A stretch of DNA of 64,000 nucleotides, from contig CACOQN010000003.1 in the NCBI GenBank assembly GCA_902629285.1, positions 49,619-113,618 on the forward strand. The letters run 5' to 3'. Within the stretch, counting starts at the first letter, position 1; each line of letters starts with the position of its first letter. This stretch comes from an uncultured Pelagibacteraceae bacterium. GTDB taxonomy: Bacteria > Pseudomonadota > Alphaproteobacteria > Pelagibacterales > Pelagibacteraceae. The notes beneath the pieces were generated by a model. The model made no database searches and was not told the origin of the DNA. It was given only the letters and a program-made list of their open reading frames with translations. Below are positions 1 to 64,000 of the stretch, one piece after another. The position numbers and the translations under genes were made by a program.

Positions 1-1
1 T

Positions 2-241
2 TCTAAAATTCAAAATTCAAATTTTGATTTTATATATAAAAATTATTCAAAACTTATTCCTATTATTGGTCAGTTTGTAGTTGGACAAAAAGAACCTTAC
101 GAATATTTAATCAAAAGTATTGAGCAATTTATTAATCAAGATGAATTATTAGAGTTGATGAAGAAAAATAATTTTCATAAATGTTCTTATAGAAATCTTT
201 CTGGTGGTGTTGTTTCAATTCATAGTGGTTGGAAAATTTAA
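2..241 (+). CDS. ubiE: Ubiquinone/menaquinone C-methyltransferase, C-terminal end (partial)
   Basis: The window opens inside this gene; only the last 79 codons are present. The reading frame ends in a family-typical UbiE tail: 'EPYEYLIKSIEQF', a 'YRNLSGGVVSIHSGWKI' motif and then the stop. UbiE is a SAM-dependent C-methyltransferase of ubiquinone (and menaquinone) synthesis. The TAA stop shares its last A with the ATG of ubiB (TAATG), which implies translational coupling. The catalytic Rossmann part lies outside the window, so the call rests on the C-terminal pattern plus the ubiB neighbour. Confidence 0.9.
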   Translation, partial: SKIQNSNFDFIYKNYSKLIPIIGQFVVGQKEPYEYLIKSIEQFINQDELLELMKKNNFHKCSYRNLSGGVVSIHSGWKI

Positions 242-1809
242 TGATTAAAAAACTTATTACTTTATTTAAATTAGGAAGAAAAATTGCAAAATCAGATATT
301 CTAAAAATTGCATCAAAATTTAAAAAACCTCCTTTAGCTATAAAAGTATTATTCCAAATTTTATCTATTTCATTTGAAAAAAAAGAACAAAATAATTTAA
401 TTCAAGATGATGGCGAAAGACTATCTAGATCTTTAGAGTCTATGGGTACAACTTTTATCAAACTTGGTCAATTTCTTGCTACAAGACCTGATATAATTGG
501 AGAAGAATTATCTTTAAAGTTAGAAAAACTGCAGGATCGATTACCACCTTTTTCAATTTATGAAGCAAAAGAGATTATTAAAGAAGATCTTGGAGTTGAT
601 ACATTTAATTCAATAATAGATTTAAGTGAACCAGTTGCGGCGGCATCAATTGCGCAAGTTCATAAAGCAAAAATAAATGACAATGGAACTATTAAAGATG
701 TAGCAATAAAAATTTTAAGACCAAATATTAAGAAAATATTCAATGAAGAAATAGATGCGATGATGTTATTTGCATTTATAATTGAATCGTTTGTAAAAAA
801 AACAAAAAGATTAAAACTTGTTGAAGTTGTTTTTCTACTTAAAGAAATAACTAATCTTGAAATGGATTTAAGATTTGAAGCAGCTGCAGCAAATGAATAT
901 GCAGAAAATACTAAAAATGATAATGGGTTTAAAGTTCCAGAGATTTATTGGAATTTTACTAGTGAAAATGTAATGACCTTGGACTGGGTGGATGGAATTT
1001 CAATAAGAGAAGCTGAGGAATTAAAGAAAAAAAATTTAGATACTAGTAAAATAGCAGAGGATATTATCCAACATTTTTTAAGACATGCTGTAAGAGATGG
1101 TTTTTTTCATGCAGATATGCATCAAGGAAATATTTTTGTTGATAATAGTGGCCAAATTGTACCTATAGATTTTGGAATTATGGGCAGGTTAGATAAACTT
1201 AGTAAAAGATTTTTAGCAGAAATTTTATTTGGATTTATTCAAAGGGATTATCGAAAAGTAGCTGAGGTCCACTTAGTAGCTGGATTAGTTCCTAAAGAAG
1301 TGCCAATCGATGATCTAGCTCAAGCTTTGAGATCAATTGGTGAACCTATATTTGGTCAAGAAGTAAAAGATATTTCAGGAGGTAAATTACTCAAACAATT
1401 GTTTGATGTAACTGAAAAGTTTAACATGCAAACTCAACCTCAATTATTAATGTTACAAAAAACAATGGTTGTTGTTGAAGGTGTAGCAAGAAAATTGAAT
1501 CCAAATACAAATATTTGGACAACTTCAAAACCTGTACTAGAAAATTGGCTTAAGGAAACAAAAGATCCAATTAATAATCTGAATGAAACTTTAAAAAACA
1601 CATCTGAAGTTATTAAACGTTTACCAGAATTTCCTCAGATTATGGATAAAGCAAATCAAGCTTTGACATTTTTAGCTAGCGGTCAAATTCCACAAAATTC
1701 AAATTCTTATACAGCGCTAAATGATAAGAAATCAGAAATGATAGCATTTAGAAATCAATCTATTATTGGTTTATTACTTCTTGTAATTTTTGGCCTTATA
1801 GTATTTTAA
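241..1809 (+). CDS. ubiB: UbiB family atypical kinase/ATPase for ubiquinone biosynthesis
   Basis: This is an ABC1/ADCK/UbiB-family protein of 522 residues, close to the family's usual length. Visible signatures are the KxGQ motif ('FIKLGQFLATRPD', near residue 75), the Ala-rich nucleotide loop 'AAASIAQVHKAKI', the catalytic-loop equivalent 'HADMHQGNIFVD', and 'PIDFGIMGR' for the metal-binding DFG. A C-terminal hydrophobic stretch ('IIGLLLLVIFGLIVF') fits the expected membrane anchor. UbiB supports coenzyme Q assembly or lipid handling at the inner membrane. The ORF track begins at a TTG at 229; I prefer the ATG at 241 because it overlaps the ubiE stop as TAATG. Confidence 0.95.
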   Translation: MIKKLITLFKLGRKIAKSDILKIASKFKKPPLAIKVLFQILSISFEKKEQNNLIQDDGERLSRSLESMGTTFIKLGQFLATRPDIIGEELSLKLEKLQDRLPPFSIYEAKEIIKEDLGVDTFNSIIDLSEPVAAASIAQVHKAKINDNGTIKDVAIKILRPNIKKIFNEEIDAMMLFAFIIESFVKKTKRLKLVEVVFLLKEITNLEMDLRFEAAAANEYAENTKNDNGFKVPEIYWNFTSENVMTLDWVDGISIREAEELKKKNLDTSKIAEDIIQHFLRHAVRDGFFHADMHQGNIFVDNSGQIVPIDFGIMGRLDKLSKRFLAEILFGFIQRDYRKVAEVHLVAGLVPKEVPIDDLAQALRSIGEPIFGQEVKDISGGKLLKQLFDVTEKFNMQTQPQLLMLQKTMVVVEGVARKLNPNTNIWTTSKPVLENWLKETKDPINNLNETLKNTSEVIKRLPEFPQIMDKANQALTFLASGQIPQNSNSYTALNDKKSEMIAFRNQSIIGLLLLVIFGLIVF

Positions 1810-1817
1810 TTCTGCAA

Positions 1818-3023
1818 ATGAAAAATTTGTTACATAAAAAAATTCTATTCATTATTTGTGGTGGTATATCTGCCTATAAAAGTCTTGAAACAATTAGACT
1901 TTTTAAAAAAAATGGTGCAGATATTAAGACAATCCTTACTACAAGTGCAAAAGAGTTTATAACTCCACTTTCAGTAACATCACTATCTCAAGGTAAAGTT
2001 TATAGCGATTTATTTAGTGTAGAAAATGAAGCTGAAATGGATCATATTTCACTTTCAAGATGGGCAGATGTAATTGTTATTGCACCAGCAACAGCAAATA
2101 CAATTTCAAAATTAGCCCAAGGAACAACTGATGATTTAGCATCTACTGTTGTATTAGCTTCAGATAAAAACATTATTTTAGCACCAGCAATGAATGTAAG
2201 AATGTGGGACCACCCAACTACTAAAATAAATTTAAAAAAATTAAAGGAGTTTGGATATAAACTAATTGGTCCAGAAATTGGCGATATGGCATGTGGAGAA
2301 TATGGAGAAGGCAAAATGTCAGATCCATTAGTAATTGCTGAAGAAATTGATAAATATTTCTTAACTCAAAAAAGTAACAAAAAATTTAAAGCATTAGTTA
2401 CAGCGGGACCAACTAATGAGTATATAGATCCAGTTCGTTTTATTACAAATAAATCAAGTGGAAAACAAGGATATGAATTAGCAAAATCATTATCTAGAAA
2501 GGGTTTTGATACAACATTAATATCAGGTCCAACTAATCTTGAAATAACTAAAGATATCAATCTTATAAAGATTGAAACAGCAGATGAAATGTTAGTTGCA
2601 ACACAAGAAAATTTACCTGTCGATGTAGCAATTTTTTCTGCTGCAGTAGCTGATTTTAAAATTAATAAAAAGTATGAAAATAAAATTAAAAAACAAGAGA
2701 ACTTAAACTTAAATTTAGAAAAAAATATAGATATACTTAAATATGTGTCCAACCATAACTCAATGAGACCTGAACTTGTAATTGGGTTTGCAGCAGAAAC
2801 TAATGAGATTGATAAAAATGCAGAAGAAAAATTAAACAAGAAAAATTGTGACTGGATAATTTCCAATGATGTATCAAATAAAAATATTGGATTTAACTCT
2901 GATTATAATGAGGTAACAATTCATTATAAAAACAGAGATGTCAAAAATGAAAAGCTTACGTACAAAAAAAAATCTGGAATTTCTGATGAAATAGTTGATA
3001 GAATAATAAATCAATTAAATTAA
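1818..3023 (+). CDS. coaBC: Bifunctional phosphopantothenoylcysteine decarboxylase / phosphopantothenate-cysteine ligase
   Basis: A two-domain coenzyme A enzyme of 401 residues. The N-terminal CoaC flavoprotein half shows 'GGISAYKS', the active-site His in 'HISLSRWAD' (about residue 76), the PxMNxxMW motif 'PAMNVRMW' (about 123-130) and the catalytic Cys in 'ACGEYGEGKM' (about 159). The C-terminal CoaB half starts near residue 190 with 'VTAGPTNEYIDPVRFITN' and includes 'AAVADFK'. The enzyme couples cysteine to phosphopantothenate and decarboxylates the product to phosphopantetheine. It lies 8 bp after ubiB, and its TAA overlaps the dut ATG by one base. Confidence 0.97.
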   Translation: MKNLLHKKILFIICGGISAYKSLETIRLFKKNGADIKTILTTSAKEFITPLSVTSLSQGKVYSDLFSVENEAEMDHISLSRWADVIVIAPATANTISKLAQGTTDDLASTVVLASDKNIILAPAMNVRMWDHPTTKINLKKLKEFGYKLIGPEIGDMACGEYGEGKMSDPLVIAEEIDKYFLTQKSNKKFKALVTAGPTNEYIDPVRFITNKSSGKQGYELAKSLSRKGFDTTLISGPTNLEITKDINLIKIETADEMLVATQENLPVDVAIFSAAVADFKINKKYENKIKKQENLNLNLEKNIDILKYVSNHNSMRPELVIGFAAETNEIDKNAEEKLNKKNCDWIISNDVSNKNIGFNSDYNEVTIHYKNRDVKNEKLTYKKKSGISDEIVDRIINQLN

Positions 3024-3460
3024 TGGCAAAAGTTCTTATCAAAAAGTTAGATCCTGCGGTTGAATTACCTACTTACAAAACAGATGGTGCATCAGGCATG
3101 GATTTAATGGCATTATTAAATGAACCCATCAATCTTAAACCAAACGATTCATGTTTAATTCCAACAGGACTTGCAGTTGCATTTTCAAATGATTTCGAAA
3201 TTCAAATAAGACCAAGATCTGGTTTAGCTGCAAAAAACAGCATAAGTGTTTTAAATACACCTGGTACTATTGATAGCGATTATAGAGGAGAAATAAAAGT
3301 AATTCTTTTTAATCACGGAAAAAAAGATTTCTTAATAAATAATAAAGATAGAATAGCACAGATGATTTTAACTCCTGTAATTAAAATGAATCTTGAGGAA
3401 ACTGATGATCTACCAAAAACAATTAGAGGAGAGGGTGGGTTTGGCTCAACAGGAAAATGA
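3023..3460 (+). CDS. dut: dUTP diphosphatase (trimeric dUTPase)
   Basis: A 145-residue trimeric dUTPase that hydrolyses dUTP to dUMP and pyrophosphate, keeping uracil out of DNA and supplying dTMP synthesis. The conserved motifs appear in order: 'SGMDLMA' (motif I), 'PRSGLAAKNSISVLNTPG' (motifs II-III region), 'GTIDSDYRGE' with the catalytic Asp/Tyr, 'RIAQMIL' (motif IV) and the Gly-rich C-terminal arm 'RGEGGFGSTG' (motif V). It is coupled to coaBC by TAATG and overlaps the next gene by ATGA. coaBC-dut is a common pairing in Proteobacteria. Confidence 0.97.
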   Translation: MAKVLIKKLDPAVELPTYKTDGASGMDLMALLNEPINLKPNDSCLIPTGLAVAFSNDFEIQIRPRSGLAAKNSISVLNTPGTIDSDYRGEIKVILFNHGKKDFLINNKDRIAQMILTPVIKMNLEETDDLPKTIRGEGGFGSTGK

Positions 3461-4212
3461 GCAAAAATTTAAATAAAAAAGAAATAGAAAAATTTTCAAG
3501 GCAAATGGTTCTCAAAAATATTGGGGCAATAGGACAAAAAAAAGTTTTAAATTCTAAGGTTTTGATAATTGGGATGGGTGGTCTAGGTTGTCCTGTAGCA
3601 GAATTTTTAACTCGATGCGGAGTTGGTACACTTGGAATTATAGATCATGATATTGTAAGTCTCTCAAACATACATAGACAAAGTTTGTATGATGAGAAAG
3701 ATATAAATCAATCAAAAGTTAAAGTTGCAAAACAAAAATTAAATAGAATTAACTCAAAAACAAAAATAAAAATTTTTAATTTGAAATTAAATAATACCTC
3801 ATTTGAGAAAATTATTAAAAATTATGAATACATTGTTGATGGCACTGATAATTTTGAAAGTAAATTTATGATAAATGATATAAGTCTAAAATATAAAAAA
3901 TTTCTGGTTACTGGTGCTATAAGCAAATTTGATGGACATATTTTTTCTTTTAATTTTAATAACAAAAAAGACCCGTGCCTAAGATGTTTTTATCAAGAAG
4001 AAATAATTTCAAACGAAATATTGAACTGCGAATATGAGGGAATTTTGGGAACTGTTGCGGGTGTAACAGGTACATTGCAAGCTAATGAAGTTTTAAAAAG
4101 AATTATAAATATAGGACAAAATTTAAATGGATTTCTTTTGATTCTAGATTTATTAAATTTAAGTTTTAGAAAAGCAAAATTAAATAAAAGAAAAAAATGT
4201 AAATGCAGTTAA
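3457..4212 (+). CDS. MoeB/ThiF/HesA-family adenylyltransferase (E1-like)
   Basis: A 251-residue E1-like enzyme. The ATP-binding loop 'GMGGLGCPVAEFL' is followed by the acidic 'IIDHDIVSLSNIHRQ', the adenylate-binding 'VDGTDNFESKF' and 'GVTGTLQANEVLK'. Family members adenylate the C-terminal Gly-Gly of a ubiquitin-like sulfur carrier (MoaD or ThiS). The first zinc-ligand pair is present as 'CLRC', but the second pair, at the extreme C terminus, is Cys-x-Cys ('KKCKCS') instead of the usual Cys-x2-Cys. No MoaD or ThiS gene is nearby, so I cannot tell whether it serves molybdopterin, thiamine or another sulfur pathway. Confidence 0.85.
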   Translation: MSKNLNKKEIEKFSRQMVLKNIGAIGQKKVLNSKVLIIGMGGLGCPVAEFLTRCGVGTLGIIDHDIVSLSNIHRQSLYDEKDINQSKVKVAKQKLNRINSKTKIKIFNLKLNNTSFEKIIKNYEYIVDGTDNFESKFMINDISLKYKKFLVTGAISKFDGHIFSFNFNNKKDPCLRCFYQEEIISNEILNCEYEGILGTVAGVTGTLQANEVLKRIINIGQNLNGFLLILDLLNLSFRKAKLNKRKKCKCS

Positions 4213-4652
4213 TAATTATAAAATTTTATATATTATTCTCTTTGTTTTTTCTTACACACCAATCATTTGCTAATGAAATATTCGTGTCTCTCAAAAAAAA
4301 TAAAGTAAACGTAAGATATGGTCCAAGTTTTGACTCAGATATCAAATATGTATACAAAAAAATTAATCTGCCACTAAAGCAAATAGATAAAAAGGAAAAC
4401 TTTAGAAGAATTATAGATTTAAAAAATAACACTGGTTGGGTTCATATTTCGCAATTAAAAAAAAGTAATTCGGTTATAGCTACACATGATAAGATATTAT
4501 TCAAAAAACCAACATCTTTTGCAGAACCAATTGCACAAATTAAAAAAGGTAGAATGATGATAATAGAAAGATGTGAAAATATTTGGTGTAAAATTATTAC
4601 TGATGAATATGAAGGTTGGGTAAAAATCAACAATTTATGGGGTCTTAATTGA
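4203..4652 (+). CDS. Secreted bacterial SH3-domain protein
   Basis: A 149-residue protein with an N-terminal signal peptide ('MQLIIIKFYILFSLFFLTHQSFA') followed by two SH3b-like segments: 'VNVRYGPSFDSDIKYVYKK' with 'TGWVHISQL', and a second repeat ending 'EGWVKINNLWGLN'. Such periplasmic SH3 proteins usually bind peptidoglycan or stabilise envelope complexes; the actual partner here is unknown. The ATG overlaps the end of the MoeB-like gene by 10 bp, so it closes the ubiE-to-SH3 operon. It is convergent with the zinc-ribbon gene, with a 40 bp gap that contains no clear terminator. Confidence 0.8.
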   Translation: MQLIIIKFYILFSLFFLTHQSFANEIFVSLKKNKVNVRYGPSFDSDIKYVYKKINLPLKQIDKKENFRRIIDLKNNTGWVHISQLKKSNSVIATHDKILFKKPTSFAEPIAQIKKGRMMIIERCENIWCKIITDEYEGWVKINNLWGLN

Positions 4653-4692
4653 TTTAAACCCACCAATCCATCATAAATTTATATAAAACTAA

Positions 4693-4872
4693 CTATTTTT
4701 TTTGTTCGCAAACATCCTTGATTACCGGTGTATTAGCACAGTCTAAACATTTTGTTTTTTGAACTATGCATCCATCATCAAGAATTTGCACATCAACAAC
4801 TTTATCACACTTTGAACAAGTTGACGAAATTGTTAATCCACATTTTTTGCAACTATAATTTTCTATCTGCAT
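4693..4872 (-). CDS. Small zinc-ribbon protein (59 aa)
   Basis: This is a short gene missing from the ORF track. Read on the minus strand it encodes 59 residues beginning MQIENYSCKKC and ending VCEQKK. It carries three Cys-x2-Cys knuckles ('CKKC', 'CSKC', 'CLDC') plus two single cysteines, so it looks like a rubredoxin- or zinc-ribbon-type metal-binding mini-protein. I do not recognise a specific family. An excellent sigma70-type promoter with a Fur-type box in its spacer lies directly upstream, which supports the reality of the gene and suggests iron- or manganese-responsive expression. DUF2061 lies upstream in the same direction. Confidence 0.75.
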   Translation of the reverse strand: MQIENYSCKKCGLTISSTCSKCDKVVDVQILDDGCIVQKTKCLDCANTPVIKDVCEQKK

Positions 4873-4910
4873 AAAAACAGAATGATATATAAAAAAAAAT
4901 AATTCAATAA

Positions 4911-4939
4911 ATTTTAGTGAGAATGATTACTATTCACAA
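4911..4939 (-). promoter_or_regulatory. Promoter of the zinc-ribbon gene with a Fur-type box in the spacer
   Basis: On the minus strand a -35 TTGTGA (4934-4939) and a -10 TAAAAT (4911-4916) are separated by exactly 17 bp. A 19-mer at 4919-4937, GAGAATGATTACTATTCAC, fills the spacer and matches the classical Fur box GATAATGATTATCATTATC at 14 of 19 positions. A repressor bound here would cover the RNA polymerase site. Its core AATGATTACTATT recurs exactly in the box at 5334-5352. Confidence 0.65.
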
Positions 4940-4948
4940 ATTTTTTTT

Positions 4949-4967
4949 GCGAATGATTATCACTCGC
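4949..4967. promoter_or_regulatory. Second Fur-type operator upstream of the zinc-ribbon gene
   Basis: GCGAATGATTATCACTCGC is a near-perfect 19 bp palindrome: only positions 5 and 15 break the pairing around the central base. It matches the Fur-box consensus at 14 of 19 positions. It lies about 10 bp upstream of the -35 of the zinc-ribbon promoter, so together with the spacer box it forms a tandem operator. Confidence 0.65.
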
Positions 4968-5024
4968 TTAATTTAACCGCATATTTTTGATTTACGATTT
5001 TTTTAAATTAAAATTAATATTCTC

Positions 5025-5267
5025 TTATTTAGATTTTACTTTGCTAGCCCACCATTTATCTAAAATAAAATACCAAATAGAATTTGCAATTGGTTCGACT
5101 ATAGCATCTGTTAAAGCAATGGCAAAAGAGACATCTGCAATTAATATTAAAACAGTTATAGCAATAGCAAAATGTCCAATCGTATAAACTATAGTTCTTA
5201 ATATTGAACCTCTATTCTCTTTGTATATATTTTCTAAAAATTTAAAAATATTTATTGATAACTGCAT
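5025..5267 (-). CDS. DUF2061 family small membrane protein
   Basis: This 80-residue protein has the DUF2061 pattern: an Arg/Thr-containing first segment ('RGSILRTIVYTIGHFAIAI'), a second hydrophobic helix, and an 'EPIANSIWYFILDKWW' motif that closes the domain. It should be a two-helix inner-membrane protein; the family's function is unknown. The opposite-strand ORF at 4987-5187 is a shadow. A Fur-type box lies about 70 bp upstream of the start, so the gene is probably transcribed separately from the katG operon and may be co-regulated with the downstream zinc-ribbon gene. Confidence 0.8.
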   Translation of the reverse strand: MQLSINIFKFLENIYKENRGSILRTIVYTIGHFAIAITVLILIADVSFAIALTDAIVEPIANSIWYFILDKWWASKVKSK

Positions 5268-5333
5268 TTATTAAATTTTTTTTTTTTCATTTATCAATAA
5301 AGATTTTTAATACAGATAGCAAAATAAAAGCTT

Positions 5334-5352
5334 GCAAATAGTAATCATTATC
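5334..5352 (-). promoter_or_regulatory. Fur-type operator upstream of the DUF2061 gene
   Basis: Read on the minus strand the site is GATAATGATTACTATTTGC, which matches the Fur-box consensus at 15 of 19 positions and shares the 13-mer AATGATTACTATT with the zinc-ribbon promoter box. It overlaps a possible -35 TTGCAA, followed 17 bp later by TGTATT. The rest of 5268-5384 is AT-rich sequence in which I see no gene. Confidence 0.6.
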
Positions 5353-5384
5353 AAATATTTTTTTGATTAAAAAATTATTAAGGA

Positions 5385-5981
5385 TTAATTTTTAAAAGGA
5401 CTCTCAAGGACACAAGCAACAAGATGAATTCTAGCTTGTTCTCCTCCATTAAAAAAATTATGATATTTTGTATTGTTTGTTATCCAAACATTGCCATTTG
5501 CAGGCAAATGTTTGGCCACATTTTCAATCACCATAGAGCAACCTTTGTTAGTTATAATCGGGACGTGTAATCTACATTCAGGGTCCTTATGCCAACTTAA
5601 AGTTGATCTTGGTTCTTTTAACAGAAGTCTTACTCTTCCAAGTTTAAACCTAGAATTTAATTCCTGTAAAACCTCTTTAAAATAAGTTTTTTCAAACTCA
5701 GGGACTAATTGAGTATATTTACTCTCATCAATATCAATATCTCTCTCTACTTCCTTTCCGGTATCATCGGAAATAGTCCAATATTTTCCTCTTATGTTAT
5801 TACCTTTAATAGAATTCTCATCATTAGGAATTTGATTAACAGGTATAGCACCAAAATGTGTAACTCCAGGTGAGTTAAATTTTTTTTGTTCTAATATTTT
5901 TTTCAAATCTAGTCTTAATCTAGAAATATTAAACTTTAGATCTGGTACCTTATAAAAATCTTCAAAACTTACTTTTATCAT
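5385..5981 (-). CDS. Aspartyl/asparaginyl beta-hydroxylase-like 2OG-Fe(II) dioxygenase
   Basis: A 198-residue protein with a double-stranded beta-helix oxygenase signature. It has a His-x-Asp iron motif ('SWHKDPECRLHVPI', His131 and Asp133), a distal iron ligand in 'TKYHNFFN' (His174), and an Arg ten residues later ('ARIHLV', Arg184) for 2-oxoglutarate. The spacing and the 'RLHVPI' strand resemble the AspH (aspartyl/asparaginyl beta-hydroxylase) family; the substrate cannot be deduced. The start is only 26 bp downstream of the katG stop with no terminator between, so it is probably expressed from the katG promoter. Confidence 0.75.
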   Translation of the reverse strand: MIKVSFEDFYKVPDLKFNISRLRLDLKKILEQKKFNSPGVTHFGAIPVNQIPNDENSIKGNNIRGKYWTISDDTGKEVERDIDIDESKYTQLVPEFEKTYFKEVLQELNSRFKLGRVRLLLKEPRSTLSWHKDPECRLHVPIITNKGCSMVIENVAKHLPANGNVWITNNTKYHNFFNGGEQARIHLVACVLESPFKN

Positions 5982-6007
5982 TTTTGAAATCTTTCTTTTA
6001 AAAAGTA

Positions 6008-8245
6008 TTAATTTAATTTTAAATCAAATCTATCTGAATTCATAACTTTGACCCACGCAGAAATAAAATCTTTAACAAATTTAGATTTCGAATCTTCATA
6101 AGCATAAACTTCTGCTAACGCCCTTAGTTGAGAATTTGATCCAAAAATAAGATCAACTCTTGTTGCTTTCCATTTGTTTTTTCCGGTTTTTCTATCTTTA
6201 CCAACAAATGTTTGTTCAGATTGATCTTCTTCTTTCCAAGTAGTATTCATGTCTAGTAAATTTACAAAATAGTCATTTGTAAGTACTCCAGGTTTTTTTG
6301 TAAAAACACCGTGTTCGGAATTATCATAATTAGTATTGAGGACACGCATTCCTCCTATAAGCACAGTCATTTCTGGTGCGGTCAGTCCCATTAATTGTGC
6401 TTTATCAACTAATTTTTCCTCTGCAGATATAATTGAAACATTTTTATTTAAATAATTTCTAAAACCATCAGCTTGTGGCTCCAACAAATTGAATGAATGA
6501 ATCTCTGTTTGGTCTTGTCTTGCATCTCCTCTTCCTGGAGAAAAAGGAACATTTATTTTATAGCCCGCTTTTTTTGCTGCAATCTCAATACCAACATTGC
6601 CAGCTAGAACAATTAAATCAGCTATTGATACGCTCTTTTTTTTAGTATCAAATCTATTTTTAATGTTGGTTAGCACTTTTAATATTTTTGCTAATTTTTT
6701 AGGATTATTCACTTTCCAATTTTTTTGAGGCTCTAACATTATTCTAGCACCGTTAGCACCACCTCTTTTGTCTGATCCTCTGAAAGTTGACGCTGAAGCC
6801 CATGCAGTAGAAACTAAATCTGATACTGACATTTTTGATCTTGAAATTTTATTTTTTAAATCTTTAATGTCTTTTGACTTTAATTTATACTTAGGTTTAT
6901 CAATTGGATCTTGCCAAATTAATTGTTCTTTGGGTACATCACTTCCTAAATAACATGCTCTTGGTCCCATATCTCTATGAGTCAATTTAAACCAAGCTCT
7001 TGCAAAAGCATCATGAAATTCTTTTGGATTTTCATGGAAGTGTTTAGTTATAGGCCCATAACTGGGGTCCACCTTCATTGAAATATCAGTAGTTTGCATC
7101 ATTGGAGGATGAAACACATTTTTATTATGTGCATCAGGGACCATTTTAATTTTTTGACCATTTTTCTTTGGAGTCCATTGATGTGCTCCTGCAGGACTTT
7201 TTGTGAGTTCCCATTCATGATCATATAAGCAATCTAAATATCCCATATCCCATTTAGTCGGGTTTTGAGTCCAGGCACCTTCAATACCACTACTAATAGT
7301 ATCAACTCCTTTCCCAGATTTATAACTACTATTCCATCCAGTTGATTGATCTTGAATTTTTGAACCTTCAGGATCAGGACCTTTAAAATCCTCTGAAGCG
7401 GCACCATGTGATTTACCAAAAGTATGTCCACCTGCTACTAGAGCTGCTGTTTCATAGTCATTCATGGCCATTCTGCCAAAAGTTTCTCTAATATCGTGTG
7501 CTGCAAGTTTTGGATCTGGGTTTGCATCAGGACCCTGCGGGTTTACATAAATTAAACCCATGTGCGATGCCCCTAAAGGCTGTTCTAAGTCTCTTTTTCC
7601 ACTATATCTATTTACTGCAAGCATCTCTTTTTCTGACCCCCAATAAATATCGTCCTCGGGCTCCCAAATATCTGTCCTACCTGCACCAAATCCAAATGTT
7701 TGAAAACCCATTGAGTCTAATGCTACATTTCCAACTAATATATACAAATCTGCCCAGGAAATTTTTTTTCCATATTTTTTTTTGATTGGCCACAAAAGAA
7801 GTCTTGCTTTATCTAAGTTGACATTGTCTGGCCATGAGTTAAGTGGTGCAAACCTTTGGTTTCCTGTTCCAGCTCCACCCCTGCCGTCACCTGTTCTATA
7901 AGTACCAGCAGCATGCCAAGCTAATCTTATAAACAAGGGTCCATAATGACCATAATCTGCTGGCCACCATTCTTGCGAATCAGTCATTAATTTTTTCAAA
8001 TCCTTTTTAAGTGCATTAAAATTTAGTTTTTTAAATTCTTTTGAATACCTAAAACTTTTATCCATAGGATTTGTCAGATTTGAATGTTGACTGAGAATTT
8101 TTAAATTCAAACTATTGGGCCAAAAATCTCTTGCAGTTTGACCTTTGCCAGATGTAAATTTAGCTGGAGTGCCTGCTCCAGTAAACGGGCATTTGCTTAA
8201 CTCATTTGACTTAAAAGATTTTGACTTATAGTTTTCAGTACTCAT
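6008..8245 (-). CDS. katG: Catalase-peroxidase KatG
   Basis: A full-length 745-residue bifunctional haem catalase-peroxidase that removes hydrogen peroxide. The distal haem pocket is intact ('[11 protein letters not shown]': Arg107, Trp110, His111), as is the proximal His274 in '[11 protein letters not shown]'. The residues of the Met-Tyr-Trp adduct needed for catalase activity are all present (Trp110, Tyr233 in 'LIYVNPQGP', Met259 in 'GRMAMND'). The degenerate C-terminal peroxidase repeat follows. There is no secretion signal, so it is cytoplasmic. A good Shine-Dalgarno (AAAAGGAG) precedes the ATG. The promoter is flanked by Irr/PerR-type boxes and irr lies immediately upstream. Confidence 0.97.
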
Positions 8246-8280
8246 TTTTCTCCTTTTAAATATTTATTCTAGACACTTAG

Positions 8281-8309
8281 TTTATAATAATTCTAAAAAG
8301 TAATGTCAA
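8281..8309 (-). promoter_or_regulatory. Strong sigma70-type promoter of katG
   Basis: On the minus strand a perfect -35 TTGACA (8304-8309) is followed after exactly 17 bp by a -10 TATAAA (8281-8286), about 36 bp upstream of the katG ATG. This is the best -35/-10 pair I found in the window. The -10 and the adjoining spacer are covered by Irr-type box A. Confidence 0.75.
8282..8296. promoter_or_regulatory. Irr/PerR-type box A over the katG -10
   Basis: TTATAATAATTCTAA differs at one base from the Bacillus PerR-box consensus TTATAATNATTATAA and also resembles the alphaproteobacterial Irr element (TTAGAA-N3-TTCTAA). Because it overlaps the -10 hexamer, binding should repress katG. Confidence 0.65.
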
Positions 8310-8314
8310 ATAGA

Positions 8315-8329
8315 TTAGAATGATTTTAA
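8315..8329. promoter_or_regulatory. Irr/PerR-type box B upstream of the katG -35
   Basis: TTAGAATGATTTTAA has the same 7-1-7 architecture as box A and matches the PerR-type consensus at 13 of 15 positions. It lies just upstream of the -35, with its centre about 33 bp (three helical turns) from box A, so two dimers could bind the same DNA face. Confidence 0.55.
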
Positions 8330-8339
8330 TGTAACTTTA

Positions 8340-8750
8340 CTAATCTTCTAATTTAACTAGAACTTCAACGGATTTTATTTTTTTTCCAGGAATTGATTTT
8401 TGAATATTAATTGGACCAACGTCTTTACTATCAAGATCAATTAATTTTTCGGCTTGTACATCATAGAAATGATGATGATTAGTTGTGTTTGTGTCAAAAT
8501 ATGTTTGGCTTGAATTAATTGGTATCTGTTTCAAGTAACCTTTTTTTTCGAACGCATGAACAGTATTATATACCGTCGCAACAGATATCTTTTTAGCAGT
8601 ATGAGAGTGTATTTTTTTTGTAAGTTCGTTAACTGTAAAATGAAAAGTTTTATCTGTTTCAAACAATACTTCACATATTTTTATTCTTTGTTTTGTTGGT
8701 CTAAGACCAGAAATTCTCAATTTTTTAATATATTTGTCTAAAATTGACAT
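8340..8750 (-). CDS. irr: Fur-superfamily iron response regulator Irr
   Basis: A 136-residue Fur-superfamily protein. The N-terminal winged helix contains '[16 protein letters not shown]' and the recognition helix '[19 protein letters not shown]'. The dimerisation domain has '[14 protein letters not shown]', whose His triplet (92-94) is the haem-binding hallmark of alphaproteobacterial Irr, followed by Irr-like '[13 protein letters not shown]'. Irr senses haem and iron status and controls iron and haem genes. The cysteine haem-regulatory motif near the N terminus of Bradyrhizobium Irr is absent. Similar boxes lie just upstream of its own start and around the downstream katG promoter, consistent with autoregulation and control of katG. 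Confidence 0.85.
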
Positions 8751-8755
8751 ATTTA

Positions 8756-8789
8756 TTATAATTATTCTAAACTATTACTATATTATAAT
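8756..8789. promoter_or_regulatory. Irr-type box C and fabA promoter in the irr-fabA divergent gap
   Basis: TTATAATTATTCTAA (8756-8770) lies 6 bp upstream of the irr ATG and differs from the PerR-type consensus at one base; it is almost identical to katG box A. On the plus strand a perfect -10 TATAAT (8784-8789) for fabA follows, and the box covers the position expected for its -35, which is otherwise poorly conserved. One bound dimer could therefore affect both irr and the fab operon. Confidence 0.55.
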
Positions 8790-8823
8790 TGCCTTAAATC
8801 AAGTATTAAGGGAACTCAAAATT

Positions 8824-9324
8824 ATGAAAAAAAATTCATATTCCTATAATGATCTTATAACTTGTGGTAATGGAGATCTTTTTGGACCAGGAAATGCCAA
8901 ATTACCTCTTCCTCCTATGCTTATGTTTGATAGAATAACAGATATCAATGAAAATAATGGGGCTTATAAAAAAGGTTCAATTAAGGCTGAATTAGATATT
9001 AAGGATAATCTTTGGTTTTTTGATTGTCATTTTAAAAAGGATCCAGTTATGCCTGGTTGTTTAGGTTTGGATGCCATGTGGCAACTGGTAGGATTTTTTC
9101 TAGGTTGGTTAGGAAATCCTGGAAAAGGAAGAGCCTTAGGAGTAGGTAATGTAAAATTTACTGGTGAGGTTTTGCAGAGTGTAAAAAACGTAAGATATGA
9201 AATAGATATGAAAAAAATTATGTCACCTGGAGGAACAACCGTAGGGCTTGCAAATGGAATTGTTCTTGCAGATAACAAAAAAATATATTCAGCTGAAAGT
9301 TTAAAAGTAGGATTATTTAAATAA
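8824..9324 (+). CDS. fabA: 3-hydroxydecanoyl-ACP dehydratase/isomerase FabA
   Basis: A 166-residue hot-dog-fold enzyme that dehydrates 3-hydroxydecanoyl-ACP and isomerises the product to cis-3-decenoyl-ACP, the branch point to unsaturated fatty acids. The catalytic His69 lies in '[15 protein letters not shown]' and Asp83 in '[10 protein letters not shown]', equivalent to E. coli His70 and Asp84. The track's start at 8734 adds 30 unlikely residues and runs over the irr promoter. The ATG at 8824 ([17 protein letters not shown]) aligns with known FabA N termini and has AGGGAA upstream. It is coupled to fabB by TAATG. Confidence 0.96.
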
Positions 9325-10535
9325 TGAGGAGAGTAGTTATTACAGGCTTAGGAGTAGTTTCTTGTTTGGGCAACAATCAAGAAGAAGTACATCAATCTCT
9401 ATTAAATTCAAAATCAGGAATTTCTTTTGCAGAAGAATACAAAGAACATAATCTAAAAAGTCATATTCATGGTAAGCCAAATATTAAACTTGAAGATCAC
9501 ATTGACAGAAAAACAATCAGATTTATGGGTTCAGGTTCAGCTTATAATTATATAGCAATGAAAGAAGCTATTCAAGACTCTGGATTAGAAGAAAAAGATG
9601 TAAGTAACTTTAAAACTGGTATTGTGATGGGTTCTGGAGGACCTTCTATAGAAAATGTAATTCTAGCTGCAGATAAAACAAGAGCGAAGACACCAAAACT
9701 TATGGGACCTTTTATCGTACCAAGAACGATGGCAAGTACAGCATCTGCAACTCTTGCTGTTCCATTTAAAATAAAAGGAACGAATTATACAATGAGTTCA
9801 GCATGTGCAACCAGCGGGCACTGTATTGGGAATTCAATGGAGTTAATACAAATGGGTAAGCAAAATATTGTGTTTGCTGGTGGAAGTGAAGAAATTCATT
9901 GGGCGATGACAGCCATGTTTGATGCGATGACTGCACTTTCTTCAAAATACAATGATACACCTGAAGCAGCCTCAAGAGCTTATGACAAAACAAGAGATGG
10001 ATTTGTGATTGCAGGCGGAGCAGGCGTATTAGTGCTTGAGGAGTATGAACATGCCAAAGCGAGAGGAGCTAAAATTTACGCAGAATTAACTGGTTATGGA
10101 GCAACTTCAGACGGATACGATATGGTAGCACCATCAGGCGAAGGTGCTGTTAGATGTATGAAAATGGCAATGGCAACTGCTAAAAATAAAATTGATTACA
10201 TTAATACCCACGGAACATCTACTCCAGTTGGAGATATAACTGAACTAAATGCTATTAAAGAAACTTTTGGAGAGAACATACCAAAAATAAGTTCAACAAA
10301 ATCTTTATCAGGTCATCCTTTGGGAGCTGCTTCAGTACATGAAGCTATCTATTGTTTGATAATGATGAAAAACAATTTCATAACAGGATCAGCAAATATT
10401 ACACATATGGATGACAATGCTAAAAATTTTCCTATTGTTGACAAAACTGAAACGAGTGCAACTTTAAATACTGTTATGTCTAATAGCTTTGGTTTTGGTG
10501 GAACTAATGCAGCTTTAGTTTTTGAGAAAGTTTAA
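9324..10535 (+). CDS. fabB: 3-oxoacyl-ACP synthase I FabB
   Basis: A 403-residue condensing enzyme that elongates acyl-ACP with malonyl-ACP. The Cys-His-His triad is visible: Cys161 in '[10 protein letters not shown]', His296 in '[11 protein letters not shown]' and His331 in '[12 protein letters not shown]'. '[15 protein letters not shown]' closes the fold. Pairing with fabA identifies it as the KAS I type that elongates the cis-unsaturated intermediate rather than FabF. It is translationally coupled to fabA and lies 2 bp before fabI. Confidence 0.96.
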
Positions 10536-10537
10536 AT

Positions 10538-11323
10538 ATGAGTTTAATGAAAGATAAAAAAGGACTTATCATGGGTGTTGCCAATGAAAGATCTATTGCC
10601 TGGGGTATATCTCAAAAACTTGCTGAAGCAGGAGCTGAATTAGCATTTACATATTTAGGTGATGCCTTAAAAAAAAGAGTAGTTCCTTTAGCAGAAAAAT
10701 TAAATTCAAATGTTACATTTAGTTGTGATGTTGAAAAAAAGGAAGAAGTAGTAAAATTATTTGAAAATATTAAATCTAAATGGGGTGAAATCGATTTTGT
10801 AGTTCATGCAGTTGCTTTTTCTGATAAATCAGAATTATCCGGTGAATATTTAAATACTTCAAGAGAAAACTTTTTAAGAAGTATGCTGATTTCTTGTTTT
10901 TCATTTACTGAAGTAGCAAAAGAAGCCTCAAAAATTATGAAGCAAGGAGGAAGCTTACTTACATTAACTTATGAGTCGTCTAAAGCTATACCAAATTATA
11001 ATGTGATGGGGGTTTGTAAATCTGCATTAGAGGCAAGTGTAAAATATTTAGCTAGAGATTTAGGCTCAAACGGTATTCGAGTTAATGCTATAAGTGCTGG
11101 ACCTATCAAAACTTTAGCAGCCTCAGCAATTGGTGATGCAAAATTCTTGTATAAATGGAATGAAGATCATTCATTTCTAAAAAGAAATGTAGACATTCAT
11201 GATGTTGGGAATTCTGCTCTTTATCTTTTAAGTGATCTTGCAAAAGGTGTTACTGGAGAAATTCATTACGTTGATGCTGGATACAACAAAGTGGGTATGC
11301 CAGACCCCAAGAATATTAGTTAA
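10538..11323 (+). CDS. fabI: Enoyl-ACP reductase (NADH) FabI
   Basis: A 261-residue divergent SDR that carries out the last reduction of each fatty-acid elongation cycle. The nucleotide loop is the FabI-type 'GVANERSIAWGI', and the active-site Tyr and Lys lie in 'PNYNVMGVCKSALEASV' with the FabI Tyr-x6-Lys spacing. 'GIRVNAISAGPIKTLAA' is also FabI-typical. It is the third gene of the fabA-fabB-fabI operon. No clear terminator is present in the 61 bp before the next gene. Confidence 0.95.
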   Translation: MSLMKDKKGLIMGVANERSIAWGISQKLAEAGAELAFTYLGDALKKRVVPLAEKLNSNVTFSCDVEKKEEVVKLFENIKSKWGEIDFVVHAVAFSDKSELSGEYLNTSRENFLRSMLISCFSFTEVAKEASKIMKQGGSLLTLTYESSKAIPNYNVMGVCKSALEASVKYLARDLGSNGIRVNAISAGPIKTLAASAIGDAKFLYKWNEDHSFLKRNVDIHDVGNSALYLLSDLAKGVTGEIHYVDAGYNKVGMPDPKNIS

Positions 11324-11384
11324 TATAAAATAATTATAGCAACATAACTTGTAAGAAAAGACATTTTTTATACTATCTAAAATT

Positions 11385-12455
11385 ATGTTAAAAATTGGTT
11401 TTTACCTAAAAGAGATTAATTTTAGAGGTATTTGTAATTCTGTTTACTTGTACGCGATTAATAATCAAAAAATTCTTAATAATAAATCGATTATTTTTTA
11501 TAATAAAAATTCATCAGGCAATGAGTATGAGGCTCTTAAAAGTTTTAAAAAAAAATTTAAGTCAATTGGGGTAAAAGATAATGACGAATTAAACAAACTA
11601 ACAAAGCAATTAAAAATTGATTATTGTTATTTTCAAAGAGAAGGTTTTAGTGATTATTTATTACCAAGTACAAAAAATATTATTCATGCAATATTTCCAG
11701 AAAATTCAAAATATCATGGTTATAGATATGCATTTGTATCTGAATGGTTGTCAAAAAGATGCTCGAATAATAAATATTCTTATGTTCCACTTCCAATTAA
11801 CCTTCCAAAAAATAATCAAGATCTGAGAAAAAAACTAAAAATTCCAAAAAATGTAAAAGTTTTTGGATATCATGGAGGAGCTACAAGTTTTGATTTAAGA
11901 TTTGTTAAAGATGCTATTAAACAAATTATTAACGAAAATAAAAATATTTACTTTTTATTTATGAACATTAATCAATTTATTTCTCATAAAAGGATTATAT
12001 TTCTCAAAGGTAGTTTTGATGAATTAAAAAAAATTAAGTTTATTAATACTTGTGATGCTATGTTGCATGCAAGATCTTTAGGAGAAAGTTTTGGTATTTC
12101 TTGTGCGGAATTTGCCATTAAAAATAAGTTCATATTTACTTATGGTTTTTGTAAACATAGAGCTCATTTCGATTTGTGCAAAAATTACATAACTCCTTAT
12201 TTTTCAAAAAAAGATTTAATAAGTAAATTAAAAAATTTTAAAAGTGAAAAGAAATTTAAATCGAATAATTTACAAAAAAAATTATCAGGAGAAAACACTA
12301 TTAAATTATTCAAAAAAGTATTTCTTAATAAAAAAAATATAAGTAAACCATTAAAATTAATAGACTATGTTTTTATATTTAAATTTTTTTTAATAAGGGT
12401 TTATTTTTATACTAGACACAAAGGATATACTTTTTTTTATAATTTGTTGACATAA
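11385..12455 (+). CDS. Putative GT-B-type glycosyltransferase
   Basis: A 356-residue, very Lys/Asn-rich protein that I recognise only at fold level. The segment 'DAMLHARSLGESFGISCAEFA' (about residues 225-245) resembles the nucleotide-sugar-binding helix of GT-B glycosyltransferases (usual form GESFGLxxLEAMA). A mid-protein linker, 'VFGYHGGATSFDLRFV', fits the start of the second Rossmann-like domain. The C-terminal 40 residues contain an aromatic hydrophobic stretch. Donor and acceptor are unknown; surface polysaccharide or lipid glycosylation is a guess. It follows fabI in the same direction and is convergent with pnp. Confidence 0.6.
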   Translation: MLKIGFYLKEINFRGICNSVYLYAINNQKILNNKSIIFYNKNSSGNEYEALKSFKKKFKSIGVKDNDELNKLTKQLKIDYCYFQREGFSDYLLPSTKNIIHAIFPENSKYHGYRYAFVSEWLSKRCSNNKYSYVPLPINLPKNNQDLRKKLKIPKNVKVFGYHGGATSFDLRFVKDAIKQIINENKNIYFLFMNINQFISHKRIIFLKGSFDELKKIKFINTCDAMLHARSLGESFGISCAEFAIKNKFIFTYGFCKHRAHFDLCKNYITPYFSKKDLISKLKNFKSEKKFKSNNLQKKLSGENTIKLFKKVFLNKKNISKPLKLIDYVFIFKFFLIRVYFYTRHKGYTFFYNLLT

Positions 12456-12499
12456 ATCCTAAAATATTATTCAGGGATTTAGTTCAAATAATGTTAATT

Positions 12500-14572
12500 T
12501 TATTCAGTCGCTTGTTTCATAGATAGTTTGACCTTACCTCTATCGAAACCAATTACTTTTACTTTTACTTCGTCCCCTTCATTTACAACATCAGTAACTT
12601 TAGCTACTCTTTTATCTGCAAGTTCTGAAATATGAACCAATCCATCTTGTTTTCCCAAAAAATTAACAAATGCGCCAAATTCCATAATCTTCATCACTTT
12701 ACCTGAATAAATTTTATTTAATTCAGCTTTTGCTGTAATGTCTTTAATCATTTGCAGAGCAATATTTCTAGACTCCTCATCTGGAGCAGCAACTGTTACT
12801 ACACCTTCATCATTCACATCTACTTTTGCACCTGATTTTTCAACAATTTCTCTGATCGTTGCACCACCTTTTCCAATTACAGTAGCGATGTCTTTTTTGT
12901 CTACATTAACTTGTTCCATTTTTGGAGTATATTTACCAACATCAGATCTTGAAGCTGATAATGCTTTATTCATTTCTCCTAAAATATGAACTCTTCCATC
13001 TTTAGCTTGACTTAATGCCTGCTCCATAATTTCAAATGTAATACCTGTGATTTTAATATCCATTTGAAGAGAAGTGATTCCATTTTTAGTTCCAGCAACT
13101 TTAAAGTCCATGTCACCAAGATGATCTTCATCACCTAGAATGTCTGAAAGGACACTGAAATCGTCACCTTCTTTAATTAATCCCATCGCAATACCTGCAA
13201 CTGGCTCTTTTATTGGAACTCCTGCATCCATTAATGCTAATGATGTTCCACAAACAGTAGCCATTGAAGAAGAACCATTAGATTCTGTAATCTCTGAAAC
13301 TACTCTAAAAGTATATGGAAATGATTCTTTCATTGGTAATGAGGAGTTAATTGCTCTCCACGCTAATTTACCATGACCAATTTCTCTTCTACCTGTTCCA
13401 ATTCTTCCAGTTTCTCCAACTGAAAAAGGAGGAAAGTTATAGTGAAGCATAAATCGTTCTCTTTGCAATCCATCCAAACTTTCAATTCTTTGTTCATCAT
13501 CTGATGTTCCTAAAGTTGCAACTACAATCGCTTGAGTTTCCCCTCTAGTAAACAAAGCTGAACCATGAGCTCTTGGTAAAACACCTACTTCACAAGATAT
13601 TGGTCTTACATCTGACAATCCTCGACCATCAATTCTATTTTTATTTTTTAGTATATCCGTTCTAACAATTGATTTTTCAAGATTTTTTAACTGACTGTTA
13701 ACATCTAGATCAGTGTAATTTTCATCTCCCTCATAAAGTTTTTTAGCTTTGTCAGTGATCTCTGAAATTTGATTTGATCTATCTTGTTTATCTCTAGTTG
13801 CAAAAGCTTTTTTAAGATCTTCTGCAAAAGTTTCTTCAAGTTTTTTCTTAACTTCGGATAAATCTTTTTTCTCAACTGTCCACTCAGGTTTCTTACATTC
13901 TTTTACAAGCTCCTCGATCATTTCAATAACTGGAACAAATCCCTCATGACCAAATTTTACTGCATTTAACATTTCTTCTTCTGTCAAACCATTAGCTTCA
14001 GACTCAACCATAAGCACAGCATCTTTTGTACCTGCCACGACTAAATCTAATTTTGATTTCTCTAATTCTGCTTTAGATGGATTTAAAACATATTTACCAT
14101 CAATAAAACCAACTCTTGAGGCTCCTACAGGTCCCATAAATGGCATTCCTGATATTGCTAATGCAGCTGATGAAGCAGTAATTGATAAAATATCTGGTTC
14201 ATTTTCTTTATCGTATGAAATTACAGTTGGTAGTAACTGAACTTCATTTTTAAATTCATCAGGAAACAAAGGTCGGATAGGCCTATCAATTAATCTTGAG
14301 ATTAATGTTTCGCTTTCTGTTGGTCTTGCTTCTCTTTTAAAATATCCACCTGGAATTTTTCCAGCCGAATAATACTTTTCTTGATAATTTACAGACAATG
14401 GAAAATAATCCATATCAGGATTAACTTTTTTTGCTCCTACCACTGTTGCTAAAACAACTGTTTCTCCACATGTTGCAATTATTGCACCATCTGCCTGTCT
14501 TGCTACTTTCCCTGTTTCTAAACTTATCTTCTTACCTGCTACTTCAATTTCTTTCTTAAATACTTTAAACAT
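12500..14572 (-). CDS. pnp: Polyribonucleotide nucleotidyltransferase (PNPase)
   Basis: A 690-residue 3'-5' phosphorolytic exoribonuclease. Two RNase PH domains are separated by an all-helical linker ('[18 protein letters not shown]' marks the second core). They are followed by a KH domain ('[20 protein letters not shown]', with the GxGG loop) and a C-terminal S1 domain ('[20 protein letters not shown]'). It degrades mRNA, usually with RNase E and a helicase. It ends the metK/nusA-infB-rbfA-rpsO-pnp block; rpsO-pnp adjacency is conserved across bacteria. The 57 bp leader is unusually purine-rich. Confidence 0.97.
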
Positions 14573-14617
14573 TTCTTTTCCATTTCTTTTCGTTCGTTTC
14601 GTTCCATTCCGTTCTAT
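14573..14617 (-). repeat. Purine-rich quasi-repeat leader before pnp
   Basis: On the minus strand the pnp leader is almost pure A/G with a loose 5-nt period (GAACG, GAATG, GAACG, AAACG, AACG, AAAAG). It contains the ribosome-binding GGAAAAG directly before the ATG. No hairpin is apparent. It may be an unstructured translation-enhancing or protein-binding leader. Confidence 0.5.
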
Positions 14618-14629
14618 CTATTTTGATTT

Positions 14630-14878
14630 CTATTTTCTTAAATTCAATTTCGACAGTACATTTTTGTAAGAATCCATTTTATTTTTCTTAAGGTATTCTA
14701 ACAATTTCTTTCTTCTATTTACCGCTCTCAACAATCCAACTGATGAATGTTTATCCTTTTTGAATTTCTTAATATGCTCTGAGAGAGTTTCAATTTTTTC
14801 TGTTAGCAAAGCAATCTGTATCTCTGATGATCCAGTATCTTTTTCATGCATTGCTAATTCTTGTGCCTTCTTATTCAT
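14630..14878 (-). CDS. rpsO: 30S ribosomal protein S15
   Basis: An 82-residue S15 with the hallmark segments 'DTGSSEIQIALLTEKI', 'KDKHSSVGLLRAVNRRKKLL' and the terminal 'LNLRK'. S15 binds the central domain of 16S rRNA early in 30S assembly. The protein is about seven residues shorter than the 89-residue E. coli form at the N terminus. An in-frame TAG lies 15 bp upstream of the ATG, so the short N terminus is real. AGGAAG is well placed as the ribosome site. Confidence 0.96.
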   Translation of the reverse strand: MNKKAQELAMHEKDTGSSEIQIALLTEKIETLSEHIKKFKKDKHSSVGLLRAVNRRKKLLEYLKKNKMDSYKNVLSKLNLRK

Positions 14879-14890
14879 ACTTATTTCTTC

Positions 14891-15259
14891 CTATTTATTT
14901 GTTTGTTTTATTAAGTTTTCTATTTTTTCCGCATACTCAAAAGATTCGTCTTTTCTAAAAAGTAATTTTGGTAAAAATTTCATAACCACTTTTTGTGATA
15001 AAATTTTTCTAATTAAAAATGAGTATTCCTTTAACACATTAATTGTTTCTTCAGCATCCTTTCCTCCTAATGGGAGAACATAAGCTTTAGCAATTTTTAA
15101 ATCTGGACTCATTCTAACCTCGGTAACAGTTATAGTATTCGTTTCTAAATTTGGCAACTTAGCCTCATTTCTTATAAAAATCATACTTAAAGACTGTTTA
15201 ATCATTTCTCCCACTCTGAGTTGTCTTTGAGAAACTGGTTTTCCTATTCTATCTGCCAT
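14891..15259 (-). CDS. rbfA: 30S ribosome-binding factor A
   Basis: A 122-residue KH-like ribosome maturation factor that assists processing of the 16S 5' end and late 30S assembly. The family pattern is visible in 'QRQLRVGEMIKQSLSMIF', 'ITVTEVRMSPDLKIAKAYVLPLG' and 'LPKLLFRKDESFEYAEKIENLI'. Its ATG overlaps the infB stop by one base (TAATG). rpsO follows after 12 bp, so truB, which usually sits between rbfA and rpsO in alphaproteobacteria, is absent at this place. Confidence 0.95.
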   Translation of the reverse strand: MADRIGKPVSQRQLRVGEMIKQSLSMIFIRNEAKLPNLETNTITVTEVRMSPDLKIAKAYVLPLGGKDAEETINVLKEYSFLIRKILSQKVVMKFLPKLLFRKDESFEYAEKIENLIKQTNK

Positions 15260-17478
15260 TAAATTGACCTCTCTGTAGATGTAACACTAAAAGCCTCTAT
15301 TGTGTCATTTTTTTGGAAATCAATGTAATCTTTGAGTGTAATGCCGCATTCTTGACCATCGCTTACCTGCTTTACTTGGTTTTTTTCTCTAAATATTGTT
15401 GAAACTTTTCCTGTATAAATAATAGCACCATCTCTAATAATTCTAACATCTGAAGTACTATTAATCTCTCCCTCAGTTACTTTTGAACCAGCAACTTTTC
15501 CAGCACCTGAAACTTTGAATATTTCTAGTATCTGAGCAGTACCAGTAATTTTTTCTTGGACATCTGGCGCTAATAGTCCTGACATTCGTTGTTTAATATA
15601 ATCTAAAACTTCATAAATAATATTATATGAGGATATTTTTATTTTCTCATTTTCTGCAAGTTTTTTTGCTTCTTTACTTGGTTTAACATTAAAAGCTATT
15701 AATACTGCATTCGATGCTTTGGCTAATGTAACGTCTGTTTCAGTTACCATTCCAATATCTGCTAAAATTATATTAGGCTTAACTTCATCATGTTCTATTT
15801 GACTAATCGCACTTTTTATTGCCTCTGAAGATCCATGCACATCAGATTTAATAATTAAATTTAATTCCTCTGATGATTTATCTGAAAAAGCAGAGTCTTG
15901 AGTTACAAATGTAAGTGGATTTTTTCCCTCTTTACTTTCTTGAGCTCTATTTTCACTTAATGTTTTAGCTTCTTTTTCCGAGTCAAGAACAATAAAATCA
16001 TCACCAGCTTTTGCTGCACCATTTATTCCTAAAATTTCAACTGGTGTTGATGGCGGTGCTTCATTAATGTTTTGACCTTTATCATTGATTATTGCTCTTA
16101 CTTTACCCCATTTTAAGCCACTAACAAAAAAATCACCCTTTTTAAGAGTTCCTGTTGTAATAATTATATTTGCAACCGGACCTCTTCCAACATCAATCTT
16201 TGACTCTAAAACTATTCCTGTGGCTTTTGATTCATAATCTGTTTTGAGATCTAAAATTTCAGCTTGTAAAATTATAGACTCAACTAATTTATCCAAGTTT
16301 TTTTTTGTTTTAGTTGAAATTTCAACCATTAAAGTTTCACCTGATAAATCCTCAGCTATCAATTCATATTCTAATAATTGATTTTTAATTTTTTGTGGGT
16401 CTGCTTCAGGTAAATCACATTTGTTAATAGCAACAACAATTGGAACATCTGCTGCCTTTGCGTGTTTAATTGACTCAACTGTTTGAGGTTTTACCCCATC
16501 ATCAGCAGCAACTACTAATACAACTACATCGGTTAATTTTGATCCTCTTGCTCTCATTTCTGTAAATGCAGCATGACCTGGTGTATCAATAAATGTTAAT
16601 TTACTATCTTGGCTATCAATTTGATAAGCACCGATATGTTGGGTAATTCCACCAAATTCACCTGAAACAACGTTTGCACTTCTTAAAACGTCTAATACAG
16701 ATGTTTTACCATGATCAACATGTCCCATAACAGTTACAATTGGTGGTCGATTTTTTAAATTTTCTGTTCTTGAAGCTTTAATTTTTTTTATTATTTCTTC
16801 CGCTTTTTCCTCTCTTATAGGATTATGACCAAACTCTTTTACTAAATATTCTGCTGTATCTGCAGCAAGTGTTTGATTGATAGTTACCGTAACACCCATT
16901 CCAAATAAATGTTTAATAACATTGCTCGATTGTTCAGCCATTCTATTTGCAAGCTCTCTTACTGTTATAGCCTCTGGAATATTAACATCTCTTTTAACTG
17001 GTTTTAAATTTTCTGAAGAATTATCTTTTGTTGAATTTTTTATTTCTTTTTGTCGTGCTCTCTTAACGGATGCTAAACTTCTTTGCTTTGCATCAATCTC
17101 ATCACTCAATGCCCTTGAGACAGTTAATTTTAATTCCCGTTTCTTAGTTCCTGCTTTTAAAGTTTTTCTATCTTTACTTTCATTATCACCTTTAAGTCTT
17201 TTGGTAGCTCTTTGTTCGGCTAACTTTCTCTTCTCAAAATCGTTTGTTATCGGTGGTGATTTAATATTAAATGGAGGCTTTGAAGATGCCCCTCTATTAA
17301 AATTTAAAGAAGGTCTTGGTTTGCTTGATTTTGATTTAAAAGAGCCTCCTCTACTAGAAAATTTACTAGTTTGTTTTTCTATAACTACAGAGTTTTTTCC
17401 TTGAGTTTTAGCAATCTCAATATTCTTAATTGATTTTTTGGCAGAGCCAGAAATTGTTAATTTTGTTTTTTTTTCCAT
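15259..17478 (-). CDS. infB: Translation initiation factor IF-2
   Basis: A 739-residue initiation GTPase. A basic, low-complexity N-terminal region (about 170 residues) precedes the IF2_N segment ('ITVRELANRMAEQSSNVIK'). The G domain has 'GHVDHGKT' (G1), 'DTPGHAAF' (G3) and 'NKCD' (G4), followed by domains II-IV. IF-2 delivers fMet-tRNA to the 30S subunit. It is shorter than the E. coli form (890 residues) because of a reduced N terminus. It begins 10 bp after nusA with no ylxR between. Confidence 0.97.
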   Translation of the reverse strand: MEKKTKLTISGSAKKSIKNIEIAKTQGKNSVVIEKQTSKFSSRGGSFKSKSSKPRPSLNFNRGASSKPPFNIKSPPITNDFEKRKLAEQRATKRLKGDNESKDRKTLKAGTKKRELKLTVSRALSDEIDAKQRSLASVKRARQKEIKNSTKDNSSENLKPVKRDVNIPEAITVRELANRMAEQSSNVIKHLFGMGVTVTINQTLAADTAEYLVKEFGHNPIREEKAEEIIKKIKASRTENLKNRPPIVTVMGHVDHGKTSVLDVLRSANVVSGEFGGITQHIGAYQIDSQDSKLTFIDTPGHAAFTEMRARGSKLTDVVVLVVAADDGVKPQTVESIKHAKAADVPIVVAINKCDLPEADPQKIKNQLLEYELIAEDLSGETLMVEISTKTKKNLDKLVESIILQAEILDLKTDYESKATGIVLESKIDVGRGPVANIIITTGTLKKGDFFVSGLKWGKVRAIINDKGQNINEAPPSTPVEILGINGAAKAGDDFIVLDSEKEAKTLSENRAQESKEGKNPLTFVTQDSAFSDKSSEELNLIIKSDVHGSSEAIKSAISQIEHDEVKPNIILADIGMVTETDVTLAKASNAVLIAFNVKPSKEAKKLAENEKIKISSYNIIYEVLDYIKQRMSGLLAPDVQEKITGTAQILEIFKVSGAGKVAGSKVTEGEINSTSDVRIIRDGAIIYTGKVSTIFREKNQVKQVSDGQECGITLKDYIDFQKNDTIEAFSVTSTERSI

Positions 17479-17488
17479 ACCTCATCAC

Positions 17489-19042
17489 TCAATCTTTATA
17501 AACAATACTTCGAGCAGACATAATTAATTCATCTGCTTCTTCTTTAGATAATGCAAAATCTTCAAGATAACCTTGAATTTTAACTCTTTCACCTTTGACT
17601 ACGTCATAACCACCAGTTAATTCATCTGATGCCAAATCAGCAAACTCCTCTAAAGTCAGGATTTTTTGTTCTCCAAGTGTTACTAACATTCCAGGAGTTA
17701 ATGCTTTTAAATTTATCAAATTATCTTCAAGACCTAAATCTTTTATTCTCTGAGAAATATCTTCTTGATCTTTTTCATGGAACTCTTTGGCTCTCTCTAT
17801 TAATGCCTTTGCTGTATCTTCCTCGATGCCCTCAATTTTTGATAAATTTTCAACCGTGCTATCTTTAATGTCGTCAATTGTTGAAAATCCTTCAGCAACA
17901 AGTAACTGACCTAATGTTTCATCTAATTCTAAGTTTTTTACAAAATTTTCTGTTTTTTCTTTAAATTCTTGCTGTCTTCTCTCAGAGTCCTCTGCATCAG
18001 TCATTATATTTATTTCAAAATTTAATAATTTTGTTGCAAGTCTAACGTTTTGACCTCTTCTTCCAATCGCTTTACTTAAATTTTCTTCAGTTAGAATTAC
18101 ATCAAGCTTTTTTCTCTCTGCATCAACATTTACTCTCTGAACCTCTGCCGGTGATAATGCATTTGAAACTAAAATTGCTGGATCCTCAGACCAATTAACA
18201 ATATCAATTTTTTCTCCTTGGAGCTCGTTAACAACAGCTTGAACTCTTGAACCTCGCATACCTACACATGCACCAACTGGATCTAAAGATGTATCAACTG
18301 CTTTTACACATATTTTGGCTCTACTTCCAGGATCTCTAGACGAAGATTTTATCTCTATTAGACCATCATAAATTTCTGGAACCTCTTGGACAAAGAGTTT
18401 TTCCATAAATTTTGGGTGTGCTCTAGACAAAAATATTTGTTGTCCTCTTGGCTCTCTCCTAACATCATAGCAGTAAGCTTTAATTCTATCACCTGCCTTA
18501 ATATTTTCACGAGGAATCAATTCATTTTTTTGAATTATTGCCTCTGTTCTTCCTAGGTCAACAATAACATTTCCAAATTCTAATCTTTTGACAATCCCAC
18601 TTAAAATTGTGTCTTTCTTATCAATAAAATCATTGAATTGTCTTTCTCTTTCTGCTTCTCTTACATTAAAACTAATAACTTGTTTAGCTGTTTGAGCAGC
18701 TATTCTTCCAAAGTCAAATGATGGAAGTGGTTGCAATACCTCATCACCAATAGACTTATCTTTATTTGTTTCGTTCAAATTTATGGCATCTTCTAATTTT
18801 ATCTCTGTATTTGCATTTTCTGGATTTTCAGAAATAACTAATCTTCTAAAGAGCTCAATATCACCATTATCCCTATTAATTGAAACTTTGATTTCATTTT
18901 CTTGACCAAATTTAGATTTAGCAGCTTTTGCGATACCAGTTTCCATAGAACTAATAATCAATTCTTTATCAATTGACTTTTCTAATGCTACTGCTTCAGC
19001 AATTCTTAATAACTCAAGTTTATCTGCTCTTTTATTTAACAT
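17489..19042 (-). CDS. nusA: Transcription termination/antitermination factor NusA
   Basis: A 517-residue NusA: N-terminal RNA-polymerase-binding domain, S1 domain ('DTILSGIVKRLEFGNVIVDLG'), KH domains ('DPVGACVGMRGSRVQAVVNEL', 'LSKAIGRRGQNVRLA') and helix-hairpin-helix AR-like repeats at the C terminus. NusA modulates pausing, intrinsic termination and antitermination. The track's 13 extra residues (MGFSPFFFGANKT) are the translated stem of a terminator-like hairpin, so I start at the ATG at 19042 (MLNKRADKLELLRIA), which has GGAG upstream. rimP, the usual preceding gene, is not here; metK is. Confidence 0.95.
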   Translation of the reverse strand: MLNKRADKLELLRIAEAVALEKSIDKELIISSMETGIAKAAKSKFGQENEIKVSINRDNGDIELFRRLVISENPENANTEIKLEDAINLNETNKDKSIGDEVLQPLPSFDFGRIAAQTAKQVISFNVREAERERQFNDFIDKKDTILSGIVKRLEFGNVIVDLGRTEAIIQKNELIPRENIKAGDRIKAYCYDVRREPRGQQIFLSRAHPKFMEKLFVQEVPEIYDGLIEIKSSSRDPGSRAKICVKAVDTSLDPVGACVGMRGSRVQAVVNELQGEKIDIVNWSEDPAILVSNALSPAEVQRVNVDAERKKLDVILTEENLSKAIGRRGQNVRLATKLLNFEINIMTDAEDSERRQQEFKEKTENFVKNLELDETLGQLLVAEGFSTIDDIKDSTVENLSKIEGIEEDTAKALIERAKEFHEKDQEDISQRIKDLGLEDNLINLKALTPGMLVTLGEQKILTLEEFADLASDELTGGYDVVKGERVKIQGYLEDFALSKEEADELIMSARSIVYKD

Positions 19043-19057
19043 AGTTTTATTTGCTCC

Positions 19058-19084
19058 AAAAAAAAATGGGCTAAAGCCCATTTT
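19058..19084 (-). terminator. Intrinsic terminator/attenuator hairpin in the nusA leader
   Basis: On the minus strand AAAATGGGC-TTTA-GCCCATTTT forms a 9 bp stem with a 4-nt loop and runs into nine consecutive T residues. It ends only 15 bp before the nusA ATG, leaving no room for a promoter after it. It therefore acts as the metK terminator with regulated readthrough, as a nusA leader attenuator, or as both. Confidence 0.7.
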
Positions 19085-19107
19085 GTTAAATTCAATAATG
19101 TACTGGC

Positions 19108-19135
19108 AATATATTAAAGTTTTTTTTTAATTCAA
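19108..19135 (-). promoter_or_regulatory. Candidate nusA promoter between metK and the hairpin
   Basis: On the minus strand TTGAAT (19130-19135) and TATATT (19108-19113) are spaced by 16 bp. Transcription would start near 19101, placing the hairpin roughly 17-43 nt into the leader. The sequence is AT-rich, so a chance match is possible. Confidence 0.4.
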
Positions 19136-19141
19136 CAGAAA

Positions 19142-20311
19142 CTATTTATTAAAAATCTTGATTTTATCTGTTTTTTCCCAAGAAAATGAACCATTTTCCT
19201 CAGGTGCTCGACCAAAATGACCATAAGCAGCTGTTTTTTCATATATAGGTTTGTTTAAATTTAACATTTCCCGAATACCCCTGGGAGTTAAATCAAAATT
19301 TTCTTTAATCTTTTCAACTACAAATCTATTTTTATCTAAATCGTTATCAAACAAATCTACATAAATTGATAGAGGTTTTGATACACCAATTGCATAAGCT
19401 AACTGAATTAAACATTTTTCAGCAATTTTAGAACCAACAACATTTTTAGCAATATACCTTGCTGCATAAGCTGCTGATCTATCAACTTTAGTTGGATCTT
19501 TTCCGGAAAAAGCACCACCACCGTGAGGTGCTGCTCCGCCATATGTATCAACAATAATTTTTCTACCTGTTAAACCGCAGTCTCCATCTGGTCCACCAAT
19601 TACAAAATTTCCTGTGGGGTTAACATAAAACTCATTCTCATTAAAACCATCAAGGAAATTCTCAGGAATAGATTTTAACATAAAAGGTCTAAGTAAATCT
19701 CTGACTTGAGATTGATTAACATCTGGTGAATGCTGTGAAGAAATAACTACAGATTTTACTTTTGAAGGTTTTCCATCAACATACTCAAATGTTACCTGAC
19801 TTTTTGAGTCTGGTTCAATATTTTTTAATTTTCCTGATTTTCTATCTTCAGCCATTAATCTTAAAATTTTATGAGAATAATGTATAGGTGCTGGCATTAA
19901 AACATCTGTTTCATTACATGCGTATCCAAACATAATACCTTGATCTCCAGCTCCTTCATCTTTGTTACCAGAAGAATCTACACCCATAGCAATATCAGCT
20001 GATTGGGAATGTAAATGACTTTCAATTTTTGTAGCCTCTTTCCAAGTAAATCCTTCTTGGTCATAACCAATATCTTTTATACAATTTCTTACTTTTTCAA
20101 TTAATTGATCTTTTTTAATTTCTGGTCCTCTTACTTCACCAGCTAAAACAACTTTATTTGTAGTAGTTAGTGTTTCGCAGGCAACTCTAGAATATGGATC
20201 TCCAGAAATAAAACTATCAACAACCATGTCTGAAATCCTATCAGACACTTTATCTGGGTGGCCCTCAGAGACGGACTCGCTTGTGAAAAGATAATTTTTT
20301 AAATCACTCAT
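19142..20311 (-). CDS. metK: S-adenosylmethionine synthetase
   Basis: A 389-residue enzyme making S-adenosylmethionine from methionine and ATP. Signature segments are '[14 protein letters not shown]' with the catalytic His, the hexapeptide '[12 protein letters not shown]', '[20 protein letters not shown]' and the P-loop-like '[19 protein letters not shown]'. Its ATG overlaps the lnt stop by 8 bp, so it closes the phoH-ybeY-lnt-metK operon. No SAM riboswitch-like structure is apparent upstream, where there is only coding sequence. Confidence 0.97.
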
Positions 20312-21848
20312 TTTTACTTTTCTTAAATGAAAATATTAAAAAAATATACAACAAAATTATAAATCCAAAAATTTTATTTCCAAATTTTGCAAATGGAGTC
20401 ATCTCTATTTTTCTTGATTCACTTAAATCTATATAACCAGATTTATTCATATCAATTTTTTGCTCAATAACTCCCATGGGATTAATAATTGCTGTAGTCC
20501 CATTATTTGCAGACCTTAAAACATGTTTCCCACTCTCTATAGCTCTAAAAATACTATGCGTAAAATGTTGCGCCGGGCCAATTGATTTACCAAACCAACC
20601 ATCCTCAGAAATATTTACAATATAATCAAAGTCACTGTTTGTGAAAATTTTACCAGAATAAATTATCTCATAACAAATAAGGGGTAATATTTTCACTGAT
20701 AAATTATTATATTTCAGATTGATTATGTTTCTTTCTTCACCTTTTGAATATGATTGATAATTATTAGTAATTGTTTTGAAGCCAAAACTTTTTAAAAATT
20801 TTTCAAAAGGTAAAAATTCCCCAAAAGGAACAAGATTAATTTTTTTATATGAACTTATTATATTTAGATTATGGTCAAAAATAGATAAGGAATTAAAATA
20901 TTTAATATTTTTATTTTCATCTTCTTTGCTATTAATTCCAATTGCTAACAAGTGATTTTCGTTAAACTTATTTTCAAACAACCATTTATATTCTTTTAGT
21001 TGGTCTTGTGAAATACCTGGAATTATACCTTCTGGCCAAATAAAAATTATTTTTTCATTTTTTTCAGTTGAGCTAATTTCAATTAGCTCTTCTATTGCAG
21101 TTAGGGGATCAATATTATTATAAAATCTATCTATGCTAATATTTGAACTTAAAATTCTTATTTTATAATCAAGCTGTTTTACCGCTTGATTATTAAATTT
21201 TTCTAAATTTTGCGAACCAAATACATAAAATGACATTGTTGTAATAAGAAATACAACACAAATACCAATATCTTTTTTATTTTCTCTTAAAATAAAAATT
21301 GAAGGGCTTGTAAATAATGAAATACAGAAAAGATTAAAACTGTAAGTACCTATAATTGATGTAATGTTTAAAATTTCAATTTGGTTAGAGAAACTATAAG
21401 CAATTAAATTCCAAGGGAAACCAGTAAGTATTGATCCTCTCAGAAATTCTACGATCCCAAATATTAACGAAAATAGAAAAAATGAGCTCAAATTTTTATC
21501 TGGTTTTAAAACTACAAATAGATAAGTAACTAAAGCGTAAAACAAAGCCAAGAAACCAGGTATTAAAATTATTGTTAAAGGTATTAAAAACTTTAAATTT
21601 TGATCAAAAGTTAATGATATTGAGATCCAATATAAATTACTTACAAAATAGCCAAACCCAAATAACCAACCATAAAGAAAAAATATTCTTTTATTTTTTT
21701 TAACTTCAAATTTTTTTACTAAAAAAATATATAATAAACTGAAAGTTAAAAAATTTACTATAATATAATTAAAAGGAGGTAGGCTTAAAGATGTAAGCAC
21801 TCCTAATGAAATTAAAAAAATTAATTCAATATAAAATTTTATTTTCAA
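20304..21848 (-). CDS. lnt: Apolipoprotein N-acyltransferase
   Basis: A 514-residue inner-membrane enzyme that N-acylates the lipoprotein cysteine. Six or more N-terminal membrane segments precede a periplasmic nitrilase domain and a final helix. The Glu-Lys-Cys triad is visible: Glu273 in '[10 protein letters not shown]', Lys335/336 in '[15 protein letters not shown]', and Cys392 in '[11 protein letters not shown]'. The frame has no ATG at the N terminus. I accept the TTG directly after the ybeY stop because the first membrane helix starts almost at once. corC, which usually lies between ybeY and lnt in alphaproteobacteria, is absent here. Confidence 0.93.
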
Positions 21849-21849
21849 G

Positions 21850-22311
21850 TTAATTTATTTTTGATTTTACATGTTTAAATAAAAAATTTTCTTCTTTTAA
21901 CATTTTAGAATAATCTCTATTTTTTTTATGATCAAAACCTAAAAGATGAAGAAATCCATGAATAAATATTTTAATAACTTTTTCTTTAAATAATTTTAAT
22001 TCTTGAGATCTAGGTTTATCTAAATAATTATAGCTAATAATAACGTCTCCTAAATAAGTATTTTTTGAAATCTTTATTTTTTTATCAAAAGGAAAAGATA
22101 AAATATCAGTAGATTTATTTTTTTTTCTAAAAACTTTATTCAATTTTTTAATATTCTTATTATTTGAAAGTAATAGCGTAAAGGTTACATTTTTATTTAA
22201 AAATTTATATTTTTTTGGAAAAGCTTTACATATTTTTTTAAAGAAAATATTTTTATTTTTAAGCCTTTTTGACCAAGCCTTCTCTTCAGAGAAGACGTTA
22301 ACACTAATCAT
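21850..22311 (-). CDS. ybeY: Endoribonuclease YbeY (rRNA maturation factor)
   Basis: A 153-residue single-domain metalloprotein with the YbeY zinc motif His-x3-His-x5-His in 'HGFLHLLGFDHKKNRDY'. A preceding 'STDILSFPFD' and 'YLGDVIISY' are also family-typical. YbeY is needed for 16S 3'-end maturation and 70S quality control. Its ATG overlaps the phoH stop by 8 bp. phoH-ybeY is a widely conserved pair. Confidence 0.95.
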   Translation of the reverse strand: MISVNVFSEEKAWSKRLKNKNIFFKKICKAFPKKYKFLNKNVTFTLLLSNNKNIKKLNKVFRKKNKSTDILSFPFDKKIKISKNTYLGDVIISYNYLDKPRSQELKLFKEKVIKIFIHGFLHLLGFDHKKNRDYSKMLKEENFLFKHVKSKIN

Positions 22312-23305
22312 TATTTGAATATGCTTTAACTATTTTAGAAACAAGGGGATGTCTAACTACATCTGAATGATCAAAATCAACTATAGATATTTCCTTTAAA
22401 TGACCAAGTAACTCTTTTGATCGGACTAATCCTGACATATTTTTATTAGGTAAATCAATTTGAGATGGATCTCCATTAACAACTATTTTTGAATTTTCAC
22501 CTATACGAGTTAAGAACATTTTAATTTGTGTGTCTGTAGCATTTTGAGCCTCATCTAAAATTGCAAAAGAATTTTTAAGTGTTCTACCTCGCATAAATGC
22601 TAAAGGTGCTATCTCTATATCTCCAATCTCAATCATTCTCTGAATTTTTTCAAAGTCAAATAGATCATATAAGGAGTCGTATAAAGGTCTAAGATAAGGA
22701 TCCACTTTTTCCCTCATATCACCAGGTAGAAATCCTAAACGTTCGCCTGCTTCTACAGCCGGTCTTGAAAGAATAATTCTCTCAATCTTTTTTTCTAAAA
22801 GCATAGTTAAACCTACAGCTACTGCTAAAAAAGTTTTTCCTGTTCCTGCTGGTCCGGCTGAAATTATAATATCACTCTCCCTCAGAGCTCTCACATAACT
22901 TTTTTGTTTTTCAGATCTAGGAATTATAGATTTTTTGGGAGTTTTAATAATATCTGTAACATTATTATTTTTTACTTTTTCATTAATCATAAAATTATCA
23001 ACTGATGAAAGTATATCTTTATTCTCTATACTTCCATTATTAATAAACTGATTTGCTAAAAATTGAATAGCGTTTTTAATTTTTTCATTCTTTTCAGATG
23101 TTGATTTAATTAAAATTGAATTTCCCCTTGAATATAAGCTGCAACCTGTAATTTTTTCTAATTCTTGTAAATTTTTATTAAATTCCCCAACAACTCCCAT
23201 CAATAAATTATTATCATGAAATATAACACTTAAAGAATTGTTGTCTGAATAAACAAATTTTAAAGACTGATCGATATTTTTTTTTATTATCCCGCTCAAT
23301 TTCAA
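22304..23305 (-). CDS. phoH: PhoH-like ATPase
   Basis: A PhoH/YbeZ-family P-loop ATPase of about 333 residues. The Walker A is 'GPAGTGKTFLAVA' and the Walker B region 'SFAILDEAQNATDTQIK', preceded by 'IIPRSEKQKSYVRAL'. A KH-like N-terminal domain is likely. PhoH proteins are thought to work with YbeY in RNA metabolism. The track's start at 23323 is a TTG overlapping miaB by 22 bp. I prefer the TTG at 23305, which overlaps the miaB stop as TTGA and has AAAGG 5 bp upstream; both starts are possible. Confidence 0.92.
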   Translation of the reverse strand: MKLSGIIKKNIDQSLKFVYSDNNSLSVIFHDNNLLMGVVGEFNKNLQELEKITGCSLYSRGNSILIKSTSEKNEKIKNAIQFLANQFINNGSIENKDILSSVDNFMINEKVKNNNVTDIIKTPKKSIIPRSEKQKSYVRALRESDIIISAGPAGTGKTFLAVAVGLTMLLEKKIERIILSRPAVEAGERLGFLPGDMREKVDPYLRPLYDSLYDLFDFEKIQRMIEIGDIEIAPLAFMRGRTLKNSFAILDEAQNATDTQIKMFLTRIGENSKIVVNGDPSQIDLPNKNMSGLVRSKELLGHLKEISIVDFDHSDVVRHPLVSKIVKAYSNND

Positions 23306-24630
23306 GCAACCTTTTGATCCCAATTATTTATAATTTCACCAAATAAAGTATTTCTGTTACTATCTTTAATTCTTACTTGCACTATTTTTCCAATATCGCT
23401 CTTTTTACCATTAAAAATTATAGATGTCATATACTCAGATCTTCCAAAAGCTTTACTTTTATCATCGGTTAGATTTTCAACCAAAACATCAACAATTTTA
23501 TTTTCTAATGATTTGTTCATTTGAATTTGATTTTCAAACAATATATTTTGAATTTTTTCAAGCCTCTCAACAGAAATTTTCTTTTCAATTAATTCTAAAT
23601 TCTCAGCTACTGTTCCAGGTCTTGGACTAAAAATAAAAGAAAAAGAGTTAATAAATTTTACTTTTTCAATCAAGTTAAAGGTGTCTTTAAAATCTTGCTC
23701 TTCTTCACCAGGATAACCTATTATAAAATCACTTGAAAATTCTATCTTTGGATTAATTTCTTTTAATTTATCAAAAGTAATTAAATATTCCTCAATAGTA
23801 TGTTTTCTATTCATTGATTTTAAAATTTTATTCGATCCACTTTGAACAGGTAAATGAACAAGTGGCATTAACTTTTTTGAGGTTTTATAGACTTCAATTA
23901 AATCCTCGGTCATATCCTTTGGATGAGAAGTTGTGTATCTAACTCTTTTTATTTCAGGTAATTTTTCAATGTTTAAAATTAAATCTGACAATCTATATCC
24001 CTCATTATCGTAAGCATTCACATTTTGTCCAAGTAAAATTATTTCTTTTGAACCATTGTCAGCTAAATATTTTGCTTCATCTAAAATTTGTTTAAACGGT
24101 CGAGAATATTCTGGTCCCCTTGTATATGGAACTACACAAAAATGACAAAATTTATCACATCCTTCTTGTATGGTTAAAAAAGATGAAACTTTGCTAGCTT
24201 TATTTTTTATTTTACTTAGATATTCAAATTTAGAAACTGCATCAAACTCCGTCTCCTCGATCTTTTCCTTTTTTCTTGTGAAATTTAAAATTGTATCGTT
24301 TATTTTATGGTAAGCTTGAGGTCCCATAACTAAATCTATGTAGGGTTCCCTTTTAAGCATCTCATCATTTTCTGCTTGGGCAACACAACCAGCGACAATT
24401 ACAAGTGGTTTTTTTTTAGACCTAAATATTTTTTTCACTCTACCAATTTCATGATAAACTTTTTCCTTTGCTTTATCTCTTATATGACATGTATTTAATA
24501 AATAACAATTTGCGTCCTCATAGTTTTCTGTTTTATCAAAACCAATTTTTTTAACTGAGTCAAATATTCTATTTGAGTCGTACTCATTCATTTGACATCC
24601 AAATGTTTTAATAAATATTTTTTGATTCAT
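23302..24630 (-). CDS. miaB: tRNA-2-methylthio-N6-dimethylallyladenosine synthase MiaB
   Basis: A 442-residue radical-SAM methylthiotransferase that adds the 2-methylthio group to i6A37 of tRNA. An N-terminal UPF0004 domain ('IKTFGCQMNEYDSNR') carries three auxiliary-cluster cysteines. The radical-SAM motif is Cys-x3-Cys-x2-Cys in 'EGCDKFCHFCVVPYTRG', and a TRAM domain follows. The track begins 16 codons upstream, inside the end of fur; the ATG at 24630 (MNQKIFIKTFG) matches family N termini and lies 4 bp after the fur stop. Confidence 0.96.
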   Translation of the reverse strand: MNQKIFIKTFGCQMNEYDSNRIFDSVKKIGFDKTENYEDANCYLLNTCHIRDKAKEKVYHEIGRVKKIFRSKKKPLVIVAGCVAQAENDEMLKREPYIDLVMGPQAYHKINDTILNFTRKKEKIEETEFDAVSKFEYLSKIKNKASKVSSFLTIQEGCDKFCHFCVVPYTRGPEYSRPFKQILDEAKYLADNGSKEIILLGQNVNAYDNEGYRLSDLILNIEKLPEIKRVRYTTSHPKDMTEDLIEVYKTSKKLMPLVHLPVQSGSNKILKSMNRKHTIEEYLITFDKLKEINPKIEFSSDFIIGYPGEEEQDFKDTFNLIEKVKFINSFSFIFSPRPGTVAENLELIEKKISVERLEKIQNILFENQIQMNKSLENKIVDVLVENLTDDKSKAFGRSEYMTSIIFNGKKSDIGKIVQVRIKDSNRNTLFGEIINNWDQKVA

Positions 24631-24634
24631 ATTA

Positions 24635-25057
24635 TTAGGATTTTTTCTTAATCCCGTATAATTCAAGTTTGTGGTCAACTAAAGTGTATCCATATTTTTC
24701 GGCAATTTTCTGTTGGAGCTGATTAATTTCATCATCAACAAATTCTATAATTTCTCCAGTCTTAATATCTATTAAATGATTATGATCATCATTTAATTCA
24801 TATCTTGCTTTACCAGTTTTAAAATCATGTTTGGTTAATATTCCAGCCTCTTCAAATAGTTTGACTGTTCTATAAACGGTAGCAATACTAATTTTTGGGT
24901 CTATTTTAGAAACTCTATTGTATAGTTCATCAACATCAGGATGGTCAGACTCACCATAAGCTTCTTTTGACTCTAAAATAACACGTGCGATTGTTCTTCT
25001 TTGATCTGTTAACTTCAATCCTTTTTTTTGAAACTTTTGTTCTAATGGATCTGACAT
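24635..25057 (-). CDS. fur: Ferric uptake regulator family protein (Fur/Mur)
   Basis: A 140-residue Fur-family repressor. The winged helix is 'LTDQRRTIARVILES' plus 'ISIATVYRTVKLFEEAGIL'. The metal-binding segment is 'ELNDDHNHLIDIKTGEIIEF', where the canonical HHHDH is changed to DDHNH and both Cys-x2-Cys pairs of E. coli Fur are missing. The CxxC loss is usual in the alphaproteobacterial Fur/Mur branch, which can respond to manganese. Position before miaB is conserved in alphaproteobacteria. It is the obvious candidate to read the Fur-type boxes at 4919-5352. Confidence 0.9.
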   Translation of the reverse strand: MSDPLEQKFQKKGLKLTDQRRTIARVILESKEAYGESDHPDVDELYNRVSKIDPKISIATVYRTVKLFEEAGILTKHDFKTGKARYELNDDHNHLIDIKTGEIIEFVDDEINQLQQKIAEKYGYTLVDHKLELYGIKKKS

Positions 25058-25072
25058 TTTCTAATTTTAACC

Positions 25073-25453
25073 TTAATAAATAGGATTAATCAAATTTTTT
25101 TCAATTTTAAATTTTTCACACAAATTAGGGATATTTTCATGTTTTATATCTTTTTCGCCTTTAAAATCTTGGATACTGTAACAATAATAATCAATATTGC
25201 ATGTTAAATTGAATGCTTTAACTATTGATATCAGATTTCTAAATCCTGCAAAGCTTCCAGGACCTCGGTTTAAATAAATCCTACTAATATTTCTCAAATT
25301 TAATCTATGAAATTTTAAGAAATCGTTAATTATCAGAGTCAATTTTTCATAATTTATTTTAGTATTCTCTTTAGTAATATTATAAATATCATTATTATTG
25401 ATGATCATTAAAAAAATTTTTTCACCAGTTACGTCGATTATTAGTTTACTCAT
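25073..25453 (-). CDS. tsaB: TsaB-like tRNA t6A biosynthesis protein, unusually short
   Basis: This 126-residue protein keeps only the N-terminal ASKHA half of TsaB. The first strand is 'KLIIDVTGEKIFLMII', and the family signature 'NRGPGSFAGFRNLISIVKAF' (usually GPGSFTGLRxG) lies near residue 64. TsaB normally has about 220-230 residues and scaffolds TsaD in threonylcarbamoyladenosine synthesis. The identification is supported by position directly upstream of fur. The 5' end overlaps the divergent deacetylase gene by 53 bp. rimI, often between tsaB and fur, is absent. Confidence 0.75.
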   Translation of the reverse strand: MSKLIIDVTGEKIFLMIINNNDIYNITKENTKINYEKLTLIINDFLKFHRLNLRNISRIYLNRGPGSFAGFRNLISIVKAFNLTCNIDYYCYSIQDFKGEKDIKHENIPNLCEKFKIEKNLINPIY

Positions 25454-26462
25454 AATTATTTTATTCTCTAATATTAGTTCTAGATCAGATCAGAATAATA
25501 TCAAACAATATTCAAATGATGAAGGAATTCTGTCGATAATGTATCATCGTTTTAATGAGAACAAATATCCATCGACTAATATCAAAATGGATGTATTTAA
25601 AGAACATATAAATGTGATAAAAAACTCAAATTTTGATTTTCACAACCCTGATAATTTTGAAGAGCAATTCAATGTCCCAAGATCAAAAAAAGAAATTCTT
25701 TTAACAATAGATGATGGCTTTGAATCGTTTTATTATGAAGCATGGCCCTATCTTAAAAAAAGTAAAATTCCATTTATTTTATTTATTTCAACTGAGCCAG
25801 TTGGAAAGAAAGGCTATATGACTTGGGAACAAATAAAAGAAGTTGAAAAAAGTAACTTTGCGTTTATTGGTCATCATTCTCATTCCCACGAATATCTAAT
25901 AGATGTGAGCAATGAGGAATTTATTTTAGACATCAATACAGCCAATGAAATTTTTTTAAAAGAACTTGGATATGTGCCTAATCTATTCTCATATCCATTT
26001 GGAGAATATTCTAAATTTATGAAAAATTATATATCTAAGAATTTCAAATATGCATTTGGGCAACACTCTGGTGTAATTGATTTAAATAAAGATAAGTTTG
26101 AATTGCCAAGATTTCCAATGAATGAAAAATATGGTGATCTAAAAAGATTTAAATCAATTATTAATTATTTTCCTTTAGAGTATAAAAATATTTTTCCTGA
26201 GGAAAAACAGCTATTTGAAAATACAAATCCACCAAAATTTAAAATAGAATTTTTTAAAGAGCAAAAAAATTTAAAATATATCAATTGTTATTCTAATGAG
26301 GGCAAAACTTGGGAAAAATCAGAAACATATTTTTCAGATTTTGCTTTAACAATCAAATTTAGAGAACCGTTTAAGCCAAGAAGAGGAAGAATAAATTGTT
26401 CTCTTAATGACAATGGAAAATGGAGATGGTTAGGAGTACAATTTCCTATAAAAGAAAACTAA
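25401..26462 (+). CDS. Secreted polysaccharide deacetylase family protein
   Basis: A 353-residue NodB-homology (carbohydrate esterase 4-like) protein. A hydrophobic N terminus ('SIISLLIIILF') is a signal peptide or anchor. Catalytic motifs are 'LTIDDG' (TFDDG type) near residue 100, 'GHHSHSHEYL' for the metal-binding His pair, and 'FSYPFGEY'. It should remove acyl groups from peptidoglycan or an exopolysaccharide. The track begins at a TTG; I use the ATG at 25401. Its start region lies antisense to the start of tsaB, and it is convergent with the glucosaminidase gene, overlapping it by 4 bp. Confidence 0.8.
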   Translation: MIIKKIFSPVTSIISLLIIILFSNISSRSDQNNIKQYSNDEGILSIMYHRFNENKYPSTNIKMDVFKEHINVIKNSNFDFHNPDNFEEQFNVPRSKKEILLTIDDGFESFYYEAWPYLKKSKIPFILFISTEPVGKKGYMTWEQIKEVEKSNFAFIGHHSHSHEYLIDVSNEEFILDINTANEIFLKELGYVPNLFSYPFGEYSKFMKNYISKNFKYAFGQHSGVIDLNKDKFELPRFPMNEKYGDLKRFKSIINYFPLEYKNIFPEEKQLFENTNPPKFKIEFFKEQKNLKYINCYSNEGKTWEKSETYFSDFALTIKFREPFKPRRGRINCSLNDNGKWRWLGVQFPIKEN

Positions 26463-27523
26463 ATTAAACTTTCTAAATCTTTACTCGATGGTAATAATCT
26501 TGCTTCATCAAAATCTTTTAAATTATTCTGTTCGATAATTTTACGTAAAACCACTATATATTGATTTCCAGTTTCAGCATATTTATCTAAATGTTCGGCT
26601 AAAATTATGCTATCTAGATCTTTGTTTTTATTTCTAAGTTTTGTTCTTGCTTTTCTTAAATTCTTATAAGAGGAATGTGTATTAAGATTTCTTAAGTATG
26701 CCCTTACTGATAATTGCAAACTATGAAATTTCATAACTTTATGGTCTTTACCCTCCTCAGCATTTTTTGGTTTTAAACCTTCCCCTGACCAGGTCCATTG
26801 ACCAAATAAGGCATTTCCTTTAATCGCAAATCTTGAAGTACCCCAACCTGTCTCTTTAGCTGCCTGTGCTATTGCTAACGAAACAGGTATTTCATCCATT
26901 CTTATTTTCAATGTAGACAAATCGTTCTGCCTAACACCATATTGTTTATATTTTTTTTGTAACCATTTCCTCTCAATATCAGTATTGCTATTTTTACTTA
27001 GAATAGTGAATAACCTTTTTCTATCTATTCTAATTTTGTTGTTTTCTTTTACGATTAGAGGCAGAATAATTTTTATAAACATATTTTTTCTTTTATTAGT
27101 ATTATTAATATTTTTAATTTCATTGGGCAAAAGACCAATATCAATTGGTTTTACTAGTTTCGTATCTCTAACTTCTTGTAAATTATAATTAACTTCCTTA
27201 AATAAAGAGTCAATTTCAGACGTGGTGTATCTAACCAAGTTTATTTCAGCATTATTTTCTCCTAAAATATCATACAATAAATCTCTCTCATCGCTTTCAA
27301 TTACTGAGTCTTCATCTAAGAGACTATCTTTATTTAGTGTATTATTTAAAATATTTTTTGAGTTATTTGTAAATTCTTTTTTATAAAAATTTTTATCTGT
27401 AAAATTTAAAATTATCGGCACAACATAAAAGAATGAGATTACAATTAAAGAACTTAAGAAAAATCTTGAAACAATATTTAAGCTCTTATGTTTTAAAAAA
27501 CCTTTTTTTTTAAATCTACTCAT
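26459..27523 (-). CDS. Membrane-anchored Bax-like glucosaminidase
   Basis: A 354-residue protein with one N-terminal membrane helix ('FFLSSLIVISFFYVVPII'), a linker of about 170 residues, and a C-terminal glucosaminidase domain of the FlgJ/Bax family. The putative catalytic Glu lies in 'AIAQAAKETGWGTSRF', followed by 'ALFGQWTW' and a conserved 'YAETGNQYI' tail. It probably cleaves N-acetylglucosaminyl bonds in peptidoglycan. It faces the polysaccharide deacetylase convergently; nfuA lies 6 bp upstream in the same direction. Confidence 0.78.
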   Translation of the reverse strand: MSRFKKKGFLKHKSLNIVSRFFLSSLIVISFFYVVPIILNFTDKNFYKKEFTNNSKNILNNTLNKDSLLDEDSVIESDERDLLYDILGENNAEINLVRYTTSEIDSLFKEVNYNLQEVRDTKLVKPIDIGLLPNEIKNINNTNKRKNMFIKIILPLIVKENNKIRIDRKRLFTILSKNSNTDIERKWLQKKYKQYGVRQNDLSTLKIRMDEIPVSLAIAQAAKETGWGTSRFAIKGNALFGQWTWSGEGLKPKNAEEGKDHKVMKFHSLQLSVRAYLRNLNTHSSYKNLRKARTKLRNKNKDLDSIILAEHLDKYAETGNQYIVVLRKIIEQNNLKDFDEARLLPSSKDLESLI

Positions 27524-27529
27524 AAATTA

Positions 27530-28072
27530 TTATTGTATTGCAACAACTTCTTTTACCTCTGGTATATAATGGCATAATAAATTTTGGACACCTTGTTTTA
27601 AAGTCATTGTTGAACTAGGACATCCAGAGCAACTTCCTTGTAATTGTACTTTTACTACTCCATCCTTGAATTCTTTAAATTTTATATCTCCCCCATCTTT
27701 AGCAACCGCAGGTCGAATTTTTTGTTCTAAAATTTTTACTATTTTTTCCTCAATATCACTTAAATCTGAAACTTCATTTTCTATATTTTCATCTATCACA
27801 AACTCTTTACCATGAGCATAAAAATCATTTATCAGTGAAATTATTATATGTTTTATCTCTTCCCACTTAATATTCTCTCGTTTATTTACTGAAATAAAAT
27901 CCTGCCCTAAAAAAATACCTTCAACACCATTAACTGAAAATATATTTCTAACTAGTTCATTTTTCATATCATCTTTTTTTGTAATTTCATAAGAACCGCT
28001 ATTTGAGACTTTCTTACCAGGAAGGAATTTCAATGAATTTGGATTTGGTGTTACTTCAGTTTGAACGAACAT
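27530..28072 (-). CDS. nfuA: NfuA-type iron-sulfur cluster carrier
   Basis: A 180-residue Fe-S scaffold/carrier with the alphaproteobacterial architecture: an N-terminal Nfu_N domain ('FVQTEVTPNPNSLKFLPG') and a C-terminal NifU domain with the cluster-binding Cys-x2-Cys in 'GSCSGCPSSTMTLKQGVQN'. It transfers 4Fe-4S clusters to apo-enzymes; MiaB in this same block is a plausible client. Position after trpS is conserved in alphaproteobacteria. Confidence 0.92.
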   Translation of the reverse strand: MFVQTEVTPNPNSLKFLPGKKVSNSGSYEITKKDDMKNELVRNIFSVNGVEGIFLGQDFISVNKRENIKWEEIKHIIISLINDFYAHGKEFVIDENIENEVSDLSDIEEKIVKILEQKIRPAVAKDGGDIKFKEFKDGVVKVQLQGSCSGCPSSTMTLKQGVQNLLCHYIPEVKEVVAIQ

Positions 28073-28125
28073 TAATTATATATAGTTAATATTTTAAAAA
28101 TTAAAACTTGATAATATATTTTTTT

Positions 28126-29127
28126 TTAAAAACCCACTATTTCTTTAATTCTTTTAATCTTTTTAGATGCAATATTATTAGCTTTTTCAACTCCATCTAG
28201 AAGAATTTTATCTAAAAAATTTTTATCTCCCAAAAGTTTTTTTATCTCATTAGATATAGGTTCAATTTTATTTACAAGTTCATCTCCTAATCTTACTTTA
28301 AATTCTGAAAAGTTTTTACCTGCAAAACTTTTTACTGAATTTTGTAATGTAGAATTTGTCAGGCTTGAATAAATTCCTAAAAGATTCTTTGCTTCTAATC
28401 TTTCATCAAGTTCTTTTATATCTTGCGGCATAGGCAAAGGATCAGTTTTTGCTTTTTTAATTTTATTTATTATTTGATCTTTACTATCTGTTAAATTTAT
28501 TCTGCTTAAATCTGATAATTCTGATTTACTCATTTTTTTTGTACCATCTTTTAAACTCATTATTCTTGAAAACTCTTTTTGTATTAATGGTTCAGGAACT
28601 TTTAGAAAATTTTCTAATTTAAAATCATTATTAAATTTTTGAGCTATATCTCTGCATAATTCTAAATGCTGCTTTTGGTCATCACCTACAGGAACATGAG
28701 TAGCATCATATAAAAGTATATCAGCAGCCATAAGAACTGGATAAGAATACAAGCCGATGCTTGCTTTCTCTTTGTCTTTGCCCGCTTTTTCTTTAAATTG
28801 TGTCATTCTATTAAGCCAACCCATTCTTGCTACACAACTAAGTATCCATGCTCCCTCAGCATGAGCTGCTACTGCAGATTGATTAAAAATGATACTTTTT
28901 ATTGGATTTATTCCACTTGCTAAAAAAGTTGCGACAGTTTCTCTAATATTATTTCTTAATTCTTTAGGATCTTGCTTGACTGTTATTGCATGCAAATCAA
29001 CTACACAAAAAATACATTCATTATCATTATCATTATCTAGGTTTACAAAGTTTTTTATAGCTCCTAAATAATTTCCTAAATGCAGATTGCCAGTAGGCTG
29101 AACACCAGAGAATATTTTTTTACCCAT
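28126..29127 (-). CDS. trpS: Tryptophanyl-tRNA synthetase
   Basis: A 333-residue class Ic tRNA synthetase. The HIGH-equivalent is in '[16 protein letters not shown]' and the KMSKS loop in '[13 protein letters not shown]'. '[20 protein letters not shown]' binds tryptophan and adenylate. Length is normal for the family. A short Asp-Asn repeat near residue 30 ('DNDNDNE') is encoded by repeated ATTATC units. It follows murJ by 4 bp, as in other alphaproteobacteria. Confidence 0.96.
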
Positions 29128-29131
29128 AAAA

Positions 29132-30661
29132 TTAGTACTTTAATTTAATATCATTCATTTGAAAAGCTTTGATGAAATAACATACAATTATATAGAATAA
29201 TAATCCTAAAATAACAGATAAAACTAAATAAAAAGATTTAATTGTTTCATTAAATGCTAATTCGTTTTGAAAAAAATTTAATAAAAAGTAAAAAAATAAA
29301 CCCATTAGAATTGATGCAAAAATTATTTTAATAAATTTAATAAAAAATATTTGATTGAAATAAAATAGTTGCCGATTTTTTAAAAACAAAAATAACAATA
29401 TTGAATTAAACCAGGATGAAATAGATGTTGCTATTGGAATTATTATAAAACCAATTTCGCTAAAATAGTAAACACTAATAAAAATATTGAGTATTACAGA
29501 TATTAATGAAATATAAAATGGAGTTTTAGTATCATGATTTGCAAAGAAAAAGCTTGAAAAAACTTTTATCAAAGCAAAAGCAGGTAAGCCTAAAGCAAAA
29601 TAATATAAAGCTAAACTTGAGTTATTAACTGAATTTTCATTAAAAGATCCATAACCAAATAAAGCTGAAATAATTTTTTCTGATCCAATTATTAAGGCGA
29701 TAGTTGCTGGAAGACTTAAAAATAAACTTAATTCAAGAGCTTTATTTTGTATAAGTAAAATCTTATTTTTATTTTTAGATTGAACGTGTTTTGAAAGCTG
29801 TGGAAGAATAACAACACTTATTGCAATACCAGCTATAGCTAAGTTAATTTGATAAATTCTATCTGCATAATATAAATAAGACACTGCACTTGATTGAAAT
29901 GACGCGATTATAGTTCCAATTAAAATATTAATTTGAGAAACTCCAGATGAAAAAATACTTGGCAAAAGCTTTTTAAAAAAAAACTTAACTTTATTACTTA
30001 CTTTTAATTTAAAACTAAATTTAAGAGAATAATATTTTGATACATATCTAAATAAAAATATTAATTGCAATAAACCAGCAAGGCAAACTCCAAAAGATAA
30101 ATAATAAACTAACTTATCACCCAATGACTTGGAAAAAAATAAAACTAAAATTAAGATAATATTCAAAATTATTGGGGCTGCAGCTGCAGCTGCAAACTTA
30201 TTATGCGAATTTAAAATTGCTGAAAAAAATGAAGCTAAACAAACAAAAAATAAAAAAGGAAATGTAATCCTGGTTAAATTTATCGCTATCTCCATTTTTT
30301 CTAAATCACCAACAAAACCTGGTGCAATAATTGAAACAAATGCTGGCATAAAAATTTCAACAACTATTGTTAAAAATAATAATCCTAAAAAAAGAAGATT
30401 GAAGATATCGTTGGCATATTTATTTGATTGTTTTTTTCCCTTAGATATTTCTGATGAATAACTTGGGACAAATGCTGCATTAAAAGTTCCCTCAGCAAAC
30501 AATCTTCTGAAAGTATTTGGAATTCTGAATGCTACAAAAAAAGCGTCAGCCAACATCCCTGTTCCTAGAAAAATTGCTATTAAAATATCTCGTAAATACC
30601 CCAGCAATCTACTAATGAAAGTATAAAAACCAAATGTCCCTGTTGACTTAAGTAAGTTCAT
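29132..30661 (-). CDS. murJ: Lipid II flippase MurJ
   Basis: A 509-residue MATE-like MVF-family protein with about 14 membrane helices that flips lipid II across the inner membrane. The N-terminal signature '[16 protein letters not shown]' and '[18 protein letters not shown]' with its essential Arg residues are clear. The track adds 25 residues at the start; the ATG at 30661 ([15 protein letters not shown]) matches known MurJ N termini. It is divergent from maeB with a 51 bp gap. mutS-glnD, common neighbours elsewhere, are not here. Confidence 0.95.
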
Positions 30662-30712
30662 AAATAATATTAGTCTTAATTTTACCCCAATTGTACTCTT
30701 ATTGTTATCAAA

Positions 30713-32998
30713 ATGAAAAAAACGAAAATTGATCATTACACAGATAAAGAAGCTTTAGATTTTCATAAAGACAAAAAACCAGGCAAGATTGAGATCATTT
30801 CTTCAAAAAACATGACAACTAAGCGTGATCTCGCATTAGCATATTCTCCAGGAGTAGCCGCTCCTGTTAAAAAGATAAGTGAAAATCCTGAAGCAGCATA
30901 TGATTACACAAGCAAAGGAAACTTGGTTGCTGTAATTAGTAATGGTTCGGCAATTCTAGGAATGGGTAATTTAGGTGCCTTAGCATCAAAACCTGTGATG
31001 GAAGGAAAAGCTGTATTGTTTAAAAGATTTGCAGACATTGACTCTATTGATTTAGAAATAGATTGTAATAACTCCACTGACATAATCAATTCAATAAAAA
31101 ATTTTTCACCTAGCTTTGGTGGAATAAATTTAGAGGATATAGCAGCTCCAGATTGTTTTATAATAGAACATAAATTAAAAGAAATTTTAGATATTCCAGT
31201 TTTCCATGATGATCAGCACGGGACAGCAATAATAACAACTGCAGCATTAATAAATGCACTAGATATTTGTGGTAAATCAATAAAGAAGATAAAAGTTGTG
31301 GTTAATGGTGCTGGTGCATCAGCACAAGCTTGTACTGAATTATTTAAAAAAACAGGAGCAAAACCTGAAAATATAATAATGTTAGATAGAAAGGGTGTAA
31401 TTTATAAAGAGAGAACTGAAGGAATTGATCAGTGGAAATCCAGATATGCAGTCAAGACTAAACATAGAACTCTTAAGGATGCTATTAAAGGTGCTGATGT
31501 TTTTTTAGGGTTATCTACAAAAGGCATTTTAAAAAAAGAGATGGTTAAATCAATGGCAAAAAATCCAATTATATTTGCTTGCGCAAACCCAGATCCAGAG
31601 ATCACACCAGAAGAAATTAATGAAGTTAGAAATGATGCAATTATTGCAACTGGAAGATCAGACTATCCTAATCAAGTAAATAATTTAATTGGATTTCCAT
31701 ATATCTTCAGAGGTGCTTTAGATGTTAGATCAAAAACAATAAACGAAGAGATGAAAGTTGCTGCAGCTAATGCGATAGCTGAACTTGCAAGAGAAGACGT
31801 ACCTGATGAAGTTGTTGCAGCTATGGGAGGTGAAAGACCACATTATGGAAAAGATTATATTATTCCATCTACTTTTGACCCAAGATTAATTAGTGTCATA
31901 CCTGCAGCTGTAGCAAAAGCTGCTATAGAAAGCGGAGTGGCTAGAAAAAATATTGATGATTTTGAAATTTATAAAGAAGAGCTTAAACAAAGGCTAGATC
32001 CAACAGTAACTATAATGCAAGGTATAAATTCATTTATCAAAAAAAATCAGAAAAGAATTGTGTTTGCTGATGGTGAGGACGAAAATACATTAAAAGCGGC
32101 TATAGCATTTAAAAATTCAAAATTAGGTGTTCCAATTTTAGTTGGAAAAGAAACTAAAATAAAAGAGCAAATAAAAAAAATTGGGTACCGCGAAAATTTT
32201 GACATTGAAATTGTTAACTCAAAAGATGAAGAAAAAAGAAAAAGATATGTGAAACATTTGTTTGAAAAATTACAAAGAGAACAGGGATTGTTAGAAAGAG
32301 ATTGTGATAGAATGATAAGAAACGATAGAGTTGTATGGGCAACAAGTATGGTTGCCTGTGGTGATGCTGATGGTGCTGTAACAGGTAATACTAGGCGATT
32401 TGGTGCATCATTTGAAAAGATCAAGCAAGTGGTAGATGTTAGAAAAGGAGAAATAATGTTTGGATTAAACATGATAGTTCACAAAGGAAGGACTATTTTT
32501 GTTGGGGATACAAGTGTTCATGAATACCCTACATCTGAACAAATGGCTGAAATTGCAATATCTACGGCCAGAGTAGTTAGACTTTTCGGGTTTGATCCAA
32601 AAGTTGCTTTTGTATCTCATTCTACATTTGGACAACCTCTTACAAGTAGAACAAAACATATCCGTAATGCTGTTGAGATTCTGAAAGATAGAAAAGTTGA
32701 TTTTGAATTTGATGGAGATATGCAGCCAGATGTTGCTCTTAATTCTGAATATAAAGAACTATACCCTTTTGCAAAAATAGTTGGAAAAGCTAATATTCTA
32801 ATAATGCCTGGACAACATAGTGCCGCTATATCTTATAAATTAATGAAGACAATTGGAGACACAAAAGTAATTGGACCATTATTAATTGGACTTGGACTTC
32901 CTATTGAAATTGCTCCTTTAAGATCATCAACTTCAGAAATAATTAATTTAGCGTCAATTGCTGCTTACTCTTCTCAAGTAATTGATTACAAAAAATAA
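30713..32998 (+). CDS. maeB: NADP-dependent malic enzyme with C-terminal phosphotransacetylase-like domain
   Basis: A 761-residue MaeB-type hybrid. The N-terminal malic enzyme domain (about 1-430) has 'AYSPGVAAPVKKI', 'VFHDDQHGTAIITTAALIN' and a nucleotide-binding 'VNGAGASAQACTELF'. The C-terminal domain (about 440-761) resembles phosphate acetyltransferase and is usually regulatory, binding acetyl-CoA. It converts malate to pyruvate with NADPH formation. The last codon ends directly against the stop of the opposing BON lipoprotein gene. Confidence 0.96.
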   Translation: MKKTKIDHYTDKEALDFHKDKKPGKIEIISSKNMTTKRDLALAYSPGVAAPVKKISENPEAAYDYTSKGNLVAVISNGSAILGMGNLGALASKPVMEGKAVLFKRFADIDSIDLEIDCNNSTDIINSIKNFSPSFGGINLEDIAAPDCFIIEHKLKEILDIPVFHDDQHGTAIITTAALINALDICGKSIKKIKVVVNGAGASAQACTELFKKTGAKPENIIMLDRKGVIYKERTEGIDQWKSRYAVKTKHRTLKDAIKGADVFLGLSTKGILKKEMVKSMAKNPIIFACANPDPEITPEEINEVRNDAIIATGRSDYPNQVNNLIGFPYIFRGALDVRSKTINEEMKVAAANAIAELAREDVPDEVVAAMGGERPHYGKDYIIPSTFDPRLISVIPAAVAKAAIESGVARKNIDDFEIYKEELKQRLDPTVTIMQGINSFIKKNQKRIVFADGEDENTLKAAIAFKNSKLGVPILVGKETKIKEQIKKIGYRENFDIEIVNSKDEEKRKRYVKHLFEKLQREQGLLERDCDRMIRNDRVVWATSMVACGDADGAVTGNTRRFGASFEKIKQVVDVRKGEIMFGLNMIVHKGRTIFVGDTSVHEYPTSEQMAEIAISTARVVRLFGFDPKVAFVSHSTFGQPLTSRTKHIRNAVEILKDRKVDFEFDGDMQPDVALNSEYKELYPFAKIVGKANILIMPGQHSAAISYKLMKTIGDTKVIGPLLIGLGLPIEIAPLRSSTSEIINLASIAAYSSQVIDYKK

Positions 32999-33592
32999 TT
33001 AATCTCGTTGAATTCTTAAATCTTCAAGAAGAATAATACTAGCAATAACATCCTCAACATCTAGTATTTCTTTAGCTTCACTTATGACTAAATCTTTTTC
33101 TTCAAGAGTTAAAGCTATGCCATAAACATAAATCTTCTTTTTATAAGTATCAATTTGATAATTTGTTGCCTTTATATTTTTATTTACAATTAATGCTGTT
33201 CTTAGCTGAGAGGTTATAAGTAAATCTTTTGCAGATTGTTTAAAATTAAACTCTTCTTTAATTTTGATGTCATTTCTTACAGATCTTGCACCTTTTGTTT
33301 CCCAAGCTAATTTAGTAATTATTAATTTTTCCTCAGGTGTATCTACTTTTCCAGTAATAAAAATTCTACCATCTAATACTTTTGTTTTAACAGAAAGAAG
33401 ATATTTTTTATCTCTAGATAAAATTTTTGTAGTAATTGTTTTTTGCATTATTGAGTCATCTATCTGAGTACCAACTGTTCTTGGATCTAAAGCAACAGAA
33501 ACACCAGTTCCAAAAAGACCTTTAGAACCAACACCCACACACGCTGTTAAAATAAAACCAATTAAGATAAAAATTATTAATTTATTTTTCAT
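32999..33592 (-). CDS. BON-domain outer-membrane lipoprotein (DolP/OsmY-like)
   Basis: A 197-residue lipoprotein with signal peptide and lipobox ('GFILTACVG', cleavage before Cys18). Two BON-like modules follow: 'TTKILSRDKKYLLSVKTKVLDGRIFITGKV' and 'TSQLRTALIVNKNIKATNYQI', the second ending 'VYGIALTLEEKDLVISEAKE'. BON lipoproteins support outer-membrane integrity. It overlaps rsmI by 11 bp; the rsmI-BON arrangement is typical of alphaproteobacteria, but yraN, often between them, is missing. Confidence 0.85.
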   Translation of the reverse strand: MKNKLIIFILIGFILTACVGVGSKGLFGTGVSVALDPRTVGTQIDDSIMQKTITTKILSRDKKYLLSVKTKVLDGRIFITGKVDTPEEKLIITKLAWETKGARSVRNDIKIKEEFNFKQSAKDLLITSQLRTALIVNKNIKATNYQIDTYKKKIYVYGIALTLEEKDLVISEAKEILDVEDVIASIILLEDLRIQRD

Positions 33593-34445
33593 TTTTTAAT
33601 TCTAAACAATATTTGTATATTTCTTTTTTGGGCACGTTAGTGCTTTGACTTAAAATATCTGTAATTTCTTTGGTTGATAACTTATTTATCATTTTTTTTA
33701 TTATACTAATATCTGATTCAGTTAATTTTTCAGATATATTTTTATTTATTTTTTTCTCAGAAATAACAACTGTAAGCTCACCTTTTGGTTCTTTCTCAAA
33801 CAATTCTAATTCATCTACATTTTTTCTAATAAATTCTTCATATATTTTTGTTATTTCCCTACAAAGAACTATCTTTCTTCCAGTAAAATTCTTTTTTATT
33901 TCAGGTAAAATTTTGTTAATTTTTTTAGGAGAAATAAAAAAAACTAAAGAATGTTCAAATTCAGAGTATTTTTTCAATTTGCTAGATAATTGCTGTTTTT
34001 TATCTGGAAAAAAACCGCAGAACAAAAATTTGTCTGAAAAACCACTAACCGAAACCGCGGCAGCAATAGCAGAAGGTCCAGGAATCGGAAAGATTTTTAT
34101 CTCATTATTAATACACGCATTAACTAAAATTGAACCGGGATCAGAAATACTGGGTGTGCCGGCATCAGATATAAGAGAAATAATTTTCCCAGATTTTAGA
34201 TATTCAATAATTTTTACTACATTTTTTTTCTCATTAAACTTATGATTAGAAATTAATTTTGATTTTATTTGATACTTATCTAAAAGATTTTTTGAAACAC
34301 GAGTATCTTCGCATAAAATAAATTCGGACTGCTGTAAAACTTCAATTGCTCTTAAAGTTATATCTTTTAGATTTCCTAGGGGAGTTGATACTAAATAAAG
34401 ACCATTTTCGTATTCTTTTAATTTAAATTGTGGTTTTATGATCAT
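33582..34445 (-). CDS. rsmI: 16S rRNA 2'-O-ribose C1402 methyltransferase RsmI
   Basis: A 287-residue tetrapyrrole-methylase-fold enzyme that methylates C1402 of 16S rRNA. Diagnostic segments are 'LYLVSTPLGNLKDITLRA', 'CEDTRVSKNLLDKY', 'ISDAGTPSISDPG' and 'PIPGPSAIAAAVSVSGF'. Length is normal. It is divergent from the LpoA-like gene (34 bp gap) and coupled to the BON lipoprotein by overlap. Confidence 0.96.
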   Translation of the reverse strand: MIIKPQFKLKEYENGLYLVSTPLGNLKDITLRAIEVLQQSEFILCEDTRVSKNLLDKYQIKSKLISNHKFNEKKNVVKIIEYLKSGKIISLISDAGTPSISDPGSILVNACINNEIKIFPIPGPSAIAAAVSVSGFSDKFLFCGFFPDKKQQLSSKLKKYSEFEHSLVFFISPKKINKILPEIKKNFTGRKIVLCREITKIYEEFIRKNVDELELFEKEPKGELTVVISEKKINKNISEKLTESDISIIKKMINKLSTKEITDILSQSTNVPKKEIYKYCLELKNEK

Positions 34446-34479
34446 AATTTAGCTTAAAAAATATTATACTAACATCAAA

Positions 34480-35634
34480 ATGATTAAATTAATTAATATT
34501 ATTTATTTTATTTCTTTAAGTTTTTACTTTGTCTTTTTTTCAACTGTTAACGCTCAGGAAAAAATTAAAATAGGATTATTGGTACCTATGACAGGAGAAA
34601 ATAAGGAAATTGGAGAGTCAATTATTAAAGCGGTTGGATTAGCTGTAAAAGATATAGATAATGAATTAATAGAAATCTATCCAAAAAATACGGCAACTAA
34701 AGCTAACCAAACTTTAAAATCAGCATTTGAATTAAGTGAAATGGGTATAAAAATTGTTATAGGCCCGGTATTCTATGAAAGTTTAACTTATTTAGATGAA
34801 ATGAAGGATTTAACATTTTTATCATTAACAAATAAAACTTTAGACCTTCCTAAAAATGTAATTTCTGCTGGAATTAATTCTACATCACAATTTAATACAA
34901 TAAAAAAATTTTTAGAAACTAATCAAATTAAAAGAACTATTTTTTTAACACCAATTCAAGATTATGAATTTGAAGTTAAAAAAGGAATGAAAAATTCAAA
35001 AATTAAAATTTATAAAGATTATGAATATAATACAGAGCCTACAAAACTAACAAAACAAATAGAGGAAATTACAAACTATAGAATTAGAAAGCAAAATTTA
35101 GAAGATGAGATAAAAAGAATTAAAAATTCTAATGAACCAAATAAAGAAAAAAAAATAAAAAGACTGGAAAAGAGATATACTTTAGGTGGTTTAAATTTTG
35201 ATGCAGTAGTAATTGCTGATTTTGATGAAAGTCTAAAAAGTGTATCTACATCACTTTTATACACAGACGTACTTCCTAAAAATAAATATTTTATAACATT
35301 AAATCAATGGTTTGATGAAAGTTTATTAAATGAAACTGATATTCAACCACTATATTATCCATCAATAAATAAAGAAAATTTTAATAACTACAAAATAAAA
35401 TATTATAACGCATTTAATGAAGATCCTAGCCATTTATCTTTATTGAGTTATGATCTTGTTGGCTTAGTTTATTATTTATCACTTAACTCAAATACAGAAA
35501 ACTTAAATAAAATTTTTAAGAGAAAAAATTCATTCAAAGGAAAAATAGGAATTTTTGATATTAAGAATAATAAAATCAATCACAGATTAAATTTTTATAA
35601 AGTTGAAAATCAAAAACTTATAAAAATTTTCTAA
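34480..35634 (+). CDS. LpoA/LppC-like penicillin-binding protein activator
   Basis: A 384-residue secreted protein with a type-1 periplasmic-binding fold. The signal peptide runs to about 'FFSTVNAQE', followed by 'KIKIGLLVPMTGENKEIGES' (first strand and loop of the fold) and 'GIKIVIGPVFYESL'. A central Lys/Glu-rich helix ('RIRKQNLEDEIKRIKNSN') is an insertion. In alphaproteobacteria such a protein lies divergently from rsmI and is annotated as an activator of penicillin-binding proteins. There is no lipobox, so it is probably periplasmic rather than a lipoprotein. It overlaps rdgB convergently by 17 bp. Confidence 0.75.
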   Translation: MIKLINIIYFISLSFYFVFFSTVNAQEKIKIGLLVPMTGENKEIGESIIKAVGLAVKDIDNELIEIYPKNTATKANQTLKSAFELSEMGIKIVIGPVFYESLTYLDEMKDLTFLSLTNKTLDLPKNVISAGINSTSQFNTIKKFLETNQIKRTIFLTPIQDYEFEVKKGMKNSKIKIYKDYEYNTEPTKLTKQIEEITNYRIRKQNLEDEIKRIKNSNEPNKEKKIKRLEKRYTLGGLNFDAVVIADFDESLKSVSTSLLYTDVLPKNKYFITLNQWFDESLLNETDIQPLYYPSINKENFNNYKIKYYNAFNEDPSHLSLLSYDLVGLVYYLSLNSNTENLNKIFKRKNSFKGKIGIFDIKNNKINHRLNFYKVENQKLIKIF

Positions 35635-36220
35635 TTTTTTTAAAAGCCTGAAATCTATGATCCATCTTGTATTTTTGAGACGGCCTCATTTCTCCAAAAG
35701 TTTTTCTTTTTTTTAAAGGTATAAAAATTGGATCATATCCAAATCCATTTTTACCTCTTGGTTTATCAGAAATATGACCTTCAACTTTTCCTAACACACA
35801 CGCAATTTTTTGATTTAAATATGAAATAGATAGAGCACAAATAAATCTTGCTTTAATTTTTTTACTTTTCCAATTTTTATCTTTTTTGTTTAGCTCTCTA
35901 TAAACTTTTCTGATTGCTTTACTAAAATCTCCATACCTTCCTCCCCACCTTGCGGAGTAAATTCCTGGATTTTTATTCAAAAAATCTATCTCTAAGCCGG
36001 AGTCATCTGCCAAACAAATTAATCCTGTTTTTTTTGAAAAATATTTAGATTTTATTAATGAGTTTTCTTTAAATGTCTTTCCATTTTCAACTGGGCTCTT
36101 GAGATTAAATTCAGATGTGGAATGAATTTTAATGTTTTTTGGTAACAAACTCCTGATTTCATGTAATTTTCCCTTGTTATTGGTGCCAATGAGTAATTTA
36201 TTAATTTTTTGTTTAGACAT
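35618..36220 (-). CDS. rdgB: XTP/dITP diphosphatase (HAM1 family)
   Basis: A 200-residue house-cleaning pyrophosphatase that removes dITP and XTP. Motifs: 'LLIGTNNKGKLHEIRSLLP' at the N terminus, 'CLADDSGLEIDFLNKNPGIYSARWGG' in the active site, and 'GFGYDPIFIPLKKRKTFGEM' near the C terminus. Length is normal. It is divergent from grpE with a 36 bp gap. Confidence 0.96.
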   Translation of the reverse strand: MSKQKINKLLIGTNNKGKLHEIRSLLPKNIKIHSTSEFNLKSPVENGKTFKENSLIKSKYFSKKTGLICLADDSGLEIDFLNKNPGIYSARWGGRYGDFSKAIRKVYRELNKKDKNWKSKKIKARFICALSISYLNQKIACVLGKVEGHISDKPRGKNGFGYDPIFIPLKKRKTFGEMRPSQKYKMDHRFQAFKKIRKFL

Positions 36221-36256
36221 CTAGAAATTATAAAAATCCTTACCATATAAAAGTCT

Positions 36257-36910
36257 ATGGAAAAAGAAGAAAACCAAAATAGCACTTCTAAAGATCAAAA
36301 CGAAGAAATGGTAAAAGAAACTAAGAAACCTGAAGAAAACTTAGCCGAAGAAAATAAACAAGAAACAGAGCAAGAACCTAAAGAAGAAATTAAAGAACCG
36401 ACTCCAGAAGAAAAAATTGCTGAACTAGAAGATAAAGTAGCAAGAACTTTTGCAGAAATGGAAAATCAAAGAAGAAGATTTGAAAAAGAAAAAGAGGATG
36501 CTTTTGAATATGGCGGTTATAACTTTGCTAAAGAGGCATTAAATTTGATTGATAACCTAGATCGATCAAAACATGTGCTTGAAAGTGACGACAAGTTAAA
36601 GGAAACTGATGCATTAAAAAAGACATTAGAACATTTAGAAATTATTAAGAAAGACCTCATCTCAATATTTGAAAAAAATAATATTAAACCAATTGATAGC
36701 CTTAACAAAAAACTAGATCCAAACTTTCATCAAGCAATGATGGAAATAGAGGATGACACGAAAGAACCTGGAACAATAATCCAAGAAATCCAAAAAGGCT
36801 TTACTATAAAAGACAGATTACTTAGACCCTCATTAGTAGGAGTATCAAAAAAAGTTACAATAAAAGATGAAAAAACCGAAGAAAATCAAGAAAAAATAGA
36901 AAATAAATAA
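36257..36910 (+). CDS. grpE: Nucleotide exchange factor GrpE
   Basis: A 217-residue GrpE that releases ADP from DnaK. A disordered Glu/Lys-rich N-terminal tail (about 55 residues) leads into the dimeric coiled coil ('EEKIAELEDKVARTFAEMEN') and the beta domain ending 'GFTIKDRLLRPSLVGVSKK'. It heads the grpE-dnaK-dnaJ cluster; hrcA, often upstream in alphaproteobacteria, is absent. The grpE promoter must lie within the 36 bp gap or in rdgB. Confidence 0.95.
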   Translation: MEKEENQNSTSKDQNEEMVKETKKPEENLAEENKQETEQEPKEEIKEPTPEEKIAELEDKVARTFAEMENQRRRFEKEKEDAFEYGGYNFAKEALNLIDNLDRSKHVLESDDKLKETDALKKTLEHLEIIKKDLISIFEKNNIKPIDSLNKKLDPNFHQAMMEIEDDTKEPGTIIQEIQKGFTIKDRLLRPSLVGVSKKVTIKDEKTEENQEKIENK

Positions 36911-36922
36911 TTATGAGATCAA

Positions 36923-36950
36923 CTTGTAGTTTCACATTTAAACCTTATAT
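36923..36950 (+). promoter_or_regulatory. RpoH (sigma32)-type promoter of dnaK-dnaJ
   Basis: CTTG (36923-36926), then 17 bp, then CTTATAT (36944-36950), fits the alphaproteobacterial heat-shock consensus CTTG-N17/18-CYTATNTNNG in all but the last base. It ends 23 bp before the dnaK ATG, separating dnaK from grpE under heat-shock control. Confidence 0.7.
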
Positions 36951-36973
36951 GACGAAAGAGAGACATTAATATT

Positions 36974-38899
36974 ATGAGTAAAATTATTGGAATAGACTTA
37001 GGAACAACAAATTCATGTGTTGCCATCATGGAGGGAACACAAGCTAAGGTTTTAGAAAATGCTGAGGGCGCAAGAACTACTCCATCAGTTGTAGCGTTCA
37101 CAGATGAAAGCGAAAAATTAATTGGCCAACCAGCAAAAAGACAAGCTGTTACAAATCCTGAAAACACCATCTTTGCGGTTAAAAGGCTAATTGGAAGAAA
37201 TTTTGAGGATCCAACTGTAAAAAAAGATGTTGAGGCTGCACCATTTAAGATAGTTAATTCAGAAAAAGGTGATGCTTGGATTGAGGCAAAAGGTGAAAAA
37301 TATTCTCCCTCGCAAATTTCTGCATTTATTTTACAGAAAATGAAAGAAACAGCAGAGAAATATTTAGGTCAAGCTGTGACCAAAGCAGTAATTACAGTTC
37401 CAGCTTATTTTAACGATGCACAAAGACAAGCAACAAAAGATGCAGGAAAAATTGCTGGTCTTGAAGTTTTAAGAATTATAAATGAACCAACAGCTGCTTC
37501 TCTAGCTTATGGTTTAGATAAAAAACAAAATAAAAAGATTGCCGTATATGATTTGGGTGGAGGAACATTTGATGTATCTATCTTAGAGTTGGGTGATGGT
37601 GTATTTGAAGTTAAATCCACTAATGGTGATACATTTTTAGGTGGTGAAGATTTTGATAATGCTGTTGTTGATTACTTAATTTCTGAATTTAAAAAAGATA
37701 ATGGAATTGATCTTAAGTCAGATAAACTAGCCTTACAAAGATTGAAAGAAGCTGCAGAAAAAGCAAAAATAGAATTATCATCTGCAGAACAAACAGATAT
37801 TAACTTACCTTTCATTACTGCAGATAAAACAGGTCCTAAACATATAAATTTAAAAATGACTAGAGCAAAACTTGAAGCTTTAGTTGAGGACTTAATTGCT
37901 AGAACAATGCCTCCATGTAAAACTGCTTTGAAGGATGCAGGAGTTACCGCTAGTGAAATTGATGAGATAGTTATGGTTGGTGGTATGACTAGAATGCCGA
38001 AAGTAATTGAAGAAGTAAAAAATTTTTTTGGAAAAGATCCTAATAAAAGTGTAAACCCAGATGAAGTTGTTGCGATGGGAGCAGCTATACAAGCAGGTGT
38101 GTTACAAGGTGATGTTAAAGATGTACTTCTATTGGATGTAACCCCATTATCACTTGGTATTGAAACACTTGGTGGAGTTTCAACTAAACTAATTGAGAAA
38201 AATACAACAATACCAACAAAAAAAAGCCAAGTTTTCTCAACTGCCGAGGACAATCAGCCCGCCGTTTCAATTAGAGTGTTGCAAGGTGAAAGAGAAATGG
38301 CAGCAGACAATAAAGCTTTAGGTAATTTTGAATTAGTGGGTATAGCTCCAGCACCAAGAGGAGTTCCTCAAATTGAAGTTACATTTGATATTGATGCTAA
38401 TGGTATCGTAAATGTTTCAGCAAAGGACAAAGGAACTGGTAAAGAACAAAAAATTCAAATCCAAGCTTCTGGTGGATTAAGTGATGAAGAAATTGATAAA
38501 ATGGTAAAAGATGCAGAAGCTAATAAAGAAGCTGACAAAAAGAAAAGAGAGTCAGTTGACGTTAGAAATCAAGCAGATACTTTAATTCACTCTACTGAAA
38601 AGAATTTAAAAGAACATGGATCAAAAATTTCAGATGCAGAGAAAAAAGCAATTGAAGATGCATCTAGTGCTGTAAAAGAAGCTTTAAAAGGTGAAGATAT
38701 TGAAGATATCAAGAAGAAAACTGAAGCTTTAGTTCAAGCTTCGATGAAACTTGGAGAAGCAATCTATAAATCACAACAAACTGCAAAACCAGATTCTGGT
38801 AAAGATGATGGAGGAGATGATGCAGGCAAAAAAGACGAGAATGTTGTCGATGCTGATTTCGAAGAAGTAAAAGACGAGAACAAAGAAAAAAGCGCTTAA
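36974..38899 (+). CDS. dnaK: Molecular chaperone DnaK (Hsp70)
   Basis: A full-length 641-residue Hsp70. The ATPase domain begins '[18 protein letters not shown]' and contains '[13 protein letters not shown]' and '[19 protein letters not shown]'. The substrate domain starts after the linker '[19 protein letters not shown]', and the C terminus is the acidic 'DADFEEVKD'. It folds and rescues client proteins with DnaJ and GrpE. A heat-shock-type promoter lies directly upstream, and dnaJ follows after 29 bp. Confidence 0.98.
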
Positions 38900-38928
38900 A
38901 CTGACATCTAATTGTCTGGGGTAATTTG

Positions 38929-40056
38929 ATGGCTAAAAGAGACTATTACGATGTCCTAGGCGTTAATAAAAGCGCAAGTCCTGACGAATTAAAATCCGCG
39001 TACAGAAAGTTAGCCGTTAAGTATCATCCTGATAAAAATCCAGGGGACTCGAAAGCAGAAGAAAAATTCAAAGAGGCTAGTGAGGCTTACGGAATACTTT
39101 CAGATAAAGAGAAAAAACAAAACTACGATAACTTTGGTCATGCAGCTTTTGAAAATGGTGGTGGCAGACCAGGTGGTGGTTTTGGTGGTTTTGGTGGTGC
39201 AGACTTTTCAGATATTTTTGAAGATTTTTTTGGAGATTTTGGTGGAGGTGGAAGATCAAGAAGTAGAAAATCAAATAATAGAGGTTCTGACTTAAGATAT
39301 GATTTATCTATTTCATTGGAAGAGGCTTACCATGGAAAGAAACAAGACATAAAATTTTCTACAACGGAACAATGCGGAACATGTAAAGGAAATGGATCTA
39401 AACCAGGTTATTCTCCAGATAGATGCTCATTTTGTGGTGGTAATGGTAGAGTAAGATCTAATCAAGGTTTCTTTACTGTACAACAAACTTGTCCTCAATG
39501 TAATGGAAATGGTGAGGAAATAACTAACCCTTGTAATGATTGTAATGGCCAGGGTAAAAAACAAGCATCAAAGAAAATTTCTGTAACTATTCCAAAAGGT
39601 GTTGATGATGGAACTAGAATTAGGCTTGCAGGAAAGGGAGAAGCAGGAACAAGAGGTGGAGCAACAGGTGATCTTTATCTATTTGTTAATGTAAATTCCC
39701 ATAGCTTATTTAAAAGATCTGATGAAAATTTATTCTTTGAATTTCCACTTTCTCTTGCAGATGCCGCTTTAGGAACTACAATAGAAATTCCAACTATTGA
39801 TGGTGGAAAAGCTAAAATTAAAATACCTGATGGTACTCAAAATGGTAAGCAATTTAGATTAAAAGGTAAAGGTATGCCATTTATGAGAAGAGGTGATTTT
39901 GGTGACTTATATGTTCAGGTTAAAACAGAAGTACCTGTATATTTAAATAAAAAACAAAAAGAATTACTAGAGCAATTTAGAGAAATTGAAAATGACAAGT
40001 CAAATCCAAGTATCAAAAAGTTTTTCCAGAAAGCAAAAGACTTTTGGAAAAATTAA
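38929..40056 (+). CDS. dnaJ: Molecular chaperone DnaJ (Hsp40)
   Basis: A 375-residue type I DnaJ. The J domain has '[20 protein letters not shown]' and the HPD tripeptide in 'YHPDKNPGD'. A Gly/Phe-rich linker follows. The zinc domain has four CxxCxGxG-type repeats ('CGTCKGNG', 'CSFCGGNG', 'CPQCNGNG', 'CNDCNGQG'). The track's extra residue comes from an upstream TTG; I use the ATG at 38929. A 55-residue membrane protein gene begins 3 bp after the stop. Confidence 0.97.
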
Positions 40057-40059
40057 AAC

Positions 40060-40227
40060 ATGGGATTAGAAGAAATAGTTCCATCAATAGCTTTAATATT
40101 AGTATTAATTCTTGTTCTACCTGGCTTTATAAAATCAAACTTGAAGAAAAAAGTATTTTTTAAAAACTTAAGTATTTGGGGTATTATTGTTTTAGTTCTT
40201 ATGATAATTCTTTATTTTATCTTTTAA
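40060..40227 (+). CDS. Small two-helix membrane protein between dnaJ and dapB (55 aa)
   Basis: This short ORF is absent from the track. It encodes MGLEEIVPSIALILVLILVL followed by a basic loop ('FIKSNLKKKVFFKN') and a second helix 'GIIVLVLMIILYFIF'. The positive loop between two helices predicts both termini outside and the loop in the cytoplasm. The ATG is 3 bp after the dnaJ stop and the TAA overlaps the dapB ATG (TAATG). This tight coupling on both sides is my main evidence that it is real. I do not recognise a family. Confidence 0.7.
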   Translation: MGLEEIVPSIALILVLILVLPGFIKSNLKKKVFFKNLSIWGIIVLVLMIILYFIF

Positions 40228-41003
40228 TGAAAAAAACTAACTTAGCTATTACTGGTTGTATGGGAAGGATGGGTCAACAACTCATCAAATCTATAAAGAA
40301 GAATAAAAATTTTAAATTAGTTTCACTTACAGAAAATAGATTAATAAATAAAAAATTTAATGGAATTAAACCTGAATTAAATTCTGCTAATGCGTTTAAA
40401 AAAACTGATGTGATTATTGATTTCACAGTACCGGATTGCACACTTGAAATACTAAAGATAGCATCAAAACTTGGAAAAAAAGTAGTAATTGGTACTACAG
40501 GATTTACTAGGAGCCAAGAAAATCAAATTAAGAAATATTCAAAAAAGATACCTATTTTAAAAGCTGGTAATATGAGTTTAGGTGTAAATTTATTGATGTA
40601 TTTAACTGAGATTGCATCAAAAACACTGAATGAAGAATACTTGAGCAAAATATTTGAGGTGCACCACAAACACAAAAAAGACTATCCATCTGGTACTGCG
40701 TTAATGCTTGGTAAAGGAATCGCGGATGGAAAAAATAAAAATTTATATAATCTAATTGGCAAAAAATACTTAAACAAAAAATCTTTTCCTTATGGAAAAA
40801 AAATTAATTTTAACTCAATTAGAAAGGGTGGGATTATCGGTGAACATGAGGTAAAATTCTCAAGTGGAAAAGAAATAATTACACTAAACCATGAAGCTTT
40901 TGATAGAGCTCTTTACTCAGATGGAGCTTTAACAGCTTCTAAATGGCTAATGAAAAAAAAATCAGGTTTATATTCTATGAGAGATTTGCTTAATTTTTCA
41001 TAA
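40227..41003 (+). CDS. dapB: 4-hydroxy-tetrahydrodipicolinate reductase
   Basis: A 258-residue NAD(P)H-dependent reductase of the lysine/diaminopimelate pathway. The nucleotide loop is 'AITGCMGRMGQQLIKS'; 'VVIGTTGF' and 'EVHHKHKKDYPSGTALMLG' carry the conserved dapB catalytic residues. The track start at 40176 runs through the small membrane ORF in another frame; the ATG at 40227 (MKKTNLAITGCMGRMG) gives the normal N terminus and is coupled by TAATG. The stop overlaps the nth ATG. Confidence 0.96.
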   Translation: MKKTNLAITGCMGRMGQQLIKSIKKNKNFKLVSLTENRLINKKFNGIKPELNSANAFKKTDVIIDFTVPDCTLEILKIASKLGKKVVIGTTGFTRSQENQIKKYSKKIPILKAGNMSLGVNLLMYLTEIASKTLNEEYLSKIFEVHHKHKKDYPSGTALMLGKGIADGKNKNLYNLIGKKYLNKKSFPYGKKINFNSIRKGGIIGEHEVKFSSGKEIITLNHEAFDRALYSDGALTASKWLMKKKSGLYSMRDLLNFS

Positions 41004-41656
41004 TGGGTGAAAAAGAAAAAGCAAAGATTATTATTCAAACACTAAATAAAATTTATCCTAAAGCCCCTGTTCCTCTAAAAAGTAAAAATACTTTCACACT
41101 ATTAATCTCTGTTCTACTTTCAGCACAGTGCACCGATGTAAATGTAAACAATGTAACAAAAGATATATATCCAAAATATTATAAACCAGAACACTTTGTA
41201 AAATTAGGAAGAAAAAAAATTGAGAAATTAATTAAGAAAATTGGAATTTTCAGAGTTAAAGCAAAAAGCATTTACTCAATGTCAAAACAGGTGCTAGAAA
41301 AACACGGGGGTAAAGTACCTAGAACCTTTGAAGAACTTGAAAAACTGCCAGGTGTAGGGCACAAAACAGCAAGCGTAGTAATGTCTCAAGGTTTTGGATA
41401 TCCGGCTTTTGCTGTTGATACTCATATTCATAGACTTGCACAAAGATGGGGTCTAACAAATGGAAAAAATGTAATTCAAACTGAAAAAGATTTAAAAAGA
41501 ATATTTCCTAAAAAAACTTGGTCTAAACTTCATTTACAAATAATTTTTTATGGAAGAGAATATTGTAAAGCAAGAGATTGTTACGGTTTAAGTTGCAAAA
41601 TATGCACTACTTGCTACCCAAATAGAAAAAAACCTGTTATTACCAAAAAAGCGTAA
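41003..41656 (+). CDS. nth: Endonuclease III (DNA glycosylase/AP lyase)
   Basis: A 217-residue base-excision repair glycosylase for oxidised pyrimidines. The helix-hairpin-helix 'LEKLPGVGHKTASVVMSQ' carries the catalytic Lys, and 'AVDTHIHRLAQRWGL' the catalytic Asp. The C-terminal cysteine cluster, 'CKARDCYGLSCKICTTC', has Cys spacing 4-4-2-2 rather than the canonical Cys-x6-Cys-x2-Cys-x5-Cys of E. coli Nth, so the 4Fe-4S site is altered or differently coordinated. It is translationally coupled to dapB and followed after 1 bp by a PfkB kinase gene. Confidence 0.93.
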   Translation: MGEKEKAKIIIQTLNKIYPKAPVPLKSKNTFTLLISVLLSAQCTDVNVNNVTKDIYPKYYKPEHFVKLGRKKIEKLIKKIGIFRVKAKSIYSMSKQVLEKHGGKVPRTFEELEKLPGVGHKTASVVMSQGFGYPAFAVDTHIHRLAQRWGLTNGKNVIQTEKDLKRIFPKKTWSKLHLQIIFYGREYCKARDCYGLSCKICTTCYPNRKKPVITKKA

Positions 41657-41657
41657 T

Positions 41658-42587
41658 ATGAAAATTTTAGGAATAGGAAACGCAATTGTAGATGTAATTT
41701 GCAAAGTTGAAGATAGTTTTATTACCAAAAATAATCTTACAAAAAGTACAATGAAATTATTTTTTGATGAAAATGAATTCAAAAATTTATTAAAAAATCT
41801 CAAAATAGAAAAGACTGTGTCAGGAGGATCTGTTGCAAATTCTATTGTTGGCATATCTCAACTGGGTGACAAGGCTGGTTTTATAGGTAAAATTTCAGAT
41901 GATGAATTTGGTACCAATTATGAGGAGGGGTTAAAAAAAGAAAATGTAGAGTACTTTTATTCTAAAAAAAAAGAACAATTACCGACGGGAACCTGTTTAA
42001 TATTAGTTACACCTGATTCAGAAAGAACAATGTGTACATTTCTAGGAACAGCTGGCAAAATTAATGAAAACGATGTCAGTACCGATGCAATTAAAAAAAG
42101 TGAAATAATATTTTTAGAAGGCTACTTATGGGATGAAGGAGAACCGAAGAAAGCTTTCGATAAAGCTATAAATAATGCAAACAAAGTTGCTATGTCTCTC
42201 TCTGATCTATTTTGTGTAGATAGACATAAGCCTAATTTTTTAAACTTAGTTAAAAATAAACTTGATATAACTTTTGCTAACGAACAAGAAATAACTTCGT
42301 TAATTGAAGCAAAAAGTTTTGATGAAGTTATAAACTTTTCAAAACAACTAAATAAATTAGTAATTGTAACAAGAGGCGAAAAAGGTGCGGTTGCAATTAA
42401 TGGTGATGAAGTTTTTGAAAGTAATATACATAAAAATCTTAGAATTGTTGATCTTACAGGTGCAGGTGATCTCTTTGCAGCTGGATTTTTACATGGTCAC
42501 ATTAACAAATTATCTATAAAAGAGTGTCTTGAAAAGGGTACTGAAATGTCAGCAAAGATAATACAGCAAATTGGAGCAAGAATTTAA
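41658..42587 (+). CDS. PfkB-family sugar/nucleoside kinase
   Basis: A 309-residue ribokinase-fold protein. The N-terminal 'ILGIGNAIVDVICKVEDSFI' and 'SGGSVANSIVGISQLGDKAGFIG' are typical of the adenosine-kinase-like branch. The PfkB signature 2, 'DLTGAGDLFAAGFLHG', carries the catalytic Asp of the GAGD anion hole. The substrate could be adenosine, ribose or another sugar; the sequence does not settle it. It closes the dnaJ-to-kinase run and is convergent with the ArfA-like mini-gene. Confidence 0.85.
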   Translation: MKILGIGNAIVDVICKVEDSFITKNNLTKSTMKLFFDENEFKNLLKNLKIEKTVSGGSVANSIVGISQLGDKAGFIGKISDDEFGTNYEEGLKKENVEYFYSKKKEQLPTGTCLILVTPDSERTMCTFLGTAGKINENDVSTDAIKKSEIIFLEGYLWDEGEPKKAFDKAINNANKVAMSLSDLFCVDRHKPNFLNLVKNKLDITFANEQEITSLIEAKSFDEVINFSKQLNKLVIVTRGEKGAVAINGDEVFESNIHKNLRIVDLTGAGDLFAAGFLHGHINKLSIKECLEKGTEMSAKIIQQIGARI

Positions 42588-42588
42588 A

Positions 42589-42708
42589 TTAATTTTTCTT
42601 TCTTTTAAAACTTCCCTTACCTTTTTTGGGCTTAACTATTTTTGGTTTATACTTTTTGGTAAATAAATCTTTAGCAATAGGATTTTTCTTATTTAATTTG
42701 ATAACCAT
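42589..42708 (-). CDS. arfA: ArfA-like alternative ribosome-rescue factor (39 aa)
   Basis: A mini-gene too short for the track. The 39-residue product runs from MVIKLNKKNPIAKDLFTKK to 'KPKIVKPKKGKGSFKRKKN'. The middle and tail match the ArfA pattern (xxPLFRxRVxxxKKGKGSYxRK), with the basic KGKGS segment that binds the mRNA channel of stalled ribosomes. ArfA recruits RF2 to release non-stop complexes when tmRNA fails. The ATG lies inside the end of the upstream regulator gene (20 bp overlap, different frame), implying translational coupling. I see no convincing hairpin in the ORF like the one that truncates arfA mRNA in enterobacteria. Confidence 0.7.
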   Translation of the reverse strand: MVIKLNKKNPIAKDLFTKKYKPKIVKPKKGKGSFKRKKN

Positions 42709-43270
42709 CTTTTTTACTAATTATAAATTTATTATCATGAAATAAATTGAAAATCTTTTTTCTTAATCGGTAGATATGAGTCTCAACAGTATGAGTTTCT
42801 ATGTCAGACTGATAGCTCCACACCTTCTCTTGCAATTCTTCAATTCTGACTGGTTTATTTGATTTTGATAAATAAGTAATTGTATTAATCTCCTTTTCAG
42901 TCAACTTAAGCTTATTATTGTTTTTTTTCATTTCTCTAGAATTTAAATCAATAGTATAATTATTTACTTTAAATTCAGACTGGCTATTAAATTGTATTTT
43001 TAAAAATTCGATATTTATCTTTTCAATTAAACTAAAAATATTTATTGGTATATTGTCTAAAATCAATTGATTACCAATATCTAAATATTTTTTATTAGAT
43101 ATAATTAAATAATTATTGAAATTTTTAACCGTATCATTCAGTTTACTGTCACTATCTACGTAAGTAATTTTAAAATTTAAATCTGGTCCTAGTTCTTCAA
43201 GAATATGATATAGTGCTGTAAATTTATATATTATTAAATTCTGTGACCTCACAAAAAGAGAATATGACAA
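42689..43270 (-). CDS. OmpR/PhoB-type winged-helix regulator with atypical N terminus
   Basis: A 193-residue protein whose C-terminal half (about 110-193) is an OmpR-type winged helix: 'LKLTEKEINTITYLSKSNKP', 'RIEELQEKVW' and the recognition helix 'ETHTVETHIYRLRKKI', ending in the wing 'FIISKKDGYQIK'. The N-terminal 100 residues alternate strand and helix as in a receiver domain, but I see no convincing acidic pocket or phospho-acceptor Asp, so it may be a pseudo-receiver. The frame opens with TTG (43270); a GTG at 43252 is an alternative. It is divergent from the L,D-transpeptidase gene and coupled to arfA. Confidence 0.75.
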   Translation of the reverse strand: MSYSLFVRSQNLIIYKFTALYHILEELGPDLNFKITYVDSDSKLNDTVKNFNNYLIISNKKYLDIGNQLILDNIPINIFSLIEKINIEFLKIQFNSQSEFKVNNYTIDLNSREMKKNNNKLKLTEKEINTITYLSKSNKPVRIEELQEKVWSYQSDIETHTVETHIYRLRKKIFNLFHDNKFIISKKDGYQIK

Positions 43271-43758
43271 TTTTTGTAAAAAATAAACATACTCTTCAAA
43301 TAGATGATTTTAAATTTAAGTGTTGTATTGGAAAAAGAGGTTTAACAATCAATAAAAAAGAAGGTGATCAAAAAACACCAAAGGGAGTTTTTGAAATTGA
43401 GAATCTATATTTTAGGAAAGATCGTATAAAAAAACCCTCTTCTTTACTAAGGTGCATCAAAATCCAAAAAAATATGGGTTGGTGCAATGATATTAATATT
43501 CAAAAAAAATATAACAAACTTATAAAAATTGAAAAACAAATAAAACATGAAAAATTAATGAGAAAAGATTACAAATATGATTTATTAATTCCAATAAAAT
43601 ATAACTTTAAAAAAACTATCATTGGTCTAGGAAGTTGTATTTTTATCCACCTTACAAAAAATTATAAACCGACAGCAGGATGCATTGCTTTAAAGAAAAA
43701 AGATTTTTTAATATTGCTTAAATTAATTAACAAAAAAACAAAAATAAAAATTTCTTAA
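43264..43758 (+). CDS. L,D-transpeptidase (YkuD family)
   Basis: A 164-residue YkuD-type catalytic domain without an obvious signal peptide. The N-terminal part has 'GDQKTPKGVFEIENLYFR' (usual GxxTPxGxF). The active site is 'CIFIHLTKNYKPTAGCIALK', in which the conserved Cys follows Gly as in the SxGCxxL family motif. Such enzymes form 3-3 peptidoglycan cross-links or attach lipoproteins. The track start is a GTG at 43243; I prefer the ATG at 43264 with AGAG upstream. Start regions of this gene and the divergent regulator touch or overlap by 7 bp. It overlaps yggS convergently by 4 bp. Confidence 0.82.
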   Translation: MTIFVKNKHTLQIDDFKFKCCIGKRGLTINKKEGDQKTPKGVFEIENLYFRKDRIKKPSSLLRCIKIQKNMGWCNDINIQKKYNKLIKIEKQIKHEKLMRKDYKYDLLIPIKYNFKKTIIGLGSCIFIHLTKNYKPTAGCIALKKKDFLILLKLINKKTKIKIS

Positions 43759-44414
43759 TTTCTCTGACCAAAAATACTAGATCCAATTCTAACATATGTA
43801 GAATGATATTTGACAGCTAAAAGAAAATCCGAAGACATACCCATACTTAATTCAGTAAAACCAAAAGATTGATTTAATTTTTTCATCTCTCCAAAATAAA
43901 CTTCTGGATCAGTATTTGCTGGAGGAATGCACATTAATCCTATTAAATCTAAACCAATTTCTTTACAATAAGAAACTAGATTATGTACCTCATTTTTATG
44001 TATCCCAGATTTTTGATTTTCATCACCAATATTTACCTGCAAAAATATTTTAATTTTTTTGTTTATTTTATTTTGTTCATCTACAATTTTTTTTGCAAGT
44101 TTTTCACTATCAACAGAATGAATATAATCAAATAACTCTACTGCAAATTTAACTTTGTTGGTTTGCAATTTCCCAATCATATGCAATTTAATTTCTGAAT
44201 TAGTTTTTTTTATTTCTGTCCATTTTTCAATTGCTTCCTGAACTTTATTTTCACCGAAATTTACATGACCATTTTCAATAAGAGGTAAGATTTTATCAAT
44301 TTTAAATGTTTTCGAAACTGCTATAATTTTTGGATAATTATTAATATTTAAATTATTTAAACAAACTTTAATGTTATTTTCTATATCTAATAAATTCTTT
44401 AAGGTGATATGCAT
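43755..44414 (-). CDS. yggS: PLP homeostasis protein (YggS/PLPBP family)
   Basis: A 219-residue alanine-racemase-like TIM barrel that binds pyridoxal phosphate without being an enzyme. The PLP Lys lies in 'PKIIAVSKTFKIDKI', and 'GHVNFGENKVQEAIEKW', 'WTEIK...LHMIGKLQTNK' and 'LSMGMSSDFLLAVKYHSTYVRIGSSIFG' are hallmark segments. It buffers PLP supply. Its ATG and that of the divergent ThiE-like gene share a palindromic ATGCAT, an extreme head-to-head overlap. Confidence 0.95.
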   Translation of the reverse strand: MHITLKNLLDIENNIKVCLNNLNINNYPKIIAVSKTFKIDKILPLIENGHVNFGENKVQEAIEKWTEIKKTNSEIKLHMIGKLQTNKVKFAVELFDYIHSVDSEKLAKKIVDEQNKINKKIKIFLQVNIGDENQKSGIHKNEVHNLVSYCKEIGLDLIGLMCIPPANTDPEVYFGEMKKLNQSFGFTELSMGMSSDFLLAVKYHSTYVRIGSSIFGQRN

Positions 44415-44939
44415 ATTAAAATGATTACTAAATATTACTTTATAAACAAATTTGAAACAAATAATATTGATAGATTAGACAAACAAACTGCTGTTATTTA
44501 TAGAAATTATAATTCAAAACTTATTAATAATGAGCTTATCTTAAAAATAAAAAGATATTGTCAAAAGAAAAAAATAAAATTTTATTTGTCTAACAATATT
44601 AAGCTTGCAGTAAAGCTAGGACTAGATGGTGTATATATTCCATCTTTCAATAGATCGACAAAACATCTATCTTTTTCCTTAAAAAAGAATTTCATTATTA
44701 TGGGATCAGCTCATAATATTAAAGAAATTAAGATCAAAGAAAAGCAAGGCGTTAATAAAATATTTATTTCATCTATATTTAAAAAAAACAAAAACTACTT
44801 AGGGATTATTAAATTTAAGTTAGTTTCAAATTTAACAAGTAAAAAGGTTGTTGCTTTAGGTGGTATATCTAAAAAAAATTTAAATAAACTTAGACTATTA
44901 AATAATTTTGAATTTGCTGGAATATCTTACTTTGAATAA
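44409..44939 (+). CDS. ThiE/TenI-like TIM-barrel protein, probably degenerate
   Basis: A 176-residue protein with thiamine-phosphate-synthase-like order: 'KLGLDGVYIPS' (ThiE GVHLGQ region), 'IIMGSAHNIKEIKIKEKQG' (LGVSTH region) and 'VVALGGISKKNLNKL' (the phosphate-binding ALGGI). The pyrophosphate/HMP loop that reads GPxFxTxTK in ThiE is here 'SSIFKKNKNYLG', so typical catalytic residues seem lost. It may be a TenI-like regulator, a specialised phosphate-binding barrel or a decaying ThiE. The ATG at 44409 overlaps the yggS start; 44421 is an alternative. Confidence 0.6.
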   Translation: MHIKMITKYYFINKFETNNIDRLDKQTAVIYRNYNSKLINNELILKIKRYCQKKKIKFYLSNNIKLAVKLGLDGVYIPSFNRSTKHLSFSLKKNFIIMGSAHNIKEIKIKEKQGVNKIFISSIFKKNKNYLGIIKFKLVSNLTSKKVVALGGISKKNLNKLRLLNNFEFAGISYFE

Positions 44940-44942
44940 AAA

Positions 44943-44967
44943 AAAAGGCCCCTAAAAGGGGCCTTTT
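44943..44967. terminator. Bidirectional intrinsic terminator between the ThiE-like gene and the porin
   Basis: AAAAGGCCCC-TAAAA-GGGGCCTTTT is a perfect 10 bp stem with a 5-nt loop, by far the most GC-rich hairpin in the window. On the minus strand it runs into nine T residues, so it mainly terminates the porin transcript; on the plus strand four T residues may also stop the ThiE-like transcript. Confidence 0.9.
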
Positions 44968-44988
44968 CAAATAATTATCTAAACTAAA

Positions 44989-45963
44989 TTAGAATGCAAA
45001 TGTAGCAGATAGTGCCCATCTTTCAACGTCACCACCTGTTGAGCTTTCTGTATTAGTATTATTTTTTCCAGTAAACTCATACTGAGTAGCTGAAATTGTT
45101 ACACCACCTGTAGTGTAAGAAACATTAATTGCTTCAGCTTCTTCGTCTACAGTTTGAGTAGCTGTTTCTCTTGTTTCAGAACCATATGATACTGATAAGT
45201 CATCACTTACAGTGTAAGCAATTTGCCAAGAGTCAGTTTCTACATCGTCCTGAGTACCATCATTTACTGAATAGTCATACTCATTGTTTGAAGCGCTCAA
45301 TGTGAACGATCCAAAAGCATACGATGCTTTCATTACTGTTTGTTCTGCAGTAGTACCAATAGTTTCAGTGTCACCAACACCAAAGTCTACAGTTAAACCT
45401 TCAACGCCAGTAAATCCTACTGAGAATGAAGTTGCAGATGGTCCACCAGCAGATCCTGGAGAATAACCAGCTTTGATTGTTAGATCATCCATCAAACTTG
45501 GAAGTGTGTACAACATGCTGTTGTTACCAGCTTCAGCTGCAGGAGGTGATCCAAAACCTGAACCATTATCCCATAAGTCACCAGCAGCTGTAGTATCAAT
45601 AGCTGAAGAAGCAGAAGATCCGCCCTCACCAGAGAATTTTAAGCTACCTAATCCATCTGAACTAACTGTTACAGAGTGACTGTCAAACGGACTGTTATCT
45701 AACTGCGCAGCAGTTGATTTAGTTGAGTCATCGTTTTGGTCAATTACCATTGATAATGAAACATTCATTCCATTATCTAATTCACCTGAACCTGAGAAAG
45801 TTAACTGATTTCCCATTGTCCAAGATTTTCCAGAAGCAGTCTTACTTGTATTTTTAAGACCGATACTAGCACCACCAGATACTGACATTTCGCCAGCAAC
45901 TGCAGATGTAACTACAAGCGAACTCGCTAATGCAGTTAAACCTACTTTTTTAAATTTGTTCAT
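44989..45963 (-). CDS. Outer-membrane porin
   Basis: A 324-residue secreted beta-barrel. The signal peptide 'LTALASSLVVTSAVA' is cleaved before GEMSVSGGAS. The mature protein is Ser/Thr/Gly-rich with alternating strands, acidic overall, and ends in the outer-membrane assembly signal of aromatic residues with terminal Phe ('WALSATFAF'). It resembles the Gram-negative porin family (porin_4 type) common in marine alphaproteobacteria. A strong AAGGAG ribosome site, a long upstream region and a powerful terminator indicate very high monocistronic expression. Codons here are richer in G/C than in the neighbours, as often in highly expressed genes. Confidence 0.88.
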   Translation of the reverse strand: MNKFKKVGLTALASSLVVTSAVAGEMSVSGGASIGLKNTSKTASGKSWTMGNQLTFSGSGELDNGMNVSLSMVIDQNDDSTKSTAAQLDNSPFDSHSVTVSSDGLGSLKFSGEGGSSASSAIDTTAAGDLWDNGSGFGSPPAAEAGNNSMLYTLPSLMDDLTIKAGYSPGSAGGPSATSFSVGFTGVEGLTVDFGVGDTETIGTTAEQTVMKASYAFGSFTLSASNNEYDYSVNDGTQDDVETDSWQIAYTVSDDLSVSYGSETRETATQTVDEEAEAINVSYTTGGVTISATQYEFTGKNNTNTESSTGGDVERWALSATFAF

Positions 45964-46013
45964 ATTAATTACTCCTTAAAGTTTGTTAATTATTAATAAT
46001 AAACATTGCATAA

Positions 46014-46027
46014 TTAACACTTGTTAA
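46014..46027. promoter_or_regulatory. Palindrome in the porin upstream region
   Basis: TTAACACTTGTTAA is a perfect inverted repeat (TTAACA/TGTTAA around a 2 bp centre) 51-64 bp upstream of the porin ATG, where its promoter should lie. The rest of the 207 bp gap (45964-46170) is AT-rich; it must hold divergent promoters for the porin and DUF3576 genes, but I see no ORF or RNA gene. Confidence 0.35.
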
Positions 46028-46170
46028 AGTATTTTTTCCAAAAATATGCTCTAAAAACACATTAAAAATACAACTGTTGCATTTTTACATCACTTTTTGC
46101 CCCATTTTTACTTAAATTTTAGGAAATATTTAAATATGCTGTATAAGCGAAACTAACAATTAATATCAAA

Positions 46171-46743
46171 ATGACTTTTGCAAAAATCTTTAAAATATTA
46201 AGTTTTTTAATAGTTGGCTGCATTTTTTTAATTGCATGCAACGGCAAAATTCCTGGGGCTGATGCTAGAAAATTTCCAGCTGATCCAAAACAACGAGTTA
46301 AGAAAAATCTTGAAGAAGGAAGAGGTTTTACCCTTAACAAGGCATTTGGCAATGCAACACGCGGCGGTACATTTGATTTTGCAAGCTCAAATGAGTTATG
46401 GAGAGCTTCTTTAGATGTAATAGATTTTATGCCTTTGACTTCAGTTAATTATAGCGGAGGTATTATCATTACAGATTGGTATTCTGATGGAAATAGTTCG
46501 AGTGAAAGTATAAAGATTTCAATAAGATTTCTTACAAATGAAATTAGATCAGATGCTTTAGATATAAAAATATTTACAAGAAAATGTTTAGAAAACTTAA
46601 TGAATTGCAAAATAATTGAAACGGATAAAATTTTGATGAACGAATTAAAAAAAGAAATTTTAAAAAAAGCAGCTCGTTATGCAGAGCAAAAGAAAGATAA
46701 AAATTTTAAACCTTATAAAAACGAAATGTTTGGTATCGAATAA
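46171..46743 (+). CDS. DUF3576 family lipoprotein
   Basis: A 190-residue lipoprotein: hydrophobic signal followed by the lipobox 'CIFLIACNGK'. The mature part shows the DUF3576 pattern 'GGTFDFASSNELWRASLDVIDFMPLTSVNYSGGIIITDWY'. The family is typical of alphaproteobacteria, where it precedes leuS and lptE, as here; its function is unknown but an envelope role is likely. leuS follows after 28 bp. Confidence 0.88.
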   Translation: MTFAKIFKILSFLIVGCIFLIACNGKIPGADARKFPADPKQRVKKNLEEGRGFTLNKAFGNATRGGTFDFASSNELWRASLDVIDFMPLTSVNYSGGIIITDWYSDGNSSSESIKISIRFLTNEIRSDALDIKIFTRKCLENLMNCKIIETDKILMNELKKEILKKAARYAEQKKDKNFKPYKNEMFGIE

Positions 46744-46771
46744 TAGTAATTAAAAAATCAAGAATTGTTCT

Positions 46772-49306
46772 GTGGAAAGATATAATTTTAAATCTATCGA
46801 AGAAAAATGGCAAAAATTTTGGGATGAAAAAAAAACTTTTTCAACCAAAATAGATAAAAGTAAAAAAAAATTTTACTGCTTGGAAATGTTCCCATACCCT
46901 TCTGGAAAAATTCATATGGGACATGTGAGGAATTATACAATAGGTGATGTTTTAGCCAGGTATAAAGCTTTAAAAGGATATAATGTACTACACCCAATGG
47001 GTTGGGATTCATTTGGTATGCCAGCAGAAAACGCTGCTAAGCAGAATAATTTAGATCCAAAAACATGGACTGAAGCAAATATATCCAAAATGAAATCACA
47101 ATTAAAAAAACTGGGGTTATCCATTGATTGGGACAGAGAAATATCAACATGTTCAGATGATTACTACAAGCACCAACAAAATTTTTTTTTAGAACTTCTA
47201 GAAAAGAAATTAGTTTATAGAAAAGAAAACTATGTGAACTGGGATCCAATTGATGAAACCGTACTTGCAAATGAGCAAGTAATTAATGGAAAAGGTTGGC
47301 GTTCTGGAGCTCTTGTTGAAAGAAAAAAATTAAGCCAATGGTTTTTTAATATATCTAAATTTTCTCAAGATTTATTAGATGGATTAAATCAATTAGAAAA
47401 ATGGCCAAATAAAGTGAAGACAATGCAGAAAAATTGGATTGGAAAATCATTTGGTTGTGAAATAGATTTTAAAATTGAGTGTCAGTTACCTATTAAAAAG
47501 ATCAAATGTTTTACTACAAGACCAGACACTCTATTTGGTTTTTCATTTCTAGCTTTATCTGTGGATCATGAAATTTCTGAATTTTATAAAAATAATAAGG
47601 AATTTGTAAAATTTAAAGAACTTTGCTCAAAAACTGGCACTACAGAAGAAGCGATAGCTGTAGGAGAAAAAATTGGTTTTAAAACTGATATGCATGCAAT
47701 AAATCCATTAAATCCTAAAGAGAAAGTTCCTGTTTACTTTGCTAACTTTGTTTTAATGGATTATGGATTTGGGGCGGTATTCGGGTGTCCTGCTCATGAC
47801 CAAAGAGATTTTGATTTTGCAAAAAAATATAAATTGAATATTAAAACTGTGGTTCGGCCTAAAGATGAAAATGACGCTTACGAAGTAGATAAAGAAGCTT
47901 ACGCAGGTCCAGGAATTTTAATAAACTCTGATTTTCTTAATGGTCTTGAAGCACCAGATCAATCTATTTTAGAAACGATTAAAATTTTAGAAACAAAGAA
48001 GTTAGGTAAAAAACAAATAAATTTTAGACTAAAGGATTGGGGAATATCTCGACAAAGATATTGGGGGTGCCCGATACCAATTGCATACGATGAAAAAGGC
48101 AAAGTTCATCCGATCCCAAAATCAATGCTACCTGTAAAACTACCAGAAAAAGTTGATCTTAAAGTTAAAGGAAACCCTTTGGATAGTCAGCTAGATTGGA
48201 AACAAATAAATATAAATGGTAAGATATTAACAAGAGAAACAGACACATTGGATACATTTGTTTGTTCATCTTGGTACTATCTAAGGTTCTGCTCACCTAA
48301 AGAAAAAAGTTATGGATTTAATAAAGAAGAGGTTGATTATTGGATGCCAGTCGACCAATACATTGGTGGAATTGAACATGCTATATTACATTTGCTGTAT
48401 TCAAGGTTTTTTATGCAAGCTCTTTCTTTTAAAAATCAGGAATTTTCTTTAAAAGAACCATTTGATGGACTTTTTACTCAAGGCATGGTTTGCCATGAGA
48501 CATATAAGGACCCTGATGGAAACTGGGTGAGTCCAGATGAAATAAAAATTATCGATGGGAAAAAATTTCTTAAAAAAGATAATTCTAAACCAATAACCGT
48601 GGGATCATCTGAGTCCATGTCTAAATCAAAAAAAAATACTATTGATCCAGAAGATATTATTTCAAATTATGGCGCAGACTCAGCAAGATTGTTTATTCTA
48701 TCTGATAGCCCACCCGAAAAAGATATACAGTGGTCTGAAGAAGGGATCATATCTTCTTTTAAATTTGTTCAAAAGTTATGGAATTTAAATATAAAAATTT
48801 TAAATGAAATAAATAAAAACCATAAATTAGATTGTGATAATGAAATTGAAAAAAGAACTAATTTATTCTTAAAAAATATTACAAACAATTTAGAAGAATT
48901 TAGTTACAATAAAATCATTGCAAATTTGCATGAAATATACTCTTTTTTTATAAAACAAATTGAAAAGCCATACAAGAAAGAGACGTTGGTTGAAAATTTT
49001 AAAAAAATATTAATATGTATGACGCCAATAATTCCTCATTTCGCATATGAATGTCTACATCAATTGAATATAAAAAAAATAGATTGGCCAAATTATGATG
49101 AAACAATTCTTGTTAAAGACACTATTAATGTTGTAATCCAAATTAATGGAAAAAAAAGGGGGTTAATAAAATCTAAACCTAATCTATTAGAAGAAAATCT
49201 ATTTGAAATAATTACAAAAGATGAGAAATTAAATAAGTATTTAGAAAATAAAAATGTAAAGAAAAAAATTTATATTAAAGATAAATTAATGAATATAATC
49301 ATTTAA
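46772..49306 (+). CDS. leuS: Leucyl-tRNA synthetase
   Basis: An 844-residue class Ia synthetase starting with GTG. The HIGH-type motif is in '[20 protein letters not shown]' and the KMSKS loop in '[16 protein letters not shown]'. The editing domain (CP1) contains '[18 protein letters not shown]' and '[13 protein letters not shown]', so proofreading residues are present. The anticodon-binding domain and C-terminal extension follow. lptE starts one base after its stop. Confidence 0.97.
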
Positions 49307-49759
49307 ATGAGAAAAAGTTTAGTTCCAATATTATTTTTAATTGTAGCAAGTTGTGGTTTTACACCAATGTATAATACATCTGAAAAAGTAGATTATAATA
49401 TCAATTTGATCGAGGAAAAAGGTGATGGTGTAATTAATAATAAAATTATTTCTGAAATTTCTAGACTAACAGATAAAAATTCAAAAAAAATTTACAATAT
49501 CAAATTAACTACAAAATACTCAAAATCAATTATATCTAAAAATGCTAAAGGATCTGCAACAAACTATGAAATAAGTGTTGATTCAAATTTTAATATTGAA
49601 TACGAAAATAATGTGAAAGAAATTAATATAAATGAAAAACAAAATATTAAAAAAATTACAGATATATTTGAACAGAGAAATTATGAAAATACACTAAAAA
49701 ATAATTTTGCTATATCGATTGTTAATAAACTAAATATTGAGTTATTAAGTATAAAATGA
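49307..49759 (+). CDS. lptE: LptE-like LPS-assembly lipoprotein
   Basis: A 150-residue lipoprotein with the lipobox 'LIVASCGFTPMYN'; 'CGFxPxY' after the Cys is the usual LptE start. The remainder has the two-helix/beta-sheet pattern of LptE but little sequence conservation. LptE plugs the LptD barrel for LPS export. Position between leuS and holA is conserved in Proteobacteria, which is the main support. It overlaps holA by ATGA. Confidence 0.85.
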   Translation: MRKSLVPILFLIVASCGFTPMYNTSEKVDYNINLIEEKGDGVINNKIISEISRLTDKNSKKIYNIKLTTKYSKSIISKNAKGSATNYEISVDSNFNIEYENNVKEININEKQNIKKITDIFEQRNYENTLKNNFAISIVNKLNIELLSIK

Positions 49760-50748
49760 TTTTAAAACAATATGAAGTTTCAAAAATCAACACAAAAAAT
49801 TTTCCGATAATATTGTTTTATGGCCAGAATAATGGAGCTAAGGAAGAAGAAATATTAAAGTTAATAGAAAAAAATAAAGACAAAAAGCATAGTACATATG
49901 AGGAAAAACAAATTTTAGAAAACTATGAAACATTTTATAATGATATAGCTTCAGATTCTTTGTTTGGTGAAAAGAAAATTTTCATAATAAAAAGAGTAAC
50001 AAACAAATTAGTTAAAATTTTAGAGGAAATACTTGAAAAAGAATTTACAAATTTTTTATTAATTCTTGATTCAGCAATTCTCGATAAAAAATCAAAATTA
50101 AGAAATCTTTTTGAAAAAGATAAAAGACTTATATGTATTCCTTTTTATGAAGATAATATTGCTCAGTTAACTCAAATAGCAAATAATTTTTTTAAGAAAA
50201 TTAATTTTCCCATATCACAATCAAACATTAACTTAATAGTAAATAAATCTAATGGAGATCGTGGAATTTTAAAAAATGAATTAACAAAAATTGAAATGTT
50301 TGTTCAAAACGATAAAAAATTAAACACATCAAATCTTTTGAAACTAATAAATATTGCAGAAAATTTAAGTATTTCAGATTTAGTTGATCAATGTCTTGCT
50401 AAAAATGAAAAAAAAATAATCAGTATTCTTAACGAAAATAATTTTAGTAGTGAAGATTGTGTTGTTATTGTGAGAACCTTTTTAAACAAGTCAAAAAAAA
50501 TTCTCAAGCTTGCAGATGAATATGAAAAAAATAAAAATTTAGATCTAACAATTTCATCAGCAAAACCCCCTATTTTTTGGAAAGATAAGGAAATTACTAA
50601 ACAACAAATTTCAAAATGGAATACTGAAAATATTAAAAATTTAATTTATAAATTATTTGAGATAGAGTTTTTAATAAAAAAAAATTATCAAAATTCTGTA
50701 AATTTAATTACAAACTTTATTTTTGAACAATGTTCATCTAAGAACTAA
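49756..50748 (+). CDS. holA: DNA polymerase III delta subunit
   Basis: A 330-residue clamp-loader subunit, recognised from 'PIILFYGQNNGAKEEEILKLIEK' (usual LxxGxxxxLxxE), 'DSLFGEKKIFIIKRVTNKL' (S/LFGxxRLVxVR type), 'GDRGILKNELTKIEMF' and position after lptE. It opens the beta clamp during loading. The stop overlaps the convergent parB stop by 4 bp. Confidence 0.9.
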   Translation: MILKQYEVSKINTKNFPIILFYGQNNGAKEEEILKLIEKNKDKKHSTYEEKQILENYETFYNDIASDSLFGEKKIFIIKRVTNKLVKILEEILEKEFTNFLLILDSAILDKKSKLRNLFEKDKRLICIPFYEDNIAQLTQIANNFFKKINFPISQSNINLIVNKSNGDRGILKNELTKIEMFVQNDKKLNTSNLLKLINIAENLSISDLVDQCLAKNEKKIISILNENNFSSEDCVVIVRTFLNKSKKILKLADEYEKNKNLDLTISSAKPPIFWKDKEITKQQISKWNTENIKNLIYKLFEIEFLIKKNYQNSVNLITNFIFEQCSSKN

Positions 50749-51587
50749 TAATTTGACTTAATAATATCTATAATTTTATTTAATTGATCTAAATCTTTAT
50801 ACTCAAAAGCAATTTTACCCTTATTTCTTTTATTATTTTGAATATCTACATTAAGACCAATTTTGTTCGCTATAGATAATTCAAGAGCTAAGATGTTTGA
50901 GTCTTTTCTTACTTTAGATCTATTCCTTTTATTTTTAAACAATTTAACAAAATTTTCTGATTGCCTTACAGAAAGTTTCTTTTCTATAATTTTATTTGCA
51001 ACAAAACTTGCATTATTTAAACCAACTAATATTTTAGCGTGCCCTGTACTTAATTTTTGAATTTCTATTAATTTTATAACATCACTAGGTAAAGTTAAAA
51101 TTCTTAATGAATTAGATATATAGCTTCTACTTTTACCAATAAATTTAGAAACCTTTTCTTGATCATAAGAAAATTCATCTATTAAACGTTTGTAACCTTG
51201 AGCTTCCTCAAGTGGATTTAAGTCATTTCTTTGAACATTTTCGACTATTGCAAATTCTAAAGATTTTAAATCATCTGCCTCAGTTATGACAATAGGAACA
51301 TTGTGCAGACCAGCTCTTTGTGCTGCTAGCCATCTTCTTTCACCAGCAATTATTTCAAACTTTGTTCTATCATCTTTTGAATTTCTAACGATTATAGGCT
51401 GTATCATTCCTCTTTCTTTAATTGAATTTGTGAGATCTTCTAAACTAGCTTCATCAAATATTTTTCTTGGTTGATACTTGTTTGGGATCAGATCACTAAT
51501 TGATGCAAGATTTTTTTGAGGTTCAATTTTTGTCTCACCAATCAACGATGAAAGTCCTCTTCCTAACCCTTTTTTTATTTTATCCAT
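50745..51587 (-). CDS. parB: Chromosome partitioning protein ParB
   Basis: A 280-residue ParB CTPase/DNA-binding protein. The N-terminal 'KKGLGRGLSSLIG' is the ParA-stimulating peptide region; 'IIAGERRWLAAQRAGL' is the CTP-binding GERRxRA box; 'ENVQRNDLNPLEEAQGY' follows; and a helix-turn-helix ('SYDQEKVSKFIGKSRSYISN') reads parS. The short C-terminal domain dimerises. It spreads from parS; a perfect site lies 1.4 kb away inside rsmG. The ATG overlaps the parA stop by one base. Confidence 0.97.
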   Translation of the reverse strand: MDKIKKGLGRGLSSLIGETKIEPQKNLASISDLIPNKYQPRKIFDEASLEDLTNSIKERGMIQPIIVRNSKDDRTKFEIIAGERRWLAAQRAGLHNVPIVITEADDLKSLEFAIVENVQRNDLNPLEEAQGYKRLIDEFSYDQEKVSKFIGKSRSYISNSLRILTLPSDVIKLIEIQKLSTGHAKILVGLNNASFVANKIIEKKLSVRQSENFVKLFKNKRNRSKVRKDSNILALELSIANKIGLNVDIQNNKRNKGKIAFEYKDLDQLNKIIDIIKSNY

Positions 51588-52381
51588 TAAGCAGCACTTC
51601 CAATTTTTGCTTCTTGATTCATAAATTCGTCTGTAAAACTAAAGTAAGATTTGCTGCCAGGACATGTCTTATCGTAGATCAATACTGGCACACCATGAGA
51701 AGGTGCTTCTGATAGCCTGACATTCCTTGGTATGACAGTTGAGTAAACTTTTTCACTAAAATAATCCCTAGCTTCTTTCTCAACTTGAGATGAAAGCTTA
51801 TTTCTTTTGTCATACATAGTTAAAAGTATACCCCTGATTTTCAAATCTGGATTTAGACTTACTTTTATCCTTTCGATAGTTTTCATTAGCTGTGTTAAAC
51901 CCTCTAAAGCAAAAAATTCTGTCTGAAGTGGGACCAATAGAGAATTTGAACTCACAAGTGCCATTACTGTTAGTAAACTTAATGAAGGTGGGCAATCGAT
52001 TAGAACATAATCATATAATTCTCTAGAAACGTTTAAATATGCGGTTAATTTAGTCTTTAATATAAAAGCCCTGTTTCTATCGTCAGCCGTCTCTACTTCG
52101 AGGCCTGATAAATCTACGTTAGATGTGATAATATCCAAATTCTCGAACTGTGTTTTTTTAATTACCTGACTAATTTCTTTAGTTCCATTTAATACTCCAT
52201 AAATTGTATCACTTGAGTTATCCATATTGGATAATCCCAGACCTGTTGTGGCGTTGCCTTGTGGATCTAGATCAATTACTAAAATTTTTTTGTCTAATTG
52301 AGATAATCTTGCTGCAAGATTTATTACCGTAGTGGTTTTTCCAACCCCACCCTTTTGATTAATTACTGAAATTATTTGCAT
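51587..52381 (-). CDS. parA: Chromosome partitioning ATPase ParA
   Basis: A 264-residue Walker-type ATPase. The deviant Walker A is 'QKGGVGKTTTVINLAARL' with the signature Lys, followed by 'LVIDLDPQGNATTGLG' and 'DYVLIDCPPSLSLLTVMAL' (Walker B). It drives ParB-parS complexes along the nucleoid. It lies between rsmG (9 bp upstream) and parB in the conserved mnmG-rsmG-parA-parB order. Confidence 0.97.
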   Translation of the reverse strand: MQIISVINQKGGVGKTTTVINLAARLSQLDKKILVIDLDPQGNATTGLGLSNMDNSSDTIYGVLNGTKEISQVIKKTQFENLDIITSNVDLSGLEVETADDRNRAFILKTKLTAYLNVSRELYDYVLIDCPPSLSLLTVMALVSSNSLLVPLQTEFFALEGLTQLMKTIERIKVSLNPDLKIRGILLTMYDKRNKLSSQVEKEARDYFSEKVYSTVIPRNVRLSEAPSHGVPVLIYDKTCPGSKSYFSFTDEFMNQEAKIGSAA

Positions 52382-52390
52382 ATAATTTTT

Positions 52391-53035
52391 TTAATTTTTT
52401 TTTTTAATTTTTTTAATATTTATTAAAAAAGAGTCTTCGCTTGTTAAACTTTTTTTTTCTACATACTCCAATTTCCATTTTTTTTTTGAATTTTCAAAAA
52501 TTTTTTTTCCACTCTTCCCCATAAAAAAAATTAAATTTTTATATTTTGAAAAATTTTCATATACTAAATCTAAGACTACCGGCATTGGTTTAAATGCTCT
52601 AGACATTATTGTTCCTGTTTCTAAATTTTTTATTTCAAAAATATTTTTTTGAAAAATTTTTGTGTTTAAATTTAATTTTTTGGAAACTTCCTCTAAAAAA
52701 TGGCTTTTATGGTAACTTTTTTCATAAAGGTGCACATTCATATTATTTTTCATATTTTTCAGTATAATTGCTACGATAATCCCAGGCATACCACCCCCTG
52801 AACCTATATCAGTGGTTGTATTACTATTTAAGTCAATAAAATCAATAATTTGCGCTGAATCTATAATATGCCGATTAATTATAGCCTTTTTTGATGCTGT
52901 ATTTTGGCTAATTATGTTGAATTTTTTATTTTTTTCAAGAATCATGGATATATAGTTTTCAAAGTCCAAAAATGTTTCACGTGAAACATTTAAGTGATTG
53001 ATTCTAGAATAAGAATTTAAAATTTCTTTATCCAT
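52391..53035 (-). CDS. rsmG: 16S rRNA (guanine527-N7)-methyltransferase RsmG
   Basis: A 214-residue SAM-dependent methyltransferase (GidB) acting on G527 of 16S rRNA. Motif I is 'TTDIGSGGMPGIIVAIIL', preceded by 'RHIIDSAQIIDFI' and followed by 'SRAFKPMPVVL'. The N-terminal 'NVSRETFLDFENYI' is the peptide encoded across an embedded parS site. Its ATG overlaps the mnmG stop by one base. Confidence 0.96.
   Translation of the reverse strand: MDKEILNSYSRINHLNVSRETFLDFENYISMILEKNKKFNIISQNTASKKAIINRHIIDSAQIIDFIDLNSNTTTDIGSGGGMPGIIVAIILKNMKNNMNVHLYEKSYHKSHFLEEVSKKLNLNTKIFQKNIFEIKNLETGTIMSRAFKPMPVVLDLVYENFSKYKNLIFFMGKSGKKIFENSKKKWKLEYVEKKSLTSEDSFLINIKKIKKKN
52973..52988. other. parS: parS centromere site (perfect 16-mer)
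   Basis: TGTTTCACGTGAAACA is exactly the bacterial parS consensus, a 16 bp perfect palindrome. It lies in the 5' coding part of rsmG, about 0.6 kb from parA and 1.4 kb from parB, and about 8 kb from the candidate origin. I found no second copy in the window by eye. Confidence 0.95.
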
Positions 53036-54906
53036 TAAGCTATATGCTTAATAGACTTTCTTTTTACATGTGACAACAAAATATATACAGCAGCAGGAGT
53101 TATTCCATCAATTCTTAGAGCTTGACCCATTGTTTTGGGCTTTATTTTTTTAAATTTAGCTTTTACCTCATTAGACAAACCTGATAGTCCATCATAATTA
53201 ATTTTATCAGGAATAATTAGGTTTTCATCTCTTTTAAATGCTAATATGTCAGCTTTTTGCTTTTTTAAATATCCTCTGTAATGAGCGTTAATTTCAACTT
53301 GTTCATCAATTTCTTTACTAAAAAAGGGTATATCAGACCATATTTCCCTAATTTTACTCATATTTACCCCTTTTTGAGTCAAAACTTCGATAGATGATCT
53401 CAATATTCCGTCTTTAGCTATTTTTATTCCAAATTTCTCCGCTTTAGATGGTGAAATCTTAGAATCTTTCATTTTTACATTTATTTGATTAATTTGCTCA
53501 AATTTAGTCAAATATAAAGCTTTTCTTTCATTGCCTATTAAGCCAATTTCTATTCCCTTTGCAGTTAATCTTTGATCAGCATTATCAGATCTCAAGCTCA
53601 ATCGATATTCTGCTCTCGATGTAAACATACGGTATGGCTCAGCTACTCCTTTAGTCACCAAATCATCAATCATTACTCCTATGTAAGCGTCAGATCTATC
53701 AAGTATGAATGGTTCCAATTTTTTAACAGACAAGGCTGCATTTATTCCTGCTATAAGTCCCTGCGCAGCAGCTTCCTCATATCCTGTTGTTCCATTAATT
53801 TGACCAGCAAGATAAAGATTGCTTATCTTTTTAGTTTCAAGGGTTAAGAATAGTTCACGTGGATCTATATAGTCATATTCTATTGCATATCCTGGTCTTA
53901 ATATAGTAACATTCTCTAAACCATTGATATTATTACATATTTCTTGTTGCACGTCAGCTGGAAGTGATGTCGAGATACCATTTGGGTAAATTGTGTGATC
54001 ATTTAGACCTTCTGGCTCTAAAAATATCTGGTGACGTATTTTATCTGCAAATTTTACTATCTTATCCTCTATAGATGGACAATATCTTGGGCCAACCCCT
54101 TTTATGCTACCTGAGTACATGGCGCTCTTAGATAAATTCTTTTCTATAATGTTATGAACCTTTTCGTTTGTATAAGTTATTCTACAAGATATTTGTTTGT
54201 TTAAATTTTTTTTAGTTAAGAATGAAAAAAAATAAGGATCTTCATCTGCAAATTGTTCTTCTAAGTTTTCAAAATTAATAGTTCTTGAATCTAACCTTGG
54301 TGGTGTTCCAGTCTTTAATCTTCCAATTTTAAAATTGTATTTAGCTAATTGTTCACTCAAACCTGTAGAAGGTTTTTCATCATATCTTCCTGCAGGTGTT
54401 CTTTCATCACCTATATGTATCAAACCATTTAAAAAAGTCCCTGTTGTGAGTATTATCTTATTGGATAGAACTTTCTTACCTTCTTTAGTTTGAAACCCAC
54501 TTATTGAGTTTTTATCAAAAATAAACTTGATTACGGGATCTGAAAAAATGCTTAAATTACAGTAGTTTACTAATTTTTCTTGCATATATTTTCGATAAAG
54601 TGATCTATCTGATTGAGTTCGCGGTCCTCTGACTGCTGGACCTCTACTTCTATTTAACAATCTGAATTGTATACCTGATTTGTCTGCTACATCTCCCATA
54701 ACACCATCAAGCGCATCTATTTCTCTAACTAAATGTCCTTTACCCAAACCACCTATTGCAGGGTTGCATGACATCTCCCCAATAGTTTCTATTTTGTGAG
54801 TGAATAGGGCAGTGTTTACTCCTAAACGAGCCGAAGCTGCTGCAGCTTCACATCCAGCATGACCACCTCCAATTACAACTACATCAAATGACAAATCATT
54901 TTTCAT
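53035..54906 (-). CDS. mnmG: tRNA uridine-5-carboxymethylaminomethyl modification enzyme MnmG
   Basis: A 623-residue FAD-dependent enzyme (GidA) that, with MnmE, installs cmnm5 on U34 of tRNAs. The dinucleotide-binding '[20 protein letters not shown]' is N-terminal. '[17 protein letters not shown]', '[20 protein letters not shown]' and '[17 protein letters not shown]' are signature segments. The helical C terminus ends '[17 protein letters not shown]'. The partner mnmE lies 117 bp upstream in the same direction. Confidence 0.97.
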
Positions 54907-55023
54907 AAGCCAAATTTATAGGTGATTAAATAATTTACAAGATAGGCTAATTATTTTGTAAATAAGACACATTTATCAACGTTTTTTGATTAAAAAAGTC
55001 TAAAAAACCAGCAAAAAAAGGTA

Positions 55024-56355
55024 TTATTTACCGATACAAAAATCGTTGAAAATACTACCTAATATCTCCTCTACATCGACTTTTCCAACAATCATGCCTA
55101 AATGTCTAGTAGCTAATCTTAAATCTTCTGCAGCTTTATCAAAATCTTCGATTTCTTTTTTTTGATTAAAGTTATTTAGATAATCTAAACACTGTTGCAA
55201 ATGTTGCCTGTGCCTCTCTCTTGTAATTAAAATATCATCAGTTCTAAGAAATTTATTTTTTAAATTATTTTTTATTTTTGAAATTAATTCATCTATGTTT
55301 TTATTTTCTTTAATTGAAATTAAAACATGATTTGTTTTTTTAATTTCTGGGTCGATGTCTTTTTCTAAAAGATCAGATTTATTTATAACTAAAATTGCAT
55401 TTTCATGTAACAAATCCTTCAAAACATCAGTAAAATCAAGGCTTTTTGCATCAATCACAACAAGCTTTAGATCTGCTTCTTCAGCTCTATTAAGAGATAA
55501 TTTAATTCCTTTTTTTTCTATTTCATCTTTAGAATCTCTTATTCCAGCTGTATCAGATATTATAACTGGATAACCGTCTATATTTAGATGGGTTTCAATT
55601 ACGTCTCTCGTTGTGCCTGCAATTTCAGAAACGATTGCAACATCACGATTAGATAAATGATTAATCAAGCTTGATTTTCCGGCATTAGTTGGTCCTAAGA
55701 TAGCAATTTTAAAACCTTCTCTAATTCTTTCTCCAACTTTTTGATCATCTAATATTTTTTTAATTTTATTTATCACTTCATCTGAACTGTTTTTAATTTC
55801 TTCTAAAATATTATTTGGTAAATCTTCATCTGGAAAATCAATTTTAGCTTCGAAATGAGATAAAATTTTTAAAAGTTTTTCTCTTAAAAAATTAAATTGA
55901 TCTGCTGATTTTCCATTCATAATTTTAATTGCTTGTTGTCTTTGAATTTCTGTTTCTGAAGAAATCAAATCAGCAATGCTTTCTGCTTTAAGTAAATTTA
56001 TTTTTCCATTTTGAAATGCAAGTTTTGTAAATTCACCAGGTTCAGCTAGTCTACAATTTTCTATGTCTGAAAGAGAGGAGTGCAGGGCATCCACAACAGC
56101 TTTGCTGCCATGAACTTGAATTTCAGCCATATCTTCACCAGTGTAGCTCTCTGGCCCAGGAAACCATAAGATTAAACCTTCATCAATCAGCTCAGAAGTG
56201 TTTATTTTATTGATTTTTCTTAATGTTGCTACTCTCGGCTTTGGTGGCTCTTTGCCAGTTAAAAGCTTAATAACTTTTGAAGTGTCTTGTCCTGAAAGTC
56301 TTATAACAGCCACACCTGATATACCAGGACCACTTGATAAAGCATAAATCGTCAT
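55024..56355 (-). CDS. mnmE: tRNA modification GTPase MnmE
   Basis: A 443-residue GTPase (TrmE) partnering MnmG. The N-terminal tetrahydrofolate domain begins 'TIYALSSGPGISGVAVIRLSG'. A G domain is inserted into the helical region ('ILGPTNAGKSSLINHL', 'DTAGIRDSKDEIEKKG', 'NKSD'), and the C terminus is the catalytic Cys motif 'FNDFCIGK'. The 117 bp gap to mnmG is AT-rich with no evident gene. Confidence 0.97.
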   Translation of the reverse strand: MTIYALSSGPGISGVAVIRLSGQDTSKVIKLLTGKEPPKPRVATLRKINKINTSELIDEGLILWFPGPESYTGEDMAEIQVHGSKAVVDALHSSLSDIENCRLAEPGEFTKLAFQNGKINLLKAESIADLISSETEIQRQQAIKIMNGKSADQFNFLREKLLKILSHFEAKIDFPDEDLPNNILEEIKNSSDEVINKIKKILDDQKVGERIREGFKIAILGPTNAGKSSLINHLSNRDVAIVSEIAGTTRDVIETHLNIDGYPVIISDTAGIRDSKDEIEKKGIKLSLNRAEEADLKLVVIDAKSLDFTDVLKDLLHENAILVINKSDLLEKDIDPEIKKTNHVLISIKENKNIDELISKIKNNLKNKFLRTDDILITRERHRQHLQQCLDYLNNFNQKKEIEDFDKAAEDLRLATRHLGMIVGKVDVEEILGSIFNDFCIGK

Positions 56356-56399
56356 AAAATATTTTCATTTAAATAGTTCAATTTATAAAAGCAAATTTT

Positions 56400-57038
56400 C
56401 TATCCTCCCCAGACATTATAAATATCAGAGTCAATATATCCGTTAAATGAAATCGATCTTCTTTCCTCTCCTGTCCCTTTAAATGGGTATACTGTATGCA
56501 TTAAATAATGTGGGAAAAAATAAAAATCACCCACTTTGGGAATTATTTTTAAAACTGAATTTGACATAAACCTATGTGAGCCATCAATAAAATTTAAATT
56601 ACCTCCTTGAAACATTTTTCCACCTTTTCCAGCAGCATGTTCTCCTAAATAATCTGGAACTTTTAAAAATCCCGCTCCAGAAATATGTCCTCCATGCCAA
56701 TGTATTGGATTAAATTCATGTTTGAATTGTCTTACAATCCAAGTCTGTATAATTTCAAATTTGGTAATTTTTTTGTTCATTTCCGTTTTAACCCAGCCCT
56801 GAACACACGTTCCAAGAAAATTTGCCCATCCACATTTCTTTGCAAAATCAGGCTCGATTTTAAACTCTTGTGTAACATCGCCCACCAATCTACTTCCATG
56901 GTCAAGTTTTTTTGATTTTTCTGCATCGGAAATAATTCTGTCAACATAACTATTTAAATCATTTACAATACTATCTGGTATTTTGACTTTTAATATTGAT
57001 GGTCCAAACGGTTTAATTCGTTCCAATTTAATTTCCAT
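56400..57038 (-). CDS. 2OG-Fe(II) oxygenase family protein
   Basis: A 212-residue protein of the putative 2OG-Fe(II) oxygenase type common in marine bacteria and phages. Candidate iron ligands are in 'NPIHWHGGHISGAGFLKVP' (His113, His115, His118) and the distal 'YLMHTVYPFKGTGEERRSIS' (His181), with Arg193/194 for the co-substrate. Surrounding strands ('VGDFYFFPHYLMH') fit the double-stranded beta-helix. The substrate is unknown. It sits in its own unit between mnmE (44 bp) and rho (83 bp), interrupting the usual mnmE-rho order. Confidence 0.75.
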   Translation of the reverse strand: MEIKLERIKPFGPSILKVKIPDSIVNDLNSYVDRIISDAEKSKKLDHGSRLVGDVTQEFKIEPDFAKKCGWANFLGTCVQGWVKTEMNKKITKFEIIQTWIVRQFKHEFNPIHWHGGHISGAGFLKVPDYLGEHAAGKGGKMFQGGNLNFIDGSHRFMSNSVLKIIPKVGDFYFFPHYLMHTVYPFKGTGEERRSISFNGYIDSDIYNVWGG

Positions 57039-57121
57039 ATCTCATTAAAACATTAATGAAAGATTATGTAAATTTTTAATTTATATTGATATTTGTTTTA
57101 AGTTACTTTTATATACAGTAT

Positions 57122-58390
57122 CTATGCTGGTTTGTTCATTGAGTTAAAAAACTCAGCATTATTTTTTGTGTCTTTTAATTTTGAGTTAATAAACTCTATA
57201 GCGTCCATGGTTCCCATAGGAGCGATTATTCTTCTAAGCACATTCATTTTTTGTAAATCATTTTTGTCGAATAATAATTCTTCTCTTCTTGTGCCTGATT
57301 TTGTTATATCAATTGCTGGATATATTCTTTTATCTGCAATTTTTCTATCTAGTATAGTTTCGCTATTACCTGTTCCTTTAAATTCTTCAAAAATAACTTC
57401 ATCCATTCTACTTCCTGTATCAATTAAAGCTGTAGAGATAATTGTTAATGAACCACCTTCCTCGATGTTTCTTGCTGCACCGAAAAATCTTTTAGGTCTT
57501 TGAAGTGCATTTGCATCAACACCTCCTGTTAAAACTTTACCGGAACTTGGTATCACGGCATTATAAGCTCTTCCCAATCGGGTTATAGAATCTAACAAAA
57601 TAATAACATCTTTTTTATGTTCGGTTAGTCTTTTAGCTTTTTCAATAACCATTTCAGCCACTGCAACATGCCTTTGTGCTGGTTCATCAAAAGTAGAACT
57701 AATTACTTCGCCTTTTACAGTTCTTTGCATGTCTGTTACTTCCTCTGGACGTTCATCAATCAGAAGCACCATAAGATAACATTCAGGATAATTTTTTGCT
57801 ATAGAGTTTGCTATACTTTGCAAAATCATTGTTTTTCCAGCTTTGGGTGGGGAAATAATAATAGATCTTTGTCCTTTTCCGATAGGGCTTACGAGATCAA
57901 TGAGTCTTGGAGTTAAATCTTGTTTTTTTTCAACTTTTGTAGTTTCAACTTCCATCACTAATTGTTTATCTGGATATAACGGCGTTAAGTTATCGAATGC
58001 AATCTTGTGTCTAGCTTTTTCTGGTTCTTCAAAATTTATTTTACTAACTTGCAATAATGCAAAATATCTTTCTCCCTCTTTGGGGGCTCTTACTGGTCCT
58101 TCCACTGTATCTCCTGTTCTTAAACCGAATTTTCTAATTTGACTAGGGCTTACATAAATATCATCTGGTCCTGGAAGGTAATTTGACTCCATTGCTCTTA
58201 GAAAACCAAACCCGTCCTGCAATAACTGCAAGACACCAACGCCAGTTATTTCCTCTTTTTCAGCAACTTTTTTTAAAATAGCAAAGAGTATTTCTTGTTT
58301 TCTGAGTGTGCTGGCGTTTTCTATGCCAAGCTCCTCAGCTTGAGCAATGAGCTGTTCAGATGATTTTAGTTTGAGTTCTTGAATGTTCAT
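57122..58390 (-). CDS. rho: Transcription termination factor Rho
   Basis: A 422-residue hexameric RNA helicase. The N-terminal Rho/CSD RNA-binding domain contains '[20 protein letters not shown]' and '[20 protein letters not shown]'. The ATPase has Walker A '[17 protein letters not shown]', '[16 protein letters not shown]' and the Q/R-loop region '[20 protein letters not shown]'. Length is normal. It lies in the conserved origin-proximal hemE-hemH-rho-mnmE block. Confidence 0.97.
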
Positions 58391-58401
58391 GATTAAATTT
58401 T

Positions 58402-58452
58402 GATAAGGACTTATCGATATTGATAATATATATACTCTTCAAAGTATTACAA
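58402..58452 (-). promoter_or_regulatory. rho promoter and leader palindrome
   Basis: On the minus strand TTGTAA (58447-58452) and TATATT (58425-58430) are spaced by 16 bp, a plausible sigma70 promoter about 35 bp before rho. Just after the predicted start site lies the perfect palindrome GATAAG-N2-CTTATC (58402-58415), which could be an operator or small leader structure. Confidence 0.4.
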
Positions 58453-58507
58453 GATGGTTTGTGAAATATTAAAAAAAAGTAGTAAAATAAAGGTTTTTAG
58501 ATAAATT

Positions 58508-59035
58508 TTAGTAAGTTTTTTCTATTTCCTCAGTAAAATCTTTGACTTTTGACCAATCTGTAAATTCATATGATTGTGTAGTATCTGTAGGGCCATTGGT
58601 AATAAACATAATAAATTTAATTATGTATTTATCTAAAAGATTATAATTAGGATAATCGAGTTTTCCTGCAAAAACGTTTATTTTCTTGGGTATCCATTTG
58701 GATTTTTTTAAAAACTTTTTTACATATGGATTAGTTTCTGAGGTATTTTTCCCTGGTTTTCTCGCAACAACATTTACTGAAAAAAAAACAGATTTTTTTT
58801 TATCTAAAATATTTTTATTTAAATTAACAAATTTAAAAAGTTCTTGTGAATAGTTGCCATATCTTATGCTGGCACCAATTATAATTTTTTCAAAATTAGA
58901 TAAATTTACATTTTTTGCTTCTTGTAAGGAAACCAAGTTAACGAGATTTTCACCATTTAATGAATTTGCTATCCTTTCACAAATTTTTTTTGTATGACCG
59001 TCTGTGCTTGAATAGATAATCAAAGAATTTGACAT
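58508..59035 (-). CDS. hemG: HemG-type protoporphyrinogen oxidase (flavodoxin fold)
   Basis: A 175-residue flavodoxin-like protein. The FMN phosphate loop is 'LIIYSSTDGHTKKICERIA'. The segments 'IIIGASIRYGNYSQELFKFV', 'VFFSVNVVARKPGKNTSETN' and 'NVFAGKLDYPNYNLLDKYII' match E. coli HemG (VVIGASIRYGHY, YSVNLVARKP, AGALRYPRY), including the long loop that distinguishes HemG from other flavodoxins. It should oxidise protoporphyrinogen IX using a quinone at the inner membrane. Its place next to hemH and hemE supports the haem role. Confidence 0.9.
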   Translation of the reverse strand: MSNSLIIYSSTDGHTKKICERIANSLNGENLVNLVSLQEAKNVNLSNFEKIIIGASIRYGNYSQELFKFVNLNKNILDKKKSVFFSVNVVARKPGKNTSETNPYVKKFLKKSKWIPKKINVFAGKLDYPNYNLLDKYIIKFIMFITNGPTDTTQSYEFTDWSKVKDFTEEIEKTY

Positions 59036-59047
59036 ATTTAAATATAT

Positions 59048-60166
59048 TTATGATTTATTCATGACCTGTTGTGGCATTTTTTCATAAAATTTTTTATCTA
59101 ATGTATATTCGATATTTTCTTTGTCTTGGGCAGAACCCTCTGCCTGAGTAAATGTATATTGAGCAAAGTCTTTGCACCAATTCTCTTTGGTATTTAAGCA
59201 TTCTATCGGATAAATATTTCCGCCCCAGTCTTTTGCGTCATTTACAAGCTCGTGACCCAATTCATCAGTTGTTTCCAGACAATCAGCAACAAAACTTGGG
59301 GAATATATGGCTATTTCTTTTTTTCCCTCAGATATTAATTTTTTCACTACTTCTTCTGTGTAGGGAGTTATCCACTCTTCAGAACCAAAACGGCTTTGGA
59401 AACTCATCATGCATTGTTCGGGCGCAATGTGTTGTAATTTATTTGTGATAAGACAAAACGTTTCATAGCAGTGCCTATAGTAGTCATCACCTTTATTAAC
59501 AATTCTTCTTTTTTGCATTCCGTGAAAAGTAATAATTAAAGAATCTATTTTTTTTCCTTGTTTTTGAAGTTCATTTATTTTCGCATCAACTTGGTTTACA
59601 GAATTGTCAATAAAAGCATGAGTTCTATGAAAATTTGTAATAACTTCAAAAGTTGGTATTTTGACTCTTTTAGATAATTCTTTTGCTAACGCATCTATGC
59701 CTGAGGCTATTGTGCTTTCAGAATATTGAGGAAACATCGGTATTACTAAAAGCTTTGTTGCACCAACGCCCTTTTTTAAATCATCTTCCCAGCTATCATA
59801 AACTTCATTTACATATGGTGGCGATAAAAGAAAGGCGTGATTTACTTCTACATAACCATTGGGATCAATTTTCTTTAGTTCTTCCCTTACATTTTTCGTA
59901 AAATCTCTTGTATTTGTAATTAAAGGAAAGTTTTTGCCGTCCCAGATTCTCGCATAAAGCTTTGCAGATTTTTTTGGTCTAAAGGGTAATACAAAAAAAT
60001 TTAAAATTATTTTCCATAACCACGGATTTATATCAACTACACGCGGATCACCTAAAAATTTTCTAAGATATTTTCTTAGGGCTTTAGTCGTAGGTTCAGA
60101 GGGCGAACCAAGCTGAACAAACACAACTTTTGTTTTTCTTTTTGGATGCGTATAAACTTGCGTCAT
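59048..60166 (-). CDS. hemH: Ferrochelatase
   Basis: A 372-residue enzyme inserting iron into protoporphyrin IX. Motifs: 'VVFVQLGSPSEPTTKALRKYLRKFLGDPRVV' at the N terminus, the metal-site His in 'IITFHGMQKRRI', 'MSFQSRFGSEEWITPYTEE' and 'SPSFVADCLETTDELG'. It lies between hemG (12 bp downstream) and hemE (1 bp upstream), so hemE-hemH-hemG form one operon for haem synthesis. Confidence 0.96.
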   Translation of the reverse strand: MTQVYTHPKRKTKVVFVQLGSPSEPTTKALRKYLRKFLGDPRVVDINPWLWKIILNFFVLPFRPKKSAKLYARIWDGKNFPLITNTRDFTKNVREELKKIDPNGYVEVNHAFLLSPPYVNEVYDSWEDDLKKGVGATKLLVIPMFPQYSESTIASGIDALAKELSKRVKIPTFEVITNFHRTHAFIDNSVNQVDAKINELQKQGKKIDSLIITFHGMQKRRIVNKGDDYYRHCYETFCLITNKLQHIAPEQCMMSFQSRFGSEEWITPYTEEVVKKLISEGKKEIAIYSPSFVADCLETTDELGHELVNDAKDWGGNIYPIECLNTKENWCKDFAQYTFTQAEGSAQDKENIEYTLDKKFYEKMPQQVMNKS

Positions 60167-60167
60167 A

Positions 60168-61169
60168 TTAATAATCTTTTACTGTTTTTACTAAATATTC
60201 AAACATATTTGGATCCGTCTCCGGTAGTACCCCATGTCCCAAATTAAATATATATGGATGATCTTTAAAAATATTGAGATATTTTGAAGCTTCTTTTTTA
60301 ATTGTTTCTTTGTCAGTTAACAAAACTTTTGGGTCTAGTCCTCCTTGAACAGGAATTCTTATGGTTTTAACTGCTTCTTTAGGGTCTAAGTTATAATCAA
60401 TATTTATTGCGTCTGGATTAACAAATTCACAAAACTCCTTGTAATTTTTTATTCCTCTTGGAAAACATATAACTGGTACATTTAAAGACTTAACATAATT
60501 CACAAGGCTTAAAGTTGGTTTATAGATATAATCTGGTAAATCTTTTTTTTCTAAAAGACCTGCCCAACTATCAAAAATTTGAATTATATTCGCACCATTG
60601 TTGACTTGATTTTTTATGTGGATCTTTAAAAATTTATCTATGATTGATAACGTTTTATTTATCAAAACTTGGTTTTCAAAAAAATTCACTTTTAATTTAT
60701 TTTTTGGAGATTTTTGATTAATCATATAAACCAACAATGTCCATGGAGCACCAATGAATCCAATAGTATTTTTATTATTTAAAATTGGATTTGAACTTAC
60801 TTTTTTAATTGCTTTATAAACGTTATTTACTTTTTCTATAAAATCAGTTTCATCAATTTTTATTATCTCATCTAATTTTAATTGTCCCAACTTAGGGCCA
60901 AAATTTTTTTCAAACTCAACTTTTTGACCCAAACCATAAGGTAACATTAAAATGTCTGAAAAAATAATAGCAGCATCTAAATCAAATCTTTTCAAAGGTT
61001 GTAAAGTTATTTCGGACGATAAATCGTTATTCAAACACAAGTTAATAAAGTTTGGGTTATCTTTTCTAATTTGTCTAAATTCTGGCAGATATCTCCCGGC
61101 TTGTCTCATTATCCATATGGGATTAAAAGATGTGTTTTTTTTTATTATTACTTTATTTAAAGGTTTCAT
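60168..61169 (-). CDS. hemE: Uroporphyrinogen decarboxylase
   Basis: A 333-residue TIM-barrel decarboxylase turning uroporphyrinogen III into coproporphyrinogen III. The signature 'WIMRQAGRYLPEFRQIR' is N-terminal, 'AAIIFSDILMLPYGLGQ' carries the catalytic Asp, and 'NLGHGVLPETDPN' is C-terminal. It is the first gene of the hem operon, and its promoter must lie in the candidate origin region. The hemE-ppsR boundary marks the replication origin in several alphaproteobacteria. Confidence 0.97.
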   Translation of the reverse strand: MKPLNKVIIKKNTSFNPIWIMRQAGRYLPEFRQIRKDNPNFINLCLNNDLSSEITLQPLKRFDLDAAIIFSDILMLPYGLGQKVEFEKNFGPKLGQLKLDEIIKIDETDFIEKVNNVYKAIKKVSSNPILNNKNTIGFIGAPWTLLVYMINQKSPKNKLKVNFFENQVLINKTLSIIDKFLKIHIKNQVNNGANIIQIFDSWAGLLEKKDLPDYIYKPTLSLVNYVKSLNVPVICFPRGIKNYKEFCEFVNPDAINIDYNLDPKEAVKTIRIPVQGGLDPKVLLTDKETIKKEASKYLNIFKDHPYIFNLGHGVLPETDPNMFEYLVKTVKDY

Positions 61170-61436
61170 ATAAAAGCTTTTTTAATTATTGTAGTTGTAG
61201 TATATCCTGTGAATAAAGGTGATTAATTTTTATAAACATTATATTCACAGTTTCCAAACATCTTAAAGGATTAAAACCTTTTAAAATCAGGCTTTTTTAT
61301 TTAAATTGATTTTAGTGGATTGTTTTATCCTGCTTATTATTAATGTTAACAAATGATAGATTTTACAAGCTAAATTTTAAAAATTATAAATTGTTTATTC
61401 TGATTAAAATAATACAAATTTACTAACTATTTATTC
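61170..61436. other. oriC: Candidate chromosomal replication origin (hemE-ppsR intergenic region)
   Basis: This is the largest gene-free gap in the window (267 bp). It holds TGTGAATAA (61208-61216), the reverse complement of the DnaA box TTATTCACA, and ATATTCACA (61241-61249), one base off; the arms CTGTGAATA and TATTCACAG form a perfect 9 bp inverted repeat with a 26 bp spacer. The right half (61360-61430) is extremely AT-rich and could unwind. Caulobacter and Rickettsia origins lie between hemE and a ppsR-type gene. Genes on both sides point away from the gap. It must also contain hemE and ppsR promoters. Confidence 0.65.
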
Positions 61437-62264
61437 ATGACTAATACATACCAAATATATTTAATATCAGATTCGACCGGTGAAACCCTTGATAGAATTT
61501 TTTTAGCACTTAAAGCACAATTCTTAAATTTCGAATATAAAGTAAATTCATTTTCTTTTACTAGAACAGAAAATCAAATTTTAAAAATTCTTGATGAAGC
61601 AGAAAAAAATGTAAATTCAATAATCCTATACACTATTGTCGATAATAATTTAGCAAAATATTTGGCGAACAAAAGTGAAGATAAGAAAATTCCATGTTTT
61701 GGTGTTCTAGGAAATTTAATTTTAAATTTTTCAAAAATTTTAAACCAAAAAGCAACACACGAACCTAGTGGTCAACATATATTAAATGAAGAGTACTATA
61801 ATAGAATTGAAGCAATTCAATTTACAATGAATCATGATGATGGCAATTTAATACAAGAAGTTGATAAATCTGACATAATTCTTGTAGGTGTGAGTAGAAC
61901 AAGCAAAACTCCAACATCAATTTATCTGGCAAACAAAGGTTTCAAAACTTCAAATATACCTCTTGTAAATCAAAATTCATTGCCAGAAAAATTAAAACAA
62001 AATCCTCAAATGGTTTGTGTAGTAGGATTGACAACAGAACCCGAAAGGTTAGCAGATTTAAGAAAAAATAGAATGAATTCTTTAAAAGAAACTGAAAATA
62101 TAAAATATACAAATTTAGAGAATATAAAAAAAGAAGTTTTAAATGCAAAAAAAACCTTTCAGAAATATAAATGGCCACTTATAGATGTTACAAGGAAATC
62201 AGTTGAAGAAACAGCGGCATCTATAATTAAAATACACGAAATATATCTTAATAATGAAAAATAA
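61437..62264 (+). CDS. ppsR: Pyruvate, phosphate dikinase/PEP synthase regulatory protein (DUF299)
   Basis: A 275-residue bifunctional kinase/pyrophosphorylase of the DUF299 family. 'IYLISDSTGETLDRIFLALKAQF' is the N-terminal signature, 'DIILVGVSRTSKTPTSIYLANKG' the P-loop, and 'VVGLTTEPERLADLRKNRM' a further conserved stretch. It reversibly phosphorylates a Thr in PPDK or PEP synthase. It is the first gene right of the candidate origin, followed by maf-aroE-coaE as in Caulobacter. maf overlaps its end by 11 bp. Confidence 0.94.
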   Translation: MTNTYQIYLISDSTGETLDRIFLALKAQFLNFEYKVNSFSFTRTENQILKILDEAEKNVNSIILYTIVDNNLAKYLANKSEDKKIPCFGVLGNLILNFSKILNQKATHEPSGQHILNEEYYNRIEAIQFTMNHDDGNLIQEVDKSDIILVGVSRTSKTPTSIYLANKGFKTSNIPLVNQNSLPEKLKQNPQMVCVVGLTTEPERLADLRKNRMNSLKETENIKYTNLENIKKEVLNAKKTFQKYKWPLIDVTRKSVEETAASIIKIHEIYLNNEK

Positions 62265-62841
62265 AATTATTCTTGCTTCAAAAAGTAAAGTGCGAAAAGA
62301 AATATTAATAAAAAATGGCATAAAATGTGATGTTGAACCATCTAATGTTGACGAAGATACTGTAAAAATTTCTTTAATAAAAGCAAAAGCTACTCCCGAA
62401 ATCATTTCGAAAAATTTAGCTGAATTAAAAGCAAACAAGGTTAGTATGAAAAATCCAGGTGAAATTGTATTGGGAGCAGACAGCGTAATAGATTTAGGCG
62501 GTGAACTTATATCTAAACCCGAAAGTAGAGATGAAGCTTTCTCAATTTTAAAAAAACTTAACGCAAAATCGCACAACTTAATAAGCTCGGTTTGTATTTC
62601 TAAAGATGCCTCAATGATTTGGAATCATACAGATAAAGCTACGCTTACAATGAAAGAATTTTCAGACAAAGAATTAACAAAATATTTGAATAAAATATCA
62701 GACGAAAATCTTTACAATTATAATGTGTATCAAATTGAAGGGGAGGGCAGAAATTTATTTAAAAGTATAGACGGCGATAAAGACACAATAATGGGATTAC
62801 CTGTTAGAAAAATAAAAGAATATTTAGAAACAATAAAATGA
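62254..62841 (+). CDS. maf: Maf-like nucleotide pyrophosphatase
   Basis: A 195-residue Maf/Ham1-fold protein: 'ILASKSKVRKEILIKNGI' (usual LASxSxxRxxLL), 'KANKVSMKNPGEIVLGADSVIDLGGE' with the catalytic Asp, and 'YNVYQIEGEGRNLFKSIDGDKDTIMGLP' at the C terminus. Maf proteins hydrolyse non-canonical nucleotides such as dTTP/UTP analogues. It overlaps both ppsR (11 bp) and aroE (4 bp). Confidence 0.93.
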   Translation: MKNKIILASKSKVRKEILIKNGIKCDVEPSNVDEDTVKISLIKAKATPEIISKNLAELKANKVSMKNPGEIVLGADSVIDLGGELISKPESRDEAFSILKKLNAKSHNLISSVCISKDASMIWNHTDKATLTMKEFSDKELTKYLNKISDENLYNYNVYQIEGEGRNLFKSIDGDKDTIMGLPVRKIKEYLETIK

Positions 62842-63629
62842 AAAATTATTTTGTAATTGGCAATCCAATTGAACATTCATTTTCTCCAAGACTACATAAT
62901 TATTGGAATAAAATTCATAATATTAAAGCTGAATATTTTAAAAAAAAACTTTCAAATTTAGAGATGGAGGGTTTTATTAATGATTTTAGAAAAAAAAAAA
63001 TATCGGGTGTCAATGTAACGGTGCCCTTCAAAAGATCAGTAATCAATTATTTAGACATATTAAGTTCAGAGGCAGAAAAAACACAGTCTGTAAATACTAT
63101 AACCCTAGATCAAAACAAATTAATTGGACATAACACTGATATTTTTGGCTTTGAACAAGCGATTAAAAAATTAAATTTTAAAGTTTGTGGAAAGAAAATT
63201 TTTATTTTAGGAGCAGGGGGGGTGGTGCCTTCAATCATATATGCACTAGATAAAATGAAAGCATCTTCAATAATTATTAGCAATAGAACAAAAGAAAAAG
63301 CTGAGAAATTAAAAGATCAATTTAATAAAATTAATACTTTAGATTGGGGAGAAATTCCTGATTTTGATTTAATTATTAATGCAACTAGCTTGGGTCTTAA
63401 GAACGAAACTATAAATTTAGATTTTTCAAACATTAACAAAAATAAATTATTTTATGATCTAATTTATAATCCTGGTGAGACAAATTTTTTAAAAGAGGGA
63501 AGAAAACTTGGAAATTTGTCTGAGAATGGAAAATTAATGTTTGTTTATCAAGCTCAAGCAGCTTTCAATCTTTGGCATGGTGTTAAACCAGATATAAATA
63601 AACAAACGCTTGAATTGCTTAATTTATGA
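62838..63629 (+). CDS. aroE: Shikimate dehydrogenase
   Basis: A 263-residue NADP-dependent dehydrogenase of aromatic amino-acid synthesis. 'VIGNPIEHSFSPRLHNYW' binds shikimate, 'GVNVTVPFKRSV' has the catalytic Lys, 'FILGAGGVVPSIIYAL' the nucleotide loop, and 'NATSLGLKN' and 'FVYQAQAAFNLWHG' close the fold. It is coupled to maf and coaE by ATGA overlaps. Confidence 0.96.
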   Translation: MKNYFVIGNPIEHSFSPRLHNYWNKIHNIKAEYFKKKLSNLEMEGFINDFRKKKISGVNVTVPFKRSVINYLDILSSEAEKTQSVNTITLDQNKLIGHNTDIFGFEQAIKKLNFKVCGKKIFILGAGGVVPSIIYALDKMKASSIIISNRTKEKAEKLKDQFNKINTLDWGEIPDFDLIINATSLGLKNETINLDFSNINKNKLFYDLIYNPGETNFLKEGRKLGNLSENGKLMFVYQAQAAFNLWHGVKPDINKQTLELLNL

Positions 63630-64000
63630 TCAGAATTGGAATTTTAGGTGATATTGGTTCTGGAAAATCTTTTGTAGCAAAAAATTTTGGTTATCCAGTT
63701 TTTAATGCTGATTACGAAGTAACTAAAATTTATAAATCTGACAAAAGAGTTTTTGGTAAATTAAAAAAATTATTCCCCCAATATATTTCTTCGCTCCCTA
63801 TAGATAAAAATGAAATTACAAAAGTTATTCTTGCTAGAAAATCAAATCTTAAAAAAATTATTCAAATTATTCACAAAGAAGTTAGAAAAAGAATGAATAT
63901 TTTCATAAAAAAAAATAAAAATCAAAAAATTATAATTTTAGATATTCCATTATTGCTAGAAAATAAAATAAATAAAAAAAAAGATATCTTAATATTTGTA
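63626..64000 (+). CDS. coaE: Dephospho-CoA kinase, N-terminal part (partial at window end)
   Basis: The ATG overlaps the aroE stop (ATGA) and the frame stays open for 125 codons to the end of the window. The P-loop is 'RIGILGDIGSGKSFVAKNF', followed by 'VFNADYEVTKIY' (usual DADxIxRxL) and 'IIILDIPLLLENK', the conserved DxPLLxE motif. CoaE phosphorylates dephospho-CoA in the last step of CoA synthesis. The C-terminal part is outside the window. Confidence 0.93.
   Translation, partial: MIRIGILGDIGSGKSFVAKNFGYPVFNADYEVTKIYKSDKRVFGKLKKLFPQYISSLPIDKNEITKVILARKSNLKKIIQIIHKEVRKRMNIFIKKNKNQKIIILDIPLLLENKINKKKDILIFV

Follow-up and report, generated by a model that had tools for sequence, protein, structure and literature searches.

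Our analysis revealed that the divergent intergenic region between hemE and ppsR in this SAR11 bacterium (positions 61170–61436, 267 bp) is, with a probability of nearly nine in ten, the origin of chromosome replication (oriC). Four independent tests, namely the GC skew corrected for coding, the density of DnaA boxes in the closed genome of a relative (G038), the symmetry of inversions, and the conservation of the boxes, place the origin at this gap. The sequence-only reading, made before any comparison with other genomes, had proposed the same location, and all four tests supported it. The position of the gap, its cluster of boxes, the row of DnaA-trios next to them, their spacing, and their conservation are read directly from the sequences. 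If the origin is known exactly, origin-to-terminus coverage ratios could reveal how fast SAR11 grows in the sea. In addition, the CtrA control that protects the Caulobacter origin has been described as missing from SAR11. With a defined 267-bp origin that carries a conserved putative opening module, both the growth estimate and the replication timing become directly testable.

The gap and the genes around it

The gap lies within the 64-kb window (the whole stretch of DNA that was analysed) and is flanked on the left by hemE, encoding uroporphyrinogen decarboxylase (60168–61169, minus strand), and on the right by ppsR of the COG1806/DUF299 type (61437–62264, plus strand). On the left, the ten genes spanning parB (50745) to hemE (61169) are all encoded on the minus strand; on the right, every gene from 61437 to the end of the window is encoded on the plus strand. 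Transcription is therefore directed away from the gap on either side, in keeping with the flip in gene polarity described from the sequence alone. This arrangement is highly constant: hemE and ppsR were divergent in all 107 relatives that have both genes, with a gap of 261–285 bp, mostly 266–268 bp. Among 35 other alphaproteobacterial genomes that have ppsR, a comparison of gene places found hemE directly beside it in 30. In a further family of the same order (f2), ppsR was undetected in twelve genomes (G148–G159).

The gap is AT-rich, with an AT content of 0.805 versus 0.711 for the window. The AT-rich flank noted earlier can be assigned to the ppsR side. Here lies the least stable 60-bp stretch within the gap (61374–61433), which ranks 156 of 63940 in the window by nearest-neighbour stability and overlaps a conserved DnaA box at 61420. 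The partition genes that had been reported nearby were also confirmed. A perfect parS site, TGTTTCACGTGAAACA, is located at 52973–52988, inside the coding sequence of rsmG, and is adjoined by parA and parB, 8–10.5 kb from the gap. In the closed genome of G038, only one parS was found (with at most two mismatches), 7.3 kb from the gap, and in each of the four closed genomes the distance between the genomic parS and the gap is 7–19 kb. Neither a tRNA gene nor a match to Rfam was found in the window.

Corrected skew and inversion symmetry in closed genomes

The closest named relatives of the window are Pelagibacteraceae, which identifies it as SAR11. Its genome is a draft of 36 contigs (G000, contig C3), and the skew was judged in closed relatives. 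In G038 (1,437,930 bp), the minimum of the raw cumulative GC skew was found at 939,974, 29 kb from the gap, which lies at approximately 910.5 kb. Since the raw skew is dominated by gene orientation, G versus C at third codon positions (GC3) was fitted for the genes on each strand separately, with two change points in G038 and with one change point in arcs of approximately 0.4 Mb around the gap in G028, G005, and G044. The G038 fit placed the origin at 906 kb and the terminus at 104 kb; 910 kb was 1.2 log units from the best solution, and the gap itself was within 1.5. Thus, the skew minimum that had been proposed as a check did not fall at the gap in its raw form, while the coding-corrected fit brought the origin to it. 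For TA skew at third positions, the G038 fit lacked a usable signal. We rejected the raw cumulative skew as a locator because it is too blunt, with gene orientation putting minima at approximately 30 kb of the window as well as 29 kb off in G038. The former is a second local minimum near 30700, at divergent murJ-like and maeB-like genes whose listed open reading frames overlap at their starts, and it is likewise attributed to gene orientation.

The corrected skew pooled over the four closed genomes had its peak at +5 to +10 kb, on the ppsR side of the gap, and at a distance of 65 kb to the left or right it had dropped by over 40 log units. At the gap itself, the pooled profile was 5.9 log units below its peak, which we counted against an exact placement at the gap. 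The single genomes had weak spots, as G028 was almost without skew signal and the peak of G044 lay at +41 kb, indicating that the skew of a single genome is precise to between a few and tens of kb.

Bacterial inversions are commonly symmetric about the origin. Between G005 and G028, 167 orthologous pairs were located on opposite sides of the gap in inverted order, and over all inverted pairs the sum of the signed distances from the gap (x + y) had a median of 8.2 kb, corresponding to an inversion centre approximately 4 kb from the gap. The genes adjacent to the gap have kept their place despite these inversions. Comparison of G005 with G038 or G044 gave a median of 12 kb and an inversion centre 6 kb from the gap.

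Two other locations need to be weighed against these results. The pooled skew peak and the inversion centre, at +4 to +10 kb, would also suit an origin at another site within approximately 15 kb on the ppsR side. However, no box cluster comparable to that of the gap is present from 0 to +15 kb in G038, G044, or G005, skew arising from unequal gene content is not accurate to within a few kb, and the known origin location in the class is hemE/COG1806 (PMC1914354); a displaced origin of this kind is very improbable. The other candidate is dnaA, where the origin is found in many bacteria; in that case, the true origin would be approximately 64 kb away and the gap would be a conserved gene neighbourhood only. 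The dnaA gene lies 3 kb outside the window (G000:C3:46339), and the broad trough of the raw skew takes in its region. In contrast, the corrected skew lost 14.0, 24.6, 11.5, and 3.9 log units at dnaA in G038, G005, G044, and G028, respectively, compared with 4.5, 0.6, 4.6, and 3.9 at the gap. Moreover, dnaA switches sides of the gap between genera: g1 and g9 have it 61–65 kb off towards hemE, and in g5 and g7 it lies towards ppsR at a distance of approximately 71 kb (L206–L215). In addition, no box cluster near dnaA equals that of the gap in G038. An origin at dnaA is thus scarcely credible, and we favor the gap.

DnaA boxes and the trio row

We aligned 98 distinct orthologous gaps, weighted by relatedness (approximately 14 clusters), and scored 516 9-mer positions against TTATNMACA, allowing at most one mismatch. 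Six positions stood out, with weighted frequencies of 0.64–1.00 versus a mean of 0.013, and the next position reached 0.39. Together with a weaker seventh, these six conserved positions contradict the earlier expectation that a SAR11-type origin would have few DnaA boxes. The DnaA protein has retained the RDHTT signature in domain IV.

The box TTATTCACA (61208–61216, minus strand) is a perfect match to the consensus and is kept with at most one mismatch in a weighted 0.75 of the relatives; its G-T-G core at 61209–61211 and the A at 61213 are invariant. At a distance of 10 bp, a co-oriented sequence with two mismatches, TTAATCACC (61218–61226, minus strand), may be a weak tandem box. Its G at 61218 and A at 61222 are invariant, and the relatives have at least two mismatches to the box at this position. 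On the plus strand follow three DnaA-like boxes with an exact spacing of 11 bp: TTATAAACA (61230–61238; matching TTATNMACA; 0.69 with at most one mismatch, as for the weights below), ATATTCACA (61241–61249; one mismatch; 0.64), and TTCCAAACA (61252–61260; degenerate here; 0.78), the family consensus of the latter two being TTATTAACA. The most conserved position of all is a DnaA-like box on the minus strand, TTGTTAACA (61344–61352; family consensus TTATTAACA; 1.00). The ppsR-proximal box (61420–61428, plus strand; 0.91) is degenerate here, TTACTAACT, is TTATTAACA in most relatives, and is retained in most other genera.

Exact TTATNCACA boxes were not enriched in the window (3 versus 4.1 expected). 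The gap of G038 is the sole site in 1.44 Mb with six TTATNCACA matches (at most one mismatch) in 270 bp, and also the sole site with four exact TTATNMACA in 270 bp. For exact TTATNMACA, the gap was the top place in the 0.4-Mb arcs of G044, G028, and G005 as well. The window's own gap is somewhat poorer, with two exact TTATNMACA sites.

The sequence-only reading had relied on a perfect 9-bp inverted repeat containing two DnaA-type boxes, and this repeat is present as described at 61207–61250, with the arms CTGTGAATA (61207–61215) and TATTCACAG (61242–61250). As proof of an origin, however, it did not hold. Composition shuffles of the gap yielded a mean of 0.88 such 9-bp pairs (P = 0.43 for at least one), and its conservation among relatives, which had been suggested as a check, was poor, as all nine pairs were kept in only 25 of the 98 distinct relatives. 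Since the repeat is expected by chance and is seldom kept, we rejected it as evidence by itself.

Beside the box at 61208 is a row of DnaA-trios, 5'-TTG TAG TTG TAG TAT-3' (61189–61203, plus strand; box-proximal trio last), separated from it by a spacer of 4 nt (61204–61207). The relatives have (TAN)4 at 61192–61203, and most other genera have a spacer of this same length in the orthologous gap. T was invariant (weighted 1.00) at 61192, 61195, 61198, and 61201 and was followed by A (0.93, 0.67, 0.93, and 0.95, respectively) and then by a variable base. When the 13 invariant T columns were placed at random, the chance of four of them falling in steps of three was approximately 0.0008. With one sequence from each of nine genera, TA occupied 27 of 36 slots of the trio frame versus 2 and 4 in the other frames, a count lowered by the anchor of g6 being one register off.

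A basal unwinding system consists of one or more DnaA boxes, a spacer, and trinucleotides 3'-GAT-5' with a conserved central A (PMC8287927, PMC10721633), and G is the preferred first base in Bacillus subtilis (PMC10721633). The first base is variable in the present row. From the box outward, the trios of the window are TAT, TAG, TTG, TAG, and TTG, the third and fifth having T for the middle A; the number of contiguous TAN trios is two in the window, four in G038, and three in G044, and the published search rule requires three (PMC8287927). A DnaA box with at most two mismatches within 16 bp of the trios is present, being the perfect box beyond the 4-nt spacer. We consider it likely, from the pattern of conserved bases, that the box and trios represent a basal unwinding system. 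A strict trio-plus-box pattern had 63 matches in 148 genomes, 33 of them just upstream of ppsR as counted from the listed matches, and was judged insufficient alone as a genome-wide origin finder. A trio-plus-box-like 22-mer, TAGTATTAGATGGTGTTGATAA, is identical in 12 g1 genomes away from ppsR (e.g., G099:C71:18244 and G125:C3:78348) and is possibly coding.

The motifs might also be explained if the gap contained only the divergent promoters of hemE and ppsR, with the conserved sequences serving as promoter elements, perhaps regulated by DnaA. Both promoters must sit in the gap, and a -10-like TAATAC precedes the ppsR-side box. In overall identity between G038 and G044, the gap ranks 17 of 23, which is ordinary among divergent gaps, and we therefore rejected exceptional overall conservation as evidence for an origin. 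However, a promoter explains neither the invariant T at every third base nor the densest box cluster of the chromosome, and it fails to account for the skew and the inversion centre. Genus g7 (G007, G015, and G027) is informative in this respect. In these genomes, hemE is far from ppsR and is represented only by a distant homolog (29–34 percent identity), and rho is now upstream of ppsR and borders the gap (L191, L197, and L200). Yet the trio-spacer-box element persists between rho and ppsR, as TTATTAG GTCA TGTTTATAA in L191 and TAGTATTATTAG GTAG CCTTAATAT in L200, indicating that the element is not simply a hemE promoter. We give the promoter-only explanation a very small chance and retain the origin as our interpretation of the gap.

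Proposed initiation and comparison with known origins

From these elements, we infer how DnaA would bind, on which side the duplex would melt, and how the origin would fire in the cell. DnaA would bind the minus-strand box TTATTCACA at 61208–61216, perhaps along with the adjoining weak tandem box, and also the 11-bp-spaced plus-strand row at 61230, 61241, and 61252, while the boxes at 61344 and 61420 may help assembly. The DnaA oligomer would extend from the 61208 box over the 4-nt spacer onto the plus strand and capture the 5'-TAN-3' (= 3'-NAT-5') row at 61189–61203, opening the duplex on the hemE side. Helicases would then load, and replication would proceed bidirectionally, each fork moving in the direction in which the genes on its side are transcribed. 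With the location unchanged, opening could instead begin at the AT-rich ppsR side, which would act as an unwinding element like that of Escherichia coli; the least stable stretch (61374–61433) lies there and overlaps a conserved box. However, sequence conservation is lower in this AT-rich stretch, while the trios have been kept in register with the box. Opening at the ppsR side is therefore unlikely, and we favor the trios as the site of opening.

We found no paper on a SAR11 origin in the open literature, although Pelagibacter may already have a predicted origin in a publication or a database. The origins of Caulobacter and Rickettsia are located between hemE and COG1806, and that of Caulobacter has sites for DnaA, CtrA, and IHF (PMC1914354). 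The present gap resembles Cori of Caulobacter crescentus in its flanking genes, its AT-richness, and its several DnaA boxes (PMC1914354). In contrast, Cori is approximately 404 bp long versus 267 bp here, and its CtrA, IHF, and GANTC (CcrM) sites are absent from the window gap. CtrA sites (TTAA-N7-TTAA) were absent from the window gap and present in 22 of the 98 relatives, the IHF site WATCARNNNNTTR was absent from the window gap and present in 5 of the 98, and the window gap contained no GANTC. According to a survey, Pelagibacter has no ctrA ortholog (PMC2877005), and loss of the CtrA sites is therefore expected. Regulators of the OmpR type are present. The origin of Rickettsia prowazekii, between hemE and RP001, is similar in its genes, its AT content of approximately 82 percent, and the small reduced genome (PMC1914354); it is 384 bp long.

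The putative opening module resembles the basal unwinding system of oriC in B. subtilis, sharing the box, a spacer of approximately 4 nt, and trinucleotides with a central A located 5' of the box complement, on the same strand and with the same polarity (PMC8287927, PMC10721633). It differs in that the second tandem box is weak here, the trio consensus is 3'-NAT-5' rather than 3'-GAT-5', and the window copy has only two contiguous TAN trios.

More tentatively, and with some doubt on our part, the gap may represent a minimal alphaproteobacterial origin of SAR11 in which control by CtrA, IHF, and CcrM has been lost. DnaA alone would then run the origin, using boxes of the relaxed form TTATNMACA (mostly TTATTAACA) together with 3'-NAT-5' as a variant of the trio, and initiation would be set almost only by the level and nucleotide state of DnaA. 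If true, this would bear on cells that are very abundant in the ocean. More firmly, the gap is very probably a stripped-down, minimal version of the Caulobacter/Rickettsia type of origin, apparently free of CtrA control. It is to this hemE/COG1806 location and to the DnaA-dependent kind of origin that we assign the gap, and not to the CtrA-controlled kind represented by Cori.
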